A stretch of DNA of 64,000 nt, taken from contig NZ_JACNME010000005.1 of NCBI RefSeq assembly GCF_014270065.1, positions 186,001-250,000 on the forward strand, read 5' to 3'. The translations under genes and the position numbers were made by a program. Shown piece by piece: positions 1 through 64,000 of this stretch. Source of the stretch: Quadrisphaera sp. RL12-1S. Lineage in GTDB: Bacteria; Actinomycetota; Actinomycetes; Actinomycetales; Quadrisphaeraceae. Under the pieces are notes generated by a model. It saw only the letters and a program-made list of their open reading frames with translations. It was not told the DNA's origin and did no database searches. The first letter of the stretch is position 1. Each line of letters begins with the position of its first letter.

Positions 1-1
1 C

Positions 2-481
2 GGCCTCGCCGCCGACGCCGGCTACCGGGGCACGTTCGGGCACGAGGCCGAGTCCGACCTCGACGAGCTGCGGCTCACCTTCCGCCGCAAGGCGCACACG
101 GCGGCCGCCGAGCGGGCGCTCACCGCCCTGCTGCGGGCCCGCCCCGAGCTGGGCGAGCACGACGTGCACGCCGTGCGGCTGGGTGACCTGCTGCCCGAGG
201 ACGCGACGCAGGCCCTGCTGCGCCGACGCTCGGCCCTGGGGCTGTCCGTCGACGACGACGCACCCGTCGCCGTCGACGACCACGGCGCGCCCGTGGCGCC
301 GTCGGTGGTGGGGATGTGGCTGCGCAAGGCCCGCTCGACGCGCATCAGCATCGACGGGAACGCGCACTTCTGCCGCGGCCTGCTGGCCACGCGCTACCCG
401 GGGGCCGAGCTCGACCAGGGCCCCCGCGACGAGGGCACCGCGCCGGTCCCGGTGCAGCTGCTCACCCGCCGCCCCGCCTGA
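2..481 (+). CDS. Hypothetical protein, 5' truncated by window edge
   Basis: The last 159 codons of an open frame that enters from the left edge; the true start lies outside the window. The frame has strong third-position GC and ends in TGA at 479-481, 45 bp before the next gene. The protein is charged, with no membrane segment or signal visible. I recognise no motif; a single Cys lies in a H-F-C-R-G-L stretch about 35 residues from the end. No function is proposed. Confidence 0.7.
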   Translation, partial: GLAADAGYRGTFGHEAESDLDELRLTFRRKAHTAAAERALTALLRARPELGEHDVHAVRLGDLLPEDATQALLRRRSALGLSVDDDAPVAVDDHGAPVAPSVVGMWLRKARSTRISIDGNAHFCRGLLATRYPGAELDQGPRDEGTAPVPVQLLTRRPA

Positions 482-526
482 CGGGGCTGTCCCACCCCAC
501 TCGCGTCTGTTCGAAGGAGAGCAGTC

Positions 527-1060
527 ATGAAGCGTCTTCTCGCGCTCGGAGTGTCGATCGGCGTCCTGGCCGGAGTGCTCACCTGGGTCGGGTTCTCCCT
601 GCCCAGCGCCGGGACCACGGCCGCCGTGCTCGTGGTCTGGGTGGGCTTCGCCGCCTGGGCGCTGTTCTACGCCGCCGGCGGCGGCACCGGAGGGCTCGGC
701 AAGACCGTCGCCTCCACCCTGTCCGGCGTGGTGTGGGGGTGGCTGATCATCCAGGCCGCCACCGCCGCCATGAGCGGCAACGCCCTCGTGCTGGGGGTCG
801 CGGTGGCCGTCGGCGCGTTCGGCATGTGCGTGCAGGCGGCGTGGAAGCCGCTGGCCTTCATCCCCGGCGCCTTCGTCGGGGCGGCGTGCTTCTTCGGCAC
901 GGGCGCCAGCGGGGCCGCGGTCCTCGCGTCGGTGGTCTCGCTCGTGGTCGGGGCCGTGCTGGCCTTCGCCTCCGAGAAGGGCGCGGACCTCATCGAGCCG
1001 CTGCTCGGGCGCAGGCCGACCGCGCGACCGGCCACCCCCCGCACGAGCCGCCACGCCTGA
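527..1060 (+). CDS. DUF1097-type integral membrane protein
   Basis: A 177-residue protein made almost entirely of hydrophobic helices (about residues 4-22, 30-50, 60-80, 85-105, 108-125, 127-147) with a short basic tail. Length and the Gly/Ala-rich helix pattern match DUF1097 (the E. coli YcdZ type), an inner-membrane family without a settled function. The ATG is preceded by AAGGAG at 514-519, which fixes the start. It ends just before a large hairpin that faces the convergent oxidoreductase gene. The family call is by remembered pattern; membrane location is secure. Confidence 0.75.
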   Translation: MKRLLALGVSIGVLAGVLTWVGFSLPSAGTTAAVLVVWVGFAAWALFYAAGGGTGGLGKTVASTLSGVVWGWLIIQAATAAMSGNALVLGVAVAVGAFGMCVQAAWKPLAFIPGAFVGAACFFGTGASGAAVLASVVSLVVGAVLAFASEKGADLIEPLLGRRPTARPATPRTSRHA

Positions 1061-1071
1061 CCGGCCACGCC

Positions 1072-1133
1072 GCGACTGTGGACGCTGTGTCCCGGTGTGG
1101 GCCTCCACACCGGGACACAGCGTCCACGGTCGC
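1072..1133. terminator. Bidirectional hairpin terminator, 29-bp stem
   Basis: Arms 1072-1100 and 1105-1133 pair over 29 positions (one G-U) around a 4-nt loop (gcct). The hairpin sits between two convergent genes (1060 and 1155) and has no T-tract, as is common in high-GC actinobacteria. Termination for both strands is inferred. Confidence 0.8.
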
Positions 1134-1154
1134 TCTCGCGCCGCGGCGTGAGGG

Positions 1155-2099
1155 CTACAGCTGCGGGGTCACCAGGGACGCGAAGGCGTCGAGGTGGTCG
1201 AGGTCGGCCAGGTCGAGCACCTGCAGGTAGAACCGGGTGGCGCCGGCCTCGACGTAGCGCCCCAGCAGGTCGGTGACCTCGCCCGGCGTGCCGCAGAAGC
1301 CCTGCTCCCGGACCTGCTGGGGGTCACGGCCGATCGCCGTGGCGCGCCGGGCCACCTCGTCGTCGTCCTTCCCGAGGACGAGCAGGTGCGCCACCGACAT
1401 CTCGATGCTGCCCGGGTCGCGCCCGACCGCCTCGCAGGCGGCCCGGACGCGGGCGAAGCGCTGGCCGGCGTCCTCGGGGGTGCAGAAGCCGGCGTTGAAG
1501 TCGGCGGCGTACCGGGCGGCGAGCTCCGGCGTGCGCTTCTTGCCCGCCCCGCCGACCACCACGGGCAGCGGCTGCTGCACGGGCTTGGGCAGCGCCGGGG
1601 AGTCCTTGACCGCGTAGTGCTCGCCGGTGAAGTCGTACGTGGTGCCCGCCGGGGTGGCCCACATGCCGGTGATGAGCTCGAGCTGCTCGGCGAGCCTGTC
1701 GAACCGCTCCCCCAGCGCCGGGAAGGGGATGGCGTAGGCGGCGTGCTCGGCCTCGAACCAGCCGGCGCCCAGGCCCAGCTCCACGCGGCCGCCGGACATC
1801 TCGTCGACCTGCGCCACCTGCACCGCGAGCACGCCGGGGTGCCGGAACGTGGCGGAGGACACGAGCGTGCCCAGGCGCACCGTGCTCGTCTCGCGGGCCA
1901 GGCCCGCGAGGGTGGTCCAGGCGTCGGTCGAGCCGGGAAGCGCCTGCGCGGGGTCGTCCGACATCGCGAGGTAGTGGTCGGACCGGAAGAAGGCGGAGAA
2001 GCCCGTCTCCTCGGTGCGCCGGGCCACGGCCAGCAGCTGGGAGTACGTGGCCCCCTGCTGGGGCTCGGTGAAGATCCGCAGGTCAGGTCGCTGGCTCAC
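1155..2099 (-). CDS. LLM-class F420-dependent oxidoreductase
   Basis: A 314-residue TIM-barrel flavin/F420 enzyme of the luciferase-like monooxygenase superfamily. Typical features are the early strand with F-F-R-S-D-H-Y (about 34-40), V-R-L-G-T-L-V-S near 75-82, the G-R-V-E-L-G-L-G-A-G-W-F block near 105-116, and V-V-V-G-G-A-G-K-K near 180. Substrate unknown. The start is the GTG at 2099-2097: a longer frame upstream would lie inside the EamA gene. The 17-bp overlap with the EamA stop (2083-2085) suggests translational coupling. Cofactor (F420 versus FMN) is inferred from the subfamily look. Confidence 0.85.
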   Translation of the reverse strand: MSQRPDLRIFTEPQQGATYSQLLAVARRTEETGFSAFFRSDHYLAMSDDPAQALPGSTDAWTTLAGLARETSTVRLGTLVSSATFRHPGVLAVQVAQVDEMSGGRVELGLGAGWFEAEHAAYAIPFPALGERFDRLAEQLELITGMWATPAGTTYDFTGEHYAVKDSPALPKPVQQPLPVVVGGAGKKRTPELAARYAADFNAGFCTPEDAGQRFARVRAACEAVGRDPGSIEMSVAHLLVLGKDDDEVARRATAIGRDPQQVREQGFCGTPGEVTDLLGRYVEAGATRFYLQVLDLADLDHLDAFASLVTPQL

Positions 2100-3000
2100 G
2101 GACCACGACCCTACGCACCGCCCGTCGCCGCGCCTGCCCGAGCACCACCCCGGCGACGACGAGGAGCAGCCCGGTCCACTGCCAGGTGCTGAGGTGCTCC
2201 CCGGCCAGCGCCGTGCCCAGGGCCACGCCGGCCACCGGGTTGAGCAGGCCGACGACGGCGACGGCGCTCGCGTCCAGGCGCGCCAGCCCGGCGAACCAGG
2301 CCGTGAACGCGAGCGCGGTGGCCACGAGCGAGACGAAGGCGAGGGCGAGCACGGCTGCACCGTCGAGGGTGGGAGGTGGTCCCGCCACCGCTGCCGCCAC
2401 CGGTGCGAGCAGCAGCCCGCTGAGGGTGAGCTGCCAGGCGGTCATCGTCAGGGCGGACGGGACGGGCTCACCGGCGGCGGTGGCCCGGCGGGCCCAGCGC
2501 TGGGACAGCACGGTGCCGACGGCGAAGACGACCACGCCCGCTGCCGCGGCGCCCACGCCCAGCGGGTCGAGCCCGGAGGTGGCCGCGCCGACCAGCAGGA
2601 CGACGCCGAGCAGCCCCACCAGCGCGGCTGCGACGGACGCCAGGCGGGGCCGCTGGGCGAGGAGGGGCCACGACAGCGCCAAGACCACGAGCGGGCTCAG
2701 GCCGGTGGCCGTGGCGGCCACGGAGGAGGGCAGCAGCTGGGCGCTCGCGTAGACCAGGGAGAAGAAGGCGCCGTTGACGAGGGTGCCGAGCACGGCTGCG
2801 CGCCACCACCACGGACCGCGCAGGAACCGGCCCCGCTGGTGCAGCGGCAGCACTAGCAGCACCAGGCCGGCGGGCAGGGCGCGGAGCACGCCGCCCCACA
2901 GCGGGTCCGGCGGCAGGGCTTGGCCCGTCACCCAGTACGTGGCGCCCCAGGAGAGCGGGGCCACGGCCGTCAGAGCGACCCAGCGCCAGTTGCCTTCCAT
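2083..3000 (-). CDS. EamA/DMT-family transporter
   Basis: A 305-residue protein with ten predicted membrane helices in two EamA repeats (about 10-140 and 150-290). The start W-V-A-L-T-A-V-A-P-L-S-W-G-A-T-Y is typical of the drug/metabolite transporter superfamily, whose members export amino acids, metabolites or drugs. It starts 39 bp from a divergent MarR regulator, the usual arrangement for a regulator-controlled exporter, and its 3' end overlaps the LLM oxidoreductase. The ATG lies inside the palindrome TTCCATGGAA, a possible operator. Substrate not predictable. Confidence 0.85.
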   Translation of the reverse strand: MEGNWRWVALTAVAPLSWGATYWVTGQALPPDPLWGGVLRALPAGLVLLVLPLHQRGRFLRGPWWWRAAVLGTLVNGAFFSLVYASAQLLPSSVAATATGLSPLVVLALSWPLLAQRPRLASVAAALVGLLGVVLLVGAATSGLDPLGVGAAAAGVVVFAVGTVLSQRWARRATAAGEPVPSALTMTAWQLTLSGLLLAPVAAAVAGPPPTLDGAAVLALAFVSLVATALAFTAWFAGLARLDASAVAVVGLLNPVAGVALGTALAGEHLSTWQWTGLLLVVAGVVLGQARRRAVRRVVVREPAT

Positions 3001-3035
3001 GGAAGACACAATGCCTTGCCGGGAAGATATGTTCC
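2995..3035. promoter_or_regulatory. Divergent eamA/marR control region with TTCC/GGAA palindromes
   Basis: Two palindromic elements lie between the divergent genes: TTCCATGGAA (2995-3004, perfect, covering the eamA start codon) and GGAAGATATGTTCC (3022-3035, 12 of 14 symmetric). The second overlaps TATGTT (3028-3033), a good -10 placed 6 nt before the marR GTG. Binding by the neighbouring MarR protein is an inference from position and shared half-sites. Confidence 0.45.
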
Positions 3036-3039
3036 AGGG

Positions 3040-3552
3040 GTGAGCGACCACGACCACGTGGCGCGGCTGCAGGAGCAGTGGCGCGCCGAGAGGCCGGACC
3101 TGGACGTCACCCCCCTCGGCGTGATCGGCCGGCTCCACCGGCTGGCCGCCGCCCTGACCCGCGAGCTCGAGGCCGTCTACGCCCAGCACGGGCTGTCCGA
3201 GGGCGACTTCGACGTCCTGGCCGCGCTGCGCCGCTCCGGTGCCGACCTGACCGCCGGCGAGCTGGCCGCCGCCACCATGGTCACCACCGGCGGGACGACC
3301 AAGCGCCTCGACCGGCTGGAAGGAGCCGGGCTCGTCACCCGCCGCACCAGCGACACCGACGGCCGCGGCCGCGTGGTCGCGCTGACCGCCGAGGGGCACC
3401 GCGTCATCGACGCCGCCTTCAGCGACCACGTGGCCAACGAGCACCGGCTGGTCGGGCAGATCCCCGACGCCGACGCGGCGGCGCTGGAGCGCATCCTCAG
3501 GGACTGGCTCGCCCAGCACGAGGCGCCCGCGGATGTCGCCCGACCCCGTTGA
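3040..3552 (+). CDS. MarR-family transcriptional regulator
   Basis: A 170-residue winged-helix protein. The N-terminal dimer helix (about 20-45) is followed by the HTH (L-T-A-G-E-L-A-A-A-T-M-V-T-T-G-G-T-T-K-R-L, about 68-88) and the wing R-R-T-S-D-T-D-G-R-G-R-V-V-A-L-T, the classic MarR D-x-R-G/R signature. The GTG at 3040 is chosen because TATGTT (3028-3033) ends 6 nt before it (leaderless) and upstream sequence belongs to the divergent eamA gene. It probably represses itself and eamA. Its 3' end carries the -35 of the next promoter. Confidence 0.85.
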   Translation: MSDHDHVARLQEQWRAERPDLDVTPLGVIGRLHRLAAALTRELEAVYAQHGLSEGDFDVLAALRRSGADLTAGELAAATMVTTGGTTKRLDRLEGAGLVTRRTSDTDGRGRVVALTAEGHRVIDAAFSDHVANEHRLVGQIPDADAAALERILRDWLAQHEAPADVARPR

Positions 3553-3577
3553 CGCCCCCGCGGCCCGCACCTAGCGT
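3549..3577 (+). promoter_or_regulatory. Strong SigA-type promoter of the leader peptide/monooxygenase unit
   Basis: TTGACG (3549-3554), a 17-bp spacer, then TAGCGT (3572-3577). The predicted +1 falls on or next to the ATG at 3585, so the mRNA would begin with the leader-peptide start codon. The -35 overlaps the marR stop codon. Confidence 0.75.
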
Positions 3578-3584
3578 CCGCCGC

Positions 3585-3686
3585 ATGGCCCCCCGTCACG
3601 CGCAGGTGCACCCCGCCTGCCTCGCCGTGACGCGGAAGATGCCCCTGTACGCCGAGGACACCACCCGCGGCGACCTGCGCCCCTGA
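3585..3686 (+). CDS. Putative regulatory leader peptide (33 aa)
   Basis: A 33-codon reading frame beginning at the predicted transcription start, with no ribosome binding site, as expected for a leaderless short ORF. The peptide has an R-H-x-x-V-H-P-A-C-x-A-V-T-R core with one Cys (TGC, codon 12). Short leaderless leader peptides with Cys near an R-H motif are known upstream of sulfur-assimilation genes in actinobacteria, and the genes downstream are of the sulfur-scavenging monooxygenase type. Its stop region CCTGAGC (3682-3688) is complementary to GCTCAGG (3736-3742), which overlaps the next gene's ribosome binding site. A regulatory role is inferred. Confidence 0.6.
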   Translation: MAPRHAQVHPACLAVTRKMPLYAEDTTRGDLRP

Positions 3687-3751
3687 GCACGGCCGCGCGC
3701 CCTGCGCACCCACCCCGGCCCGGTGACCACCCCCAGCTCAGGAGCACAGCC

Positions 3752-5146
3752 ATGCCCAGCACCGAGGAGAAGCAGGTCAAGCTCGGCCTCTTCGAGACCC
3801 CCGTCCTCAACGTCGGCGGGATGACGACGTGGACCCACCCCGACAACCAGACCCACCGCTACGCCGACCTGTCGTACTGGGTGGAGACCGCCGAGCGCCT
3901 GCAGGACGCCACCTTCGACTTCTGCTTCCTCGCTGACAGCTACGGCCACGGGGAGATCGGCGGTGCCCGGCCCGACGTCAACGCCCGCGAGGCGATGGAG
4001 CTCCCCCGGCTCGACCCGATGCTGCTCGTGCCCGCCATGGCGCACGCCGCGCAGCAGCTGGGGTTCGTGGTGACGGCCTCGACGGTGTTCGAGCCGCCGT
4101 TCGCCAACGCCCGCCGCTTCTCCACCCTCGACCACCTCACCCGGGGCCGGGTCGGGTGGAACGTGGTGACGTCGAGCTTCGCGGAGAGCGCCTCGGCCAA
4201 CTTCGGCCGGCCGATGGTCCCCCACGACGAGCGCTACGCCATGGCCGAGGACCACCTGCTCACCACCTACGCCGTCCTCGAGGGCTCCTGGGAGGACGAC
4301 GCGGTGCTGGCGGACAAGGCGGGCCGCACCTACGCCGACCCCGCCAAGGTCCACCGCGTCACCCGCACCGGCCCGTACTTCTCCGTGGACGGGTACAGCA
4401 ACACCGCGGCCTCTCCCCAGCGCACACCGGTGCTCTTCCAGGCGGGCACGTCGACGGCGGGTCTCGGCGTCGGCGCACGGCACGCGGAGTGCGTCTTCCT
4501 CCAGGGCTCCACCAAGGCCCGGCTGTCCGAGCACGTGGCGACGCTGGACCGGCTCGCCGTCGAGGCCGGACGGGCGCCCGGGTCGGTGAGGACGATGGTC
4601 GGGCTGTCCGTCGTCGTCGCCCCCACCCGCGAGGAGGCCGAGCGCCGGTACGCCGAGTACCTGGCGCTGAACACCCGCGAGAGCGCCATCGCCAGCTACG
4701 CGCTGTTCACCGGCATCGACCTCGGCGCCTACGACCCCGACGCGCCGTTCGCGGGGATCCGCACCGAGATGGGCCAGAGCCAGGTCGACAGGCACCTGCG
4801 GCAGGCCGGTGGCGCTCCCGGACCTACGGTGGGCGACGTGATCGAAGCGCACCGCACGCGCGGCTCCCGGGGGATGGTGGCCGTCGGCTCCCCCGACGAC
4901 GTCGTCGGGGAGGTCCTCGACCTGGTCGACTCCACCGGCGTGGACGGGTTCCTCCTGGAGCCGTTCGTGCAGCCCGGCTCGGTGGTCGACGTCGCCGAGC
5001 ACGTCGTGCCGCGGCTGCGCGCCGCCGGCCGGTTCCGCACCGAGTACACCGAGGAGACGCTGCGGGAGCGGATGTTCGGCGCCGGCCACCGGCACCTGCC
5101 CGCCGACCACCCCGGCGCCGCGGCGCGCACCTGGGCGACGGCGTGA
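3752..5146 (+). CDS. NtaA/SnaA/DszA-family FMN-dependent monooxygenase
   Basis: A 464-residue luciferase-like monooxygenase of the NtaA/SnaA/SoxA(DszA) group, which uses FMNH2 from a separate reductase to oxidise organosulfur or aminopolycarboxylate substrates. Family marks: F-E-T-P near the start, the W-V-E-T-A-E-R-L block, F-V-V-T-A-S-T-V-F-E-P-P-F-x-x-A-R-R-F-S-T-L-D-H (about 108-130), and G-R-V-G-W-N-V-V-T-S (about 133-142). AGGAG at 3740-3744, 7 nt before the ATG, sets the start. The stop overlaps the flavin reductase GTG (GTGA), so the pair is a two-component system. A sulfur substrate is inferred from the leader peptide and family. Confidence 0.85.
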   Translation: MPSTEEKQVKLGLFETPVLNVGGMTTWTHPDNQTHRYADLSYWVETAERLQDATFDFCFLADSYGHGEIGGARPDVNAREAMELPRLDPMLLVPAMAHAAQQLGFVVTASTVFEPPFANARRFSTLDHLTRGRVGWNVVTSSFAESASANFGRPMVPHDERYAMAEDHLLTTYAVLEGSWEDDAVLADKAGRTYADPAKVHRVTRTGPYFSVDGYSNTAASPQRTPVLFQAGTSTAGLGVGARHAECVFLQGSTKARLSEHVATLDRLAVEAGRAPGSVRTMVGLSVVVAPTREEAERRYAEYLALNTRESAIASYALFTGIDLGAYDPDAPFAGIRTEMGQSQVDRHLRQAGGAPGPTVGDVIEAHRTRGSRGMVAVGSPDDVVGEVLDLVDSTGVDGFLLEPFVQPGSVVDVAEHVVPRLRAAGRFRTEYTEETLRERMFGAGHRHLPADHPGAAARTWATA

Positions 5147-5679
5147 GCGCCGGCTCGCCGGCCGGCCTGGTCGCCGTCGACGACGCACCCGACGCAGCCA
5201 CGGCGCACCGCGCGCTGCGCGACGCGTTCGGCCGCTTCCCCAGCGGCGTGGTCTCGGCGTGCGCCCGGGTGGACGGCTCCCCCGTCGGCATGGCCATGAG
5301 CTCGTTCACCTCCGTGTCGCTCGACCCGCCCCTGGTGCTGGTCTGCGTCGACCGGGCGTCGTCCACCTGGCCGACGCTCGTCGGCGCTGAGCGGCTGGGG
5401 ATCTCGGTGCTCGGCGAGGCCCACGACAGGACGGCGCGGCAGCTCGCCTCCCGCACCGCCGACAGGTTCGCCGGGCTCTCGCTGGTCGACGGCGACGGGG
5501 GCGCGCTCTTCGTCGAGGGCGCCGCCGCGTGGCTGGAGTGCTCCGTGGAGCAGGAGCTGCCCGGGGGCGACCACCTGGTGGTGCTGCTGCGCGTGCACGC
5601 CCACCGGGTGCTCGAGCCCGGACCCCTGGTGTTCCACGCGAGCACCTTCTCCACGGTGGCACCTACCCTGGTGGGGTGA
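5143..5679 (+). CDS. Flavin reductase (FMN reductase component)
   Basis: A 178-residue protein of the flavin reductase-like, split-barrel family (HpaC/DszD type). It carries F-x-R/x-F-P-S-G-V-V at the N-terminus, [20 protein letters not shown] (about 48-67), F-A-G-L-S near 108, and the terminal H-A-S-T-F-S block. It would reduce FMN with NAD(P)H and pass FMNH2 to the monooxygenase encoded just upstream. The GTG at 5143 overlaps that gene's TGA by 4 nt, which fixes the start and indicates equal expression. Confidence 0.9.
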
Positions 5680-5686
5680 TGAGCGC

Positions 5687-6715
5687 ATGACGCTGGCACC
5701 TGAGGGACGTCGGATGCTGCGGGTGGAGGCCCGCAACGCCGCCGTGCCCATCGAGCGCAAGCCCGAGTGGATCCGCACCACCGCCAAGACCGGCCCGGAG
5801 CACCAGAAGCTGACCGCCCTCGTCAAGAGGGAGGGCCTGCACACCGTCTGCCAGGAAGCCGGCTGCCCCAACATCTTCGAGTGCTGGGAGGACAGGGAAG
5901 CCACCTTCCTCATCGGCGGTGACCAGTGCACCCGCCGCTGCGACTTCTGCCAGATCGACACCGGCAAGCCCGCCGCCTTCGACGCCGACGAACCCCGCCG
6001 CGTCGCGGAGTCGGTGGCCACCATGGGCCTGCGCTACGCCACCATCACCGGCGTCGCCCGCGACGACCTGGACGACGGCGGAGCGTGGCTGTACGCCGAG
6101 ACCGTCCGACGCATCCACGCCAACCCCACCGTCGACGGTGCTGGGACGGGGGTGGAGCTGCTCATCCCCGACTTCAACCGCGACCCCTCCCAGCTGGCGG
6201 AGGTCTTCTCCTCCCGCCCGCAGGTGCTGGCCCACAACGTCGAGACCGTCCCGCGGGTGTTCAAGCGGATCCGCCCCGCCTTCACCTACGAACGCTCCCT
6301 GGGGGTCATCACCGACGCCCGCGAGGCGGGCCTGGTGACCAAGTCCAACCTCATCCTGGGGATGGGGGAGACCTACGAGGAGGTCGTGCAGGCGCTGCGC
6401 GACCTGCACGCGGCGGGCTGCGACATCATCACCATCACCCAGTACCTGCGGCCCTCCCCGCGCCACCACCCCGTGGAGCGGTGGGTCAAGCCGGAGGAGT
6501 TCGTGGCGCTGCAGACCGAGGCCAGCGACATCGGGTTCACCGGGGTGCTGGCCGGGCCGCTGGTGCGCTCCTCCTACCGCGCGGGACGGCTGTACGCGGC
6601 GGCGCTCGCCGCCCGCGGTGGGCAGCTGCCCGAGCACCTGGCCCACCTGGGCGCCGCCTCAGCGGCCGGCCCGGCCCGCCAGGAGGCCACCGCCGTCCTC
6701 GCCCGCCACAGCTGA
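5687..6715 (+). CDS. lipA: Lipoyl synthase
   Basis: A 342-residue radical-SAM enzyme that inserts two sulfur atoms into protein-bound octanoyl groups to make lipoyl cofactor. Both clusters are visible: C55-x4-C60-x5-C66 (auxiliary 4Fe-4S) and C81-x3-C85-x2-C88 (radical SAM). The start [12 protein letters not shown] matches the family's usual beginning, which supports ATG 5687. It begins 7 bp after the flavin reductase stop. No lipB is in the window. DUF4191 downstream is the common actinobacterial neighbour. Confidence 0.97.
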
Positions 6716-6793
6716 CGGCCCGCTCCCGCTGACCGCCCGGACGGGCGTCGCCTGGTCGCCGCACGGCGTCAGGGCGTCGCCCGTCAGCGCGCC

Positions 6794-6799
6794 TAGAAT
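6794..6799 (+). promoter_or_regulatory. -10 element (TAGAAT) of leaderless DUF4191 mRNA
   Basis: TAGAAT lies exactly 7 nt before the ATG at 6807, so transcription should start at the start codon. No convincing -35 is seen. Confidence 0.55.
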
Positions 6800-6806
6800 C
6801 TTCCCC

Positions 6807-7559
6807 ATGGCCCGCCGCTCCGACCCCGCGCCCTCGTCCGCCCCGGCGGAGGGGCGCCGTCGAGGGCTGTTCCGCCGCAAGCCCCGCACCGGTCCCGGGC
6901 GCATCGCGCAGATGCGCGAGGTCTACCGGATGACCGCCCGCGTCGACCCGTCCATCACGTGGTGGATGCTCGGCGCGCTGCTGGTCCCGCTCGCGGTCTT
7001 CGTGGTCATCGGCGTCCTCACCGGCCACCCCATCTACTTCAGCATCATCGGCGTGCTGTTCGCCGTGCTGGCAGCGCTGTTCGTGCTCGCCCGCCGCGCC
7101 GAGTCGGCCGCGTACAAGAGCCTCGAGGGCCAGCCCGGTGCCGCCGGCGCGGCGCTGCGCACGCTGCGCCGCGGCTGGCTGGTCGAGGAGGAGCCGGTCG
7201 CCATCGATCCGCGCACCCGTGACGTCGTCTTCCGCGTGGTCGGGCGCCCCGGCGTGGTCCTCGTCTCCGACGGTCCCGCCCCCCGCGTGGCGCGCCTGCT
7301 GGAGGACGAGCGCCGCAAGACCGCGCGCGTGCTGCGCGACGTGCCGCTGCACACCATCCAGTGCGGCCGCGGCGAGGGCCAGACCCCGCTGCCCAAGCTG
7401 CCCCGCGCGGTGCAGCGGCTGGAGCGCAAGCTCACCAAGCAGGAGGTCGCCGAGGTCACCAAGCGCCTCAAGGCGCTCGGCGGTGTGCGGCCGCCCATCC
7501 CCAAGGGCATCGACCCGTTCCGCGCCCGCCCCGACCGGCGTGCGGTGAGGGGCCGCTGA
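6807..7559 (+). CDS. DUF4191 membrane protein
   Basis: A 250-residue protein with a basic, cytoplasmic N-terminus (R-R-R-G-L-F-R-R-K), two membrane helices (about 52-72 and 76-95) and a large soluble C-terminal domain ending in a Lys/Arg-rich tail with P-K-G-I-D-P-F-R. This is the DUF4191 layout, found next to lipA across actinobacteria; function unknown. The ATG is supported by the -10 hexamer 7 nt upstream and by 91 bp of separation from lipA. The HAD gene downstream follows almost without a gap. Confidence 0.88.
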   Translation: MARRSDPAPSSAPAEGRRRGLFRRKPRTGPGRIAQMREVYRMTARVDPSITWWMLGALLVPLAVFVVIGVLTGHPIYFSIIGVLFAVLAALFVLARRAESAAYKSLEGQPGAAGAALRTLRRGWLVEEEPVAIDPRTRDVVFRVVGRPGVVLVSDGPAPRVARLLEDERRKTARVLRDVPLHTIQCGRGEGQTPLPKLPRAVQRLERKLTKQEVAEVTKRLKALGGVRPPIPKGIDPFRARPDRRAVRGR

Positions 7560-7585
7560 GCAGGGACGCGCGCTCCCGCCGGCGC

Positions 7586-8191
7586 GTGGAGGCCCTCGTC
7601 GTCGACGTCGACGGGGTCCTGCGCCGCTGGGACCCCGACGAGTGGGCGGCCGCGGAGGCCCGCGCGGGCGTCCCCCGGGGCGCCCTGTACCGCGCGGCGT
7701 TCGACAAGCCGGCCCTGCGCTCCGTCGTGACCGGCCGGACCACCGACGCGCAGTGGCGCGAGGGCACGGCCGAGCGGCTCTCGCAGGCGCACGACGTGCC
7801 GCTGGAGTCCGCGCGCGACGTCGTGGCCAGCTGGTCGGCCTCCGCCGGCCAGGTGGACCGGGGGGTCCTGCAGCTGGTCCGGGAGCAGCGGGCACGGCGG
7901 CGCGTGGTGCTGCTGAGCAACGCCACCGACAGGCTCGACGCGGACCTCGCCCGGCTCGGGGTGGAGGACGAGGTGGACGCCGTCTACGCGACGTACCGGA
8001 TCGGCGTCGCCAAGCCGGACCGGGCCGTGTACGAGCACGTCGCCGCCGACCTCGGGCTGCCCACGTCGGCGTGCGCCTTCGTGGACGACTCCCCGCGCCA
8101 CGTGGCGGGCGCCGAGGCCGCCGGCATGGTGGCCCACCTCTTCACCGGAGCGGCCGACCTGCGCGTCTTCCTGGACACCCTCGACGCCTGA
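7586..8191 (+). CDS. HAD-superfamily hydrolase
   Basis: A 201-residue haloacid-dehalogenase-like phosphatase. Motif I is V-V-D-V-D-G-V-L-R-R-W-D (about 5-16; nucleophile D and second D), motif II L-L-S-N-A-T (about 108-113), the motif III Lys is in G-V-A-K-P-D (about 139), and motif IV is F-V-D-D-S (about 164-168). It resembles the epoxide-hydrolase/YihX type; substrate unknown. The GTG at 7586 is the only standard start before motif I that avoids a long overlap with DUF4191; a few residues upstream remain possible. It is probably co-transcribed with DUF4191. Confidence 0.82.
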   Translation: MEALVVDVDGVLRRWDPDEWAAAEARAGVPRGALYRAAFDKPALRSVVTGRTTDAQWREGTAERLSQAHDVPLESARDVVASWSASAGQVDRGVLQLVREQRARRRVVLLSNATDRLDADLARLGVEDEVDAVYATYRIGVAKPDRAVYEHVAADLGLPTSACAFVDDSPRHVAGAEAAGMVAHLFTGAADLRVFLDTLDA

Positions 8192-8210
8192 CGATGCCCT
8201 GCAGGCATCG
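8192..8210 (+). terminator. Short hairpin after the HAD gene
   Basis: CGATGCC (8192-8198) pairs perfectly with GGCATCG (8204-8210) around a 5-nt loop, directly after the stop codon. It is a weak, T-tract-free terminator candidate. Confidence 0.4.
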
Positions 8211-8328
8211 AGAAGGTGCCTGGAAAGCATCGCCGATGTGCCGGCGAGGCTCTGGACAGGCGCTGCTGCGACCCCGACAGTTGCCCGGGCGCTCCACCGT
8301 CGGGGCGCTGCGCGGGTGAGGAGCAGCG

Positions 8329-9699
8329 ATGACAGCCACGGGCACGTCGGTCACGGGGTCCACGTCCACCTCGGCGCGGGGCGGCCTGGCCCGCAGCCTG
8401 GGCCTGGTCGCGCTGGTGGGCCTGGGACTGGGCTACATGACGCCCACGGTGGTGTTCGACACCTTCGGGATCGTCTCCGACACCACCGGCGGCGCGGTGC
8501 CGTCCGCCTACCTCCTGGCGCTGGTGGTCATGGCGCTGACCGCCACCAGCTACGGCAAGCTCGTCGCGGTCTTCCCCTCGGCCGGGTCGGCGTACACCTA
8601 CGTGCGCGAGGTGATGCACCCGAACGTCGGGTTCATGGTCGGCTGGTCGTCCCTGCTCGACTACCTGCTGCTGCCCATGGTCAACGCCCTGATCGTCAAG
8701 CTGTACGTCGAGCAGGTCTTCCCGTCGGTGCCCAGCTGGCTCGTGGTGGTGGTCTACACGGTCTGCACCACCACGCTCGTGGCGGTCACCATGCGCGGCA
8801 CCTCCAAGGTCAACCTGGTGCTGCTGGCCGCGGCCGTCACGGTGATGGCGGTGTTCGTGGTCATCGCGAGCTACCAGCTGCTGCAGGGCGAGGGCGCCGG
8901 CACGCTGGTGAGCGCGCGGGCCTTCGCCGGCCCCGAGACCACGCTGCCGCTCGTCCTCACCGGCGCGACGGTCGTCTGCTTCTCCTTCATCGGCTTCGAC
9001 GCGGTGACCATGTACGCCGAGGAGGCCAAGACCCCCCGGACACTGCCGCGGGCGATCATGCTCACGGTGCTGCTGGGCGGGGCGATCTTCCTGGTGGCGG
9101 CGTACGTCACGCAGCTGCGCTTCCCCGACAACGGCCCCTTCGGCGAGTTCACCGACGACCCGCTGCCGCAGATCGGCCACCTCGTGGGCGGTCCCCTGTT
9201 CCAGGCGCTGCTCGTGGGCGCGGCGTTCGTGGCGACCGTGGCCTCGGGGCTGGCCTCCCACGCCAGCGTCGCCCGCATGCTGCTGGTGATGGGCCGCAAC
9301 GGCGCCCTGCCCGGGCGCGGGCTGCGCTGGGTCAGCCCGCGCACGCACACCCCGGTCATCAACATCATCATCGTCGGCGCCGTGTGCCTGCTCGCCGTGG
9401 ACTTCTCCCTCGAGCTCATCTCGGCCTGCATCAACTTCGGCGCGCTGGTGGCGTTCACGTTCGTCAACGCCTCGGTGATCGCCCACTTCGCCGTCCGCCG
9501 CCGCGAGGTGCGCACCCCGCGCGAGGTGCTGCGCAACGTGGTGGTCCCCGCCGTGGCGACGCTGCTGACGGCCGCGCTGTGGACGCAGCTGCACAGCGAC
9601 GCGCTCGTCGCCGGGGGCGTCTGGGCCGCGATCGGCCTGGTGTACCTGCTGGTCTACACCCGCGGGCTGCGCCGCCCGATGGCCTCTCTGGAGGAGTAG
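8329..9699 (+). CDS. APC-family permease, putrescine importer (PuuP)-like
   Basis: A 456-residue amino acid-polyamine-organocation transporter with 12 predicted helices. The N-terminal stretch M-T-P-T-V-V-F-D-T-F-G-I-V-S followed by F-P-S-A-G-S-A-Y-T-Y and G-F-M-V-G-W-S-S-L-L-D-Y-L-L-L-P-M-V-N closely resembles E. coli PuuP, the proton-coupled putrescine importer, so polyamine uptake is the best guess. GAGGAG upstream of the ATG fits a ribosome binding site. It stands alone between a HAD gene and a convergent Nudix gene, so substrate rests on similarity only. Confidence 0.85.
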   Translation: MTATGTSVTGSTSTSARGGLARSLGLVALVGLGLGYMTPTVVFDTFGIVSDTTGGAVPSAYLLALVVMALTATSYGKLVAVFPSAGSAYTYVREVMHPNVGFMVGWSSLLDYLLLPMVNALIVKLYVEQVFPSVPSWLVVVVYTVCTTTLVAVTMRGTSKVNLVLLAAAVTVMAVFVVIASYQLLQGEGAGTLVSARAFAGPETTLPLVLTGATVVCFSFIGFDAVTMYAEEAKTPRTLPRAIMLTVLLGGAIFLVAAYVTQLRFPDNGPFGEFTDDPLPQIGHLVGGPLFQALLVGAAFVATVASGLASHASVARMLLVMGRNGALPGRGLRWVSPRTHTPVINIIIVGAVCLLAVDFSLELISACINFGALVAFTFVNASVIAHFAVRRREVRTPREVLRNVVVPAVATLLTAALWTQLHSDALVAGGVWAAIGLVYLLVYTRGLRRPMASLEE

Positions 9700-9724
9700 G
9701 ACGACGACGGCGGGGTGCGCGGGC

Positions 9725-10273
9725 TCAGCGGAGCCCGTGCGCCGCGAGCAGCGTGAGCGCGGCGAGGCTCACCGCGTCCACCAGCCGCCCGTCGGCCACC
9801 ATGGCGTCGACCTCGTCGCGGGAGGACCAGCGGGTGACCAGGTCGGCCTCGGTCTCCTCCAGCTGCTGCGGCCCCGGGGTGAGCCCCTCGGCCAGCCAGG
9901 CGTGACCGCGCTGGGAGGTGAGGCCGGCCGCCAGGTCGAATCCGCCCAGCGGGGTGAGGCGCTCGGCGCGCAGGCCCGTCTCCTCGGCCAGCTCCGCGCG
10001 GGCGAGCTCTTCCAGGGACCCCGAGGCGCCGTGCGACCAGCTGCCCTGCGGGAACTCCCAGCGACGGGCCCCCACCGGGTAGCGGTGCTGCTGGACGAGC
10101 CACCACCCGTCGCCGGGTCCGTCCGCCGGGGTGGTGCGGGGCAGCACCACGCAGAAGTCGGGCTTGTCCACCACCCCGTAGACGGCGGTGGAGCCGTCCT
10201 CGCGGCGGACCAGGTCCTCCCGGACGCTGATCCAGGGGTTGGCGTAGACGACCCGGCTCTCCAGCTGCTCCAC
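9725..10273 (-). CDS. Nudix hydrolase (ADP-ribose pyrophosphatase-like)
   Basis: A 182-residue Nudix-fold protein. The strand V-V-Y-A-N-P-W-I-S-V-R-E-D and the Q-Q-H-R-Y-P-V-G stretch before the box are typical of ADP-ribose/NDP-sugar pyrophosphatases. The Nudix box keeps A-E-L-A-E-E-T-G-L (canonical R-E-x-x-E-E-x-G), so the usual Arg is Ala, but the metal-binding glutamates remain. The start is the GTG at 10273-10271, because TAGCGT (10286-10281) lies exactly 7 nt upstream; longer frames run into the RDD gene. Confidence 0.82.
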   Translation of the reverse strand: MEQLESRVVYANPWISVREDLVRREDGSTAVYGVVDKPDFCVVLPRTTPADGPGDGWWLVQQHRYPVGARRWEFPQGSWSHGASGSLEELARAELAEETGLRAERLTPLGGFDLAAGLTSQRGHAWLAEGLTPGPQQLEETEADLVTRWSSRDEVDAMVADGRLVDAVSLAALTLLAAHGLR

Positions 10274-10283
10274 GCGGGCGACG

Positions 10284-10688
10284 CTAGCGGCGGCGCAGCA
10301 GCACGGTGCCGGCGAGCCTGTCGTGCAGCTGCCGGCCGTCACCGCCGGGCAGCAGAGCGGGCACGAACAGCCCGACCAGGACGGCGCGCAGCAGCGCCGC
10401 GAGCGGCGGCGGGGGCGTCGTCGTGGTGACGAGGCGGTGGACCCGCAGGCCCACCAGGGCGTGCCCGAAGCTGCCGCCCAGCGTGGCGACCAGGACCACC
10501 TGCTCGGCCACGAAGAGCAGCAGCGTCACCACCGGGTCGTAGTGGAAGAACGCGTAGGAGACGAGCGAGCAGGCCAGCCAGTCCACGACGAGCGCGACCA
10601 CGCGCCGGCCCGGGGAGGCCAGCGAGCCGGGGCCGGCCTCGGGCAGCCCCAGGCCCCGACCGGGCCAGGTGTCCGCGGGTGCGCTCAC
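10284..10688 (-). CDS. RDD-family membrane protein
   Basis: A 134-residue protein with the RDD pattern: a short Pro/Gly-rich N-terminus, S-P-G-R-R-V-V-A-L-V-V-D-W-L-A (R and D of the first helix), helices at about 30-50, 55-75 and 100-117, and the terminal D-R-L-A-G-T-V-L-L-R-R-R. RDD proteins are small membrane proteins, some linked to ion transport. The GTG at 10688 is chosen because TAGCCT (10701-10696) ends 7 nt upstream. It ends 10 bp before the Nudix start. Confidence 0.85.
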   Translation of the reverse strand: MSAPADTWPGRGLGLPEAGPGSLASPGRRVVALVVDWLACSLVSYAFFHYDPVVTLLLFVAEQVVLVATLGGSFGHALVGLRVHRLVTTTTPPPPLAALLRAVLVGLFVPALLPGGDGRQLHDRLAGTVLLRRR

Positions 10689-10720
10689 GCTGCCCAGGCT
10701 AGGCGAGCGCGGCGTCCCCC

Positions 10721-11737
10721 TCAGGTGGGGGTGAGCCGGTGCAGCACCAGCGCGGCGGTGGCGCGGGTGCGGCCGTCGGCGGTGGCCAGGCGGTAGCCCA
10801 GCAGGTCCTCCAGCCGCGCCAGCCGGGTCTGCACCGTGGAGTGGTGCAGTCCGAGCACCGCCGAGGCCGCGCGGCTGCTCTCGGTGCGGACCACCGCCTC
10901 GAGCGTGTCCAGCCCCCACGGCTCGCGAGCGGCCTCCCTCAGCGCGACGACGTCGGGGTGGACGGTCCGCACGTCGGCCGGCACGCCGGCCAGCAGGCTC
11001 AGCGCGCCCAGCTCCTCCCAGCGCACCACCGGTGCGATGCGCGAGGCCAGGCGCAGCGCGACCAGCGCCTGCGACCACGACGACGGGAGGTCGTGCAGCC
11101 CGACGGCGCTGCCGACCCCGGCCAGGCACGCCGAGGAGAAGCGCACGGCCTCCACCAGGGAGGCGCGCACGTCGCCGTCGGCCGTGGCCAGCACCGCGCT
11201 GCGCCGGCTGAAGGGCGCCGGGGCGTCGGCGGCCGAGGCCACCACGTGCACGCGGGCGCCGTCGGGCAGGCGGAGCCTGCGGGCGGCCTTGCGGCGCGCG
11301 TCGTCCGAGGAGGGCGACAGCAGGATCTCCACGGCGCCGGCGTCGTCGTCGAGGGCCGCCGGGGAGACCCGCTCGAGGGTGAGGTGCACCCCGGCCGCGA
11401 GCCGCTCCAGCAGCACGCCGTCCAGGGAGCTCGGTTCGGGCCGCTCCACCCACACCACCGCGCCCGAGCCGTCGTCGAGGGCGTGGTGGGGCCAGCGCTG
11501 CACCTCGTCGGCGGCGACGACCGGCTCGGTGGGCCGCCCGTCGGCGCCCACCCGCAGGTAGAGGCGGTGCTGGGGGTGCGCGAGCCCGGCGGGGTGACCG
11601 GCGAGGACGGCGGCCCCGCGCAGGAACGACTCCAGCCCCGCGCCCCGGCCCAGCAGGGTGTCGAAGTGGAGGATGATCTTCATGGCGGCGCCGGCGTCCT
11701 CGTCGAGGGCGCTGAGCCGCTGGATCAGCTCCTTCAC
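10721..11737 (-). CDS. PucR/CdaR-type helix-turn-helix regulator
   Basis: A 338-residue protein whose last 60 residues form a PucR-type HTH: D-T-L-E-A-V-V-R-T-E-S-S-R-A-A-S-A-V-L-G-L-H-H-S-T-V-Q-x-R-L followed by L-E-D-L-L-G-Y-R-L. The N-terminal 270 residues have no obvious sensory motif. Such regulators control purine, polyamine or aromatic catabolism genes. It lies on the same strand as the esterase upstream; targets cannot be read from sequence. The ATG at 11737 is plausible, but a later start is possible. Confidence 0.8.
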   Translation of the reverse strand: MKELIQRLSALDEDAGAAMKIILHFDTLLGRGAGLESFLRGAAVLAGHPAGLAHPQHRLYLRVGADGRPTEPVVAADEVQRWPHHALDDGSGAVVWVERPEPSSLDGVLLERLAAGVHLTLERVSPAALDDDAGAVEILLSPSSDDARRKAARRLRLPDGARVHVVASAADAPAPFSRRSAVLATADGDVRASLVEAVRFSSACLAGVGSAVGLHDLPSSWSQALVALRLASRIAPVVRWEELGALSLLAGVPADVRTVHPDVVALREAAREPWGLDTLEAVVRTESSRAASAVLGLHHSTVQTRLARLEDLLGYRLATADGRTRATAALVLHRLTPT

Positions 11738-11774
11738 CGCCGCATCACCGGACCCTCACCGGACCATCGTGCCG

Positions 11775-12761
11775 TCAGGGCCTGCCGCTGACACCGAGGA
11801 CCCTGTCGAGCCAGTTGCGGGCGGAGTGCAGCGCGCCCTGCGCCAGCACCGTGTGCTCGAAGGTGCCGAAGCCGTGGACGCCCCCGGACCACACGTGCAG
11901 CTCGGCCTGGCCGCCGTGGGCCCAGATCCGGCTCGCGAGCTCCACGGCCTCGTCCCGGAAGACCTCCGCGCTGCCGACCTCGACGAAGGCCGGCGGCAGG
12001 CCCGAGAGGTCCGCGGCGCGCGCGGGCGCGGCGTAGGCGGGCACGGCGTCGGTCCCGTAGAGGGGCCCCAGCAGCGAGCGCCACGCCAGCTCGTTCTCCA
12101 CGGCGTTCCACATGCCGGTGGGGTACTGGCGGGTGGAGCAGCTGACGCCGCGGTCGTCGAGCATGGGCGCCAGCAGCAGCTGCCCGGCCACCTGGGGACC
12201 GCCGCGGTCGCGGGCCATGAGCGCGGCGGCAGCGGCCAGCCCCCCGCCGGCGCTGATGCCCGCGAGCACCCCGGCGGCCGGGTTCACGCCCAGCTCCTCG
12301 GCGTGCTCGGCCAGGTGCACGAGCCCCGCGTAGACGTCCTCCTGGGGCAGCGGGTAGGGGTGCTCGGGGGCCCGGCGGTACTCGACGGTGGCGACGACGG
12401 CGTTGTACCGCTCGACCCAGTCGAGGAACACGTCGGCCCCGCTCCACCGGTTGCCGAGCATCATGCCGCCGCCGTGCACGAAGTAGACCAGCGGGCTGGT
12501 GGCGGTCCGGTCCGGGCGGTGCACCAGCGACAGGGGCACCTGCGCGCCGTCGTGGCCGGTGGCGGTCAGGTCCGTGCGCACCAGTCCCCGCTCCGCCACG
12601 CGCTGCTGGACGAGCACGGCGGCGGCGTCGTCCTCGGCGCGCTTGAGCGGGACGTCGGCCTCGGTGATCGGCGAGGGGGTCTCGAGCTGCACGGCGAGGG
12701 CGGCCGCGACCTCCGGGTCCAGCGGCGGAGCGGGCAGCAGCCCGCTGGCAGACGTCGTCAT
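11775..12761 (-). CDS. Alpha/beta hydrolase, HSL-type esterase
   Basis: A 328-residue esterase of the hormone-sensitive-lipase group. It has the oxyanion motif H-G-G-G-M-M (about 92-97), the nucleophile elbow G-I-S-A-G-G (about 167-172), and a late H-G-F motif (V-H-G-F, about 297) for the catalytic His; the acid is likely in the E-V-x-x-x-E-V-F-x-D-E block. It probably hydrolyses short acyl esters. The start is the ATG at 12761; the open frame upstream extends into the intergenic region without good codon use. It is divergent from the sugar-binding protein gene. Confidence 0.87.
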   Translation of the reverse strand: MTTSASGLLPAPPLDPEVAAALAVQLETPSPITEADVPLKRAEDDAAAVLVQQRVAERGLVRTDLTATGHDGAQVPLSLVHRPDRTATSPLVYFVHGGGMMLGNRWSGADVFLDWVERYNAVVATVEYRRAPEHPYPLPQEDVYAGLVHLAEHAEELGVNPAAGVLAGISAGGGLAAAAALMARDRGGPQVAGQLLLAPMLDDRGVSCSTRQYPTGMWNAVENELAWRSLLGPLYGTDAVPAYAAPARAADLSGLPPAFVEVGSAEVFRDEAVELASRIWAHGGQAELHVWSGGVHGFGTFEHTVLAQGALHSARNWLDRVLGVSGRP

Positions 12762-13000
12762 GTGGTTCACCAGGCCCGTCAGGAACAGCGTCGCGGCAGT
12801 GTCTCGGGAGTGCGGAGCCGTCGGTGGCCCGCGCCGGAGGACCAGCGTCCGCCACCGGCGGCGCGGGTGGGAAGCCGCCACGGCGGCGGACTCGGGGGGC
12901 TGCGGCGCGCCACGTGGCGGTTGTCCGCCCACCCGCGCGGCAGCCAGCCTTGGTCGCGCCGGGTGACCACCGCCCCGCGCTGCCAAAGGAGGCACGAGAG

Positions 13001-14386
13001 ATGTCCCACACCCCCGCCGCGCGCCGGGCCCCCCGGCTGCTGCGCCGCCCCGCCGGCGTCGCCGCGCTGGCCGCCGCCGGACTCCTGCTGGCCGGCTGCT
13101 CCGCCCCCGGCAGCGACACCGCGGCCACCGGCCCGTCGTCGTCGTCGACCCTCGCCGCCGGGGAGAAGCCGAGCTGCGGCACCGAGCCGGTGAAGCTGTC
13201 GGCCTACGTCGAGTCGGGCTTCCCGCTGCCGAAGGCGCTGTTCGACGAGTTCACCAAGGCCAACCCCAACGTCACGTTCGACGTCCGCGAGGACCAGTTC
13301 GCGGTCATCACGCAGAACGCGCCGCGCGTGCTGGCCGACAACCCGCCGGACCTCATGCGCCTGCCGCAGATGTCGGAGCTGGCCAAGGACGGGCTGCTCA
13401 AGGACCTCGACCCGTACGCGAAGGCGTTCGGGTGGGACCAGTGGCCCGCCTCCCAGCTGCAGCAGCTGCGGGTGGGCACCAACGGCGAGCGCGGCTCCGG
13501 TGCGCTGCAGGCCCTGGGCCTGAACTTCAGCATGACGGGCGTCTTCTACAACAAGGACCTCGCCGCCAAGATCGGCATGACGCAGGCGCCCACCACGATC
13601 GCCGAGCTGGACGACGCGCTCGCCAAGGCCAAGGCCGCGGGCATCACGCCCATCCAGCAGTTCAACGGCGGCGCCACCGGGGGCCTGCTGTTCCCGCTGC
13701 AGAACCTCATGGCCGCCTACGGCTCCCCGAGCGAGCTCAACGACTGGATCTTCGACAAGTCCGGCGCGACCATCGACACGCCCGAGAACCTCCAGGCGGC
13801 GCAGAAGCTCGACGAGTGGGTCAAGGCGGGCTACTTCGCCTCGGACGCGAACTCCGTCGACTACCCGACCATGATGAGCCGCTTCATCGGCGGCGACGGC
13901 CTGTTCATGTTCGACGGCGACTGGGAGTCGGCGAACCTGGACAAGCAGATGGCGGGCAAGGCCGGCTTCTTCCTCATGCCCGCCCGGGAGGCCGGTGGCA
14001 AGCAGGCCGCGATGTCGGCGCCGCTGACGTTCGGGATCGCGAACAAGGCGCCGCACGCGGACTGCGCGGCGGCGTTCCTGAACTGGGTGGCCACCGACCA
14101 GCAGGCGCGCACGACGACGGTCGAGGTGGGCGGATCGCACCCGATGGGCCCGGCCGACGCCTTCATGCCGCCGACGCAGGCCGGCTCGGTCACCGCGCAG
14201 ACCCTGGAGGCGGGAGCGAAGATCACCGCCGACGACGGCGCCATGGACTTCCTCGCCAACGCCACCGGCGCGATCTACGCCCAGAGCTGGACCCCCAACC
14301 TGCAGAAGCTGGTGGCCGGCCAGCAGACGCCGGACGGGCTGCTGAAGAGCGTGCAGTCCGACTACGAGAGCCAGCTGAAGGGCTGA
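13001..14386 (+). CDS. Sugar ABC transporter substrate-binding lipoprotein
   Basis: A 461-residue extracellular solute-binding protein (family 1). The lipoprotein signal is clear: basic N-terminus, hydrophobic core and lipobox L-L-A-G-C (Cys about 28), then a Ser/Thr-rich linker. The start is fixed by a near-perfect ribosome binding site (AAAGGAGG, 12985-12992). Two permease genes follow directly, giving a binding protein-permease-permease operon; the ATPase is absent and is presumably a shared MsiK-type subunit. The sugar is unknown. Confidence 0.93.
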   Translation: MSHTPAARRAPRLLRRPAGVAALAAAGLLLAGCSAPGSDTAATGPSSSSTLAAGEKPSCGTEPVKLSAYVESGFPLPKALFDEFTKANPNVTFDVREDQFAVITQNAPRVLADNPPDLMRLPQMSELAKDGLLKDLDPYAKAFGWDQWPASQLQQLRVGTNGERGSGALQALGLNFSMTGVFYNKDLAAKIGMTQAPTTIAELDDALAKAKAAGITPIQQFNGGATGGLLFPLQNLMAAYGSPSELNDWIFDKSGATIDTPENLQAAQKLDEWVKAGYFASDANSVDYPTMMSRFIGGDGLFMFDGDWESANLDKQMAGKAGFFLMPAREAGGKQAAMSAPLTFGIANKAPHADCAAAFLNWVATDQQARTTTVEVGGSHPMGPADAFMPPTQAGSVTAQTLEAGAKITADDGAMDFLANATGAIYAQSWTPNLQKLVAGQQTPDGLLKSVQSDYESQLKG

Positions 14387-14388
14387 CC

Positions 14389-15360
14389 TTGGCCGTCTCC
14401 GAGGACGAGGCCGGACAGCTGCGGACGCAGCTGTCCGGCCGTTCGCCGGCCGGCGCCCCGCGGGGCCGCTCGCGCCGCTCCCCCGCCGGGCGCCGGGCGG
14501 TCGCCGCGGCGGGGTGGCTCTTCGTGCTGCCCGCGCTGGCCTTCTACGGGGTGTTCGTGCTGCGGCCCATCGGGCTGACCCTGCAGTACTCCCTGTACGA
14601 CTGGAACGGCATCGGGCTGGCGCGCTTCGTCGGGGCGGACAACTACGTCCGCATCGTCACCGACCAGCGCCTGCTGGGGCCGATCCTGCACGCCTTCGAG
14701 CTGATCATCTTCTTCAGCGCGGTGCCGGTCGTGCTCGGGCTCCTGGTGGCCAACACCATCCGCGGGATCGCCACCAGCCGCCTCGCCGGCGTGGCCCGCA
14801 CCGTGGTCTTCATGCCGCAGGTGATCCCGCTGGTGGCCGCCGGCATCATGTGGAGCTGGCTGCTCTCGAGCACCGGGCTGGTCAACCAGCTCCTGCGCGC
14901 CGTGGGGCTGGGGTCGCTGACCCGCGCCTGGCTCGGGGACTTCACCACCGCCCTGCCCGCCGTCGGCCTCATCGGCGCCTGGGTGCTGCTGGGCCTGTGC
15001 ACCGTGCTGCTGCTCGCCGGCATGGGCAAGATCGACGCGGCGCTGTACGAGGCGGCGCGCCTGGACGGCGCCGGCCCCGTGCAGGAGTTCTTCGCGGTGA
15101 CCCTGCCGGGGCTGCGCCAGGAGATCGCCGTGTGCGTCACGGTCACGGTGATCGCGGCGCTGTCGAGCTTCGACATCGTCTACATCTCCACCCAGGGCGG
15201 GCCGGGCGGCGCCACCAGCGTCCCTGGCCTGCAGATCTTCTCCCTGGCGTTCTCCCAGCGCGAGGTCGGGCTGGCCAGCGCGCTGGCGATGACGCTCATG
15301 GTGCTCGTCGTCCTCGTGGTGCTGCCCGTCCAGTGGTTCACGCGCAGGGGCGAGCAGTGA
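14389..15360 (+). CDS. Sugar ABC transporter permease 1
   Basis: A 323-residue MalF/UgpA-type permease. A basic N-terminal tail is followed by six helices; the BPD_transp_1 EAA loop is visible as E-A-A-R-L-D-G-A-G (about 222-230). The TTG at 14389, two bases after the upstream stop and behind AAGGG, is the best start, since no ATG or GTG exists before the first helix. The 3' end overlaps the next permease by GTGA. Confidence 0.9.
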   Translation: MAVSEDEAGQLRTQLSGRSPAGAPRGRSRRSPAGRRAVAAAGWLFVLPALAFYGVFVLRPIGLTLQYSLYDWNGIGLARFVGADNYVRIVTDQRLLGPILHAFELIIFFSAVPVVLGLLVANTIRGIATSRLAGVARTVVFMPQVIPLVAAGIMWSWLLSSTGLVNQLLRAVGLGSLTRAWLGDFTTALPAVGLIGAWVLLGLCTVLLLAGMGKIDAALYEAARLDGAGPVQEFFAVTLPGLRQEIAVCVTVTVIAALSSFDIVYISTQGGPGGATSVPGLQIFSLAFSQREVGLASALAMTLMVLVVLVVLPVQWFTRRGEQ

Positions 15361-16181
15361 TCGTCTCGCGCCGGGAGGCGCTGCTCGGGAGGGTGCTGCT
15401 CCTCGTCCTCATGGCCGTGACGATCGTGCCCTTCATCAGCCTGTTCGTCACGGCGCTGCACCCCGGGGGCACCTACCCGCAGGGCATCACCTGGCCCGCG
15501 CAGCCGCAGTGGGGCAACTTCGCGCGGGCCTTCGAGGCTGCGCAGATGGGGAAGCTGCTGGGGTCCACCCTCCTCATCGAGCTGGGTGTGGTGCCCGCCG
15601 CGCTGCTCTTCGCGACCATGGCGGGCTTCGCGCTCGGACAGCTGCGCATCCGGGGCCACCGCGTGCTGCTGGTGCTGTTCCTGCTGGGCCTGACGCTGCC
15701 CTTCGAGGGGGTCGTCATCCCGCTGTACTACCAGGTGCGCGAGATGGGGCTCCTCGGCACGCGGTGGGCGATCGTCCTGCCGCTGCTGGGGCTGTACATG
15801 CCGTTCGCCGTGGTGTGGATGCGGGCGCACTTCGCGACCGTGCCCGCCGAGCTGTCCGAGGCCGCCCGCGTGGACGGCGCGGGGCTGTGGCAGCTGTTCT
15901 GGCGGATCCACGTGCCGCTGGCGCGGCCGGCGCTGGCCAGCCTGGGCATCCTGCTGTTCCTCTGGACGTGGAACCAGTTCCTGCTGGCCATCGTCATGGT
16001 GGACGACCCGACGCGGCGCACCATGGCCGGCGCCCTGGGCGCCTTCCAGGGCCAGTACGGCACGGACATCCCCCTGCTGTGCGCCGGCTCGCTGCTCATC
16101 TTGGCGCCGACGCTGCTGGTCTTCTTCATCTTCCAGCGGCAGTTCGCGGCGGCGCTGCTCGCCGGCGCCGTGAAGGGCTGA
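15357..16181 (+). CDS. Sugar ABC transporter permease 2
   Basis: A 274-residue MalG/UgpE-type permease with six helices and the EAA loop E-A-A-R-V-D-G-A-G (about 168-176). The GTG at 15357 overlaps the previous TGA (GTGA), so start and coupling are clear. It forms the membrane channel with permease 1 and is served by the lipoprotein at 13001. The operon ends at the hairpin at 16205. Confidence 0.93.
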   Translation: MIVSRREALLGRVLLLVLMAVTIVPFISLFVTALHPGGTYPQGITWPAQPQWGNFARAFEAAQMGKLLGSTLLIELGVVPAALLFATMAGFALGQLRIRGHRVLLVLFLLGLTLPFEGVVIPLYYQVREMGLLGTRWAIVLPLLGLYMPFAVVWMRAHFATVPAELSEAARVDGAGLWQLFWRIHVPLARPALASLGILLFLWTWNQFLLAIVMVDDPTRRTMAGALGAFQGQYGTDIPLLCAGSLLILAPTLLVFFIFQRQFAAALLAGAVKG

Positions 16182-16204
16182 GCAGCCCCCCGCCACCCCA
16201 GACC

Positions 16205-16242
16205 GGCCGTCGGCGCCGGGCCGATCACCGGCGCCGACGGCC
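16205..16242 (+). terminator. Terminator of the sugar ABC operon
   Basis: Perfect 15-bp arms 16205-16219 and 16228-16242 (GGCCGTCGGCGCCGG and its complement) with an 8-nt loop, 24 bp after the permease stop and just before the glnA control region. Confidence 0.8.
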
Positions 16243-16248
16243 ACCCCC

Positions 16249-16286
16249 GTAACGTTCCCGAAACGCCGGCGTCACAAGCCGGAGAC
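16249..16286 (+). promoter_or_regulatory. GlnR-type nitrogen-control box upstream of glnA
   Basis: Four 5-mers with exact 6-nt spacing: GTAAC (16249-16253), GAAAC (16260-16264), GTCAC (16271-16275), GAGAC (16282-16286). This is the a1-b1-a2-b2 layout of actinobacterial GlnR sites (GTnAC-n6-GAAAC). It ends 10 bp before the glnA -10. Nitrogen-responsive control by a GlnR encoded elsewhere is inferred. Confidence 0.85.
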
Positions 16287-16296
16287 GCCGTCTCCC

Positions 16297-16302
16297 TAGC
16301 GT
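16297..16302 (+). promoter_or_regulatory. glnA -10 element (TAGCGT)
   Basis: TAGCGT lies directly downstream of the GlnR box, with no good -35, as expected for an activator-dependent promoter. It gives a leader of about 47 nt with AGGAGG at 16347-16352 before the ATG at 16356. Confidence 0.65.
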
Positions 16303-16355
16303 GCGACGACGGCCGACGCACCAGACGTGCCAGCGCGACCCCCCGAGGAGGGTGG

Positions 16356-17780
16356 ATGTTCAAGGACGCGAACGAGGTCACCAGGTACATCAGCGACAAC
16401 GACGTCAAGTTCGTCGACGTCCGCTTCTGCGACCTGCCCGGTGTGATGCAGCACTTCAACGTGCCCGCAGCCACCGTGGACGAGGACTTCTTCACCGAGG
16501 GCCAGATGTTCGACGGGTCCTCGATCCGCGGCTTCCAGGCCATCAACGAGTCGGACATGAAGCTGGTGCCGGACCTCGACACCGCCTACGTCGACCCGTT
16601 CCGCGTCGAGAAGACGCTGAACATCAACATGCACATCGTCGACCCGATCACGGGCGAGCCGTACAGCCGCGACCCGCGCCAGATCGCGGCGAAGGCCGAG
16701 GCCTACCTCAAGAGCACGGGGATCGCCGACACGGCGTTCTTCGCGCCGGAGGCCGAGTTCTACATCTTCGACGACGTGCGCTTCAAGACCTCCCAGCAGG
16801 AGGCCTACTACCACATCGACTCCATCGAGGCCGCGTGGAACACCGGTCGCGTGGAGGAGGGCGGCAACCGCGGGTACAAGACGCCCTACAAGGGCGGCTA
16901 CTTCCCGGTCCCCCCGACCGACCACTACTCCGACCTGCGCGACCAGATGAGCCTCGCGCTCGACGCGCAGGGCCTCGGCGTGGAGCGCGCCCACCACGAG
17001 GTGGGCACCGCCGGCCAGACCGAGATCAACTACCGGTTCGACACGCTCGCGAAGTCGGCCGACAAGATCATGCTCTTCAAGTACATCATCAAGAACGTGG
17101 CGTGGGAGGCCGGCAAGACGGTCACCTTCATGCCCAAGCCGCTCTTCGGTGACAACGGCTCCGGCATGCACGTGCACCAGTCGCTGTGGAAGGACGGCTC
17201 GCCGCTCTTCTACGACGAGTCCGGCTACGGCGGCCTGTCCGACATGGCCCGCTGGTACATCGGCGGCCTGCTGCACCACGCCCCGTCGCTGCTGGCCTTC
17301 ACCAACCCGACGGTGAACAGCTACCACCGCCTGGTCCCGGGCTACGAGGCGCCGGTGAACCTCGTGTACTCGGCGCGCAACCGCTCCGCGTGCGTGCGCA
17401 TCCCGATCACGGGCTCCAACCCCAAGGCCAAGCGCATCGAGTTCCGCGTGCCGGACCCGTCGTGCAACCCGTACCTGGCGTTCTCCGCGATGCTGCTCGC
17501 CGGCATCAACGGCATCCAGAACCGGATCGAGCCGCCGGACCCGGTGGACAAGGACCTGTACGAGCTCCCGCCGGAGGAGCACGACGCCATCGCGCAGGTG
17601 CCGGGCTCGCTCGGCGCCGTCCTCGACGCGCTCGAGGAGGACCACACGTACCTGACCGACTCCGGGGTCTTCACCGAGGACCTCATCGAGACCTGGATCG
17701 AGTACAAGCGGAAGAACGAGATCGACCCGATCCGCTTCCGCCCGCACCCGCACGAGTTCGAGATGTACTACGACATCTGA
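16356..17780 (+). CDS. glnA: Glutamine synthetase, type I
   Basis: A 474-residue GSI-beta enzyme that makes glutamine from glutamate, ammonia and ATP; it is a dodecamer in the cytosol. Visible marks: F-D-G-S-S-I-R-G-F (about 52-60), the metal-binding F-A-P-E-A-E-F (about 129-135), G-S-G-M-H-V-H-Q-S near 268, N-S-Y-H-R-L-V-P-G near 325, and the adenylylation loop K-D-L-Y-E-L-P-P with Tyr402. The AGGAGG site fixes the start. The last bases of the gene recur at 21234-21259, suggesting an integration site (see the island). Confidence 0.98.
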
Positions 17781-17784
17781 TCCA
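17759..17784 (+). repeat. Putative attL: glnA 3'-end copy of a 26-bp direct repeat
   Basis: The 17-nt core CGAGATGTACTACGACA plus TGATCCA (24 of 26 positions) recurs at 21234-21259 in the same orientation. This copy covers the last codons of glnA (E-M-Y-Y-D-I-stop). A repeat at the 3' end of a conserved gene is typical of site-specific integration. Confidence 0.6.
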
Positions 17785-18376
17785 GCCTCACCGCTGACCT
17801 GCGCCTCGGCGTAGAAAACGGCGGGTGACCTGCGAGGACGGCTCCCATCGTCTTCCGGCGTCACCCGCCGTTTGTCGTCCTCTTGTGTAGGTGGTGGGTA
17901 CTGGGGCTGTCCCGAAGCACAGCGGGACAGGCAGGGGCATGCCCCCGCGTTCGAGCGCTGAGCGGCGAGATGCTGGCCGAACGCCACCACCACGAACACC
18001 TCGCCGCCGCCGCCTCGCACCGACGTGGCGAGCGCTACGACGGTCCCGACGTCCACGCCCACGTCGTCGCCATCGACAACAACTCCAACGCCTTCGTCCA
18101 GCGCCTCCGCCACGCACTCCGAGCTGACCTACGCACAGCCGCTGCCGGCGCTCCCATCGACGTTCCGGAGACGGTGGTTGTGGGACGGCCCTCCACGAGG
18201 GCCGGCTCGATCTCACGCAGCGAGTGTCACTCGATCCCCGCCTGACTGATCAGAAGACTCGCCCGCAGGGTGCGCGATCTACAAGCCGTGCGATGTCAAG
18301 GTCGACTCCTGACGCTGCCCGCCCTGCGGTGCTCCCGTCACAACCACCGGCACCCCCTCCTGCGGAGCTCCCACCC
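17781..18376. other. Gene-poor stretch between glnA and the CWB2 gene
   Basis: It holds the glnA-side terminator (17816-17873) and a second hairpin: CTGTCCCG (17907-17914) with CGGGACAG (17923-17930). Open frames exist (for example one ending at 18245) but show poor codon use and no recognisable protein. This looks like the left flank of the inserted island. Confidence 0.5.
17816..17873 (+). terminator. glnA-side terminator hairpin
   Basis: Perfect 14-bp arms AAACGGCGGGTGAC (17816-17829) and its complement (17860-17873), with an inner 7-bp stem in the loop and a T-rich tail after it. The only classical-looking terminator in the region. Confidence 0.85.
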
Positions 18377-20527
18377 ATGCACCGTCATCCGGCGCTGACA
18401 CGCCTGCTCGTCTCAGCGGTCACCGTCACCGCCTCCTTCGTGGGCGTCTCGACGGTCGCGGCCGATCCAGCAGCAGCCGCCTCGTCGATCATCTTCGAAC
18501 GCGTCGCGGGGGCTGACCGGCTCGCCACGGCGGTGGCCTCCTCCAAGCTCACGTTCCCCCAGGGCGACGCCGACGGCGTCATCCTGGTCAACGGCTGGCG
18601 TCCAGCTGACGGCCTCGCGGCCGCCGGCCTGGCCGGAGCGAACAACGCCCCGATCCTGTTCACCAACAAGGACGACGTCCCCCTGCTGGTGCTGGACGAG
18701 ATCAAGCGCCTCGGCACCAAGAAGATCACCTTGGTCGGGGGCACAGGCGTCCTGGGCGCCAAGATCCCGGTCGACCTGCGCCAGGCAGGCCTCGACGTCA
18801 CGCGCATCGCCGGCGCCGATCGCTATCAGACGTCGGCGATCGTGGCCGCGGAGACCATCAAGGTGATCGAGGAGTCCGGTGGCCAGCCGCGCCTCGCCTT
18901 CGCCACCTCCGGCAGCGACATCGACTTCACACGGACGCTGCCGCTGGCATCGGTCGCCTACGAGCTGCGCGCCCCCATCCTGCTGGGCGACAGAGGGAAC
19001 AACCCCTACATCACCCACTCGATCGAAGGCGGCTCCATCAAGACCGCCGTCAACACCGAGGCCTACCGCGAGAACCTCCTGCGCACGGTGTCCACCCTGG
19101 GGGGCAGCAAGCCGATCGAGCTCAACCTGACGGCCGACCTGGGTCAGCAGGCAGTGGACCTGGCACGGTGGAAGACCGGTTTCACGAACAAGCCGGTGTC
19201 GAGCATCGCGCTGCTGGACTCACTGCGGCCCAGTACCGCTGACGCCCTCTCCTCAGCTCCCCTCCTAGGCAGATCCGGAGCCTCCGTGTTCTTCGCGGGG
19301 CTCCCCTCGACCCAGACCTACCTCAAGGCGAACGCGTCCGCGCTCACCGGTGCTAAGTGGGTCATCGGGGGTCCGGCCTCGGTCTCGGACCTCGTGGTGG
19401 CCGATGCAGCGCAAGCCGCGACACCACCACTGGTGATCGCGCCTCCGGTTGCTGCTCCGGACACCACGCCACCGGCGATCGTCTCCGCCGCCGTCGACGG
19501 TCCCCGACGAGTCACCGTCCGCATGAGCCGTCCGGTCACCGCACAGGGTGATGCGCTTGATGCGTCACAGTTCGCCTACAACCCCACGGGGTCGGTCCAG
19601 GGCCAGGTCCTCAACCCGATCCCGGGTGGTGCGGTCATCGGGCCTGATGACCGCACGTCCATCACCCTCACCTTTGCTAGCGACCTGGCCACCAGGAACA
19701 CCTCCACGCTCACCTACGCCGACAGCGACCCCGCCACGGACACCGGTGACGTCATCACCACCAGCGGGGTCCAGCTGGCTCCGCGGGTCCTGACAGGGGT
19801 GCTGGACCAGCAGCGCCCGTGGATCACCGGGGCGCGGGTCGTCAACGCTCGCACCGTTGAGCTCACCTTCTCCGAAGCCGTGGTGGGCTCGGGAGGCACC
19901 ACGCCCTCCATCACCCCTGGACTCTTCGGGTACGCGACCACCTCAGGGGGTGTGCGCACGCCGGCCACGGGCATCTCCGTCGATCCTGACGAATCTAGGA
20001 AGCTGCGTCTGCTGTGGGGCGCGGACACGGCGCTGGTCAACGCGACGGCGACCGACGCAGTCGCCTACGCGGATGCCACCCCCTCAGCGACGGCGGGCGA
20101 CGTGGTCGACCTCGCGGGCAACCAGCTCGCAGACGGTGCCCAGCGCAGCGTTGACGATGCCCGCTTCCCATCCATCACTCGTGCTCAGCTGATCAGCGAC
20201 GTGGCCAGCGACAACACGTGGTCCACGACGAACGACGTGCTGCGGCTGACGTTCTCCGAGCCGGTGCGTAGCGGGGCCAACGGCTCCCCGACACAGCAGG
20301 ACGTTCGAGACCTCCTCGGCGTCAACGGCATCACCTACAACGGGGGCTTCGTGCTGTACGAGAGGGACCCCTCCAACCCCACCGTCCTGATCCTCACCGT
20401 CCGCGCTCAGACGATGAGCTCCGGCCTGACTCGCGGCGCCTCGGTGCCCGGCGGTGTGACAGCGACGGTCTTCAACGACGACGGCAACTCCACCACCGCG
20501 GCGGCCCCGGGCGTGGTGCTGGAGTAG
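18377..20527 (+). CDS. Secreted cell wall-binding repeat (CWB2) protein with Ig-like domains
   Basis: A 716-residue exported protein. The ATG at 18377 opens a signal peptide (hydrophobic core about 8-25, Ala-rich cleavage region about 28-36). Residues of about 40-345 hold CWB2-type units (E-R-V-A-G-A-D-R-L-A-T-A, then I-A-G-A-D-R-Y-Q-T-S, and V-I-G-G-P-A-S-V), which anchor proteins to wall polymers. The rest has three Ig-like (SbsA/SwmB-type) segments with V-x-L-T-F-S-E-x-V motifs. Codon choice is less GC-extreme than its neighbours and it lies between the two copies of the glnA end, so transfer is likely. A surface adhesion or S-layer role is inferred. Confidence 0.85.
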   Translation: MHRHPALTRLLVSAVTVTASFVGVSTVAADPAAAASSIIFERVAGADRLATAVASSKLTFPQGDADGVILVNGWRPADGLAAAGLAGANNAPILFTNKDDVPLLVLDEIKRLGTKKITLVGGTGVLGAKIPVDLRQAGLDVTRIAGADRYQTSAIVAAETIKVIEESGGQPRLAFATSGSDIDFTRTLPLASVAYELRAPILLGDRGNNPYITHSIEGGSIKTAVNTEAYRENLLRTVSTLGGSKPIELNLTADLGQQAVDLARWKTGFTNKPVSSIALLDSLRPSTADALSSAPLLGRSGASVFFAGLPSTQTYLKANASALTGAKWVIGGPASVSDLVVADAAQAATPPLVIAPPVAAPDTTPPAIVSAAVDGPRRVTVRMSRPVTAQGDALDASQFAYNPTGSVQGQVLNPIPGGAVIGPDDRTSITLTFASDLATRNTSTLTYADSDPATDTGDVITTSGVQLAPRVLTGVLDQQRPWITGARVVNARTVELTFSEAVVGSGGTTPSITPGLFGYATTSGGVRTPATGISVDPDESRKLRLLWGADTALVNATATDAVAYADATPSATAGDVVDLAGNQLADGAQRSVDDARFPSITRAQLISDVASDNTWSTTNDVLRLTFSEPVRSGANGSPTQQDVRDLLGVNGITYNGGFVLYERDPSNPTVLILTVRAQTMSSGLTRGASVPGGVTATVFNDDGNSTTAAAPGVVLE

Positions 20528-20538
20528 GTCCCTCCCGT

Positions 20539-20575
20539 GGCTGGTGCACCTGTGCAGTGCGGAGGTGCACCAGCC
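20539..20575 (+). terminator. Terminator of the CWB2 gene
   Basis: Perfect 13-bp arms GGCTGGTGCACCT (20539-20551) and AGGTGCACCAGCC (20563-20575) with an 11-nt loop, 11 bp after the stop codon. Confidence 0.8.
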
Positions 20576-21233
20576 GTGGACTGCGGGGTCCGCGAGCTTC
20601 AAGAGCCTTGGGTCGGGGCGACGTCAGCTGCTTCGGCTGCGCCTGATCCAGGCGTGCGCGAGGAAGTCGGACATCTTGACCAGGTCACGGTCTGCCGACG
20701 ATCGCCGTGCTGCCCGTCCGACCAGCGACACGCTGACCATCGGGCTCAGGTGCTCAGCCGACGACTAGCGGCTCCGGCGGCTCATCACACACATCGTCAC
20801 CACCGCACGGACCCTCGCGGAGGTGAGCGAGGGGCCGGCGGCGTCTCAGCGCCCACCGCCGATCAGATCGCCGACGAGACCCGTCGGCCTCGCTAGGACG
20901 GGGCATCACCATCTCGACGCACGTCGGCCAGTACAAGCAGAAGACCGGTAGTTCGCAGTGTGCCTGCGGCACCGCTGCGAACGAAATACGCCTTGCTGGC
21001 GTGCGGCTCAGGACTGATCACAGTGCTCGCTGGATGATTGACAGCGGGGAGGTCACTCAGAGTGACACCCGCGGCAAGAGCCCCGTGTCGTGGTCCACAG
21101 TGCCACCGGTCCCCATCTGGTCCTCAACGCAGCCGAGAACACCTGTTCAGAGCCAACGGCGACCAACGGCAGCTGCGCAGCTCGAGGACCACGTCGGCAC
21201 ATCTGCGCTGCTCAGCGGCCTGCTCCTGAGCTG

Positions 21234-21259
21234 CGAGATGTACTACGACACGTGATCCA
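21234..21259 (+). repeat. Putative attR: second copy of the glnA 3'-end repeat
   Basis: It matches 17759-17784 at 24 of 26 positions (TC versus CG after the 17-nt core). In frame it reads C-E-M-Y-Y-D-T-stop, against F-E-M-Y-Y-D-I-stop in glnA. The interval between the copies is about 3.45 kb. Confidence 0.6.
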
Positions 21260-21350
21260 TCAGGTCCCTCGAGCCCGCGGTGCCGGGGCGGCTCGCGGCG
21301 GTTACCGTGGTGCTGATGGACATCGAGGGCGCGGTGGCAGGCGGCCTCCC

Positions 21351-22298
21351 GTGAAGTTCGGCCGCCACAGAGCACGACGCGGCGCTCCCGCGCCGGAGGT
21401 CACCGTCCAGGCGCCATCCGCGGTCGACGGTGCGGCCCAGGCCGGGCGCACGCTGAGCGGGCCCGGGTTCGGGGGCGCACGCGCCCACGGGGTGGTCCTG
21501 ACCCGTGACGGCTGGCCGCTGCCCGCCGCCACGGTGACCCTGCTCGCCATCGAGGGCGCCGGCAGCGCGCGCGCCACCAGCGCCTCGGACGGCAGGTTCG
21601 TCCTCACCGACCTCGAGCCCGGCCCCGCCACGCTGCTGGTGGCCTGCGCCGGGCACGAGCCCTTCGCCAGCACCGTGGTGGTGCACTCCCCGAGCGCCAC
21701 CAGGCCCGAGGAGGTGGTCGTCGACCTCGGTGAGCTCCGCCTGAACCGCGTGGGCGCTGCCGACCTGCCCCCCGCCGGGCGCTGGAAGATCGACCCCGAC
21801 CACACCTCCCTGACGGCCACCGCCCACCACCTCGGCCTCTCCGCGGTCACCGGGCGCCTCTCCGTCCTGGAGGGGTCCATCGACGTGGCGGAGCCCTTCA
21901 CCGGCTCCTCGGTGCTGGTGCGCATCGACGCGGCCAGCGTCGACACCGGCGTCCGGGCCCGGGACGAGCACCTGCGCAGCGCCGACTTCCTCGACGTCGA
22001 GCAGCACCCGTTTATCACCTACGAGGGGCGGGGCCTGCTGCCCGACGGCGCCGGGGGGTGGCAGCTGGACGGCCAGCTGGTGCTCAACGGCACCGCCCGC
22101 CGGGTGCCGCTGGCGCTGCGGTGCACCGGCACCGGCACCGACCCGTGGGGCGGCCACCGGGTCGCCTTCCAGGCCACCGCCCAGCTGAGCCGCAACGACT
22201 TCGCCATGAAGTGGAAGGAGACGTTCGGCCTGGGCGTGGCCATCTTCGGGACCACGCTGCGGGTCACGATCGACCTCGAAGCCGTCCGCGAGACCTGA
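21351..22298 (+). CDS. YceI-family protein with N-terminal carboxypeptidase-regulatory-like domain
   Basis: A 315-residue protein of two parts. Residues of about 45-120 form a beta-sandwich like the CarboxypepD_reg group (G-V-V-L-T-R-D-G-W-P-L-P-x-A-x-V-T-L, then D-G-R-F-V-L-T-D-L). Residues of about 140-312 are a YceI lipocalin-like domain (W-K-I-D-P-D-H-T-S-L, V-R-A-R-D-E-H-L-R-S-A-D-F-L-D-V-E-Q-H-P, final I-F-G-T-T-L-R-V-T-I-D). YceI binds polyisoprenoids. The GTG at 21351 is the only start before the conserved part; no signal peptide is visible. It is the first normal gene right of the island. Confidence 0.82.
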   Translation: MKFGRHRARRGAPAPEVTVQAPSAVDGAAQAGRTLSGPGFGGARAHGVVLTRDGWPLPAATVTLLAIEGAGSARATSASDGRFVLTDLEPGPATLLVACAGHEPFASTVVVHSPSATRPEEVVVDLGELRLNRVGAADLPPAGRWKIDPDHTSLTATAHHLGLSAVTGRLSVLEGSIDVAEPFTGSSVLVRIDAASVDTGVRARDEHLRSADFLDVEQHPFITYEGRGLLPDGAGGWQLDGQLVLNGTARRVPLALRCTGTGTDPWGGHRVAFQATAQLSRNDFAMKWKETFGLGVAIFGTTLRVTIDLEAVRET

Positions 22299-22326
22299 CC
22301 CGCCGCCACGAAGGAGCACTCCGCCC

Positions 22327-22968
22327 GTGTCCTCACCCCGCCGCGCCCTCGTCGTCGTCGACGTCCAGCTCGACTACGCCAGCGGTCCGCTGCAGATCCA
22401 GCACCCTCCGCTGGAGGAGTCGGTCCCGCAGGTGGTGCGCGCGCTCGACGCCGCCGCGCAGGCCCGGGTGCCGGTGGTCGTGGTGCAGCACGACTCCGGC
22501 GAAGGCGCTCCGGTCTTCGACCCGACGCAGCCCGGCTTCGCCCTCCACCCCGACGTCGAGGCGCACCGCCGCGACGACTGGTGGTCCGTGACCAAGCGGT
22601 TCGGCAGCGTCTTCGCGGGCACGGGCCTCGCTGAGCGGCTGCGCGAGCAGGGCGTGGACACGGTGGCGCTGGTCGGCTTCATGACCAACAACTGCATCCT
22701 CGCCTCGGCCGTGGAGGCCGAGGGGCTGGGGTTCGCCGTGGAGGTGCTGCGCGACGCGACGGGCGCCGTCCACCTGGCCAACGACGCCGGCGCGGTGGAC
22801 GCCGAGACGCTGCACCGCACGCTGATGGCGCTGCTGCACTCGAACTTCGCGAGCGTCACGGACACCGCGTCCTGGGTCGCCTCGCTCGACGGCGCGGAGC
22901 TCGCGAGCGGCAGCGACCTCGTCTCCTCCGCGACGGCCGGCGCGGAGGCCGCGGCGTCCGCCTCCTGA
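22327..22968 (+). CDS. Cysteine hydrolase, isochorismatase family
   Basis: A 213-residue isochorismatase-like hydrolase. The catalytic triad is visible: Asp in V-V-V-D-V-Q (about 11), Lys in V-T-K-R-F-G-S (about 89) and Cys in M-T-N-N-C-I (about 122). Members hydrolyse nicotinamide, N-carbamoyl compounds or similar; the exact substrate is unknown. AAGGAG at 22310-22315 sets the GTG start. It follows the YceI gene by 28 bp. Confidence 0.88.
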   Translation: MSSPRRALVVVDVQLDYASGPLQIQHPPLEESVPQVVRALDAAAQARVPVVVVQHDSGEGAPVFDPTQPGFALHPDVEAHRRDDWWSVTKRFGSVFAGTGLAERLREQGVDTVALVGFMTNNCILASAVEAEGLGFAVEVLRDATGAVHLANDAGAVDAETLHRTLMALLHSNFASVTDTASWVASLDGAELASGSDLVSSATAGAEAAASAS

Positions 22969-23086
22969 GCCAGGGGACCGGGGACCTGAGCCGGGCTGTG
23001 GCTGCTCGCGACCGCCGGTCACCCGGTCGGCGGTCGCGCCGGGGAGCGCCTCCCGCGCGGTGGACAGCCTCTCCTACCCTCGTGAC

Positions 23087-23515
23087 GTGCCTGCTGGGAC
23101 GGCCGTCATCGCGCTCCTCGTCGTCGTCGTCGTGACGCTGCTGCTCGGCGCCGTGCTGCGCCGCCGCACCGGTCGCGCCCGGACCGCCACCGGGGACGCC
23201 CACGACCTCGCCCCGGCAGCGGACTACGGCGACCGCGCCACCCTCGTGCTGTTCTCCACGCCCACGTGCGCCCGCTGCCCCGCCACCGCCCGGCAGCTGG
23301 ACCGGCTCGCGCAGGCCCACCCCGGCGTGGCGCGCCTCGACGTCGACCTCACCCGGCGGCCCGAGCTGGCCAGCCGCTTCTCCGTGGCCCAGACCCCGAC
23401 CGTGCTGGTGGTGGACGCCTCCCGCACGGTGCGCACCCGCTTCGGCGGGCCGCCTCGCCCCGCCGACGTCTCGGCGTCGCTGATCGCCGTCCTGGAGGAG
23501 ACCGCCCGTGCATGA
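23087..23515 (+). CDS. Membrane-anchored thioredoxin-fold protein
   Basis: A 142-residue protein: one N-terminal membrane helix (about 6-24), a basic linker, then a thioredoxin fold with F-S-T-P-T-C-A-R-C-P (CxxC) and the cis-Pro block A-Q-T-P-T-V-L-V-V-D. It probably acts in thiol exchange at the membrane. TACCCT (23075-23080) ends 6 nt before the GTG at 23087, so I prefer this leaderless start over an in-frame GTG at 23060. It overlaps the DUF4395 gene by 8 bp. Confidence 0.85.
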   Translation: MPAGTAVIALLVVVVVTLLLGAVLRRRTGRARTATGDAHDLAPAADYGDRATLVLFSTPTCARCPATARQLDRLAQAHPGVARLDVDLTRRPELASRFSVAQTPTVLVVDASRTVRTRFGGPPRPADVSASLIAVLEETARA

Positions 23516-23984
23516 CGTCCAGGGAGTGGACCCTCGCTCCCCCCGCTTCGGAGCCGCCATCACCAGCGTGCTGCTGGCCGTGGCCCTGGTGCTCACCCTG
23601 ACCGAGGGCACGCAGGTGATCGGCGTGCTGCTGCTGGCGGCGCTGTCGGCGCTGTTCGCCTGGGGCGGCTTCGCGGGGATCCGCCGCCACCCCTACGCCG
23701 CCCTGTTCCGCCGGTGGGTGCGCCCCCGCCTGGCTCCCCCGGGGGAGCTGGAGGACCCGGCGCCGCCGACGTTCGCCCAGCGGGTGGGCCTGGTGATCAC
23801 CGCCGCCGGCGTGGTCCTGGCCGTGGTCGGCGTGCCCTTCGCGGCGGCGGTGGCGGCGGCGCTGGCCCTGGTGGCCGCGCTGCTCAACGCCGTCTTCGAC
23901 GTCTGCCTGGGCTGCCTGCTCTACGTGTGGCTGGTGCGCACCGGCCTGGCCCGCCCCGGCGGACGGACGCTCAGCCGCCCCTGA
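23508..23984 (+). CDS. DUF4395 membrane protein
   Basis: A 158-residue protein with four predicted helices (about 18-34, 37-55, 95-125, 128-146). The D-V-C-L-G-C motif in the last helix is the hallmark Cys pair of DUF4395. The GTG at 23508 overlaps the thioredoxin gene. The pairing with a membrane thioredoxin, here and in related bacteria, suggests a shared redox role, but none is established. Confidence 0.87.
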   Translation: MHDVQGVDPRSPRFGAAITSVLLAVALVLTLTEGTQVIGVLLLAALSALFAWGGFAGIRRHPYAALFRRWVRPRLAPPGELEDPAPPTFAQRVGLVITAAGVVLAVVGVPFAAAVAAALALVAALLNAVFDVCLGCLLYVWLVRTGLARPGGRTLSRP

Positions 23985-24110
23985 CCCGGGGTGTCACGCT
24001 GCGTCACTCCTCGACCACGAGCAGGTGGTGGTGCACCACCTGGCGCAGCGCTGACCTGTGGGGCCGCACCACCGCTCCCGATCATCCGTCGCTCTGGGTA
24101 GCGTCACGGG

Positions 24111-24434
24111 GTGCCCGAACGCCCCACGGCGCCGCGACGAGCCCCGGTGAGCGCCGTCCTCGTGGTGCTGCTGGCGGTGCTCGCGGCGGTCCTGGCGCCG
24201 GGCGCCGCAGCACGGGATCTGACGACGCCGGCGACCACGAGCGCCGCCCCCGCGCTGTGCGCTCAGGACGCGCAGGCGGCGCCGTCGACGTCCCCGTCAG
24301 CCGGGGACGACCTCCCGGACGGCGTGACCAGCGCGGCTGCGCCCAGAACGGTCGAGAGCGCTGCCCTCGTGACGCAGCACCCGGGCTCCCCGGGCCCGGT
24401 GGGCACCCGGGCGCCCCTCACCGTCCCCGACTGA
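24111..24434 (+). CDS. Small secreted hypothetical protein
   Basis: A 107-residue protein with a signal peptide (hydrophobic core about 13-30, A-P-G-A-A-A cleavage region), then a low-complexity Ala/Pro/Ser/Thr tail with a single Cys. TAGCGT (24099-24104) lies 6 nt before the GTG, supporting a leaderless mRNA and a real gene. No domain is recognised. It is not obviously linked to either neighbour. Confidence 0.55.
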   Translation: MPERPTAPRRAPVSAVLVVLLAVLAAVLAPGAAARDLTTPATTSAAPALCAQDAQAAPSTSPSAGDDLPDGVTSAAAPRTVESAALVTQHPGSPGPVGTRAPLTVPD

Positions 24435-24581
24435 GGGCGTCCCCCGACCGTCGCGCGCCTCCTCACCCGCCGCTGCTGACCTCGCTGGCGCCGGGTGCTC
24501 CGCTCCCCCTTCCCCGACCACGCCCCCGCGGTGATCGAGCCCAGGTCCCGCGCGCTGCTGCACCATCCCCCGAGGTGACCC

Positions 24582-25343
24582 GTGTCCACTGCTCCCACCG
24601 CCCCCGCCCGCCCCTCCGCCACGGCCCCCGAGCACCACGTGGTGGTGGTCCGTCCCCTCGTCGAGGCGGACCTCGCCGCGTCCAGCGCCCTGCACGCCCT
24701 CACTCCCCCGTCGGCTGCCCTGGACGTGCCCGCGGCGCTCGGCGCCGGCTTCCTGCGTGCCTGGCACCTCGCCCACCTGTCTCCCCCGCACGCCGTGGCC
24801 CTCGTGGCGGAGCAGGTCGACGACGACGACGCCGCCACGCGCGGCGCCCGGCCGCGGATCGCCGGTGTCCTGCTGGGGGTGCTCGACGGCTCGGCCCACC
24901 GCGAGCACCTGCTGCGCGAGTGGGGGCCCCGGCTCATCGGTGCCGCGGTCTCAGCCGTCCCGTCCCGGGGTGCGCTGCGGGCCCTGCCGGGGGTGCTGCG
25001 GCACCACGGCGGTCCCGTGGTCCAGGCGGTGACGCTGCTGCCGACCCGCGGTGGGACCGCGGCCCGGGTGCGGCGGGCCGAGACCGCCGCACGGGCCGGG
25101 CAGCGGTCGGCGGTGCTCGAGGCCCTGGTGGTCGAGCCGTCGCTGCGCGGCGCCGGCGTCGGGAGCCAGCTGCTCGGCGCGCTGGCAGCACACGCTGCTG
25201 GTGCCGGGCTGGACCGCGTCGAAGCGCGCGTGCCCTGGGGCACCGGCGTCGAGGGGTTCTTCACCGCGTGCGGCTGGACGGCGTCGACCACGCGTCCCGG
25301 TCCCCGCGGTGGCTTCGAGACCCGGGTCCACCGGGACCTCTGA
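24582..25343 (+). CDS. GNAT-family acetyltransferase
   Basis: A 253-residue protein with a GNAT fold in its C-terminal half: L-E-A-L-V-V-E-P-S-L-R-G-A-G-V-G-S-Q-L-L (about 182-201) holds the acetyl-CoA pyrophosphate loop. A longer N-terminal half with V-V-V-R-P-L-V-E-A-D-L starts the fold. GAGGTGA (24572-24578) sets the GTG start. Substrate unknown. It precedes a second, unrelated GNAT gene. Confidence 0.82.
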   Translation: MSTAPTAPARPSATAPEHHVVVVRPLVEADLAASSALHALTPPSAALDVPAALGAGFLRAWHLAHLSPPHAVALVAEQVDDDDAATRGARPRIAGVLLGVLDGSAHREHLLREWGPRLIGAAVSAVPSRGALRALPGVLRHHGGPVVQAVTLLPTRGGTAARVRRAETAARAGQRSAVLEALVVEPSLRGAGVGSQLLGALAAHAAGAGLDRVEARVPWGTGVEGFFTACGWTASTTRPGPRGGFETRVHRDL

Positions 25344-25406
25344 CGCCTCGCGCCCCACCCCCGGAAACCCGTGGCGCCGGGGACCCGCGGGGGTAGACCC
25401 TCAGGC

Positions 25407-25844
25407 GTGATCGACTCGCACCAAACCGCAGACCTGGCGTGGCGCGCACCCGTCACTGACGAGGAGCTCGTCACCCTCACCCTCGCCCACGGCGGCGCTG
25501 CCTCGCCGGGGTGGTGGGACCGGGTGCACCCGCACTCGCTGGGCTGGGTGACCGCCCGTGACGGCTCCGGTGAGCTGGTCGGCTTCGTCAACGTCGCCTG
25601 GGACGGCGCTGACCACGCCTTCCTCGTCGACACCAAGACCCATCCGCGGCTGCAGCGGCGAGGCCTCGGCACGGAGGTGGTCCGCCAGGCGGTCGTGCAG
25701 GCCAGGAACGCCGGGTGCGAGTGGCTCTTCGTGGACTTCGAGCCGCACCTGGCGCCCTTCTACCTCGGCGCCTGCGGCTTCCGCACCACGGCAGCGGGCC
25801 TCGTGCACCTGCCCACCCTCGACGCAGGTGCCCGCCGCCCCTAG
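25407..25844 (+). CDS. GNAT-family acetyltransferase (short)
   Basis: A 145-residue single-domain GNAT protein with V-D-T-K-T-H-P-R-L-Q-R-R-G-L-G-T-E-V-V (about 71-89) as acetyl-CoA motif A and F-Y-L-G-A-C-G-F-R as motif B. TAGACC (25394-25399) lies 7 nt before the GTG at 25407, so I choose this over an upstream in-frame ATG at 25371. Substrate unknown. Confidence 0.82.
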   Translation: MIDSHQTADLAWRAPVTDEELVTLTLAHGGAASPGWWDRVHPHSLGWVTARDGSGELVGFVNVAWDGADHAFLVDTKTHPRLQRRGLGTEVVRQAVVQARNAGCEWLFVDFEPHLAPFYLGACGFRTTAAGLVHLPTLDAGARRP

Positions 25845-25982
25845 GCTGATCAGCAGAGCCCCAACTGTAGTCAGGACCGGCAGCGGACCCCGCTGCGCAG
25901 TCCTGGTGGAGTGGTCTCGCAGCGCGTGCCGCGAGTGGGCCGATGAACCCCGTCGGCCTCGCCATGCCTGGAGACACTCGCG

Positions 25983-27305
25983 ATGAGCTCTCACCCGACC
26001 ACCCGTCCTCCCTTCGCGCCGCGCCGCCGCGGGAGCGCCGCCCTCCTGACCGCGCTGGTGGTGGACTCGCTCGGCAACGGGCTCTTCCTGCCGCTGTCAC
26101 TGGTCTTCTTCCTCCGGCTGACCGACGTGCCCCTCGCCCAGCTGGGGCTGCTGCTGACGCTGGCGAACGCCCTGGCGCTGCCGGTCCCCGTGGGCGTCGG
26201 GGTGCTGGTCGACAGGCTCGGAGCACGGCCGCTGGTGGTGTCCGCGCAGCTGCTGCAGGCCGTCGGCTTCGCGGCGTACGCACACGTCCACGGGGCCGTC
26301 GGCGTGTTCGCGGCGTCGGTGCTGGTCGCCGTGGGGGTGCGCGTCTTCTGGTCTTCGGTGTTCACCGCGATCGCCGAGGCCGCCGAGGCCGACGGGGCCG
26401 ACGGGGCCGACGGGGCCGACGGGGCCGACGGGGCAGCCCGTCTGGGACGGGCCTGGAGCACCGACACGTGGTTCTCGGTGGCGAACGGCGCCCGCACCGC
26501 CGGGCTCGCGGTCGGCGGCCTGGCCACCGGCCTGGTCATCGCGGACGGGCGCGACGGCACCTACGCGGCGGTCGCGTACGCCTCGGCGCTCTGCTTCGCC
26601 GTCGCCGCAGTGCTCATCGCCGTCGTCGTCCCCAGCCCTCGTCGGGCGCGGACGTCCCGCCCGGCGGACCGAGGTGCCGCGGCCGGTCCCGGAGGCGTGA
26701 CGGGTTACCGCGTGCTGCTGCGTGACAGGCCGTTCGCCGCGCTCACCGCGCTCAACACCGTCTACGCGCTGACCAGCATGATGCTCGGGCTCGCGCTGCC
26801 GACGGTGGTCCTCAGCGTGCTGCGGGCCCCGGGCTGGCTGACGGCTGCGGTGCTGGCCGGCAACGCGCTGCTCATCGCGGTGCTGTCCGCCCCCGTCGGG
26901 CTGCGGACGGCCCGGTTCCGCCGGACCCGTGTGCTCGTGGTGGCCTCGGGGCTGTGGACGGCGTGGGCGCTGGGGATGGCGCTGCTGGCACCCGGGCGGC
27001 TGGGGGTCGTCGTCGTCCTCCTGGTGTCGGTCACGCTGCTGTTCACCGCGGCGGAGCTGCTGCACGCCCCGGCCTCGACGGCCCTGGCCGCTGCTGCTGC
27101 CCCCGAGGGGGCACGAGGCCGCTACCTGACGGTCTTCCAGTACTCCTTCACGGTGGCGTCGATCGCAGCGCCAGCCTTCTTCACCGCGCTGGCATCCGTG
27201 GCCAGCGCCCTGCCGTGGCTGGTGCTGGCCGGGCTGAACGCGGTGAGCACCGGCGTGCTCCTGCGCCTCGAGCGCCGACTCCCGCCGGCGTCGCTGCGAG
27301 GCTGA
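25983..27305 (+). CDS. MFS transporter
   Basis: A 440-residue major facilitator with 12 predicted helices. The loop after helix 2 reads V-D-R-L-G-A-R-P-L, the MFS motif A. Around residues 134-151, between helices 4 and 5, lies a run of Ala-Asp-Gly units encoded by a 9-bp tandem repeat (26391-26434). Substrate unknown; exporters of this shape are common. GGAGA about 10 nt upstream supports the ATG. The next gene starts 5 nt after its stop. Confidence 0.87.
   Translation: MSSHPTTRPPFAPRRRGSAALLTALVVDSLGNGLFLPLSLVFFLRLTDVPLAQLGLLLTLANALALPVPVGVGVLVDRLGARPLVVSAQLLQAVGFAAYAHVHGAVGVFAASVLVAVGVRVFWSSVFTAIAEAAEADGADGADGADGADGAARLGRAWSTDTWFSVANGARTAGLAVGGLATGLVIADGRDGTYAAVAYASALCFAVAAVLIAVVVPSPRRARTSRPADRGAAAGPGGVTGYRVLLRDRPFAALTALNTVYALTSMMLGLALPTVVLSVLRAPGWLTAAVLAGNALLIAVLSAPVGLRTARFRRTRVLVVASGLWTAWALGMALLAPGRLGVVVVLLVSVTLLFTAAELLHAPASTALAAAAAPEGARGRYLTVFQYSFTVASIAAPAFFTALASVASALPWLVLAGLNAVSTGVLLRLERRLPPASLRG
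26391..26434 (+). repeat. In-frame 9-bp tandem repeat (GACGGGGCC) x4.9
   Basis: Four perfect 9-bp units plus 8 bases of a fifth, inside the MFS gene. Copy change by slippage would add or remove three residues without breaking the frame. Confidence 0.9.
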
Positions 27306-27309
27306 CCCC

Positions 27310-28110
27310 GTGCACGTGGTGCAGTCGGGCACGGTCGACGTCGGCGGGGTGCGGCTGACCTGGCACCGCAGCGGGCCCCGGAGACCACCCCGTCCGACGG
27401 TGGTGCTGGCGCACGGCCTCTGCGACGACGCCGCGTGTTGGGGCCGCACAGCGCGGGACCTGGCGCAGGAGCACGACGTGGTCTCCTTCGACGCTCGCGG
27501 CCACGGCGCCTCGGACCGGGCTGCGGACTACTCGCTGCAGGCGCACACCCGGGACCTGGTGAGCCTGGTGCGCGCACTGGGCCTGGAGCGGCCCGTGCTG
27601 GTCGGGCACTCCATGGGGGGTGTCCACGCGGTGCTGGCGTCGGCTGAGGTTGAGGTGGCCGCCCTGGTGCTGGAGGACCCCGCCTGGCCGGACCCCCCGG
27701 CGGACGGGAGCAAGGACGCGGAGGCCAGCCGGGGACGTCAGGTGGAGGTCGCCGCCCTCCCCGGGGCACGTCGGTGGGAGCGAGGCCGCGCCCTGCACCC
27801 CGCGTGGGACGACGACGACCTGCGCTCCTGGTCGCTGGCTCAGACCCTGGTGGACCCCGACGCGGTCCGATGGTTCGACTCCTGGCCCGCCGCCAACCGC
27901 TGGGAGGAGCACGTCAGCACGCTGACCTGCCCGGGGCTGCTCCTGCACGGCACGCCGAGCGCGGTGAGCCCGGCGATGGCCGCACGGGCCCGCGCGCTGT
28001 GGCCGCAGCTGCGGGTGGTGGAGGTGGCCGGGGCCGGGCACGACGTGCGCCGCGACAGGTTCGACGGCTTCTGGCGGGGGCTGCGCGGCTTCCTGGAGGC
28101 GCTACGGTGA
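27310..28110 (+). CDS. Alpha/beta-fold hydrolase
   Basis: A 266-residue hydrolase with V-L-A-H-G-L-C-D-D (oxyanion), the nucleophile elbow V-G-H-S-M-G-G (about 98-104), D-A-R-G-H-G-A-S near 60-67, and a late G-A-G-H-D-V for the catalytic His (about 244). An Asp in the segment L-L-L-H-G-T-P-S is not obvious at the usual acid position. The GTG start, 5 nt after the MFS stop, suggests one transcript with the exporter. Confidence 0.85.
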   Translation: MHVVQSGTVDVGGVRLTWHRSGPRRPPRPTVVLAHGLCDDAACWGRTARDLAQEHDVVSFDARGHGASDRAADYSLQAHTRDLVSLVRALGLERPVLVGHSMGGVHAVLASAEVEVAALVLEDPAWPDPPADGSKDAEASRGRQVEVAALPGARRWERGRALHPAWDDDDLRSWSLAQTLVDPDAVRWFDSWPAANRWEEHVSTLTCPGLLLHGTPSAVSPAMAARARALWPQLRVVEVAGAGHDVRRDRFDGFWRGLRGFLEALR

Positions 28111-28138
28111 TCGGCTGCCCACCCCCCGGAGGACCCCC

Positions 28139-28759
28139 GTGGACGCCAGCGACACCACCTCGGCCCGACGGCGCCGTGACCGCGCCGACGCCCTGCAGGC
28201 CGAGGCCGACGCGGTGGTCAGCGAGCTCGGTCTCGACGGCCCGCTGCTGGGGGCGGTGGGCGAGCCGCACCGGGTGGGCAGCTCGCGGCTGGGGCTCATG
28301 GTGTGGCGCGACATCGACATCACCGTGGTCTGCCAGCGCCTCGACGTCGTCGTCGTGAGCGATCTCGCCGGGACGCTGCTGCGGCGCGGGGACGTGCGCG
28401 AGGTGACCCTCCGCTCGGAGGTGGGCCGGCTCAACACCGACCCCGCCACCTACCCGGACGGCCTGTACCTGCAGGTCAGGTACGCCCCGGCCCACCGCGA
28501 GGAGTGGAAGCTGGACGTGTGGTTCGTGGACGAGCCCGAGCGCCAGCCCGACCTGCGCCACGTCCGCAGCCTGCCCGCGCTGCTGACGGAGCAGGCGCGC
28601 GACGCGGTGCTGGCGGTCAAGGAGCACTGGGCCGCCCGCTCGGAGTACGGCACCTCGGTGACGAGCGCCGACGTGTACCGGGCCGTCCTGGAGGACGGTG
28701 TCCGCGACGTCACCGGCTTCGACGCCTGGCTCGCCAGCAGGCCCGCCGGGCGCCGCTGA
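28139..28759 (+). CDS. Nucleotidyltransferase-fold protein, uncharacterised
   Basis: A 206-residue protein with a minimal nucleotidyltransferase pattern: G-S-S-R-L-G near residue 47 followed by W-R-D-I-D-I (the D-x-D pair), and a later W-K-L-D-V-W strand carrying a third Asp. It could transfer nucleotides to RNA, protein or a small molecule, or act as a toxin-like enzyme; nothing nearby decides. GGAGG 9 nt before the GTG supports the start. Confidence 0.72.
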   Translation: MDASDTTSARRRRDRADALQAEADAVVSELGLDGPLLGAVGEPHRVGSSRLGLMVWRDIDITVVCQRLDVVVVSDLAGTLLRRGDVREVTLRSEVGRLNTDPATYPDGLYLQVRYAPAHREEWKLDVWFVDEPERQPDLRHVRSLPALLTEQARDAVLAVKEHWAARSEYGTSVTSADVYRAVLEDGVRDVTGFDAWLASRPAGRR

Positions 28760-28778
28760 CCGTCAGCGCGACCGACCG

Positions 28779-30518
28779 TCAGCGCAGCGGCGGCGTGCGC
28801 GGCGGCGCGACCCGCCGCGAGCCCGTCGCCTCGAACGCGGCGGCCAGGCGCAGCAGCCGGGTGTCGTCGTAGGCGCGCCCGGCGAGGGTCAGCCCGACGG
28901 GCATGCCGGTGTCGTCCATGACGCCCATGGGGACGGTCACGGTGGGGATGCCGAGGTGGCGGACCGCGAGGTTGCCGTTGGCCACCCAGACGCCGTTGCG
29001 CCACGCGGCGTCGGCGGCGGCCTCGTCGACGTCGGCGGTGGCCGGGCCGACGTCGGCCACGGCGGGGAAGACGACCGCGGCCAGGCCCAGGGCGTCCATC
29101 CAGTCCTCGACGTCGGCCTTCCGCGTGGCCTCCAGCCCGCGCAGCCCGGCCTCGATGCCCGGCACGTCGGCGTAGGAGGCGCCCGGGTGGTCGCGGACCC
29201 ACTGCGGGTAGGTGGGCAGGTCGTCGTCGAAGCCGGTGTACCGGTCCGGCAGGGCTCCGGCGGGGTGGGGGAAGATCCGCGCACCGTCGACGCCGGCGAG
29301 GGTGCTCAGCGCCGGGTCGCCGTTGGCGTCCAGGAAGTCCTCGAAGGCCCAGGCGGCGAGGTCGGTCACCTCACGGCGCAGGAAGTCGGCCGGGACCAGG
29401 CCGCGGGTGGCGATGGTGGGGGCGCCGGCGCGGTCGCCCTCGTAGTGGGTCACCGCGGGGAAGTCGACCTCGACCACCTCGGCGCCGGCGGCCTCGAGGT
29501 CCGCGCGGGCGGCCTCCCACAGGGCGATGACGGAGGCGCGGGTCTCGATCCGCTGCCCGGTCGGGCCGCCGATGCCGGTGCCCGTGCCGGCGTCGGGGTC
29601 GGCGTTGACGTACATCCGCGGCACCCCCACGCGCGCGCCGCGCAGCACCTCGCGGGCGGCGTCGACGTCGTCGACGGCGAGCGCCGGGTAGGACTCCGGG
29701 CGCACCGCGGACGCGGCGGGGAGGGCCACCCACGGCTGGGAGCGCCACAGGTCGCCGCGGGTGAGCGGGTCGTCGGCGACGACGACGTCGAGCACCTCCA
29801 GCAGGTCCGCCACGGAGCGGGTGTGCGGGACGACGACGTCCATGGTCGGCACCAGCGGCCAGTTGCCCCGCGTGGAGATGACGCCGCGGGAGGGGGTGTA
29901 GGCGACCAGGCCGTTGTTGCTGGCGGGCCCGCGCCCGCTCGACCAGGTCTCCTCCCCCAGGCCGAACGCGGCGAAGCTCGCGGCGGTCGCCGTCCCGGAC
30001 CCGTTGGACGAGCCGGAGGCGAACGGGGCGGTGAGCCAGTCGGCGCTGTACGGGCTCTCGGCGCGTCCGTAGACGCCGCGCTGCATGCCTCCGTTGGCCA
30101 TGGGCGGCATGTTGGTCAGGCCCAGGCAGACCGCGCCGGCGGTGCGCAGCCGTTCGATGGTGAAGGCGTCGCGCTGGGCCACGAGGTCGGCGAAGGCCGG
30201 GCTGCCGGCCGCGGCGGTGAGGCCGCGCACGAGGTAGCTGTCCTTGGCGGTGTAGGGGATGCCGTCGAGGGGTCCGAGCGACTCCCCGCGGGCGCGGCGC
30301 TGGTCGGAGGCGCGCGCCTCCTCGTGGGCCGCGGGGTTGAGGACGACGACGGCGTTCAGCGCGGTCTCGGTGCCCGGGGCGTCGTAGGCGGCGATGCGGG
30401 CGAGGTGGGCCTCCAGCAGCGAGACGGCCGTGGCGCGTCCGTCGGCCAGGGCTGCACGCAGGTCGGCGATGGAGGCCTCGACGACGTCGACGTCCTGACC
30501 GTGCGCCTGGGGGGCCAT
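28779..30518 (-). CDS. Amidase, amidase-signature family
   Basis: A 579-residue amidase. The catalytic Ser-cisSer-Lys triad is visible: Lys in P-Y-T-A-K-D-S-Y (about 92), and the Ser pair in F-A-S-G-S-S-N-G-S-G-T-A (about 170-175). The C-terminal part ends with I-P-T-V-T-V-P-M-G, typical of the family. The ATG at 30518 is chosen over the GTG at 30527 because GAGGTGA sits at the right distance. It is divergent from agmatine deiminase across a shared operator-like repeat, so its amide substrate may belong to the same pathway. Confidence 0.9.
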   Translation of the reverse strand: MAPQAHGQDVDVVEASIADLRAALADGRATAVSLLEAHLARIAAYDAPGTETALNAVVVLNPAAHEEARASDQRRARGESLGPLDGIPYTAKDSYLVRGLTAAAGSPAFADLVAQRDAFTIERLRTAGAVCLGLTNMPPMANGGMQRGVYGRAESPYSADWLTAPFASGSSNGSGTATAASFAAFGLGEETWSSGRGPASNNGLVAYTPSRGVISTRGNWPLVPTMDVVVPHTRSVADLLEVLDVVVADDPLTRGDLWRSQPWVALPAASAVRPESYPALAVDDVDAAREVLRGARVGVPRMYVNADPDAGTGTGIGGPTGQRIETRASVIALWEAARADLEAAGAEVVEVDFPAVTHYEGDRAGAPTIATRGLVPADFLRREVTDLAAWAFEDFLDANGDPALSTLAGVDGARIFPHPAGALPDRYTGFDDDLPTYPQWVRDHPGASYADVPGIEAGLRGLEATRKADVEDWMDALGLAAVVFPAVADVGPATADVDEAAADAAWRNGVWVANGNLAVRHLGIPTVTVPMGVMDDTGMPVGLTLAGRAYDDTRLLRLAAAFEATGSRRVAPPRTPPLR

Positions 30519-30543
30519 GGGTGTCACCTCTCGCTGGGGCTAC

Positions 30544-30566
30544 CTAACCGACAGCCTTTCGGTTAG
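30544..30566. promoter_or_regulatory. Operator-like inverted repeat between amidase and aguA
   Basis: CTAACCGA (30544-30551), 7-nt spacer, TCGGTTAG (30559-30566): perfect 8-bp arms in the middle of the divergent promoter region. TAGCGT (30564-30569) overlaps it and is a good -10 for aguA. The TetR-type regulator downstream of aguA is the obvious candidate binder (inferred). Confidence 0.6.
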
Positions 30567-30641
30567 CGTGCCCTGATCGTGGGGCACCCACCCCCGGTTC
30601 CGCAACACCCCAGCCCCGACCGAGGAGCAGGAGCCCCGCCG

Positions 30642-31661
30642 ATGACGACCGCGATGCCCGCCGAGTGGGAGCCCCACGAGCGCACGTGGATGGCCTTCCC
30701 TCCGCCCAACGCCACGTTCGGCGAGGTGGGCGGCGCTGACCTGCAGCGCGCCCGGGTCGCGTGGAGCCGGGTCGCGAACACCGTGGTGGGCTTCGAGCCG
30801 GTGCGGATGCTCGTGCGACCCGAGGACGCCAGCGCCGCGCGCGAGCTGCTCGACCCCCGCGTGCAGCTGGACGAGGTGGGCCTGGACGACTCCTGGCTGC
30901 GCGACTCCGGGCCGACGTTCGTGCGCTCCGAGCTCGGTGACGTGCGCGCGGTCGACTGGACCTTCAACGGCTGGGGCGGGCAGAGCTGGGCCGCGTGGGA
31001 CCAGGACGCGCTGGTGGCGCGGCACGTGGCGGGGCTCGCCGGGGTGCCCGTCGCGTCGTCGTCGCTGGTGACCGAGGGCGGCGGCTTCCACGTGGACGGC
31101 GAGGGCACGGTGCTGCTCACCGAGACCGTGCAGCTGGACCCGGACCGCAACCCCGGGTGGACCCGCGAGCAGGTCGAGGCCGAGGTGCACGCCCAGCTGG
31201 GCACGTCCACGGCCATCTGGCTGCCGCGCGGACTGACCGCCGACTACGGGGAGTTCGGCACCCGCGGCCACGTCGACATCGTCGCGGCGTTCACCGCCCC
31301 CGGCGAGGTGGTCGTGCACACCCAGACCGACCCCGGCCACCCCGACCACGAGGTGTCCGCCGAGGTGGCCGAGCTGCTGCGCGCCGCCACCGACGCCCGA
31401 GGTCGCCGCCTGCGGGTCACCGAGCTGCTCGCCCCGGTGGTGGGCGAGGTGGACGGCGAGCTGGTCGACCACTCCTACGTCAACCACTACGTGGCCAACG
31501 GGGTCGTCGTGCTCTGCGGCTTCGCCGACGAGCGCGACGCGGACGCGGCGCGCGTGCTGGCGCAGGCCTACCCGGGCAGGGAGGTGGTGCTGGTGGACGC
31601 CCGGGACGTCTTCGCCTTCGGCGGCGGCATCCACTGCATCACCCAGCAGCAGCCGGCCTGA
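30642..31661 (+). CDS. aguA: Agmatine deiminase
   Basis: A 339-residue enzyme converting agmatine to N-carbamoylputrescine and ammonia. Family marks are W-E-P-H-E-R-T-W-M-A-F-P near the start, D-D-S-W-L-R-D-S-G-P-T-F (about 85-96), E-G-G-G-F-H-V-D-G (about 145-153), H-V-D near 210, and the catalytic Cys332 in G-G-G-I-H-C-I-T-Q-Q-Q-P. The ATG at 30642 follows GAGGAG/CAGGAG. With the divergent amidase and following TetR gene it forms a compact agmatine-use cluster. Confidence 0.95.
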   Translation: MTTAMPAEWEPHERTWMAFPPPNATFGEVGGADLQRARVAWSRVANTVVGFEPVRMLVRPEDASAARELLDPRVQLDEVGLDDSWLRDSGPTFVRSELGDVRAVDWTFNGWGGQSWAAWDQDALVARHVAGLAGVPVASSSLVTEGGGFHVDGEGTVLLTETVQLDPDRNPGWTREQVEAEVHAQLGTSTAIWLPRGLTADYGEFGTRGHVDIVAAFTAPGEVVVHTQTDPGHPDHEVSAEVAELLRAATDARGRRLRVTELLAPVVGEVDGELVDHSYVNHYVANGVVVLCGFADERDADAARVLAQAYPGREVVLVDARDVFAFGGGIHCITQQQPA

Positions 31662-31671
31662 GGCGCGGCCG

Positions 31672-32310
31672 GTGGCTCGCCCGACCTCGCCGCTGCTCTC
31701 CCGCGGCGCCATCCTCACGGCCTCGCTGGACCTGGTGGACGTCGCCGGCGACTTCACCATGCCGCGCCTCGCCCGGGCCCTCGGGGTGAGCGCGTCGTCG
31801 CTGTACCACCACGTGCCGGGCGGGCGCTCCGACGTCGTCGAAGGCCTGCGCGGGCTGGTGTGCGCGGGGCGGATGCCCGACCAGCGCGTCGACGGCGAGG
31901 ACTGGCGGGCCTTCGCCGAGCGCTGGGCCCGCGGCTACCGCGGCGCGATGGCCGCGCACCCCCACGTCGTCCCCCTGCTCACCGCGCAGACGGTCAGCGA
32001 CCCCGAGGTCCTGGCCAGCTACGAGGCGCTGGTCGAGGTGCTGGTGCAGGACGGCTTCGACGACGCCACCGCCCTGCACGTGGTGGCGGTGCTCGACTGC
32101 TTCGTGCTCGGCTCCGCCCTCGACGCCGGTGCCCCCGCGGAGGTCTGGGACGACGACGACGAGCGCCGCCCGCGCCTGTCACGCGCCGTGCGCGCCGCGG
32201 AGTCCCAGCCCGGAGACCGCTCTGCGGCCACGTTCGAGCTGGGCCTGGGCAGCCTGCTCACCGGCCTGGAGCTCGCGCACCGGTCAGGTGCGGCAGCCGA
32301 GGGCGCCTGA
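31672..32310 (+). CDS. TetR-family regulator
   Basis: A 212-residue protein. The N-terminal HTH is F-T-M-P-R-L-A-R-A-L-G-V-S-A-S-S-L-Y-H-H-V (about 28-48), followed by a helical ligand domain of the TetR_C type. It starts 10 bp after aguA, so it is probably co-transcribed and represses the divergent amidase/aguA promoters through the repeat at 30544-30566. The inducer may be agmatine or a product of it (inference). Confidence 0.87.
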   Translation: MARPTSPLLSRGAILTASLDLVDVAGDFTMPRLARALGVSASSLYHHVPGGRSDVVEGLRGLVCAGRMPDQRVDGEDWRAFAERWARGYRGAMAAHPHVVPLLTAQTVSDPEVLASYEALVEVLVQDGFDDATALHVVAVLDCFVLGSALDAGAPAEVWDDDDERRPRLSRAVRAAESQPGDRSAATFELGLGSLLTGLELAHRSGAAAEGA

Positions 32311-32417
32311 CCACCGGGCCTCGACGAGGACCTCCTCCACCCGCACGTGGTGCCCCGAGCCCGCCGGTACCGGCGCGCCTCCGGGGTCCGCCACACCAGA
32401 TCCCTACGGTGATCGAC

Positions 32418-33425
32418 ATGAGCGCTGCGGTCGGCTCCAGCCCACCAGACGTCACCGCGGCCGCGAGGCGCCTCAGCCCGGTGGCGGGGGCGGCCCTGGG
32501 CGTCTCCTGTGCGGTGCTGGCACTCGTCCCGTGGCTGGCGGGAGGCGCGCGACTCCCCCAGCAGGTGCTCTGGGCGGAGCCCGTGCCGTCCCCCCTGCCG
32601 GTCGCGCTGCTGCCGCTGAGCCCCTTCTCCCTCATCGACGTCCTCGCGGTGCTCGTCGTGGGACCTGCGCTCGCCGGTGCCGCGCTGCGCCTGGTGCGTC
32701 GCTCGCGCCGGATGACCGTCGACCGCCGGTCGGTGCTGGGGGCGGGTGCCGGTGTGCTCGGCGTCCAGGCCGTGACGGGCGTCCAGGCGCTCACCACGGT
32801 GGCCTCGGGGTTGCCGGAGCGCACCGCCTCGGACGTCTACCTCGCCGCGCTCGCGCTGCTGGTGGCGACCGGGGTGGGCACGGGGCTCGTGCTGCTGGCG
32901 CTCCTCACCGCCGAGCCGAAGGCGCCGGTGGTGCTCGGCGTCACCCTGACGGCACTGCTCGCAGGCGGGTGGCCCACGGCGGTGCTGGCTCCCCTGGGGC
33001 TCCTCGGCGTCCTCGGCCCCGTCGGGGGACGGCTCGGCACGAACGGCTCGCTGGAAGCGGCGTGGCTCGCTCCGGTGGCGGTCGGAGCGGTGATCGGGTG
33101 GGCCGGTCTGCGCACGCGCGGCCGGGCGCTGGCCGCAGCAGCCGCGCTCCTGCTCCTGTGGGCCGGCCCGGCGGTGATCACCGCGGTCACGATGGCGGTG
33201 GGCTACCGGGTGGCATGGCACTACCCCGGGGAGCTGGTCGGCTACGGCGCGCAGGTGCTCCTGGCGTCCCTGTCCAGCACCGGCTCCACGGTGCGCGCCA
33301 TCGCGCTCGCGGCCGCGGTCGCCGTCGTCGTGGGCGGTGCGATCGCCGTGGCACGCAGGGGCACCCCGCGACGGGACGACGCCGGGGTCGACGACGCCGG
33401 GGTCGACGACTCAGGCCCCGCATGA
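32418..33425 (+). CDS. Multi-pass membrane protein, hypothetical
   Basis: A 335-residue protein with about eight hydrophobic helices and no recognised family. It ends in a repeated acidic motif (D-D-A-G-V twice, then D-D-S-G). TACGGT (32405-32410) lies 7 nt before the ATG at 32418, fixing a leaderless start. A 14-bp palindrome CGCCGGTACCGGCG (32362-32375) lies upstream, perhaps a terminator for the TetR gene or an operator. Confidence 0.72.
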   Translation: MSAAVGSSPPDVTAAARRLSPVAGAALGVSCAVLALVPWLAGGARLPQQVLWAEPVPSPLPVALLPLSPFSLIDVLAVLVVGPALAGAALRLVRRSRRMTVDRRSVLGAGAGVLGVQAVTGVQALTTVASGLPERTASDVYLAALALLVATGVGTGLVLLALLTAEPKAPVVLGVTLTALLAGGWPTAVLAPLGLLGVLGPVGGRLGTNGSLEAAWLAPVAVGAVIGWAGLRTRGRALAAAAALLLLWAGPAVITAVTMAVGYRVAWHYPGELVGYGAQVLLASLSSTGSTVRAIALAAAVAVVVGGAIAVARRGTPRRDDAGVDDAGVDDSGPA

Positions 33426-33531
33426 GGCCGCCAGGGGCCTCGTCTCACGTTCCGTAAGGCGCTGATCACGCTTCTGACCTGCCCCGATGGACTCCACCGG
33501 GCTGTCAGTGGTGACCCCTAGCGTGATCGAC

Positions 33532-35883
33532 ATGACCTCCAGCGCACCCCCGCGGTGGGCCCTGGGCGACCCCGCCGAGGACCCCACCTCCGGGAGCGCC
33601 CCGGAGGAGCCCTTCGACCTCGACACCGAGGCTGACGACCCGGACCACCCGGCTGAGGCGGGGGCCCGCTTCAGCACCTCCTGGTGGACCCACCAGCTGA
33701 CGTCCGACCCGCTGACGGGGACGATCGCCGAGCGCCGCCGGATCCGACCCGCCGTAGCGGCGCTGGTCGCCTGCGAGCCCGGCGCGACCGTCATCGCCGG
33801 GGTCGACGCCCTGCACACCGCCCTGAACACCTCTGGCACGGGCGCGGGTGTGGGCCTGAGCAGCCGGGAGTGGACCGAGGTCACCGCCGCGGTGGAGCGG
33901 GCCACCTCCTACCTGTTCGCTGTCAAGCTCGCCACCATCGCCGGGCTGGACGCCGCCAAGCTGTCCGAACGACCCTCACGCGCGGCGGCCAGAGACTCCC
34001 GCCGACCCGCCTCCGATGAGCTGGCCCCTGTGCTGCGGATCTCCGGACGCACCGCCACATCCCTGGTCGGCCTGGCCCGCCAGGCCGCCGACCTGCCTGC
34101 CGCCGAAGAGGCCCTCCTGGCCGGGGTGATGACCGCAGCGCAGTTCCAGGTCCTGGCCGACATCTGCCGGCGGCTGCCCGATGGTCCCGACGGAGACCGC
34201 GCACGGGCCCAGGTGGAAGCCCAGGCCGTCAAGGCAGCGGCCACCTTGAGCCGGACCCGGCTGCTCGACGCCCTGCACGAGGCCGCCCTGGCGGCAGATC
34301 CGGGGTTCGCGGCGCGGTCGATGGCGGCGGGGGTCGAGCAGCGCGACGTGGTCCTGCGGCCTTCCTCGGTGCCGGGCTGCCAGCAGGTGGTCGCCACCCT
34401 GGAGACCGCCGACGCGGCGCGGGTGTGGCAGGTGATCCAGCAGATCGCCGCCCAGGCCAAGGACGGGGACACCTACGCCCCCGACACCACCGCCGACGGG
34501 CCCGAGCAGGACCACGAGGAGGAGCTGCGCAGCCTGGCCCAGCGCCGCGCTGACGTCTTCGTCAGCCTGGTCGTGGGGGACTTCTCCCCGACCCCGCAGA
34601 TCATCGCCGAGGCTCTGGGACAGCCAGCCCCCGATGCTGACGGCGACAGCGACGACGACGACGGCGACGACGACGAGGACGGGCAGGACGCCGGGTCCCC
34701 CGGTCAGCCACCGGTGGGCGAGCTCGCCCCGGACACCCGCAAGCCGGTGCGCATCCCCACCCCTGAGCAGCGGGCGCGCCTCTCCGAGATCCACATCGTG
34801 GTCCTGGCCGATGACCTCGCCGACCTTGACGACCCCGAAGACCCCGACGGGCCGAGCAGCGACCCAGATGACGGCCCAAGGGACGGCCCTGGCGGTGAAG
34901 ACCCACCGCCGGGTCCGAGCAGCCCGAGCCCGCCGCTGGCCGACACCTTCGGGACCCCGCCGAGCAGCGCTCCACCCTGCCCGCCACGAGAACGACCCCG
35001 CTCCACAACTGCACCCGCCTCCCCCAAGCCCACCGGCCAGCCCACGACGGCGCCGGTGCCCACCCCGCCACGCCCCCGCAGCCCCCAGAACACCCAGAAC
35101 ACCCAGAGCGCCCGAGCCCCCGGGGCGCCTGCGCCTGCCCCCATCAGTGCACGGGGCGCGCAGCGGCTGCGGGCTGCTCGTGCTGCTCGCTCCGCCCGCC
35201 GCGCCCTGGCCGGGTACGGACCCTTCGGCCACGTCCCCGGCATCGGACGCCTCGCCCCCCACACCACCCGCACCGCGGTCCGCGCAGCCCGCTGGCGGCG
35301 CCTGGTCGCCGACCCCACCACCGGGGTGCTGACCCACCGCTCCCGCTGGACCCTGCCCGCCCCCGACACCCTCCCCACCCTCACCACCCGCAGCACCACC
35401 CAGCACCTGGCGCTGCTGCTGGCCCAGACCGCAGCCCCCGACCCGAACGACCCCGCAACCCGCATCGAAGTCACCTACCGACCCTCAGTGCTGCTGGCCG
35501 CCCACGTGCGCACCCGCGACGGGGTCTGCATCTCCCCGGTCTGCCACCACAGCGCCCGCGCCGGGGCCACCCAGCTGGACCACACCACCGCCTGGGGCCC
35601 GGCGACCCCCACCCGCCTGCGCGGAGGACTCACCCAAGCCGGCAACCTCGGCTGCATCTGCCAGCGCTGGCACACCGCCAAGACCCACGGCGGCTGGGAC
35701 CTGACCCAGCCCAGCCCCGGCACCTTCACCTGGACCTCACCGACCGGACGGGTCTACCACCGCAGCGCCACCCCCCTGCTGCCCGACCTCACCGACGTCC
35801 TCGGCGCCGACCCGTGGAGTGCTCCTGGACCGCACAGTCGGGCCGACGCATCGGCCGGCCCTCACGCCGGGCAGGCCCGGTAG
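33532..35883 (+). CDS. DUF222 / HNH endonuclease-signature protein
   Basis: A 783-residue member of the 13E12-type DUF222 family that is abundant in actinobacteria. The DUF222 region spans about 80-350. A disordered Asp- and then Pro-rich insert (about 365-540) links it to a basic stretch and the C-terminal HNH domain (about 655-715): C-I-S-P-V-C, then Q-L-D-H-T-T-A-W (D-H), and G-N-L-G-C-I-C-Q-R-W-H (N, C, H). Zinc-type Cys pairs are intact. TAGCGT (33519-33524) is 7 nt before the ATG. Role unsettled. The 3' end overlaps the convergent GH114 gene by 22 bp. Confidence 0.85.
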   Translation: MTSSAPPRWALGDPAEDPTSGSAPEEPFDLDTEADDPDHPAEAGARFSTSWWTHQLTSDPLTGTIAERRRIRPAVAALVACEPGATVIAGVDALHTALNTSGTGAGVGLSSREWTEVTAAVERATSYLFAVKLATIAGLDAAKLSERPSRAAARDSRRPASDELAPVLRISGRTATSLVGLARQAADLPAAEEALLAGVMTAAQFQVLADICRRLPDGPDGDRARAQVEAQAVKAAATLSRTRLLDALHEAALAADPGFAARSMAAGVEQRDVVLRPSSVPGCQQVVATLETADAARVWQVIQQIAAQAKDGDTYAPDTTADGPEQDHEEELRSLAQRRADVFVSLVVGDFSPTPQIIAEALGQPAPDADGDSDDDDGDDDEDGQDAGSPGQPPVGELAPDTRKPVRIPTPEQRARLSEIHIVVLADDLADLDDPEDPDGPSSDPDDGPRDGPGGEDPPPGPSSPSPPLADTFGTPPSSAPPCPPRERPRSTTAPASPKPTGQPTTAPVPTPPRPRSPQNTQNTQSARAPGAPAPAPISARGAQRLRAARAARSARRALAGYGPFGHVPGIGRLAPHTTRTAVRAARWRRLVADPTTGVLTHRSRWTLPAPDTLPTLTTRSTTQHLALLLAQTAAPDPNDPATRIEVTYRPSVLLAAHVRTRDGVCISPVCHHSARAGATQLDHTTAWGPATPTRLRGGLTQAGNLGCICQRWHTAKTHGGWDLTQPSPGTFTWTSPTGRVYHRSATPLLPDLTDVLGADPWSAPGPHSRADASAGPHAGQAR

Positions 35884-36710
35884 GCGTAGCCGGCGTCGTC
35901 GGGGGTGAGCAGGTCGTGGTCGCGCAGCACCCGCTGCAGACCGCCGCTGCGGCCACGGGCCTCGGCGCACACCCGCGCGAAGCCGTCGGCACCCAGCTCG
36001 TCGGTGTACTCGACGTCGAGCACCACCGGGTAGTGGTCGGTGTAGGCGCTGCACTCGTCGAAGGCCTCGCAGGACTCGGCCACCGCCAGGTCGTACCCGG
36101 CGGCGCGCAGCCGTGCTGACAGCTCGGGGGCGTTCTTCTGCGCGACCGCCAGCCCCGCCTGGTGCGCGACCCGGGCGTACTCCACCGCCAGCGTGGTGGC
36201 GCCCTGGGCGGTCAGGTGCCCCTGCGAGCGGGTCCAGCTGTCGAGGTTGTCGACCTCCACGGCGTCGAACCCCGAGGCCGCGCAGCCGCGGATCCAGGGC
36301 CCCACGAGGTCCAGCAGCGCCGCGCGCTTCACGGGGGTGGAGGTGTCCAGCAGCAGCTCGTCCGGCCAGTCCGGGTCGGCCAGGGGCCCGTCGGCGGTCT
36401 GCACCACCAGGTCGGGGTGTGCCGCGGCGAAGGCCGCGGAGTCGGCCGGCTGGGTCTGGAACCCGTTGACGTAGCAGACGTCGTACCCCAGGCCCGCGGG
36501 CCGCTCGGTCCGGTCGCGGGCCACCACGGTGACGCCCTCGGCCGGGGTGTAGCCACCGCCGAGCTGGTAGTCGAAGCGGGCACCGGCGGGCGGCAGCGCC
36601 CAGGCGCCCTGCCCGCGGATGGGCGCCGGTACCGCGCCGGCGCAGCCGGCGAGCAGCACCGCGACGACACCGGCCGCGAGCGCGGGGACGCCGGCGCGGC
36701 TGACGGGCAC
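35862..36710 (-). CDS. Endo-alpha-1,4-polygalactosaminidase (GH114)-type lipoprotein
   Basis: A 282-residue exported protein with lipobox L-L-A-G-C (Cys about 23). The barrel shows F-D-Y-Q-L-G-G-G-Y, Y-D-V-C-Y-V-N-G-F-Q (about 75-84), G-F-D-A-V-E-V-D-N-L-D (about 147-157) with likely catalytic acids, and V-A-Q-K-N-A-P-E-L. This is the GH114 pattern; members cut galactosamine-containing polysaccharides. TAGCGT (36722-36717) lies 6 nt before the GTG. It may act on surface or biofilm polymer. Confidence 0.83.
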   Translation of the reverse strand: MPVSRAGVPALAAGVVAVLLAGCAGAVPAPIRGQGAWALPPAGARFDYQLGGGYTPAEGVTVVARDRTERPAGLGYDVCYVNGFQTQPADSAAFAAAHPDLVVQTADGPLADPDWPDELLLDTSTPVKRAALLDLVGPWIRGCAASGFDAVEVDNLDSWTRSQGHLTAQGATTLAVEYARVAHQAGLAVAQKNAPELSARLRAAGYDLAVAESCEAFDECSAYTDHYPVVLDVEYTDELGADGFARVCAEARGRSGGLQRVLRDHDLLTPDDAGYAYRACPA

Positions 36711-36749
36711 CCGGTCACGCTAGCGAGGAGGGGCTGGGATGCTGCGGGC

Positions 36750-37412
36750 ATGGCCGTCCACCACGCCGCCACGATCGTCCCCACCAAGGCGGAGCTGCTG
36801 GCGGCCTGGGTGCCCGCCCAGCCGTGGGCCGCAGGCGCCGACACGTCCTCGCTCACCAAGGTCGGCTCGTACCGCTTCGACGACCCGGCCGGCGAGGTGG
36901 GGGTGGAGACGCACGTGCTGGCCACCGCCGACGGGCAGGTGCTCCACGTGCCGCTGACGTACCGCGGAGCCCCGCGCGCCGGCGGCGAGGGCTCGCTGGT
37001 CACCACGATGACCCACACCACGCTGGGTGACCGCTGGGTCTACGACGCCCGCCACGACCCGGTCTACGCCGCCGCCCTGGCCACCGCGATCGCCACCGGT
37101 GGGCGCGAGGCCGACCTGTTCCTGGCCACTCCGGACGGGCTCGAGCCGCAGCCCGCCTCGGCGCGCGTGCGCGGCAGCGGATCGGGCACCTCCCCCGCGG
37201 CCGGCGCCTGGGCCGACCCGCGCGTGACCGTCGACGGCGCCACGTCGCGCCTCGAGGGTGACGGCGCTGCCCTCACCGTCCTGCACGTCCTGAGCACGAC
37301 GACGACGGTGAGCGCGCCGGCGGACGGGCTCGTGCTGACCGGCACGTGGCCCGGCCAGGAGGAGCCCGTGCTTCTCGCCGAGCACCGGCTTGACGCCGCG
37401 TCAGGGTCCTGA
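36750..37412 (+). CDS. Maltokinase N-terminal cap-like domain protein
   Basis: A 220-residue protein starting M-A-V-H-H-A-A-T-I-V-P-T-K-A-E-L-L-A-A-W, with G-S-Y-R-F-D-D-P-A-G-E-V-G-V-E-T near 45-60 and P-L-T-Y-R-G-A-P near 72-79. This is the cap domain seen at the start of mycobacterial maltokinase, here without the kinase part, as in many stand-alone actinobacterial proteins often mislabelled as glucan-branching. Its role is unknown. It is divergent from the GH114 gene with a 39-bp gap. Confidence 0.8.
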   Translation: MAVHHAATIVPTKAELLAAWVPAQPWAAGADTSSLTKVGSYRFDDPAGEVGVETHVLATADGQVLHVPLTYRGAPRAGGEGSLVTTMTHTTLGDRWVYDARHDPVYAAALATAIATGGREADLFLATPDGLEPQPASARVRGSGSGTSPAAGAWADPRVTVDGATSRLEGDGAALTVLHVLSTTTTVSAPADGLVLTGTWPGQEEPVLLAEHRLDAASGS

Positions 37413-37417
37413 CCGGG

Positions 37418-38455
37418 TCACGCGCTCGGAGCGTCCTGCAGGGAGTCGCGCTGGACGAGCTCGCAGGGCACGAGCTCGCGGCCCTCTGGCTGACGGCGTC
37501 CGAGGAGGATCTCCCCTGCGCGCCGCCCCATCTCGGCGTGCGGGAGCTCCACCGTGGTGAGCGCCGGCCGGACTCCGTCAGCGATCTCCGGGATGTCGTC
37601 GAACCCGACGATGCTCACCTCGCCGGGCACCGAGACGCCCAGGTCCCTCATGGCGAGCATCGCCCCGATGGCCATGAAGTCGTTCCCGCACACCAGGGCG
37701 GTGGGTCGGTGCCCGGAGAAGGCCTCGCGCGCTTGGTGGTACGCGGACTCCAGGGTGTAGTCCCCGAAGCTGACCTTCTGCTCGGCCGGGTCGAGACCAG
37801 CCGCGCGGGTGGCATCGACGAAGGCGCGTGAGCGTTGGACGGCTGCGTACTCCGACGGCCGTCCGCCGAGGTAGGCGGTGCGGTGGTGGCCGCGCTGCAC
37901 CACCGCCGAGGCCGCTGCCAGGCCACCGGCGTACTCGTCGGCGAGCAGCACGGCGGAGTCGTCGGGCTCGGCAGGCCAGCAGTTGAGGTAGATCGTGCGG
38001 GTGTCCCCGAGCAGCGGGCTGGGGTGAACCGCCATCGGCTCGATGGAGACGAAGACCAGGGCCGCCACCCCGCGGTCGATGAGCGCGGTGACGGCGGCGT
38101 CGTTGCTGGCCGGGTCGTCATCGGTCTCGATGAGCATGGGCACCACGCCCGAGCCGGCGAGGGCTCCCTGCAGCCCGCTGAGCATGCGGCCGGCGAACAG
38201 GGGACCGATGACGCGGTTGGTGATGACGCCGACGGTGTCGGCCTGCTGCATGCGCAGCGAGCGGGCGAGGCGGTTGGGCCGGAACTCCAGCTCCTTGGCG
38301 GCTCGCCTCACCTTCTGGCGGGTCAGGTCGGCGATCTGCACGGTCTTGCTGTCGTTGAGGACCAGGGAGACGGTGGAGACCGAGACGCCGGCCCGGCGGG
38401 CCACGTCGGCCATGGTCACCCGGCCGGCGGGCTTGTTGCTGGCCTGAGGCGTCAT
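37418..38455 (-). CDS. LacI-family regulator of the fructoside operon
   Basis: A 345-residue LacI/GalR protein: HTH V-T-M-A-D-V-A-R-R-A-G-V-S-V-S-T-V-S-L-V-L-N (about 13-34), hinge R-P-N-R-L-A-R-S-L-R, and a periplasmic-binding-like sugar domain (V-G-V-I-T-N, I-V-G-F-D-D-I-P-E-I). The ATG at 38455 follows AAGGACC. It lies 174 bp downstream of the GH32 gene on the same strand. The tandem operators at 43249-43285, upstream of the operon's first gene, have LacI-family form, so it most likely represses the operon until the sugar arrives. Confidence 0.9.
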   Translation of the reverse strand: MTPQASNKPAGRVTMADVARRAGVSVSTVSLVLNDSKTVQIADLTRQKVRRAAKELEFRPNRLARSLRMQQADTVGVITNRVIGPLFAGRMLSGLQGALAGSGVVPMLIETDDDPASNDAAVTALIDRGVAALVFVSIEPMAVHPSPLLGDTRTIYLNCWPAEPDDSAVLLADEYAGGLAAASAVVQRGHHRTAYLGGRPSEYAAVQRSRAFVDATRAAGLDPAEQKVSFGDYTLESAYHQAREAFSGHRPTALVCGNDFMAIGAMLAMRDLGVSVPGEVSIVGFDDIPEIADGVRPALTTVELPHAEMGRRAGEILLGRRQPEGRELVPCELVQRDSLQDAPSA

Positions 38456-38629
38456 GGTGGGGTCCTTCGTCCTGGGTCGGTGCTCCGAGGTGCGAGTGCT
38501 GGGCGCACCGCTGGTCCGCCGCCGTCGGGCGAGGCTCAGCAGACAGGATGCCCGATCCCCAGGGTGGCCAGGAGGGTCAGCGCCGGAGCACCGGCCCTCC
38601 TGGACCTGCACCAGCCTTTCAGCCGACCG

Positions 38630-39955
38630 TCATCGGAGGTGCCAGAGCCGGGCGCCGGGCACTGACTGCACCTTCCACGGCGGCGGCGTGGTCGGGTAGG
38701 CGCGCGCCGAGATGGCGCGACCCGCGGCGGTGAACACCTCGATGACGGAACCGTCCACGAAGACCCTGACAGCCCACGGCTGCGTGCCGCCGGCCAGCGC
38801 GCCCGGCGCCGTGACGACACCGCGGTGCGCGCGGTGGTCCAGGCTCGCACGGTCGTGGTCGAGGGTCACGGTGTCGGCCTCGAGGTCGACCGTGATGACG
38901 ACCTCCTCCCCCGCGCCGAAGCTCAGCCGGGTGGCGGCCGAGGCCATCGGCAGCTCCAGCTCGAAGCAGGTCGTGTCCAGCAGCGCGCCGTCGGCCTCCT
39001 GGGCGTCGCCAGCGCGGAGGGTGTCCATCGCCGGGAGGGGGGCGCTGCGCAGGGTCCCGTCGCCACCGCGGCTGAGCATGCGCGGGAGCGAGATCACTCC
39101 GGCCCAGCCCTGATCGGCCCAAGCGTCGGTCTCGAGCGACTCGCGGAGCCAGCCGAACACCAAGGGGCCGGCGGGACTGTCGCGCATGATCGATGGTGCG
39201 TAGAAGCTGGTGCCGTGGTCGATGGGGTACGGACGCTCGACACCACCGGGAGTGTCGTCGAGCACCAGCACCTTCCCCGTCAGGTAGGCCTGGGCCCAGG
39301 CCGCCACGAGCACCGAGTCGACGCCGCCCACGGTGACCGCCTGCGGGCACTCCCAGCCGGCGCCGGTGTCGTGACCGTCGGCGGTGAGGGACCGGCGGCG
39401 GTGCATCCACTCGCCGCGGTAGGTCCACCCGGTCAGGTCGTCGGAGTCGTAGCGGCGCACGGCCGCCACCTGCCCGGCTCGCTCAGAGCCGACGACCATC
39501 TGCCAGCGCTCGCCGTCGTGCCAGACGAACGGATCGCGGAACATGAGCACGCGCTCCTCGGGCGCGGGGTCATCCACCGCCAGCTCCGGCGCGCTGAAGG
39601 AGGCGCCGCCGTCGAGGGAGACCGCGGTGAGCACCGACTGGAACGGCAGCTCGCGCACGTAGCCCGAGTAGAAGGCCCGCACGTTCCCGTGGGCGTCGAC
39701 GATGGTGTTGCCGGAGTAGACGCCGTCGCGGTCCGGGCCGTCCGGTGTGGAGACCATCGCCGGGCGGTGCAGCTGCCAGCGCACCAGGTCGGTGCTGGTG
39801 GCGTGACCCCACTGGACCGGGGTGGAGGTGTCCAGCACGGGACGGTTCTGGAAGTACAGGTGGGTGGTGCCGCCCACCTGGATCGGGCCGTTGGGGTCGT
39901 TGAGGAACCCCTTCGGAGGACGGACGTGGAAGCGAGGGGTGAGGTGGTCGCTCAT
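38630..39955 (-). CDS. Glycoside hydrolase family 32 (beta-fructosidase)
   Basis: A 441-residue GH32 enzyme. The three active-site motifs are visible: F-L-N-D-P-N-G (nucleophile Asp about 20), F-R-D-P-F-V-W (transition-state Asp about 140) and W-E-C-P-Q-A (acid/base Glu about 201). The C-terminal beta-sandwich ends with R-V-F-V-D-G-S-V-I-E-V-F. No signal peptide, so it acts in the cytosol on imported sucrose or fructo-oligosaccharides. Its ATG overlaps the upstream permease stop (ATGA). Confidence 0.94.
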   Translation of the reverse strand: MSDHLTPRFHVRPPKGFLNDPNGPIQVGGTTHLYFQNRPVLDTSTPVQWGHATSTDLVRWQLHRPAMVSTPDGPDRDGVYSGNTIVDAHGNVRAFYSGYVRELPFQSVLTAVSLDGGASFSAPELAVDDPAPEERVLMFRDPFVWHDGERWQMVVGSERAGQVAAVRRYDSDDLTGWTYRGEWMHRRRSLTADGHDTGAGWECPQAVTVGGVDSVLVAAWAQAYLTGKVLVLDDTPGGVERPYPIDHGTSFYAPSIMRDSPAGPLVFGWLRESLETDAWADQGWAGVISLPRMLSRGGDGTLRSAPLPAMDTLRAGDAQEADGALLDTTCFELELPMASAATRLSFGAGEEVVITVDLEADTVTLDHDRASLDHRAHRGVVTAPGALAGGTQPWAVRVFVDGSVIEVFTAAGRAISARAYPTTPPPWKVQSVPGARLWHLR

Positions 39956-40854
39956 CGGAATGATCCCGCCGTGATTCCTTCGATGAAGTAGCGCTGGGCG
40001 AAGATGAACAGCAGGACGCTGGGGATCATCGCCAGCACCACGCCGGCCAGGACGACCGAGATCGACCCCGTGCCGAGGTTGCCCTGCAGGCCCACCAGGC
40101 CCAGCGGGAGGGTGTAGTTGTCCTGCGTCTGCAGGAAGATCAGCGGCCGGTAGAACTCGGCCCAGAACCCAGAGAAGTTGAGGATCGCCAGGGTGGCGAT
40201 CGCCGGGCCGGCCATGCGGGCGTAGACCAGCGAGAAGACCTGGAAGTAGCTGGCGCCGTCGATGGTGGCGGCCTCGCCGAGCTCCTTGGGCATCTGCAGG
40301 AAGTACTGCCGCATGAGGAAGGTGCCGAACGCGCTGCCAAGTGCGGGGATCACCAGGCTCCCGAGGCTGTCGCTCAGGCCCATGTACCTGACGATCACGA
40401 AGACCGGGATGATGATCGTCTGGAGCGGCACCATCATCGTGGCCAGGAAGGCGAAGAAGATGGCGTTGCGGCCCGGGAACTTCAGCATCGCGAAGGCGTA
40501 GCCGGACAGCATGCACGTGACGGTCTGCCCCGCGACGATCAGCAGCGTCACGATCACGCTGTTGAGGAAGAACCGCCCGATCGGGATCTGCTCGAAGACG
40601 GCCGCGTAGTTGGAGAAGTCCGGGTGCAGCGGCAGCCACTGCGGCGGGTTGGTGAAGGACTCCGCCGGCGTGCGCAGCGATGTGGTGAGGGTCCACAGCA
40701 GCGGGCCGAGGGCGGTCACCGCCGCCACCACGAGGACGACGATGCCGAGGCTGCGTCCGACGGCCCTGGTCAGGCCTCCGACGGTGGACGCGGTGCGGGG
40801 CAAGGGTGTCGGGGTGTCGGAGATCGACGGCTTCGCCGGGGCGGTCAGGCTCAC
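39952..40854 (-). CDS. Fructoside ABC transporter permease (MalG-type)
   Basis: A 300-residue permease with six helices and the EAA loop E-A-A-T-I-D-G-A-S (about 192-200). The GTG at 40854 overlaps the previous TGA (GTGA) and its own stop overlaps the GH32 ATG, so all three are coupled. No ATPase gene is present in the operon. Confidence 0.93.
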   Translation of the reverse strand: MSLTAPAKPSISDTPTPLPRTASTVGGLTRAVGRSLGIVVLVVAAVTALGPLLWTLTTSLRTPAESFTNPPQWLPLHPDFSNYAAVFEQIPIGRFFLNSVIVTLLIVAGQTVTCMLSGYAFAMLKFPGRNAIFFAFLATMMVPLQTIIIPVFVIVRYMGLSDSLGSLVIPALGSAFGTFLMRQYFLQMPKELGEAATIDGASYFQVFSLVYARMAGPAIATLAILNFSGFWAEFYRPLIFLQTQDNYTLPLGLVGLQGNLGTGSISVVLAGVVLAMIPSVLLFIFAQRYFIEGITAGSFR

Positions 40855-41801
40855 TGGTAGAACACCCACTTCCGGGCAGCGAGGAACTGCAGCCCGGTGA
40901 CCGCGAGGATCATCAGGAGCAGGATGATGGAGATCGCCGAGCCGTAGCCGAACTGCAGGTTCTGGAAGGCGCTCTGGTACATGACGATCGTCGTCGTCGT
41001 GGTAGCCGTCCCGGGCCCGCCCTTGGTCATGATGTAAGGCTGGTCGAACAGCTGCATGGCGTTGATGAACGCCACCACCCCCGCGAAGAGGATGGTCGGG
41101 GAGATCAGCGGCACCTTGATCCGGATGAGCGTGGCCCACGGCTTGGCGCCGTCGATGGACGCCGCCTCGAGGATCTCCTTGGGCACGGACATCAGCGCGG
41201 CCACGAAGAGCACGAAGGTGAAGCCGACCTGCTGCCAGACCGCGACGAGCACGATGGTGACGAAGGCGCCGAAGCCGGAGGTCAGCCACGGCACGCTGCT
41301 CAGGCCGACCAGCTGCAGGTAGTAGTTGATCAGTCCGAACTTGTAGTCGAACATGTAGCCCATGAAGATCGAGACGGCTGCCGTCGAGGCGAGCAGTGGC
41401 AGGTAGAACGCCGTCCGGAAGAACGTCCGCGCGACGTCGGACCGGCGCTGGTTCACCAGCACGGCCAGCCCAAGCCCGAGCGCGAGCTGGAGCACCACGA
41501 CCGAGATGGCCATGAGGATGGTGACCCTGAAGGAGCTCAGGACGGCCGCGTCGCCGGCCATGCGGACGTAGTTGTCCGCGCCGACGAACTGCGGGTCGCT
41601 GATGACGTCCCAGGAGAAGAAGGACAGCCCGAACGAGGCCAGGATCGGCAGGCCCGTGAAGACAGTCACGAACAGGACCGACAAAGAGATCATCGCATAG
41701 CCGAAGCGCGCCTCCCGGCGTGCCCGGCGGCGCGATGCGTGCGTCGCCGGGCGCGCCAGGGTGCTGATCAGCGCGCTTCCGGGATCGGAAGCGACGGCCA
41801 T
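40851..41801 (-). CDS. Fructoside ABC transporter permease (MalF-type)
   Basis: A 316-residue permease: basic N-terminal tail, six helices, EAA loop E-A-A-S-I-D-G-A-K (about 215-223). The ATG at 41801 shares a base with the binding-protein stop (TGATG), which fixes the start. It pairs with the MalG-type permease downstream. Confidence 0.93.
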   Translation of the reverse strand: MAVASDPGSALISTLARPATHASRRRARREARFGYAMISLSVLFVTVFTGLPILASFGLSFFSWDVISDPQFVGADNYVRMAGDAAVLSSFRVTILMAISVVVLQLALGLGLAVLVNQRRSDVARTFFRTAFYLPLLASTAAVSIFMGYMFDYKFGLINYYLQLVGLSSVPWLTSGFGAFVTIVLVAVWQQVGFTFVLFVAALMSVPKEILEAASIDGAKPWATLIRIKVPLISPTILFAGVVAFINAMQLFDQPYIMTKGGPGTATTTTTIVMYQSAFQNLQFGYGSAISIILLLMILAVTGLQFLAARKWVFYQ

Positions 41802-43216
41802 CAGCTGGCTCCAGCCGCCTTCTCGAGATCCGCCTGGAGACCGTCGAGAGCGGTCTTGGCGTCGCCACCGGAGAACGCCTCGGTGGTGCGCTGGTTGAGC
41901 GCCGTCGCCATCGCGTTGTAGTACGGAGGCGCGGGGATCGGGGCCGTGTCGGGGTGGTCGGTCAGCGTGCCGTAGAAGACCGACCAGTTGGCCGGGCCCG
42001 TGGTCGCGTACCGCTCCGCGGTCATGAGCGACTTGCGGGCCGGGGTGGTGACGTTGCCGGGGAAGAGGATGTCGAAGCTCTCCGGCGCGGCGAGGAGCTT
42101 GAGCACCTCCCAGGCGAGGTCCTTCTTCTTGGAGCTGTCGAAGATGGCGTAGCCGCCGGTGCCGAAGAGGTGGCGCTGCGACTTCCACTTGGGGAAGAGC
42201 TGCACGTTGAAGGACCCGTCGGCCATGCCTGCGTTGTGCAGGCCACCGGCCCAGAAGCCGCCGCCGATGGCCATCCCGATCCGGCCGGACTGGAACAAGC
42301 CCTGCAGGGTCTGCCCACCACCCACGTCGGGCGAGGGGGAGAGAGCGGCCTTCTTGAGCTCGACCATGTACTCAAGCGCCTCGACCGTGCCCGCGGAGTT
42401 GGCCGTGGGGGTGCCCCACTTCCAGCCGCCGCCGCGGCCCTGCGCCGCCGAGTTCCCGGCGTAGGCGGTGCTCCACAGCCAGTCGCCGCCGTCGTACTTG
42501 CTCTCCTCGAGCAGGTTGGCGTTGTTGGCGTACATGAAGGACGTCCAGCTGCCCCACAGCCGGACGACCCAGTCGAAGGCGTTGATGTCGCTGCCGAGCT
42601 TGGAGATGGCGGTGGCGTTGGACTGGAACTGGTCCAGGGTCCAGTCGCCGGTGGGCTCGGCGATGCCCGCCTTCTTGTAGAGGTCGGTGCTGTAGAACAT
42701 GTTGCCCGCGTTGAAGTCCGTGGGGAGCTCGAAGAGGCTGCCCTGGAACATCATGGCTTCGACCAGCGACGGGTGGACGTCGGAGAAGTAGTCCTTGAGC
42801 TGGCTCATGTCGCGCTTGACGTAGTCGTCGAGGGGTGCGGCCACGCCCTTGGAGGCCATGAGCTGCAGGCCCTCGGTAGCCACCGAGACGATGTCCGGCG
42901 CATTGCCCGAGGCCAGCTGCGTCAGGACCTTGGCGAAGAAGTCGTTCCAGTCGGTACCGGTGACGCCGGTGACCTCGATGGTGACCTTCTTGTCGAGCTT
43001 CGTCACCGCGGTGGCGAGGCTCTTCTGCAGGGTGTCGGCGGCCTTCTGGTCACCGAAGAGCAGCATCTTCAGGGTGTCCGCGCCGCCGCCGGAGCCGGCG
43101 CTGCCGCCGGAGCCGCACGCCGCGAGGGACGTCGCGCCGGCGGCGGTCAGACCCCCGAACGCGCCCGCCTTCAAGAACGACCGGCGGTCGATGCCGCCGC
43201 TCCACAGACCCGCCAT
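41801..43216 (-). CDS. Fructoside ABC transporter substrate-binding lipoprotein
   Basis: A 471-residue family-1 solute-binding protein. The N-terminus has D-R-R-S-F-L-K (twin-arginine-like, about 10-16) and a lipobox L-A-A-C (Cys about 34), so it may be exported by Tat and then lipidated. GAGAGGAG before the ATG sets the start. It is the first gene of the operon with two permeases and GH32. Ligand is inferred from GH32 to be a fructose-containing sugar. Confidence 0.92.
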   Translation of the reverse strand: MAGLWSGGIDRRSFLKAGAFGGLTAAGATSLAACGSGGSAGSGGGADTLKMLLFGDQKAADTLQKSLATAVTKLDKKVTIEVTGVTGTDWNDFFAKVLTQLASGNAPDIVSVATEGLQLMASKGVAAPLDDYVKRDMSQLKDYFSDVHPSLVEAMMFQGSLFELPTDFNAGNMFYSTDLYKKAGIAEPTGDWTLDQFQSNATAISKLGSDINAFDWVVRLWGSWTSFMYANNANLLEESKYDGGDWLWSTAYAGNSAAQGRGGGWKWGTPTANSAGTVEALEYMVELKKAALSPSPDVGGGQTLQGLFQSGRIGMAIGGGFWAGGLHNAGMADGSFNVQLFPKWKSQRHLFGTGGYAIFDSSKKKDLAWEVLKLLAAPESFDILFPGNVTTPARKSLMTAERYATTGPANWSVFYGTLTDHPDTAPIPAPPYYNAMATALNQRTTEAFSGGDAKTALDGLQADLEKAAGAS

Positions 43217-43519
43217 GGGCGGTGCTCCTCTCTGAGCACGTCAGGTCCCCTCAATCGATTTGAGGAATACCTAAAACGATTGAGGTGAACGTACACGCGT
43301 CACCCACCAAGGTCAACGTCCCTCCGGGAGGGGTGCTGGCGGACCGCGCGTCCCCGAGGGGCGGGCCCCACGGGGGCGCACTGGTCTCACCCCATCGGCA
43401 GGCGCGGCGCGGGTGCCTGTGGCGGGAGGCTTGGCCACGGGACGAGCCATCCCCGGGCGGTGCCCGCTCCGACGCGCTGAGGACGCTCCGGCGTCGCGTC
43501 GAGGCGGGCACCGCCGCCG
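43217..43519. other. Intergenic control region of the fructoside operon
   Basis: About 300 bp between the operon start and the convergent-side phosphotransferase end. It holds the two operators (43249-43285); beyond 43290 I see nothing recognisable. Confidence 0.5.
43249..43285 (-). promoter_or_regulatory. Tandem LacI-family operators
   Basis: Site 1 is CCTCAATCGATTTGAGG (43249-43265), a 17-bp palindrome with perfect 6-bp arms. Site 2 is CCTAAAACGATTGAGG (43270-43285), 12 of 16 bases symmetric around a central CG. Their centres are about 20 bp apart, two helical turns. Both carry the CG-centred form typical of LacI-family operators. Confidence 0.75.
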
Positions 43520-44299
43520 TCACGGGCTGCGGACCTCGGCGAGGCGGCTGCGGGCGTAGTCGTCGTCCCAGCACACCGCGGCCTCCCAGGCGGCGCTGGC
43601 CTGAGCTGCCGCGTCGAGGGCGTCGGGCCCCAGGTCGGCGGCGTCGTGCGGGAGCGCGAGGTCGAGCTCGGGGACGTCCACGCGGGACTCGTCCCAGTCG
43701 ATCAGGCCGACCCGCTGCGCCGTGAGCCGGATGTTGCCGGGGTTGAGGTCGCCGTGGACGACGCACACCGGCCTGCCCGCCAGCCGGGCCCACGCGGCGC
43801 GGCAGCGCCGCACGCCCTCGGCGGGCATCGCGGTGAGGTCGGTGCGCGTACCGCGCTCAGCGGTCAGCAGGTCGGTGGACGAGCGCCACCAGGGGCGCTG
43901 CGGCCACCCGTGCGTGGCGGCGTGGACCCGGCGGACTGCACCGGCCACGCGCCTCCAGTCGGCCTCCGCCTGCGGTGGCTCGCCCTCGACGCGGGTCATC
44001 ACCACCAGGCCGCGGGAGAACAGGCGCCCGTCCGCGGTGGGGACGGGGACGGGCAGCGCGAGGCCCGCCCCGCCCAGGGCGCGGTCGAGGTGGAGCACCA
44101 GCCCGGTCTCCCAGGCCAGGTCGGCGTCGGTGCGGCTGCCCAGGCGCGCCACGGCCAGCCGGCCGCCCACGCGCACGCTCCGCACCTGGTTGGCGGCCCC
44201 TCCGGTCAGGGGCTCGAGGAGCTCGGCGTCGCGCCCCCAGTCCGCCAGCGCCTCCCAGCCCTCGCACCGGTCGTGCGGGTCGTGCGGGTCGTGCGCCAT
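43520..44299 (-). CDS. APH-type phosphotransferase
   Basis: A 259-residue aminoglycoside phosphotransferase/choline-kinase-like protein. The catalytic loop [12 protein letters not shown] (about 178-189) and the metal-binding L-I-D-W-D-E-S (about 198-204) are intact. Substrate unknown; many such genes act on metabolites rather than drugs. The ATG shares a base with the stop of the GDPD gene (TGATG), so the two are coupled. Confidence 0.87.
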
Positions 44300-45030
44300 C
44301 AGCGCAGGGCCAGCGCGCGGGCGGGGCGGTTCGTGGCGACCAGCCAGGCGCCGGAGCGCAGCCAGCGCACCAGCTCACGGTCGTCGTCGACGGTCCACAC
44401 CAGCAGCGGGAGGTCGTGGCGCCGGGCCCAGCGCGCCGCGGTGAGCCGGGCCAGGGCCTTGTTGGCCACCACGAGGGTGGCGTCGCAGGCGCGCAGGGGA
44501 CGACCCGGCGCGAGCAGCTCGACCGCCAGGCGCAGACCCCGGCGCCACAGCGGCGCGGGCGGGTCGGCCCCCAGGGAGAGCCCGACCAGCAGGTCCTCGT
44601 GGCCGTGCGCGCGGGCCCAGGCGCGCACCGCGCGCACCGAGGCGGGCACGTCGGAGGTGATGACGGCCCGGCCGTCCCCCACCGCCTCCACCACCTGGCG
44701 GACGGCGGCCACCTCCCAGGTGTCGGCGGGCCGGGCGTACAGCTCGGGCGGGGAGGTGAGCTTGAGGTCGACGTGCGCCCGGGCGCGCCCGCCGAGCACC
44801 TCCAGGCACTCCGCCACCGTCGTCGTCGACCGGGGCCGTAGGCGCACCAGCTCGGCGTGGGTGAGGTCGCTGAGCAGGACGCGCCGGCGGCCGTCGAGGA
44901 CCCACGCGTCGTGGGCGAGGACGAGGACGCCGTCGCGGCAGCGCTGCACGTCCAGCTCGACGAAGTCGACGCCGAGGGCGGCTGCCGCGCGGACCGCCTC
45001 GAGGTCCGCGGGGCGGTGCGCCGAGACCAT
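44299..45030 (-). CDS. Glycerophosphodiester phosphodiesterase family protein
   Basis: A 243-residue GDPD-type barrel: S-A-H-R-P at the start (H-R catalytic), [14 protein letters not shown] (E-x-D metal site, about 23-36), V-L-A-H-D (about 39-43), and the closing V-W-T-V-D-D near 210. It hydrolyses glycerophosphodiesters in the typical case. ATG 45030 or the GTG at 45036 could be the start. It is divergent from the chemoreceptor gene. Confidence 0.85.
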
Positions 45031-45148
45031 GACCACACCCCGATCCTCGCGCGGTGCGGCCGTCCGGGGTGGTGCGGGGCACCCGTTGGGGGTGTCCCGG
45101 TGGAGGTTGCTCAAGCGAACGGCACGCACCGTCGAGGGTGCACCCGTG

Positions 45149-46732
45149 ATGAAGCACCTCCGCAACCTCCGCATCGCGCACAAGCTGGCCGCCGGCTTCG
45201 GCGTCGTGTGCCTCCTGCTCGCCGCCGCCGTCGGGCTCGGGATCACCCAGCTGCGCACCTCGGAGGCCACCGTGTCGTCGATGTCGGGAGTGGTCGTGCC
45301 GGGGGTCCAGAGCATCGGCGAGGTGCGCCGCGCCTTCGCCCAGTCCCAGCTGGACCTGGCCTCGACGGCGCTGGCCGCGGACGGCCTGGCCGCCACAGCC
45401 GCCCGCCAGCGGGTCCAGGAGCAGGACGCCGCCCTGGACGCCGCCTGGAAGGTGTACCTGCAGACCTCCCCGGTCTCCACCGCCGCCGACCGGAAGTCCT
45501 TCGAGACCGACCTCGCCGCCTACCGCGCGGCGCGCCAGCCGCTGCTGGACGCGTCCGGAGCCGCCGGCCCGGCGGCGTTCGTGGCCGCGCGCGACGCGGG
45601 CCTGACGCCGCTGCAGGGCCGCATCGACAGCGTCCTGCCGCGCATGCAGAAGGCGGAGACCGACAACGCCGCCGCCACCGGAGCCCTGGGCGCGGAGCGG
45701 TACCGCAGGGCCCTGGTCCTGCTGCTGGGCATCGGCGTGCTCAGCGTGGTGGCCGCCGTGGTGGTCGCCGTCGCCGTCGCCCGCTCCGTGACGAGGCCCC
45801 TAGCGGCCACGCTGACCGTGGTGCAGGGGCTCGCCGCCGGCCGCCTGGACCAGCGGGTGGGTGCCACCTCCCGCGACGAGATCGGACAGCTCGCCCAGGC
45901 CGTGGACGCCACCGTCGCCACGCTGGGGACCACCATCCGCGACGTGGTCTCCACCGCCGCCGGCCTCACCTCGGTCAGCCAGGAGCTGTCGGCCACCGCC
46001 ACGCAGCTGTCCACCGGCGCGCAGGAGTCGTCCGCGCAGTCGCAGGTGGTCTCCGCGGCCGCCGAGGAGATCTCGGCCAGCATCGGCACGGTCGCCGCGG
46101 CCGGGGAGCAGATGGGGGCGGCCGTCCGGCAGATCGCCAGCTCCACCGCGGACGCCTCCACCACCGCCGCCAGCGCCGTCACCGCCGTCGAGGGCGCCTC
46201 GCTGGCGCTGCAGCGCCTGTCGTCGTCCAGCCGTGAGATCGGCGACGTCGTCAAGCTCATCACCACCATCGCCGGCCAGACCAACCTGCTGGCGCTCAAC
46301 GCCACCATCGAGGCCGCCCGCGCCGGCGAGGCCGGCAAGGGCTTCGCGGTGGTGGCCGGCGAGGTGAAGGACCTCGCCCGCCAGACCGCCGAGGCCACCG
46401 ACTCGATCACCGCTCGGGTGGGGGCGACGCAGGCCGACACCGAGCACGCCGTGGCCGCCATCGCTGAGATCACCGCGGTGATCTCCCGCATCGACGAGAT
46501 CCAGAGCACCATCGCCGCGGCCGTGGAGGAGCAGTCGGCCACCACCGACGAGGTGGTGCGCAGCGTCGCGGAGGTCTCCAGCGGCAGCCGCGAGATCGCC
46601 GTGAACATCTCCGGGGTGGCCGCGTCCGCGGACCAGTCGTCCTCCGGCGCCTCCCAGGTGGCGACCACGGCCGCCGGGGTCTCCCACGCCGCGGCGGAGC
46701 TGGACCGGCTCATGAAGGTCTTCACCGTCTGA
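45149..46732 (+). CDS. Methyl-accepting chemotaxis protein
   Basis: A 527-residue chemoreceptor: helix 1 (about 12-32), a four-helix-bundle sensor outside the cell (about 33-185), helix 2 (about 188-212), a HAMP domain (about 213-265) and a long coiled signalling domain. The signalling tip [20 protein letters not shown] is intact. ATG 45149 is used. An orphan: no che or flagellar gene is near. CTCAA-N14-CCGTCGA (45110-45135) upstream weakly resembles a sigma-28 motility promoter. Confidence 0.93.
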
Positions 46733-46748
46733 GGGCAGGATCGGTGCG

Positions 46749-47110
46749 GTGGCGGAGCTGCACCTCGTGGTCGGGCTGCCCGGTGTCAGCAAGACGACGA
46801 CGGCGAGGTCGCTGGCCGTCCGGCACCGGGCGCTCCGCCTCACCCCCGACGAGTGGATGATCCCGCTGTTCGGAGACCACGACGCCGGCGGCAGGCGCGA
46901 CGTCCTCGACTTCGGGCTGTGGAGCCGTGACGAGCGCGCAGCGCTGCACCACCTCGCCGCCGGTGTGGGAGCGCGGTGCAAGTCCGTCTACCTGCCCGTG
47001 GAGCGGGAGGAGCAGTGGCGCCGCGTGCAGGCGCGCGCCGGCACCGTGGGCGTCGTGGGAGCACTGGGCGGCGCAGCGCTGGCCGTCACTGCTGGTGCCC
47101 GCCCGCTGAG
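46749..47110 (+). pseudogene. Broken AAA/zeta-toxin-like P-loop kinase
   Basis: The frame begins V/M-A-E-L-H-L-V-V-G-L-P-G-V-S-K-T-T-T-A, as in small ATP-binding kinases with L-T-P-D-E-W-M-I-P-L-F-G-D. The Walker A has S where G-K-T needs G. After G-G-R-R-D-V it jumps to L-D-F-G-L-W, losing about 20 residues usually found between; after W-R-R-V-Q-A-R-A the family sequence ends and the frame runs on without its own stop into the PHP gene. The promoter-like CAGGAT 7 nt before the GTG remains. Confidence 0.72.
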
Positions 47111-47136
47111 CGGTCGCCGCTGCCAGGATCGGCGGG

Positions 47137-47991
47137 GTGACGCTCAGCGGCTGGCCGGCGGACGACCACGTGCACTCGCAGTTCTCCTGGGACGCCGCCG
47201 ACGGCGACCTGGAGGCCACCTGCGCGCGGGCGGTGGAGCTGGGGCTGCCGGCGGTCTCCTTCACCGAGCACCTCGACGTGGGTGCCTGGCAGGCGCCGCC
47301 GGGCGGCTGGGCCTGGAGGGGAACCGTCCGCGGGAGCACGGACGGGCACGGCCGCTTCATGTCCGAGCCGCTCCAGGTGCAGGCCTACGCCGAGGAGGTC
47401 GAGCGCTGCCGGCACCTGTTCCCCGACCTGCGGATCCGCTGGGGCGTCGAGCTCAGCGAGGGACACCGCCACCCCGTCGCCTGCGCCGAGGTGGTGGGCT
47501 GGGGCTTCGAGCGCGTGGTCGGCTCGCTGCACGCGCTGGCCGACCTCGACCACCCCGGACAGGTGGTGGAGATGCGCGGCGCCCTGGCGCAGCGGGGCGT
47601 GCTCGGCACCGTCGTCGCCTACCTCGACGAGGCGGCCGAGATGGCCGCCAGCGACGCGCCGTTCGACGTGCTCGGGCACCTGGACTACCCGCTGCGGTAC
47701 TGGCCCGCCGACGCCGGCCCCGTGCCGTGGGCGGAGCTGGAGGAACGGGTCCGCCACGTCCTGTCGGTGCTCGCCGGCTCCGGCCGGGCGCTGGAGGTCA
47801 ACACCTCCCGCCCGCTGGAGCTGGTGGTGGTGCGCTGGTGGCGCGAGGCGGGCGGCCAGGCCGTCTCGTTCGGCAGCGACGCGCACCGGCCGGACGACCT
47901 GGCGCAGCGGTGGCGGGAGGTCGCCGAGGCGGTGGCGTCGGCCGGGTTCCGGCCAGCGGCGGACCCCACCGCCCTGTGGGGGCGCGCCTGA
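47137..47991 (+). CDS. PHP-domain phosphatase, histidinol-phosphatase-like
   Basis: A 284-residue PHP-family metal hydrolase. Metal-binding motifs: D-D-H-V-H-S-Q-F-S-W-D (about 9-19), S-F-T-E-H (about 41-45), G-H-L-D-Y-P near 178, and S-F-G-S-D-A-H-R-P near 247. Most similar to histidinol-phosphate phosphatase (HisK type), but no his genes are near. CAGGAT (47124-47129) is 7 nt before the GTG, supporting a leaderless start. Confidence 0.85.
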   Translation: MTLSGWPADDHVHSQFSWDAADGDLEATCARAVELGLPAVSFTEHLDVGAWQAPPGGWAWRGTVRGSTDGHGRFMSEPLQVQAYAEEVERCRHLFPDLRIRWGVELSEGHRHPVACAEVVGWGFERVVGSLHALADLDHPGQVVEMRGALAQRGVLGTVVAYLDEAAEMAASDAPFDVLGHLDYPLRYWPADAGPVPWAELEERVRHVLSVLAGSGRALEVNTSRPLELVVVRWWREAGGQAVSFGSDAHRPDDLAQRWREVAEAVASAGFRPAADPTALWGRA

Positions 47992-48060
47992 CGCGCCGAG
48001 GACCCCGAGAGCTCGAGAAACCGGGTGACGCCCGGTCGTCAGATCCCTAGGGTCACCTCG

Positions 48061-49497
48061 GTGTCGAGCGCCGCGGAACTGCTCCCCCGGGCACGGCCGT
48101 CCGCCGTGGGGGTCCCCTCCAGGGCGGTGCTCATGCTCCTCGACCGGCTCGAGGAGCTGGGGGTGGAGTGCCACTCGCTCGTGGTGGTACGCCGCGGGCG
48201 GGTCGTGGCTGAGGGTTGGTGGACCCCCTACGCACCGGAGCGCCCCCACCTCCTGTACTCGCTCACCAAGTCCTTCACCGCCACCGCGGTGGGGCTCGCG
48301 GTGCAGGACGGGCTGCTCCACCTGGAGGACCGAGTGGTGGACCTCCTGCCCGACAGCGTCCCGGCCGCAGCCTCCCCACGAGCGCGGCGACTCACCGTGC
48401 GCCACCTCCTGACGATGACTGCCGGTCATGCCGCGGACAGCCTCGAGGATGCGTGGGCCCTCGAGCCGGCAGACCTCGCGCGCGGTTTCCTCCGTGTGCC
48501 CTTCGACGAGGAGCCCGGCTCCCGCCACGTGTACGACAACGCGACGACCTACGTGCTCGCGCGCCTGGTGGAACGGGTCACGGGAACGTCCCTCCCGGAG
48601 CTCCTGGACCAGCGCCTGTTCCGGCCGATGGGCGTCAGACGGGCCGAGTGGGACCGGCTCGAGAGCGGAGAGGTTTTCGGCTTCCACGGGCTGCACCTGA
48701 CGACGGAAGCCGTGGCGGCGTTCGGCGAGCTCCTGCTCCGGGAAGGACGCTGGGGAGGGCAGGAGCTGGTGGCCGCCGACTGGATCCGAGCCGCGACCTC
48801 CTGCCAGGTGCCCACGGTGCAGCCAGCGGAGGACCCGCTGGCGGTCGACTCCGGGTGCGGGTACGGGTACCAGTTCTGGAAGTCTCGCAGCGGCTTCCGC
48901 GGCTACGGGGCCTACGAGCAGCTGTGCCTGGTCTACCCCGAGCACGACCTCGTCGTCGCCATGACCGCAGGTGACGGCCCGAGCGGAGCAGCGCCGGGCG
49001 CGGTGCACGACTGCCTGCTCCCCCAGCTCGACGCACCCGTCGACCACGAGGACGACGACGAGCGGGCGCTGCACCTCCGTCTGGCTGAGCTGGCGTTCCC
49101 CGTGGCCTGCGGGTCAGGTCCGGACGGGCGCAGCGTCGTCGCCGGGGTCGACGCCACGCCACGGGGCTCGGCGCTCACGGAGGGGACGACCGTGGAGATC
49201 CACCCCGAGGGCAGCGGGTGGGGGGTGCGCCTCGGCCGGTCCACGACGGTGCTCGTCGGGCACGGCCGGTGGAGCGAGAGCGCACCTCTGGGGCGCCCGG
49301 TGGTCGCCTCCGGCGCGTGGCACGGCGGCACCTGGAGCGCGGATCTCTTCGTCATCACGAGCCCGCACCGCGTGCGGCTCACCGTCGACGCCGAACGGGG
49401 GACGGCCACCGCGGTGTGGAACACCGTTCCGCTGACCAGCCCCGATCTCCTCGCCCACGTGACGGATCCGCTGGTGACGCGGCGCGGCGTCTCGTGA
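48061..49497 (+). CDS. Serine hydrolase, class C beta-lactamase family
   Basis: A 478-residue penicillin-binding-protein-like hydrolase. The nucleophile motif is S-L-T-K (about 73-76, S-x-x-K), the second motif Y-D-N (about 160-162), and a K/H-x-G-like element may be H-G in the late part. A C-terminal beta domain (about 340-478) follows. No signal peptide is seen, so it is likely cytosolic or exported in another way. TAGGGT (48048-48053) lies 7 nt before the GTG at 48061, which I prefer over an in-frame GTG at 48025. Confidence 0.85.
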   Translation: MSSAAELLPRARPSAVGVPSRAVLMLLDRLEELGVECHSLVVVRRGRVVAEGWWTPYAPERPHLLYSLTKSFTATAVGLAVQDGLLHLEDRVVDLLPDSVPAAASPRARRLTVRHLLTMTAGHAADSLEDAWALEPADLARGFLRVPFDEEPGSRHVYDNATTYVLARLVERVTGTSLPELLDQRLFRPMGVRRAEWDRLESGEVFGFHGLHLTTEAVAAFGELLLREGRWGGQELVAADWIRAATSCQVPTVQPAEDPLAVDSGCGYGYQFWKSRSGFRGYGAYEQLCLVYPEHDLVVAMTAGDGPSGAAPGAVHDCLLPQLDAPVDHEDDDERALHLRLAELAFPVACGSGPDGRSVVAGVDATPRGSALTEGTTVEIHPEGSGWGVRLGRSTTVLVGHGRWSESAPLGRPVVASGAWHGGTWSADLFVITSPHRVRLTVDAERGTATAVWNTVPLTSPDLLAHVTDPLVTRRGVS

Positions 49498-49913
49498 TGC
49501 ACACCCCGTCTGATGCCCGACGGGTGACCCTGCGCCTGCTCGCCGAGCGCATCGCTGCGCAGCGGGCCCCGCTGGTCGTAGGGATCTCAGGTTTCTGCGG
49601 GCCGGGAAGTCGACGCTGACCCGGGCCCTCGTCGAGGCGGTTCCCGGTGCGGTGCGCGTGCGCGGCGGCCGTCGTCGTCGTCGACGTCATCGGGCTTTTC
49701 CACCCCGGCGTGCTGGACGCTCTCGACGTGCGGGTGTGGGTGGACGTCGAGCTGGACACGGCGACGGCGCAGGGCAAGGCCCGTGACATCCGGCTCGGCA
49801 GGGACCACGAGCGGCTGTGGGACGAGGTGTGGGTCCCGAAGGAAGGGGACTTCACGGCCCGGTTCCAGCCTCGCGAGGCGGCGGACGTGGTCTTCACACC
49901 TCCAGGAGGCTGA
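49497..49913 (+). pseudogene. Broken uridine kinase-like P-loop protein
   Basis: The first part reads V-T-L-R-L-L-A-E-R-I-A and V-V-G-I-S-G-F-C-G-P-G, then hits a frameshift exactly in the Walker A motif (near 49608); in the shifted frame the expected K-S-T-L-T-R-A-L-V-E-A-V-P-G continues. About 90 central residues of the family are then missing, and the tail (D-V-I-G-L-F-H-P-G, K-A-R-D-I-R-L-G-R-D, V-P-K-E-G-D-F) resumes in another frame to 49913. The start overlaps the serine-hydrolase stop (TGATG). Confidence 0.75.
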
Positions 49914-50472
49914 GCAGCTCGCCCAGGTGCGCCGCGGTGTGCGTCGGTCTGGCTCCCTCCGGCAGGTCACGGCCCCGGCGGTCCACCCAGACCGTGCGGA
50001 TGCCGAGGGCGGCCGCGCCGGCGACATCGGAGGTCAGCGAGTCACCGACGTGCAGAACATCCTGAGGCGCCAGGCCCAGCGCCCGCAGCCCCATCTCGAA
50101 GGGCTCCGGTCGGGGCTTGTAGGCGCGGGCGTCCTCGCTCGTGACGACGGCCTGCACCTCGATGCCGTGTGCGAGGAGCGCGGCGACCAGGTCGTCGGTG
50201 TCGATGTTCGACACCAGGCACACGGGGACGCGGACCTCGCGCAGGAACGCCAGGGCATCGGCGAAGGCGGGTGGGCTCCGCCAGAAGGAGTGCAGCCGCT
50301 CGACGAGGGAGCCGGCCTCCTCGACTGCGCGTCGCGAGCCGAGGGCCTCCGCCGCCGCCGCGAGGGTCTCGCGGGCGAGGAAGGCCACGCGGGCGCAGAT
50401 CGGCGCGAGCACGTCGTCGTCATCGTGGAGGACCGTCCCGTAGACGTCCAGGAGCAGGCCCTCGCACCGCAC
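49894..50472 (-). CDS. HAD-superfamily hydrolase
   Basis: A 192-residue phosphatase-like protein: motif I L-L-L-D-V-Y-G-T-V (about 6-14), motif II V-S-N-I-D (about 88-92), Lys in Y-K-P-R-P-E (about 118), and motif IV V-G-D-S-L-T-S-D (about 141-148). Motif I has D-V-Y-G-T in place of D-x-D-G-T, as in 2-haloacid-dehalogenase-like members. Start GTG 50472. It overlaps the end of the pseudogene on the other strand by 20 bp. Confidence 0.85.
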   Translation of the reverse strand: MRCEGLLLDVYGTVLHDDDDVLAPICARVAFLARETLAAAAEALGSRRAVEEAGSLVERLHSFWRSPPAFADALAFLREVRVPVCLVSNIDTDDLVAALLAHGIEVQAVVTSEDARAYKPRPEPFEMGLRALGLAPQDVLHVGDSLTSDVAGAAALGIRTVWVDRRGRDLPEGARPTHTAAHLGELLSLLEV

Positions 50473-50488
50473 GGCACTGATGATCGGC

Positions 50489-50818
50489 TCAGGTGAGGAA
50501 GTCGTCCACCTGCAGGTCGTGCGCGACGAAGGGCCGCAGGGTCGGCGCCAGCTCCTGCAGCAGGTCCCGCACGGTGGCGGCCGCGTCCGGGACGAAGGTC
50601 AGCAGCGCCGCCGTCTCGGTGGTGTCGCCGCGCGGTGGCCCGGCCCACACCGCGTCCGCCAGGGACGCGGCGATCCGCTCGATGCAGTCGTCGAGGACGA
50701 GCCCCGGCTCCCCGGGGTGCTGCTCGAGCGCCGTGAGCTGGCCCTCCACGGCTGCGGCCCAGCGCTCGGGCTCGTCGGGCGCCAGGAACAGCAGGACGTC
50801 GTACGACACGCCCTGCAT
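50489..50818 (-). CDS. Hypothetical protein (109 aa)
   Basis: A small acidic protein with no membrane segment and no recognised domain: M-Q-G-V-S-Y-D-V-L-L-F-L at the start, acidic tail H-D-L-Q-V-D-D-F. Codon use fits the genome and it lies 16 bp upstream of the HAD gene on the same strand, so it may share its transcript. ATG 50818 has a weak AGGAAG just before it. Confidence 0.65.
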   Translation of the reverse strand: MQGVSYDVLLFLAPDEPERWAAAVEGQLTALEQHPGEPGLVLDDCIERIAASLADAVWAGPPRGDTTETAALLTFVPDAAATVRDLLQELAPTLRPFVAHDLQVDDFLT

Positions 50819-50904
50819 CTTCCTGCGGCCAAGGGCCCGAGGTGAAGACCTGCGGGGGCCTCCCGGGTCCGGGCGCCGACCAGGCTGGTCACCTGGCGCG
50901 GCGG

Positions 50905-50990
50905 CTGACCTCGGTCAGTCCCGGGACTGACCGAGGTCAGTTGCGTCGAGGTGGTGCTGGACCGGCGCATCCGCACCTGACCGAGGTCAG
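50905..50990. repeat. 36-bp perfect palindrome plus a third 14-bp copy
   Basis: 50905-50940 is a perfect palindrome made of two mirrored 18-mers (CTGACCTCGGTCAGTCCC). A third copy, CTGACCGAGGTCAG, is at 50977-50990. Each 14-mer is itself nearly palindromic. It lies between the monooxygenase stop (51009) and the next gene, so it may be its terminator or a protein-binding array. Confidence 0.75.
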
Positions 50991-51008
50991 CTGCGGGACC
51001 GCCACAGC

Positions 51009-52370
51009 TCAGCGCGGCCGCAGCGCCGGGTAGGTCGCCGGCAGGCGGTCGCGGCCGGCGCCGAAGATCCGCGAGCGCAGCGTGCCGGTCTTCACGGCCG
51101 GGTCGTACAGGCCCCGCGCGGCCAGGGCCGGCACGGCCAGCTCGGCGAAGTCCTCCAGCGTCCCGGGGCTGAGCAGCGGGTTGAGGATGTAGCCGTCGAG
51201 GCTGGCCGCCGCGGCGTGCTCGCCCATGGCGTCGGCCACCTGGTCGGGGGTGCCGACGAAGAAGAGGTCGCCGCCGCGCGCCACCGAGGAGAAGCGCTGG
51301 CGCACCTCGCCGGCGGTCAGCGGCGGGGAGCCCGGTCCGGCCTTGAGCACGTAGCTGGACAGGCCGTTGGTGGTGGTGCTGAGCGGCTCGTCGTCGGCGT
51401 ACCGGGAGATGTCGATGCCGGTGTCGCCGGAGTAGGAGACCAGCTGGGCGCGCAGGCGGTAGGTGCTCTGCAGGTCGTCGTACTTGGCCTGCGCCTCAGC
51501 CTCGGTCCGACCGACCACCACACGAGCCAGGGCGAGGGCGCGCAGGTCGTCGGCGTCCCGGCCGAGCGCAGCGGCGCGGGCCCGGACGTCGTCGAGACCA
51601 GAGCGGATCTTCAACGGGTCGGCCATGGGCAGCAGCAGCACCTCGCCGTGCCGGGCGCCGAACTCCCTGCCGCGCGGCGACCAGCCGGCCTGGAACAGGG
51701 TGGGCGTGCGCTGCGGCGACGGTGAGGTCAGCGCCGGGCCGTGGACGCGGAAGTGCTCGCCGTCGTGGTGCAGCGCCCGCACGGAGCCCGGCCGGGCCCA
51801 GGTGGCGCCGGCCTTGTCGGCCACCACGGCGTCGTCGTCCCAGCTCTCCTCCCACAGCTGGTGGGTGACGTGGAGGAACTCGTCGGCGCGGCCGTACCGG
51901 TCGGCGTGGGCCAGCTGCTGGTCCAGGCCGAAGCTGCGGGCGGCGCTCTCGAGGTAGCTGGTGACGACGTTCCAGCCGGTGCGGCCACCGGTGAGGTGGT
52001 CGAGCGTGGCGAAGCGCCGGGCCAGGGAGAACGGGTGCTCGTAGGTGGTGGAGGCCGTCACCACGAAGGCGAGGTCGCGCGCCACCTCGGCGAGCGCGGG
52101 CACGTAGGCGAAGGGGTCGTTGGCGGGGGCCTCGACGGCCTCCCCCACGGCGGCGTCGAGGGAGCCCTCGTACACGTCGTAGAGGCCGAGCACGTCGGCG
52201 AGGAAGAGGGCGTGCAGCCCCGCCTGCTGCGACGTGGTGGCCACGTGGCGCCAGCGGTCGAGGCTGTTGACGCCCACGCGGTCGTCGGCGGGGTGGGTCC
52301 ACAGGCCGGGGGCGCCGCCGCAGCCGACGCTGGCCTGCTCGTAGAGGGCGACGACGAGGGGCTTGCTCAT
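51009..52370 (-). CDS. NtaA/SnaA/DszA-family FMN monooxygenase (SAM-IV operon)
   Basis: A 453-residue luciferase-like monooxygenase of the same group as the gene at 3752: F-V-V-T-A-S-T-T-Y-E-H-P-F-S-L-A-R-R-F-A-T-L-D-H-L-T-G-G-R-T-G-W-N is split across about 97-130, then P-T-L-F-Q-A-G-W-S near 220. It needs an FMN reductase, none adjacent, so it may share the one at 5143. The ATG overlaps the permease stop (ATGA). Because the operon has a SAM-IV riboswitch, a role in sulfur or methionine-related compound use is likely. Confidence 0.87.
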   Translation of the reverse strand: MSKPLVVALYEQASVGCGGAPGLWTHPADDRVGVNSLDRWRHVATTSQQAGLHALFLADVLGLYDVYEGSLDAAVGEAVEAPANDPFAYVPALAEVARDLAFVVTASTTYEHPFSLARRFATLDHLTGGRTGWNVVTSYLESAARSFGLDQQLAHADRYGRADEFLHVTHQLWEESWDDDAVVADKAGATWARPGSVRALHHDGEHFRVHGPALTSPSPQRTPTLFQAGWSPRGREFGARHGEVLLLPMADPLKIRSGLDDVRARAAALGRDADDLRALALARVVVGRTEAEAQAKYDDLQSTYRLRAQLVSYSGDTGIDISRYADDEPLSTTTNGLSSYVLKAGPGSPPLTAGEVRQRFSSVARGGDLFFVGTPDQVADAMGEHAAAASLDGYILNPLLSPGTLEDFAELAVPALAARGLYDPAVKTGTLRSRIFGAGRDRLPATYPALRPR

Positions 52371-53818
52371 GCGGGGACCTTCTCTGCGCTGGACGAGGAC
52401 GCACCGCGGCGCAGGCGGTGCACGAGGTAGCAGGCGGCGGTGAAGACGACGCCGATGATCGTCGCGGTCCGCTGCGCCCCGTCGAACAGGGACGCGACGA
52501 CCGAGACGGCGCACGCCACCAGCACGAACAGCGGCGCGAACGGGTACCAGCGCGAGTGGTACGGCAGGGAGGCCGGGTCGACCCCGGCCGCCCGTAGACG
52601 CCGGCGCTGCACGAGCTGCGCGAGCGCGATGACCGCCCACACCGCCACCACGGCGAAGCCCGCGACCGACACGAGGACCACGTACACGGTGCCCGCCGCG
52701 ACGTACGAGCTCACCAGCGACACCAGGCCACCGGCGAGGCTGACGACCACCGCCAGCGCGGGGATGCCCCGCCGGTCGGTGCGGGCGAAGGCCTTCGGCA
52801 GGTCACCGGCGAGGGCCAGCGAGCGCAGCAGCCGGGAGCAGGCGTACAGCCCGGACACCCCGGCGGACATGAGCGCGGTGATGATGACGACGGCGATGAC
52901 GTCAGCGGCGTACGGGATGCCGGAGGCGGCGAAGACGGTGACGAACGGGCTGCTCTCGACGGACTCGTCGGCGCTGCCCAGCTGCGCGTACGGCACGAGC
53001 GCGGCCATGACGACGATCGCGCCGATGAAGAAGACGACCAGCCTGACCATCGTGGTGCGGACGGCCTTGGGGACCACGCGGGCCGGGTCGTCGGTCTCGC
53101 CCGCGGCGATGGCGATGAGCTCGGTGCCGGAGAAGGCGTAGAACACCGCGAGCACCGCCACCAGCACGCCGCCGATGCCGGCGGGCAGCAGCCCGTCGGG
53201 CGTGACGAAGTTCGACAGCAGCGGTGCGGGCGCCCCGGAGGCGCTGATCCCGACGATCGCGAGCGCCCCCACCACGATGAAGACGACGACGGCGGTCACC
53301 TTGACGCCCGCGAGCAGGCTCTCGGTGTCCCCGTACAGGCGCACCGGCGCGAGGTTGACCGCCAGCAGCAGCGCCGCGAACACCGCGCACCACACCCAGA
53401 CCGGCACCCCGGGGAACCAGCGCTGCATGAGCAGGCCCGACGCGGTCAGCTCCGAGCCGATGGCGGCCACCCAGCACAGCCAGTACAGCCACGCCGTCGT
53501 GAAGCCCGTGCCGGGCCCGAGGATGCGGTGGGCGTAGACGTGGAAGCCACCGGACTCCGGCATCTGCACGGCCAGCTCTCCGAGGCACGTCATGAGCTGC
53601 CACGCCACGAGGGCGCCGATGACGTACGCGATGACGGCGCCCAGTGGACCCGCCTGGTAGATCGTGTAGCCCGACGAGATGAACAGCCCGGACCCGATGA
53701 CGCCGCCGAGGGCGATCATCACCAGGTGCCGGGTCTTCAGGCCGCGGTGCAGGTCCGCTGCCTCCGGCACGGTGCTCGTGCTGGCAGAGGTGCTCGCTCG
53801 GGCAGGCGCGTGCGCCAT
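52367..53818 (-). CDS. mmuP: APC-family permease, S-methylmethionine permease (MmuP)-like
   Basis: A 483-residue amino acid transporter with 12 helices. The stretch L-K-T-R-H-L-V-M-I-A-L-G-G-V-I-G-S-G-L-F and later F-S-G-T-E-L-I-A-I-A-A-G-E-T and S-P-F-V-x-V-F-x-x-x-G-I-P-Y-A-A-D closely match E. coli MmuP, the S-methylmethionine importer. This fits the SAM-IV riboswitch directly upstream: SAM-replete cells would stop importing a methionine source. GAGGAG before the ATG. Other amino acids cannot be excluded. Confidence 0.88.
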   Translation of the reverse strand: MAHAPARASTSASTSTVPEAADLHRGLKTRHLVMIALGGVIGSGLFISSGYTIYQAGPLGAVIAYVIGALVAWQLMTCLGELAVQMPESGGFHVYAHRILGPGTGFTTAWLYWLCWVAAIGSELTASGLLMQRWFPGVPVWVWCAVFAALLLAVNLAPVRLYGDTESLLAGVKVTAVVVFIVVGALAIVGISASGAPAPLLSNFVTPDGLLPAGIGGVLVAVLAVFYAFSGTELIAIAAGETDDPARVVPKAVRTTMVRLVVFFIGAIVVMAALVPYAQLGSADESVESSPFVTVFAASGIPYAADVIAVVIITALMSAGVSGLYACSRLLRSLALAGDLPKAFARTDRRGIPALAVVVSLAGGLVSLVSSYVAAGTVYVVLVSVAGFAVVAVWAVIALAQLVQRRRLRAAGVDPASLPYHSRWYPFAPLFVLVACAVSVVASLFDGAQRTATIIGVVFTAACYLVHRLRRGASSSSAEKVPA

Positions 53819-53832
53819 GACGTCTCCTCGCA

Positions 53833-53941
53833 GGTCCGCTCTTGCCGCGCGCTCTGCGCGGCCGGGTCTTCACCTGGAGCACCCCACGCGGACGAGGGTT
53901 GCTGGGCAGCCAGCCAGGGCCTGAGGCTGCCGCTCATGACC
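53833..53941 (-). ncRNA. SAM-IV riboswitch
   Basis: Read on the minus strand it opens GGTCATGAG (53941) and shows all SAM-IV parts. P1: GGTC with GACC (GGTGAAGACC, 53874-53865). P2: GGCAGCC with GGCTGCC. P3: AGCAACCC (53903-53896) with GGGGTGCT (53885-53878). P4: GCCGCGC-AGAGC-GCGCGGC. Pseudoknot: P3-loop GTCCGC (53893-53888) with tail GCGGAC (53839-53834). The tail ends 3 nt before the ribosome binding site, which suggests translational control by SAM of the permease/monooxygenase operon. Confidence 0.92.
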
Positions 53942-53949
53942 GGGACCGG

Positions 53950-53979
53950 ACTCTAGGAGGAGACTGACTGACCCGTCAA
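53950..53979 (-). promoter_or_regulatory. SigA-type promoter of the SAM-IV operon
   Basis: On the minus strand TTGACG (53979-53974), an 18-bp spacer, and TAGAGT (53955-53950). The predicted start falls at the first bases of the riboswitch. Confidence 0.78.
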
Positions 53980-54194
53980 AGACGGATGGGCGTGTCCGGT
54001 CACCGCCTTGCGCCGAGGGCGAGGTGCGCGGCCATCACCGGTCTCGTTCACCGCGCCCTGGGCGAGACGACCACCGAACAGGGCGTCTGAGACTCGGTCA
54101 CTCGACGTCACGGCGCTCGTAGCGACATGGGGCAGGGTGTTCGGTCAGTGGTCGTGGGTGAGACGCCTTGGCGCGAGATCGTGCGCAAGCCTGA

Positions 54195-54227
54195 AGCTGA
54201 CATGGGCCAGGTCGGCCCGTGTCAGCT
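54195..54227 (-). terminator. Terminator of the GNAT gene at 54227
   Basis: 14-bp arms 54195-54208 and 54214-54227 (one G-U pair) with a 5-nt loop, touching the stop codon of the minus-strand gene. The rest of 54001-54194 shows nothing recognisable. Confidence 0.7.
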
Positions 54228-55207
54228 CACGGGGCTTGCACCAGCAGCAACGGTCGGAGCTGCGCAAGCGGCAGTCCGTCGAGCGCAGACTGCAGGTGGG
54301 GGTCGTCCACGTGACCGTCCAGCTCGAGCAGGCCCCCGCCCCGACCGGCGACCTCAGCAATGGTCCGAGCCAAGGCACCGCGCAGCACATCCACCCCAGT
54401 CAGCTGAGGCGGGACGCCGGCCGCCGCGACATCACGCACCACCGTCTCCGCGACGACCTCCCACCCGACCTCAGCTGGGAAGACCAGCACCATCGCGATG
54501 AGGCGACCGTTCCACCAGACTCCTGAGCTGCACCCCCGGTCCGCTTCCGCCGCTGTCGCGGCGGCGACCGATTCCAGCGCGCGCCGAGGTGCCCCGGTCG
54601 GGACCGGCGACCACGAAGCGTGCACCCACAGGTACTGCTCGGCGAAGGCCTGCGCCAGCTGCTCGGCGTCCAGCCTGTCCAGTGACTCGGTCTGCAATCC
54701 AGGGAAACCGCTGTGCGCCGCTGCTGCCCTGTGCCGCTCGGCCCAGGCGAGCACGCGATGATCATCAACGTCGACAACCTGCCCTGGGCTGCGCTGGCGA
54801 ACGCCACCTCCGGCCGCGGCGAGGAATCCCATGGCCGCAGCGTTCGACGGGCGCAGCTTGCTCATGAGCGGCAGTGTCTCGGGCCGCACCTCGCGTACGC
54901 CGTCCAGCAGCCGTCGCCCAACCCCCTGGCGGCGCCAGGCGCGGTGGACGTCGACTGCGCAGGAGTACTGGCCCGGGTGGACCCAGTTGCGCGCCACGGT
55001 CGCCGCCCCCACGACCCTCCCGTCCCGATCCCCCATGACGGCGACCAGCGTGCGGCGCCATCGCTCGCCGTCGCGCGGTGGCCCGTGCAGCGCGTGGCAC
55101 TGAGCAACCCACAGTGGGTCGGCGTCGAGGTCAAGCAGGCCGGCGACGACGGGGGCGTCAGCGGGTTCCCAAGCGCGCAACCACAACGCTCCGTCCTCGG
55201 CTCCCAC
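54227..55207 (-). CDS. GNAT-family acetyltransferase, probable two-domain
   Basis: A 326-residue protein. The N-terminal half is a GNAT domain (V-D-V-H-R-A-W-R-R-Q-G-V-G-R-R-L-L as the acetyl-CoA loop, about 88-104); the second half (about 165-326) has I-A-M-V-L-V-F and L-L-E-L-D-G-H-V-D strands, like a degenerate second GNAT. GGGAGG placed 8 nt before the GTG at 55207 decides the start; an open frame upstream is ignored. Substrate unknown. Confidence 0.75.
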   Translation of the reverse strand: MGAEDGALWLRAWEPADAPVVAGLLDLDADPLWVAQCHALHGPPRDGERWRRTLVAVMGDRDGRVVGAATVARNWVHPGQYSCAVDVHRAWRRQGVGRRLLDGVREVRPETLPLMSKLRPSNAAAMGFLAAAGGGVRQRSPGQVVDVDDHRVLAWAERHRAAAAHSGFPGLQTESLDRLDAEQLAQAFAEQYLWVHASWSPVPTGAPRRALESVAAATAAEADRGCSSGVWWNGRLIAMVLVFPAEVGWEVVAETVVRDVAAAGVPPQLTGVDVLRGALARTIAEVAGRGGGLLELDGHVDDPHLQSALDGLPLAQLRPLLLVQAP

Positions 55208-55419
55208 CCGGAGATCCTCCCGCAGCTGCGCGCAATGGGGCGAGCGAGGGAACACCGAGGCCGCAATGTGACAGCAGCTCAGGAGGATGGCTGCGGACGG
55301 GGCCCCCACTACCCGGCCGGGACTCGAAGCACCGTGGCCTGCGGTGAGTGGTGGTCGGTGCAACGTTGGCTAGGCAGCGGTCGGCTGCACAGGATCCCGC
55401 ACCTGTGGGAGCGCAATGC

Positions 55420-55950
55420 CTACGCGCGCGGCGGGTAGGCCTGTACTTGTCGCGCCCACTCCACAGCAGCACGCTGAGCCGTCTCGTACGACCAGGGCAC
55501 ACTTATCACTGACCAGCCAGGCTCGTCCGCCGCCTCGTCCACGGCCGGCTCGGCACACTCCAGCGCCAAGCCGACCAACAAGCGCGCCTCACCCTCATCT
55601 CGGACCGTCGCGAAGGCCAGGGTCGGCTCGATGAAGGACAGCCAGTGCCTACCCGTTGCGTCGGCTTCCCGCGGCCAGTCGCTGCCTGAAGTGCCGACGA
55701 CGTCAGCGACCATAGGCGGCGACAGGCGCACGTCGTCCTGTAGCCAACTCAGCAGCTCCGCGGCTTCGCCGGCGAGCAGCGCCGGATCGCGGAACCGCCA
55801 CGTCCTGCCATCGGCCAGCTGCACGCGCCCGGCGATCACGAGCCAGTTGACGTCCCACTCATCAAGCTCGGTCCCCAGCTCGCGCAAGGCGAACTCGTAG
55901 CCGACCACTTGGAGGTCGAGGACGTCGCCGCCGGGTTCGCCAAGTCGCAC
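55420..55950 (-). CDS. WapI-like immunity-type protein (tentative)
   Basis: A 176-residue cytosolic protein with V-x-x-W-L-V-I-A-G-R-V, W-R-F-R-D-P-A-L-L, W-L, and F-I-E-P-T-L-A-F blocks. This order resembles WapI-type immunity proteins that accompany contact toxins, but no toxin gene is adjacent. The GTG at 55950 is the first start before the conserved part. It lies next to a broken regulator, in a degraded patch. The family call is by remembered pattern only. Confidence 0.5.
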   Translation of the reverse strand: MRLGEPGGDVLDLQVVGYEFALRELGTELDEWDVNWLVIAGRVQLADGRTWRFRDPALLAGEAAELLSWLQDDVRLSPPMVADVVGTSGSDWPREADATGRHWLSFIEPTLAFATVRDEGEARLLVGLALECAEPAVDEAADEPGWSVISVPWSYETAQRAAVEWARQVQAYPPRA

Positions 55951-56183
55951 GTGATGAGTCTGTCGTGGCGATGCTGCGGCTCGGCGTCCGAGTGAGTCGG
56001 ACAGCGGCATGGAGCACAAGCCGGGCACACCGAGGACGCGCGGTGAGCGATCCCATCTGCGACGGACAGCGGCCTCGATGGCCGGCGTGCCGAGACGTGC
56101 ACGGAGACAGACGACAGCGAAGCGAAGCAGTGCGGTCCGCTGTGCTCGTCGCCGCTGGCCGCTGCGGCGCTGCGGCGCTGCGG

Positions 56184-56560
56184 TACGTGCGCTCCCTCGC
56201 CGGGCTGCCACCCTCGTCGTCGTCCTCCGCAGCAGCTCAGGACGACGACGGCGGAGCCGCCGCCCTGCAGCGCCTGCTCGACGCCCTGCGCGACAGCCCC
56301 GCCTTCGCCCTGGACGGGCACTGGAACGTCGTCGGGTGGAACGCCGACCAGGAGCAGCTGTACCCGGCATCGCCCGGAGCTCGCCGGAGCGCCGCAACCT
56401 CTGCGCCTCGTCCTCACCGACCCCGGGGTGCGCGCACGGCTGACCGCTGGCCGGAGTTCGCCGACGGGTGGGGCCGGCACGACGTCGGCGGGCTCGTCAC
56501 CCGCGAGCGCGTCTTCCACCGCCCGAGCTGGGGCTGCGTCCGGTAGGAGCACCGCACAGC
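56184..56560 (+). pseudogene. Remnant of an MmyB-type XRE regulator
   Basis: A fragment reads L-L-D-A-L-R-D-S-P-A-F-A-L-D-G-H-W-N-V-V-G-W-N, the start of the MmyB-like ligand domain of XRE regulators. The expected continuation (E-R-R-N-L, then L-V-L-T-D-P-G-V-R-A-R-L, then F-H-R-P-E-L-G-L-R) follows but in shifted frames. The HTH part is missing. At least two frameshifts and an N-terminal loss make it inactive. Confidence 0.65.
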
Positions 56561-56595
56561 GAGCGCCCAGACGAGCGGAGCCGGGCCGGGCGTCC

Positions 56596-56601
56596 TACGT
56601 T
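56596..56601 (+). promoter_or_regulatory. -10 element (TACGTT) of leaderless decarboxylase mRNA
   Basis: TACGTT lies 7 nt before the GTG at 56609, which decides the start of the next gene. Confidence 0.5.
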
Positions 56602-56608
56602 CCCGGAC

Positions 56609-57862
56609 GTGGCCTCTGAGCACAGCGTCAACACCACCCGCCACGCGGGCTGGCTCCCGTCCCAGCAGGAGGCCCTGGAGGCGTGGCTGCACGGGCACCG
56701 CCAGCGGGTCGAGGCGGCGGGCGACGCCCCGCTGCACCCCGCCGTGCAGGAGCTCGCCGACTTCATCTCCCGGAACCCGGTGGTGCGGATGGAGGTGCAG
56801 CGCATGGTCGAGCAGGTGCCGACCACCCGTGACTACCGCGAGCGGCACCTGCACAGCGTGGACGACCTGCTGCGCTCCATCAGCGTGGTGCTCAGCAGCG
56901 CGCCGGAGTTCGACGCCGACTCGATGGTGATGCTGCCGCTGGGCGGGGTGCTCGACTGGACCACCGCCACCCCTGCCGGCTACGCCCTGTACCGCGACCC
57001 GACGGTCAACGCCGAGCTGCGCACGCTCCTCAACGCCTGGAAGGAGTTCCTCGACGGCCCGGACTCGCGCTACGTCATCGCCGACGCCCCCGGCGGGTGG
57101 AAGAGCGAGGCGGCCCGCGAGGCGATCGGCATCGAGCAGTTCGTGCACGACCCGGACGACGAGCACTGGGGCTTCGCGTCGTGGAACGACTTCTTCACCC
57201 GCCGCTTCCGCGAGGGGCAGCGCCCCGTGGCCTCCCCCGACGACGACGCGGTCATCGTCAGCGCGTGCGAGTCGACGCCGTACGCCATCCGCGCCGACGT
57301 GGCCCGCGAGGACGAGTTCTGGGTGAAGGAGCAGCCGTACTCCCTGCACGACCTGCTGGCCGGCGACCCCGTGGTCGACGAGCTCGTCGGCGGGACGGTC
57401 TACCAGGCCTTCCTGTCCGCCACGGACTACCACCGCTGGCACGCGCCCGTGAGCGGCACGGTGGTGCGGGCGTTCGTGCAGCCCGGCACGTACTACTCCG
57501 AGGCGGACTCCGAGGGCAGCGACGCCACCGAGCCCCAGAACTCCCAGGCCTACCTCGCGCACGTGGCGACCCGGGCGATCATCGTCATCGACGCCGACGA
57601 CCCGGCGATCGGCCAGATGGCGTTCGTGGGGATCGGCATGTTCGAGGTGTCCTCGTGCCTCATCGACCCCGCCGTCACCCCCGGGCACCACCTCGCCAAG
57701 GGGGACGACCTGGGCATGTTCCAGTACGGCGGTTCTACGCACTGCCTGGTGTTCCGCCCCGGGGCGATCGAGGGGTTCGCCCTGCAGGCGCTGCCCCGCC
57801 CCCACGACCCGCAGGCCCCGCTGGTGCACGTGCGCTCGCAGATCGCCACCGCCGCCCGCTGA
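56609..57862 (+). CDS. Phosphatidylserine decarboxylase-family protein
   Basis: A 417-residue proenzyme-type decarboxylase. An N-terminal domain (about 5-130) of the type fused to some PSDs precedes the catalytic part: W-N-D-F-F-T-R-R-F (about 191-199), Y-H-R-W-H-A-P-V-S-G (His of the triad, about 275), and the self-cleavage motif G-G-S-T-H-C-L near 375, where the Ser becomes the pyruvoyl group. Such long forms decarboxylate phosphatidylserine or related amino acid derivatives. TACGTT 7 nt upstream fixes the GTG. Confidence 0.87.
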   Translation: MASEHSVNTTRHAGWLPSQQEALEAWLHGHRQRVEAAGDAPLHPAVQELADFISRNPVVRMEVQRMVEQVPTTRDYRERHLHSVDDLLRSISVVLSSAPEFDADSMVMLPLGGVLDWTTATPAGYALYRDPTVNAELRTLLNAWKEFLDGPDSRYVIADAPGGWKSEAAREAIGIEQFVHDPDDEHWGFASWNDFFTRRFREGQRPVASPDDDAVIVSACESTPYAIRADVAREDEFWVKEQPYSLHDLLAGDPVVDELVGGTVYQAFLSATDYHRWHAPVSGTVVRAFVQPGTYYSEADSEGSDATEPQNSQAYLAHVATRAIIVIDADDPAIGQMAFVGIGMFEVSSCLIDPAVTPGHHLAKGDDLGMFQYGGSTHCLVFRPGAIEGFALQALPRPHDPQAPLVHVRSQIATAAR

Positions 57863-57908
57863 CGGGCACCGACCCCTCGAGCGGGTGGAGATCAGTACCG
57901 TCCCCTGC

Positions 57909-58457
57909 ATGAGCTCGCCTGGCGCCACCGTCAGGCCCGCGACCGTCGACGACGCTGCGGGCATCGCCCACGTGCACGTGCGGGGCTGGCAGGCCGGCTA
58001 CCGGGACCTGCTGCCGGAGGCCTTCCTCGCCGGCCTGTCCTCTCCGGAGTCGCGCGAGCGCAGGACGACGACGTGGGCGGGGTGGCTCGACGGCGGGGCA
58101 GACGTGGCGGTCGCCGTGGACGACGACGGCCGGGTGCTCTCCTTCTGCAGCTGTGGACCCAGCCGAGACGGCGGCGCACCAGGAGGCACCGGTGAGGTCT
58201 ACGCCCTCTACGCCGACCCCGACGCCTGGGGCACGGGAGCGGGCTACGCGTCCCACAGGGTCGTGCTGCGGCGCCTCGTCGAGCGCGGCTTCCAGACGGC
58301 GACCCTGTGGGCGCTGGAGCGCAACGTGCGCGGGCGCCGGTTCTACGAGCGGCAGGGGTGGGTGCTCGACACCTCGCCGGGCTCGCGCACGACCGAGGAG
58401 ATCGGGGGGGTCGAGCTGGTGGAGGTCCGCTACCGGCGTGACCTCGCGCAGGGCTGA
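57909..58457 (+). CDS. GNAT-family acetyltransferase
   Basis: A 182-residue GNAT protein: V-R-P-A-T-V-D-D-A-A-G-I-A-H-V-H-V-R-G-W at the start, L-Y-A-D-P-D-A-W-G-T-G-A-G-Y-A near 100-114 for acetyl-CoA, and W-A-L-E-R-N-V-R-G-R-R-F-Y-E-R-Q-G-W near 137-154. TACCGT (57896-57901) lies 7 nt before the ATG at 57909. Substrate unknown. Confidence 0.87.
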   Translation: MSSPGATVRPATVDDAAGIAHVHVRGWQAGYRDLLPEAFLAGLSSPESRERRTTTWAGWLDGGADVAVAVDDDGRVLSFCSCGPSRDGGAPGGTGEVYALYADPDAWGTGAGYASHRVVLRRLVERGFQTATLWALERNVRGRRFYERQGWVLDTSPGSRTTEEIGGVELVEVRYRRDLAQG

Positions 58458-58543
58458 GGGCAGACGTGCGGCGAGGGTCGGAGTGGTGGGGACCGGGCGT
58501 CCCCCACCGGCGGCTGAGGTGGACCCGGCGCGGCCGGCGGCGC

Positions 58544-59179
58544 ATGGCGCAGGTGTCGGCGGAGCTCGCCGCCTCGTCGAGCAAGGACGTGCGTGACGGC
58601 ACGACGCCGGACTTTCCGGCGCACGTGCTGGAGCGGCAGCGGAGGGAGCACCAGTGGTTCGCGCGGCGGCTCGCGCCGTGGTGGACGTCGCTGGCGGCAG
58701 CGCTGCGCCGCGAGCCGGAAGCGCTGCGCTTCTACGTCGTCGCCGGCGAGGTGGCCTCCACCGGGCCGTGGCTCTACGCCTGGGTGCACCTCCCCAGCGG
58801 CCGCGTGGTGCACGCGGGGACGACGCCCCTCGACCCCCGGGTCCGCGCGTGGGCGCACCTCGACGACCCCGACCCGGAGCGCGGACGCGTCGGCGCGCTG
58901 CTGCGCTCCCCGGCGGCGCAGGGCGAGCTCGACGACCTGGACGCCTTCGAGGTCAGCGCCGTCCGGCTCCCGGACGGTGCCGCGCGCCCACCGGCGAAGC
59001 GGGCGCTGCTCGACGCGCTGCTGGCAGCGGACCTGCTCAGCGAGGAGCTGGCGCAGCGCGCGGCGACCGAGGCAGCGGCGCGCTCGTCGTCCTCAGACCC
59101 CGTGGAGCCGCTGGACGCTGGGACGCGCCGCAGCATCGAGGTCCTCGTGCGAGAGCTGCGCCGGTCACGCTGGCGCTGA
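58544..59179 (+). CDS. Hypothetical protein, possible GIY-YIG-like fold
   Basis: A 211-residue soluble protein, Ala/Arg-rich. The middle has W-L-Y-A-W-V-H-L-P-S-G-R-V-V-H-A-G-T-T followed by R-A-W-A-H-L (about 75-102), which loosely recalls the GIY-YIG nuclease strand-turn-strand and following Arg-x-x-x-H-L. The canonical Tyr pair is incomplete. Start uncertain: ATG 58544 or the GTG at 58466. No partner gene suggests a role. Confidence 0.55.
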   Translation: MAQVSAELAASSSKDVRDGTTPDFPAHVLERQRREHQWFARRLAPWWTSLAAALRREPEALRFYVVAGEVASTGPWLYAWVHLPSGRVVHAGTTPLDPRVRAWAHLDDPDPERGRVGALLRSPAAQGELDDLDAFEVSAVRLPDGAARPPAKRALLDALLAADLLSEELAQRAATEAAARSSSSDPVEPLDAGTRRSIEVLVRELRRSRWR

Positions 59180-60139
59180 CACCCGCCGTCGCGCCACGAG
59201 GTCGCGGGCCACGGTCTGCCACGTGGGGTGCTCGAACGCGAGCCCGAGGTCGAGGAGCCGGCCCGGCACCACGCGGCGGCTCTTGAGGAGCAGCTCGGTG
59301 TCGGTGCGCAGCACGAGGGCTCCCACCTCGGCCATGAGCCGGGTGGCCGGCAGGCCGACCGGCTGCCCCCACGCCCGCCGCAGCACGCGCATGAACTGCC
59401 GCTGCGGCAGCGGCTCGGGGGCTGCGAGGTTGACGGGCCCCTCGACGTCGTCGCGCTCCAGCAGCAGCTCCACGGCCCGGACGAAGTCCTCGCCGTGGAT
59501 CCAGGAGACGAACTGCCCGCCACCGTCGACGGGGCCGCCGAGGCCGAGCCGCGCCATCCACGACAGGTAGTCGAAGATGCCGCCGCGGTCGGGCGTCATG
59601 ACCATCGCCGTGCGCAGCTGGACCTTCCGCGTTCCCGGCGTCGGCGCCTCGACCTGGGCGGTCTCCCAGCGGCGGGCGATCCGCACGCTGTACTCCCAGT
59701 ACAGCGGCACGTCCGGCTCGTCGCCGCCGATCTGGCCGGTGGCCTCGTCGTGCGCGGGGCCCTGCGGACGGGTGCGCGCGTCGGCGTAGACGGTCGCGGT
59801 GCTCATCTGCAGCCACACCCGGGGAGGCTCGGCCGCGGCAGCGATCGCCTCGCCCACCACGCGCGTCGAGTCGACCCGGGAGTCCATCATCTGCCGCAGG
59901 TTCGTGTCGGTGTAGCGGCAGCTGACGGTGCGCCCGGCGAGGTTGACGACCGCGTCGGCGCCCTCCAGCTCTGCCGCCCACGCCCCGAGGGTCCGCCCGT
60001 CCCAGACCACGTGCCGGACCCCGGGCTCGAGCACCTCCGGGCGCCGGCTCAGGACGACGACCTCGTCACCGCGCGCTGCGAGCGCCCGCCGCAGGATCCC
60101 GCCGACCTGCCCCGTGCCGCCTGGGACGACGATCTTCAT
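59165..60139 (-). CDS. TIGR01777-family NAD(P)-dependent epimerase
   Basis: A 324-residue short-chain-dehydrogenase-like protein of the YfcH/SulA (TIGR01777) type: V-P-G-G-T-G-Q-V-G-G-I-L (nucleotide loop, about 5-16), V-V-N-L-A-G-R near 63-69, S-T-A-T-V-Y near 113, and the terminal DUF1731-like domain (F-E-H-P-T-W-Q). The Y-W-E-Y-S pattern may carry the active Tyr. Substrate unknown. The ATG overlaps the siderophore ATPase stop (ATGA), and TACCGT (60151-60146) is 6 nt upstream, so it may have its own leaderless transcript. Confidence 0.88.
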   Translation of the reverse strand: MKIVVPGGTGQVGGILRRALAARGDEVVVLSRRPEVLEPGVRHVVWDGRTLGAWAAELEGADAVVNLAGRTVSCRYTDTNLRQMMDSRVDSTRVVGEAIAAAAEPPRVWLQMSTATVYADARTRPQGPAHDEATGQIGGDEPDVPLYWEYSVRIARRWETAQVEAPTPGTRKVQLRTAMVMTPDRGGIFDYLSWMARLGLGGPVDGGGQFVSWIHGEDFVRAVELLLERDDVEGPVNLAAPEPLPQRQFMRVLRRAWGQPVGLPATRLMAEVGALVLRTDTELLLKSRRVVPGRLLDLGLAFEHPTWQTVARDLVARRRVSAPA

Positions 60140-60948
60140 GGACGGACGGTAGCGACGGCGGCCGCGGGCTGCAGCGGGTAGACGCACGGTGTGCCGGTGA
60201 CGGGGTCGGGCGCCACGAGGCAGCGCAGCCCGAACACCTCCTCGACGAGCTCGGCGGTGACGAGGTCGGTCGGGGCGCCGGCGGCGACCACGCGCCCGCC
60301 CTTCATGGCCACGAGGTGGTCGGCGTAGCGGGCGGCCTGGGCGAGGTCGTGCAGCACTGCCACCACGGTGCGCCCCTCGCGGTGGAGGGTCGCGAAGAGG
60401 TCCATGAGCTCGTACTGGTGGGCGATGTCGAGGTGGGTGGTCGGTTCGTCGAGCAGCAGCACGGGGGTCTCCTGCGCCAGCAGCACCGCCACCCACGCGC
60501 GCTGGCGCTGCCCGCCGGAGAGCTCGTCCACGCGCCGGCCGGACACCTCCGTGAGGCGGCAGGCGGCCAGGGCCGCCGCGACCGCGTCCTCGTCAGCGCT
60601 GCGCCACTGCTGCAGCAGCCCCTGGTGCGGGGCGCGGCCGCGCGCCACCAGCTCGGCCACGGTGATGCCCTCGGGCGCCACCGACCCCTGCGGGAGGAGG
60701 CCCAGCTGGCGGGCCACCTGCCGGGTGGGCAGGCGGTCGACGGCGCGCCCGTCGAGCAGCACGGCTCCGGCGGTGGGGCGCAGCACGCGGGCGAGCGCGC
60801 GCAGCAGGGTGGACTTGCCGCAGCCGTTGGCGCCGACCACCGCCGTGAAGGAGCCCGTCGGGACCGCCAGGGTCAGGTCGCTGCTGGTGGTGCGCTCGCC
60901 GTAGCCGAGCGTGACGGCCTCGGTGGCCAGGGACGGCGGGGTGGTCAC
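60136..60948 (-). CDS. Fe-siderophore ABC transporter ATPase
   Basis: A 270-residue FecE/FepC-type ATPase: Walker A G-A-N-G-C-G-K-S-T (about 38-46), the signature L-S-G-G-Q-R-Q-R (about 142-149), Walker B V-L-L-L-D-E-P-T-T-H-L-D (about 162-173) and the switch His in V-L-H-D-L. The GTG at 60948 overlaps the permease stop (GTGA). It drives the two FecCD permeases upstream. Confidence 0.95.
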   Translation of the reverse strand: MTTPPSLATEAVTLGYGERTTSSDLTLAVPTGSFTAVVGANGCGKSTLLRALARVLRPTAGAVLLDGRAVDRLPTRQVARQLGLLPQGSVAPEGITVAELVARGRAPHQGLLQQWRSADEDAVAAALAACRLTEVSGRRVDELSGGQRQRAWVAVLLAQETPVLLLDEPTTHLDIAHQYELMDLFATLHREGRTVVAVLHDLAQAARYADHLVAMKGGRVVAAGAPTDLVTAELVEEVFGLRCLVAPDPVTGTPCVYPLQPAAAVATVRP

Positions 60949-62018
60949 CACAGGGCACCGCCGCGTCGGCGTGCCTCGCGCACGAGCAGTCCGATCATGT
61001 AGGCGCCTCCGAGGCAGACGGTGATGAGCCCGACCGGCACCGGTCGGAAGACCTGGGCGACGCCGAGCGAGGCGAGGTGCGCGCACGACAGCAGCGCGGC
61101 ACCGGTCGCCGCGGCGGCCAGCGGGCTGACCCCGGGCGAGCGCGTGAGCCGCCGGGCGACCTGCGGCGCGGCCAGCGCCACGAACCCGATGGGCCCTGCG
61201 GCCGCGGTGACCAGGGCCGTCGCCGCGACCCCGACCACCAGCAGGCCGAGCCGCGCTGGCCCGACGCGCGTGCCGAGCGCGACGGCGGCGTCGTCGCCCA
61301 CCTCCAGCCGCCGCAGCGCCGGGGCGAGCGCGGCGCAGGCCAGCGCGACGCCGGCCGCGAGCGCCAGCGCGGGGAGCACCGAGGCCCAGGTGAGGCGGGC
61401 CAGCGACCCGGCGCCCCAGAAGCCGACGGTCATGGCGTCCTCCACGTCGGCGCGGGTGATGAGGTAGCCGTTCACCGACCCGAGCACGGCGGAGACGCCG
61501 ATGCCCACCACCACGAGGCGGAACCCGCCGACGCCGCCGCGGTGGGCCAGCACGTAGACGAGCGCCGCCGTCGCCAGCCCGCCCGCGAGGGCGGCCGCGG
61601 CGGTGGTCCAGTACCCGGTGGCGCCCACCACGAGGACGGTCACGACGACGGCGGTGTACGCGCCGGCGTCGAAGCCGATGACGTCAGGTGAGCCGAGCGG
61701 GTTGCGCGTCAGCGACTGGAACACCGCGCCGCCCAGGCCGAGCAGGGCGCCGAGGACGACGGCGGCCACCGCCACCGGCAGGCGCCAGCCCACGACGATC
61801 CTCTGCTCGACGCCGTCAGCGCCGGTGAGCGCACCGCCCAGCGCGCCGAGGACCCTGGCCGGGGCCAGCGGGTAGTCGCCCACGCCCAGGGCGAGGAGGG
61901 CGACGACGACGGCGAGGGCGCCCAGCGCGGCGGAGACGGCCCACAGGCGCACGTCGAGGCGCCCGGAGGTCCACCGGGTCCTCACCGCGACCGAGGGGCG
62001 GCCGAAGTCGACGCTCAC
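60945..62018 (-). CDS. Fe-siderophore ABC transporter permease (FecCD) 2
   Basis: A 357-residue FecCD permease with about ten helices: W-R-L-P-V-A-V-A near 85, G-A-V-F-Q-S-L-T-R-N-P-L-G-S-P-D-V-I-G (about 105-123), and G-P-I-G-F-V-A-L-A-A-P-Q-V-A-R-R-L (about 276-292), both family hallmarks. The GTG at 62018 overlaps the previous stop (GTGA). Confidence 0.94.
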   Translation of the reverse strand: MSVDFGRPSVAVRTRWTSGRLDVRLWAVSAALGALAVVVALLALGVGDYPLAPARVLGALGGALTGADGVEQRIVVGWRLPVAVAAVVLGALLGLGGAVFQSLTRNPLGSPDVIGFDAGAYTAVVVTVLVVGATGYWTTAAAALAGGLATAALVYVLAHRGGVGGFRLVVVGIGVSAVLGSVNGYLITRADVEDAMTVGFWGAGSLARLTWASVLPALALAAGVALACAALAPALRRLEVGDDAAVALGTRVGPARLGLLVVGVAATALVTAAAGPIGFVALAAPQVARRLTRSPGVSPLAAAATGAALLSCAHLASLGVAQVFRPVPVGLITVCLGGAYMIGLLVREARRRGGALW

Positions 62019-63070
62019 AGCGCGCTCGCCCTGCGGCGCCGGGCCAGCGCGATGAGCACCGGGGCACCGACGACGGCGGTGAGGACGCCCACCTGGACCT
62101 CGCCGGGCCGGGCGACGACGCGCCCGAGCACGTCGGCCAGGAGCACGAGCACCGGGGCGGCCAGCGCCGAGCCGGCCACCACCCGCCGCTGGTCGGGTCC
62201 GGTGAACCAGCGGACGGCGTGCGGGACCATCAGCCCCACGAACGACAGCCCGCCCGTCAGGGCCGTGCCGCCGCCTGCCAGCAGCGTCACCGCCACCACG
62301 ACCAGCACCCGGGTGCGGCCCACGCGCGTGCCCAGGGAGGCGGCGCGCTCCTCTCCGAGCGCGAGGGAGTTCAGCGCCCCCGTGAGCGCCAGCGCCACCA
62401 CCAGCCCCAGAGCCAGGAACGGCGCGACCGCCGCGACGTCGGCGAGGTCCGTGCGGGCCAGGGAGCCGAGCCCCCAGCTGCGCACGGCGCGGAAGACCTC
62501 GGGGTCGATGAGCGTGAGGAACGTCGCGACGCCGCCCAGCACCGCCCCCAGCGCCACCCCGGCGAGCACCAGCGTCACCGGCGAGGCAGCGGCCCGGCCG
62601 CCCGCGCCGACGAGGTGCACCAGCACCGTCGCAGCGGCCGCCCCGGCGAAGGCGAACCAGACGTACTGGCCGGTGGTGGCCGACCCGAGCAGGGCGACGC
62701 CCACCGTGACGGCCAGGCCCGCGCCGGCGTTGACGCCGAGGATGCCCGGGTCGGCCAGCGGGTTGCGGGTCAGCGCCTGCACCAGCGCCCCGGCCACGCC
62801 GAACGCGGCGCCGGCCGCGACACCCACGAGGGTGCGCGGCCAGCGCTCGGTCCAGACCACCGCCGACGCCTCCGACCCGTCCGGGTGCGTCAGCACCTCC
62901 CACACGCGCCCCAACGGCAGCGGGTTCGCGCCGACCGCGAGGCTCAGCAGGACGGCGAGGGCCAGCGCCGCGACGACCGCCGCGGCGCCGGCGCGACGCC
63001 TGCCCAGGAGGGACCGGGTCAGGACGAGACCACCTCGCTCGCGCGGTCGGCGAGGACGTCCACCGCCCAC
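62015..63070 (-). CDS. Fe-siderophore ABC transporter permease (FecCD) 1
   Basis: A FecCD permease with hallmarks G-A-L-V-Q-A-L-T-R-N-P-L-A-D-P-G-I-L-G and G-G-L-S-F-V-G-L-M-V-P-H-A-V-R. The GTG at 63070 gives 351 residues but overlaps the binding-protein gene by 52 bp and adds a basic stretch. A CTG at 63022-63020 would overlap the upstream stop like the other junctions of this operon and gives 335 residues. I list the standard start and note the alternative. Confidence 0.88.
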   Translation of the reverse strand: MGGGRPRRPRERGGLVLTRSLLGRRRAGAAAVVAALALAVLLSLAVGANPLPLGRVWEVLTHPDGSEASAVVWTERWPRTLVGVAAGAAFGVAGALVQALTRNPLADPGILGVNAGAGLAVTVGVALLGSATTGQYVWFAFAGAAAATVLVHLVGAGGRAAASPVTLVLAGVALGAVLGGVATFLTLIDPEVFRAVRSWGLGSLARTDLADVAAVAPFLALGLVVALALTGALNSLALGEERAASLGTRVGRTRVLVVVAVTLLAGGGTALTGGLSFVGLMVPHAVRWFTGPDQRRVVAGSALAAPVLVLLADVLGRVVARPGEVQVGVLTAVVGAPVLIALARRRRASAL

Positions 63071-64000
63071 GGCAGGCTCAGCGCGCTCGCCCCGCGGCGC
63101 ATCACCCAGGTGAGCTCGCTGCCCGGCTCACCCGTGGCGATGGAGACGTAGCGACCGTCCGCCACGGCGGGCACGCCCTGGAAGAGCGGGCTGCCCTCAC
63201 GCGCCTGGCGCACCGCGTCGTCCAGGTAGAAGACCACCAGCACGTCGGCGTCCAGCTCGCCGAGGCGCTCGTCGGAGACCGACGGCTCGTCCACGAAGGC
63301 CTGCGCCCGGGGGTTGGGCGCGAACCCGAGCTGGGTGACCACGCGCTCGGCGGTGCCGCCGGCGACGGTGTAGTAGGCGATGCCCGTGTCGGAGTAGTCC
63401 GTCGCGGCGGTGAGCGTCTTGCCGGCGAGCTCCGGGTGCTCAGCCGCGGTGCGGGCGATGGCGGCCTCGGCACCGGAGATGACCTCCTCGGACGCCGCGG
63501 ACAGGTCGAGGGCCTCGCCGATCATCCGCTGGGTCTGCTGCCAGGAGATCTGGTCGCCCTTGACCTGCTCGGCGTTCTCCAGCACCGGGGCGATGGAGGC
63601 CAGGCGCGCGAAGTCGGCCTCGTCGGCCACGTAGTTCACCGCGACGATGAGGTCGGGGTCGGAGGCGGCGATCGCCTCGAAGCTGATCGGGTCCTCGCGG
63701 GTGGCGGTGTCGACCGTCTCGATGCTCGCGAGCCACTCCTGGTCGCGCCAGGGCCACTCGGTCTCCTCCCCCATCGTGTAGACCGGGGTGGCGTCGAGGG
63801 CCTGCAGCGCGTCGAGGTTGGGCGAGAAGCCGATGACCGCCACCCGCTCGGGGCGCTCGGCCAGCTCGGTCTGCCCGGCCCAGGTGTCCAGCACCAGCGG
63901 GTACTGCGTGGTCCCCTCGGCAGCGGGCAGCAGCGCGTCGGCCGCGGCGCTCGCGGTGGGCCCGGTGCTGCCGCCGGCGGCGGGGGCAGCGTCGCTGGTG
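63019..64000 (-). CDS. Fe-siderophore ABC transporter substrate-binding protein, 5' truncated
   Basis: The last 326 codons of a FecB/FhuD-type binding protein; the signal peptide lies outside the window. The visible start is an Ala/Gly/Thr linker (A-A-P-A-A-G-G-S-T-G-P) typical after a lipobox. Then come P-E-R-V-A-V-I-G-F-S-P-N-L-D-A-L (about 45-60), D-P-D-L-I-V-A near 115, and a C-terminal W-A-V-D-V-L. It is the first gene of the FecCD operon and takes up ferric siderophore or heme. Confidence 0.92.
   Translation of the reverse strand, partial: TSDAAPAAGGSTGPTASAAADALLPAAEGTTQYPLVLDTWAGQTELAERPERVAVIGFSPNLDALQALDATPVYTMGEETEWPWRDQEWLASIETVDTATREDPISFEAIAASDPDLIVAVNYVADEADFARLASIAPVLENAEQVKGDQISWQQTQRMIGEALDLSAASEEVISGAEAAIARTAAEHPELAGKTLTAATDYSDTGIAYYTVAGGTAERVVTQLGFAPNPRAQAFVDEPSVSDERLGELDADVLVVFYLDDAVRQAREGSPLFQGVPAVADGRYVSIATGEPGSELTWVMRRGASALSLPWAVDVLADRASEVVSS

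Follow-up and report, generated by a model that had tools for sequence, protein, structure and literature searches.

A SAM-IV riboswitch leader ahead of an MmuP-like permease and an NtaA/DmoA-family monooxygenase in Quadrisphaera sp. RL12-1S

Introduction

How would a SAM-IV riboswitch control an amino acid permease and a flavin-dependent monooxygenase, and what compound would such a pair handle? This question was raised by a locus of Quadrisphaera sp. RL12-1S that lies in a 64 kb window, the whole stretch of 64,000 nucleotides analysed here. The original prediction, made from the DNA alone, placed a SAM-IV aptamer on the minus strand between a promoter and the permease ribosome binding site, and proposed that the two genes take up and oxidise a sulfonium or thioether compound. 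In the accessible text of two papers SAM-IV is cited with O-acetylhomoserine sulfhydrylase (PMC3774663) and with a class V aminotransferase (PMC8269248). No open-access paper joining SAM-IV, monooxygenase and riboswitch was found, and the original SAM-IV paper (RNA 2008) or subscription papers may mention such targets. In our analysis the riboswitch itself is ordinary and the distinctive part is its target, the permease-monooxygenase pair. The features of the locus are collected in Table 1.

Table 1. Features of the SAM-IV locus, in window coordinates
Feature	Position	Strand	Basis or remark
Promoter TTGACG-18-TAGAGT	53950..53979	-	-10 element ends 8 nt before aptamer
SAM-IV aptamer (RF00634), complete	53833..53941	-	Rfam model match 93.1 bits, E 1.4e-15, and pair counts
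PK-1 5' strand CCUGG	53914..53918	-	columns 24-28 pair with 67-71
PK-2 5' strand UCCGC, in P3 loop	53888..53892	-	columns 51-55 pair with 115-119
PK-1 3' strand CCAGG	53873..53877	-	partner of CCUGG 53914-53918
PK-2 3' strand GCGGA, in tail	53835..53839	-	ends 5 nt before Shine-Dalgarno
Shine-Dalgarno GAGGAG of permease	53824..53829	-	5 nt before ATG; read from sequence; identical letters in sister species
MmuP-like amino acid permease (PF00324), 483 aa	52367..53818	-	PF00324 375.9 bits
NtaA/DmoA-family FMN-dependent monooxygenase (LLM), 453 aa	51009..52370	-	PF00296; TIGR03860
109-aa ORF, no Pfam/NCBIfam match	50489..50818	-	190 nt downstream of pair

Results

The leader carries a complete SAM-IV aptamer

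The window was searched with the Rfam covariance model RF00634, and the leader was the sole SAM-IV match at the gathering score within the 64 kb. The match spans model positions 1-116 (full length) and exceeds the gathering score of 38 more than twofold, with helices P1, P2a/P2b, P3 and P5 all present, as predicted. Two pseudoknots of five pairs each were found in the window copy, PK-1 between the P2 loop and the segment 3' of P3 and PK-2 between the P3 loop and the tail, the latter matching the predicted pseudoknot. When 25 SAM-IV copies were aligned, 98.1% of cells were paired, although these copies were found with the Rfam model, making nested-helix pairing partly a matter of construction. 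PK-1 was 100% and PK-2 88.5% paired, and 10 pairs carried changes on both sides as compared to a shuffle mean of 3.8 (500 shuffles). The compensatory A-T predicted in P3 was located at column 39-66, where A-U replaces G-C, and a second compensatory pair was found in PK-1 (U26-A69, replacing the commoner C-G); each is present in other SAM-IV copies too. Two positions in the P3-loop region are absent relative to the model. The accessible part of PMC6890682 gives positions 2-4, 7-8, 63-65 and 77 as within 5 A of SAM, and in the same column numbering (PK-1 = 24-28) the window aptamer is consensus at all the contact positions given there. The 109-nt leader RNA is a candidate SAM binder.

Promoter and mode of control

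The predicted promoter TTGACG-18-TAGAGT was found once, against 0.0 +/- 0.1 sites in shuffles. Among 119 SAM-IV leaders, 43 have a TTGNNN-16..19-TANNNT element within the preceding 60 nt, as compared to 17 of 2380 mononucleotide-shuffled sequences, and each of these 43 elements ends 7-11 nt ahead of the aptamer. TANNNT alone was counted 89 times at 7-10 nt, a number of motif occurrences and not of leaders. That such an element keeps a constant place before many SAM-IV leaders of relatives supports the predicted promoter. The sister species has a like element, and non-coding similarity to it sets in at the promoter.

The permease ATG lies 14 nt past the aptamer end, among the five shortest spacings of the 112 leaders with a called gene (the other 7 of the 119 have none), and no terminator-like sites were found in 53800-54230. 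As the start codon follows the aptamer this closely with no terminator between, control of the operon is most likely translational. RNA folding gave similar Shine-Dalgarno accessibility in the free fold and in the fold with the aptamer held, which neither supports nor excludes sequestration. An alternative pairing of P3 CCUCG with CGAGG of the ribosome-binding region was rejected as it needs an open P3, the wrong direction for a SAM off-switch. The S. clavuligerus SAM-IV leader yields a premature transcript according to the accessible text of PMC8269248, suggesting that other SAM-IV leaders may act by attenuation.

Between RL12-1S and the sister species the leader differs by substitution at 5 of its 109 nt; four of these sites are unpaired in the window aptamer, and at the fifth, U30 to C, pairing is retained. 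The sister species also has a second, divergent SAM-IV further upstream; a filters-off search found none upstream of the window leader, the best other score being 9.3 bits for a site that overlaps the window aptamer on the opposite strand.

The permease and its relatives

The best NCBIfam model for the permease was PRK11387 (S-methylmethionine permease) at 501 bits, with the next best at 335. This agrees with the predicted MmuP-like identity, though the score is under the equivalog cut-off of 716 bits. Three permeases of orthologous pairs scored 602-616 bits, likewise under the cut-off. Our best guess is that the permease imports S-methylmethionine. Among 99 genomes searched only the sister species had a permease of more than 57% identity outside the RL12-1S genome, and 111 of the 158 coding changes between the two were at third positions. 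The genome encodes an MmuM equivalog (285.9 bits, cut-off 215) that is unlinked to the permease operon and near none of the six SAM-IV leaders of the genome. Nine permease matches of at least 50% identity were found outside the genus, and an MmuM equivalog adjoins three of the seven whose loci were examined for it (L210-L216, 1.5 kb flanks).

The monooxygenase forms a separate clade

The second gene passed the TIGR03860 family cut-off of 279.7 with 442.5 bits, bearing out the predicted NtaA family. Its start codon and the stop codon of the permease share the sequence ATGA, and 78 of its 118 coding changes from the sister species were at third positions. The original prediction had drawn the locus as 52367..53979, which holds from promoter to permease and leaves the monooxygenase almost wholly outside. 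A 109-aa ORF adjoins the pair here and in the sister species (74% identical), and it is uncertain that it belongs to the same transcript. A flavin reductase is encoded elsewhere in the window, at 5143-5679.

Among solved relatives the best match was the alkane monooxygenase 3b9n, which we take to be LadA, followed by the dimethyl sulfide monooxygenase DmoA at 328 bits. The tree excluded HcbA1 (6lr1), matches shorter than about 230 residues and translations shorter than 330, and in it the monooxygenase fell into a separate clade with Micrococcaceae, Microbacteriaceae and Pseudomonas orthologues (100/100). It is excluded from the DmoA clade, by which we rejected dimethyl sulfide monooxygenase as its identity, and from the LadA clade, 3b9n grouping with other rows (98/96). 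Its sister was the riboflavin lyase 5w48 (presumably RcaE) together with a second window protein, at a support of 94/85 that is below the starred level and with long branches. At aligned positions the monooxygenase has Ser14/Cys17 where 3b9n and 6ak1 have Cys14/His17, residues that we assume to be catalytic in LadA. Neighbourhoods of its relatives pointed to more than one kind of substrate. With the protein outside both clades, Cys14/His17 absent and several kinds of substrate indicated, the proposed oxidative breakdown of a sulfonium or thioether compound stays a conjecture.

SAM-IV targets in this genome and in relatives

The RL12-1S genome has six SAM-IV leaders, with two methionine-type ABC transporters, a metY operon, an SfnB-like gene, a three-monooxygenase cluster and the permease-monooxygenase pair as targets. 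The five leaders other than that of the pair precede genes with methionine or organosulfur family matches, several of them below curated cut-offs. SAM-IV matches overall numbered at least about 150, and the survey covered the 119 leaders within fetched loci after three duplicate rows from overlapping loci were dropped (two L080, one L196); operons and gene labels come from our gene calling and from the best BLAST hit among seed proteins, and are not annotations. NtaA/DmoA-type genes followed 17 of the 119 leaders, a set enriched by loci fetched because they bear a monooxygenase and including one weak match (L087, 49.6 bits); where loci had been fetched through the list of SAM-IV matches, the count was 5 of 92 leaders. 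The predicted unusual gene set is therefore unusual as this pair, seen under SAM-IV in two species, but SAM-IV before monooxygenases of the family recurs. On recount the PK-1 pair did not cleanly separate biosynthetic from scavenging leaders; C26-G69 leaders also precede some uptake or scavenging genes, two of them in the RL12-1S genome.

The pair without the riboswitch

In 14 genomes, RL12-1S and the sister species among them, the permease and monooxygenase genes lie at most a few kb apart. Comparison of neighbours across relatives thus recovered both leader and pair in the sister species, but in the 12 other fetched genomes (Micrococcaceae, Leifsonia) the pair had no convincing SAM-IV at the locus. 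Nine of the ten tested among these 12 carry SAM-IV elsewhere in the genome. No other Rfam element was found at the gathering score before the relatives' pairs at the 11 loci scanned of 15 bearing orthologs. Arthrobacter-type loci L229, L231, L240, L271 and L304 and Leifsonia L234 carry a homoserine dehydrogenase, a PF04199 'cyclase' hydrolase and two IclR regulators, and L230 carries the same set minus the homoserine dehydrogenase. The restriction of SAM-IV at the pair to RL12-1S and one sister species, among the genomes fetched, suggests leader capture. The closest aptamers outside the orthologue were same-genus leaders (85.5% and 84-85%), and the L141 aptamer from another family (83.2%) was nearly as close as the genome's own metQ-type leader (83.8%). 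Judging by these sequences the pair probably came under SAM-IV recently, via a copy of one of the genus's own leaders; loss of the leader elsewhere, instead of gain here, could also account for the distribution.

Discussion

We consider it reasonably probable that, in response to SAM, the SAM-IV leader switches off a two-gene operon that serves methionine/sulfur scavenging. Transcription would start at or near the aptamer 5' end. When SAM is plentiful the aptamer would close and its 3' tail would be locked in PK-2 five nt from the Shine-Dalgarno, blocking the ribosome. Neither protein would then be made, the start codon of the monooxygenase gene overlapping the stop codon of the permease gene. 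When SAM is low the operon would be translated. The permease would bring in an amino acid derived from methionine. S-methylmethionine is the likeliest, and the unlinked MmuM (a homocysteine S-methyltransferase) could convert it to methionine; the monooxygenase would oxidise a compound related to the permease substrate. To the observed aptamer, promoter, gene order, lack of a terminator, protein families and regulon context this model adds SAM binding, a translational mode and substrates that we infer. Against it weigh the similar Shine-Dalgarno accessibility of the two folds, the permease score under the equivalog cut-off, the place of the monooxygenase outside the DmoA clade, the distance of MmuM from this operon and from every SAM-IV leader, and the premature transcript of the S. 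clavuligerus leader. SAM is the corepressor of MetJ. According to the accessible text of PMC3228920 MetJ exerts strong repression on the mmuP operators in E. coli and Klebsiella, a precedent for SAM-dependent control of such a permease. A broader and somewhat doubtful conjecture is that actinobacterial SAM-IV includes a paralogous scavenging lineage, marked by the swap from C26-G69 to U26-A69, which has been copied before new organosulfur genes and here captured a pair forming an undescribed route for S-methylmethionine or a related methionine-derived sulfur compound.

The two genes might instead form a single pathway that cuts a sulfonium or thioether. By familiar dimethyl sulfide and methanethiol chemistry, imported S-methylmethionine would yield dimethyl sulfide plus homoserine (or homoserine lactone) on cleavage, and the monooxygenase would oxidise the methylthio part to methanethiol, a substrate that MetY can assimilate. 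The closeness of the two genes in all 14 genomes, metY under SAM-IV in this genome and DmoA as second-best solved relative fit such a pathway, and the loci with homoserine dehydrogenase, PF04199 and IclR genes would suit a homoserine-yielding step. It is made doubtful by the position of the monooxygenase outside the DmoA clade with Ser/Cys replacing Cys14/His17 of LadA and DmoA, by an operon without a cleavage enzyme, by an alkane monooxygenase as the best-matching solved protein and by IclR-bearing clusters that look substrate-induced, not SAM-controlled.

A nucleoside- or ribityl-linked substrate (an S-adenosyl-type thioether or flavin-like), with the monooxygenase travelling with the permease merely as a second salvage gene, would agree with riboflavin lyase as the nearest characterised tree relative. 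It would also agree with four Microbacterium genomes where the orthologue comes after adenosylhomocysteinase-like and deaminase-like cluster genes and lies opposite a cluster with a nucleoside hydrolase (L236 being the one locus scanned for families). We consider it unlikely, as the riboflavin lyase grouping is not firm, the permease is of the amino-acid type, and the Microbacterium orthologues are just 53-54% identical and lack the permease. Still less likely is that the riboswitch usefully controls import of a methionine precursor by the permease alone, with the monooxygenase a passenger of the captured pair. The MmuM equivalog and the MetJ-repressed S-methylmethionine import known in enterobacteria (PMC3228920, accessible text) would be in keeping with this, but the mostly third-position changes of the monooxygenase, its start overlapping the permease stop codon, and other SAM-IV leaders that drive monooxygenases without this permease argue against a passenger.

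Under the preferred off-switch on a scavenging operon, SAM-IV on this pair points to unexplored organic sulfur scavenging. By lying ahead of transporters and several flavin monooxygenase families, SAM-IV outlines a candidate SAM-controlled regulon for organosulfur scavenging, with enzymes that lend themselves to individual tests. The pair supplies a monooxygenase clade with genetic clues to its substrate, and its occurrence with and without the riboswitch in related organisms is a natural experiment.

Comparison with known systems

The window aptamer shares with SAM-IV as described in RF00634 and the accessible text of PMC6890682 the full model, P1, P2a/b, P3, P5, both pseudoknots, the ligand contacts and a sulfur/methionine-type gene downstream, and differs in A39-U66, U26-A69, the two P3-loop-region deletions and the 14-nt start spacing. 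Like mmuPM of E. coli and Klebsiella in the accessible text of PMC3228920, the operon has an S-methylmethionine-type permease at its head under methionine-pathway repression, which is exerted by the MetJ protein there and would be exerted by an RNA switch here; the second gene here is a monooxygenase, with MmuM elsewhere in the genome. The monooxygenase passes the same family model as the solved TIGR03860 structures (3b9n, DmoA 6ak1, riboflavin lyase 5w48, DszA 5tlc) and aligns with them over nearly its full length, but it sits in its own strongly supported clade and has Ser14/Cys17 in contrast to 3b9n and 6ak1. The Pseudarthrobacter, Arthrobacter, Paeniglutamicibacter and Leifsonia pairs are orthologous, and in five of the genomes the two genes are immediate neighbours on the same strand, like those of RL12-1S, whereas these pairs have no convincing SAM-IV at the locus and, at six Arthrobacter-type loci and in Leifsonia, are accompanied by IclR regulators.

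The SAM-IV leader of the permease-monooxygenase pair

An Rfam scan of the whole window returned SAM-IV (RF00634) as its sole gathering-score match, complete and at 93.1 bits against a cut-off of 38 (E 1.4e-15), which bore out the original prediction of this aptamer ahead of the permease gene. When the window copy was aligned with 24 other copies, the named structure including both pseudoknots was paired in 98.1% of cells, the nested helices partly by construction since the copies were collected with the Rfam model. Pseudoknots are not scored as pairs by covariance models. Both-side pair changes numbered 10 as compared to 3.8 in shuffles, and shifting the partners by one column lowered pairing to below 48%. 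The compensatory A-T predicted in P3 was present (alignment columns A39-U66), and a second swap, U26-A69, was found in the pseudoknot PK-1, while in PK-2 the P3-loop UCCGC pairs with the tail GCGGA. At the positions taken as close to SAM in PMC6890682, the window copy has the consensus. This is a genuine riboswitch from a known class; what is new is the pair it precedes, as far as the open literature shows, the founding SAM-IV paper lying outside that search.

The promoter TTGACG-18-TAGAGT was a single site as compared to 0.0 in shuffles. An element of the form TTGNNN-16..19-TANNNT lay within 60 nt upstream of 43/119 SAM-IV leaders (17/2380 shuffled 60-mers) and ended 7-11 nt before the aptamer in all 43. 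Non-coding similarity between the window genome and the sister species (G001) ran from the promoter onward, with poor alignment above it. The permease ATG lies 14 nt past the aptamer end and GAGGAG falls within these 14 nt. No terminator was found between aptamer and ATG and there is no space for one, so control is likely translational; folding calculations on the leader were uninformative as to control mode. The permease stop overlaps the monooxygenase start (ATGA) and the two genes are therefore probably coupled.

Coordinates of the pair, its leader and related loci (L, loci outside the window)
Feature	Locus	Position	Strand
SAM-IV aptamer	window	53833-53941	-
Permease gene	window	52367-53818	-
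Monooxygenase gene	window	51009-52370	-
Second NtaA/DmoA-family monooxygenase	window	3752-5146	+
Same with overlapping flavin reductase (PF01613); likely a two-component flavin monooxygenase	window	3752-5679	+
SAM-IV leaders, back to back, 97 nt apart	L074 (sister species)	9525-9633; 9731-9840	-; +
SAM-IV, then operon with cytosine/allantoin-type permease and S-Me-THD-like protein	L079; L082	11678-16608; 310-5240	
~300-aa conserved protein, first gene after SAM-IV	L068	8949-9857	
SAM-IV leader (example) before a member of the commonest unlabelled first-gene cluster	L131	401-514	
Monooxygenase orthologue cluster near ABC transporter	L236-L239 (four Microbacterium genomes)	~2700-8400	

SAM-IV targets and the two PK-1 forms

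The genome carries six SAM-IV leaders, all over cut-off. Apart from the pair, the leaders precede two ABC operons, one of MetQ, MetN and permease type and the other with MetN-type ATPase, permease and NlpA lipoprotein; MetY (O-acetylhomoserine sulfhydrylase, above cut-off), then an alpha/beta hydrolase labelled metX from its position; a gene for an SfnB-like oxidoreductase; and a cluster in which a 302-aa no-family protein is joined by two NtaA/DmoA-type monooxygenases, one MsnO8-type and an acetyltransferase. The MetQ, MetN, SfnB and one of the two NtaA/DmoA assignments are best matches below curated cut-offs. In relatives, an NtaA/DmoA-type monooxygenase was in the called operon of 17/119 leaders in a set enriched for such loci, these 17 coming from 13 genomes, and of 5/92 in loci chosen from the SAM-IV list; SAM-IV ahead of these monooxygenases is therefore recurrent, and the predicted unusual gene set holds for this permease-monooxygenase pair only.

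Homologues of the ~300-aa protein, whose L068 copy had no Pfam or NCBIfam match, likewise come first behind SAM-IV at L076, L077, L085, L189 and L193, with monooxygenase genes behind it in L068, L077, L085, L189 and L193. The commonest unlabelled cluster has 22 proteins; 4/4 members scanned were class V aminotransferases, as is reported for a S. clavuligerus SAM-IV leader in PMC8269248. The families of the L079/L082 operon, from scans on L079, suggest hydantoin-type sulfur compounds as scavenged substrates.

PK-1 was U26-A69 in 38/119 leaders, C26-G69 in 77, mixed in one and unreadable in three, as raw counts uncorrected for relatedness in a set enriched for monooxygenase loci. The U-A leaders included metY/metX in none, metQ first in 12 and an NtaA/DmoA-type monooxygenase in 14, the pair's leader among them, as compared to metY or metX in 35 and such a monooxygenase in two of the C-G leaders. 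C-G was also carried by seven leaders with metN first and by the two close SfnB leaders, among them the own genome's metN-type and SfnB leaders, and these exceptions count against a clean rule.

The pair in other genomes and the origin of the leader

Monooxygenase orthologues (53-67% identical) were found in 15 genomes plus two further, 17 in all, and the permease was also present in 12. It lies directly upstream on the same strand in five (L228, L232, L233, L269 and L306; the L232 permease is split over two frames). In L229, L230, L231, L240, L271 and L304 the genes are separated by two regulators of the IclR type together with a hydrolase and a small ORF, and in Leifsonia (L234) the permease is divergent with the same extra genes past it. 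SAM-IV was not found at a convincing score at any of the 12 pair loci; the sole weak match there (L304, 16.5 bits) lies inside an IclR gene, and the only other, at the Pseudomonas locus L235 outside these 12 (21.2 bits), inside the monooxygenase gene. Nine of the ten genomes tested among the twelve have 3-5 SAM-IV copies elsewhere, none within the loci examined, and the Leifsonia genome has no copy. The permease was not found at the level searched in four other species of the genus, whose monooxygenases are at most 46% identical to the pair enzyme.

The closest aptamer was the sister orthologue (95%), followed by the divergent G001 leader 97 nt away (85.5%), metQ leaders of the genus (84-85%) and a leader of another family (83%). 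A local leader copied in front of an acquired pair is the simplest account; the leader may instead have been lost elsewhere. The second L074 leader precedes a peptide-type ABC transporter (homology to L149), another monooxygenase and an SfnB-like gene, and L142 has a similar divergent pair.

Clues to the substrates

The monooxygenase matched TIGR03860 (442.5 bits, cut-off 279.7). Scores against its solved relatives ran from 365 bits for the alkane monooxygenase 3b9n through 328 for the dimethyl sulfide monooxygenase 6ak1, 289 for the riboflavin lyase 5w48 and 280 for the hexachlorobenzene dehalogenase 6lr1 down to 231 for DszA 5tlc. In a 90-row tree it grouped at 100/100 with Micrococcaceae, Microbacteriaceae and one Pseudomonas orthologues; the next branch, riboflavin lyase with the second window monooxygenase, is not firm (94/85). 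That second enzyme is 49% identical to 5w48 over 438 columns and is possibly a riboflavin lyase. Near the monooxygenase, Arthrobacter-type loci and Leifsonia carry homoserine dehydrogenase, IclR regulators and a PF04199 hydrolase, whereas Microbacterium carries adenosylhomocysteinase-like, deaminase-like and nucleoside hydrolase genes. These clues diverge and indicate no single substrate. Own-genome homologues of the Arthrobacter-type dehydrogenase and hydrolase are distant (43% and 36%) and outside the pair operon. The Microbacterium cluster may be a nucleoside-thioether catabolic cluster.

The permease belongs to PF00324, and its best NCBIfam model was S-methylmethionine permease (501 bits, under the cut-off of 716; next model 335). 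A homocysteine S-methyltransferase (MmuM) equivalog is encoded in the genome unlinked to the pair (285.9 bits, cut-off 215), and MmuM adjoins 3/7 close permease homologues with locus examined, so S-methylmethionine is favoured as the putative cargo.

As compared to known systems, 6ak1 and 3b9n fall elsewhere in the tree and have Cys14 and His17 where the pair enzyme has Ser14 and Cys17, and the enterobacterial mmuP, which MetJ represses (PMC3228920), is a precedent for repression of such a permease gene.
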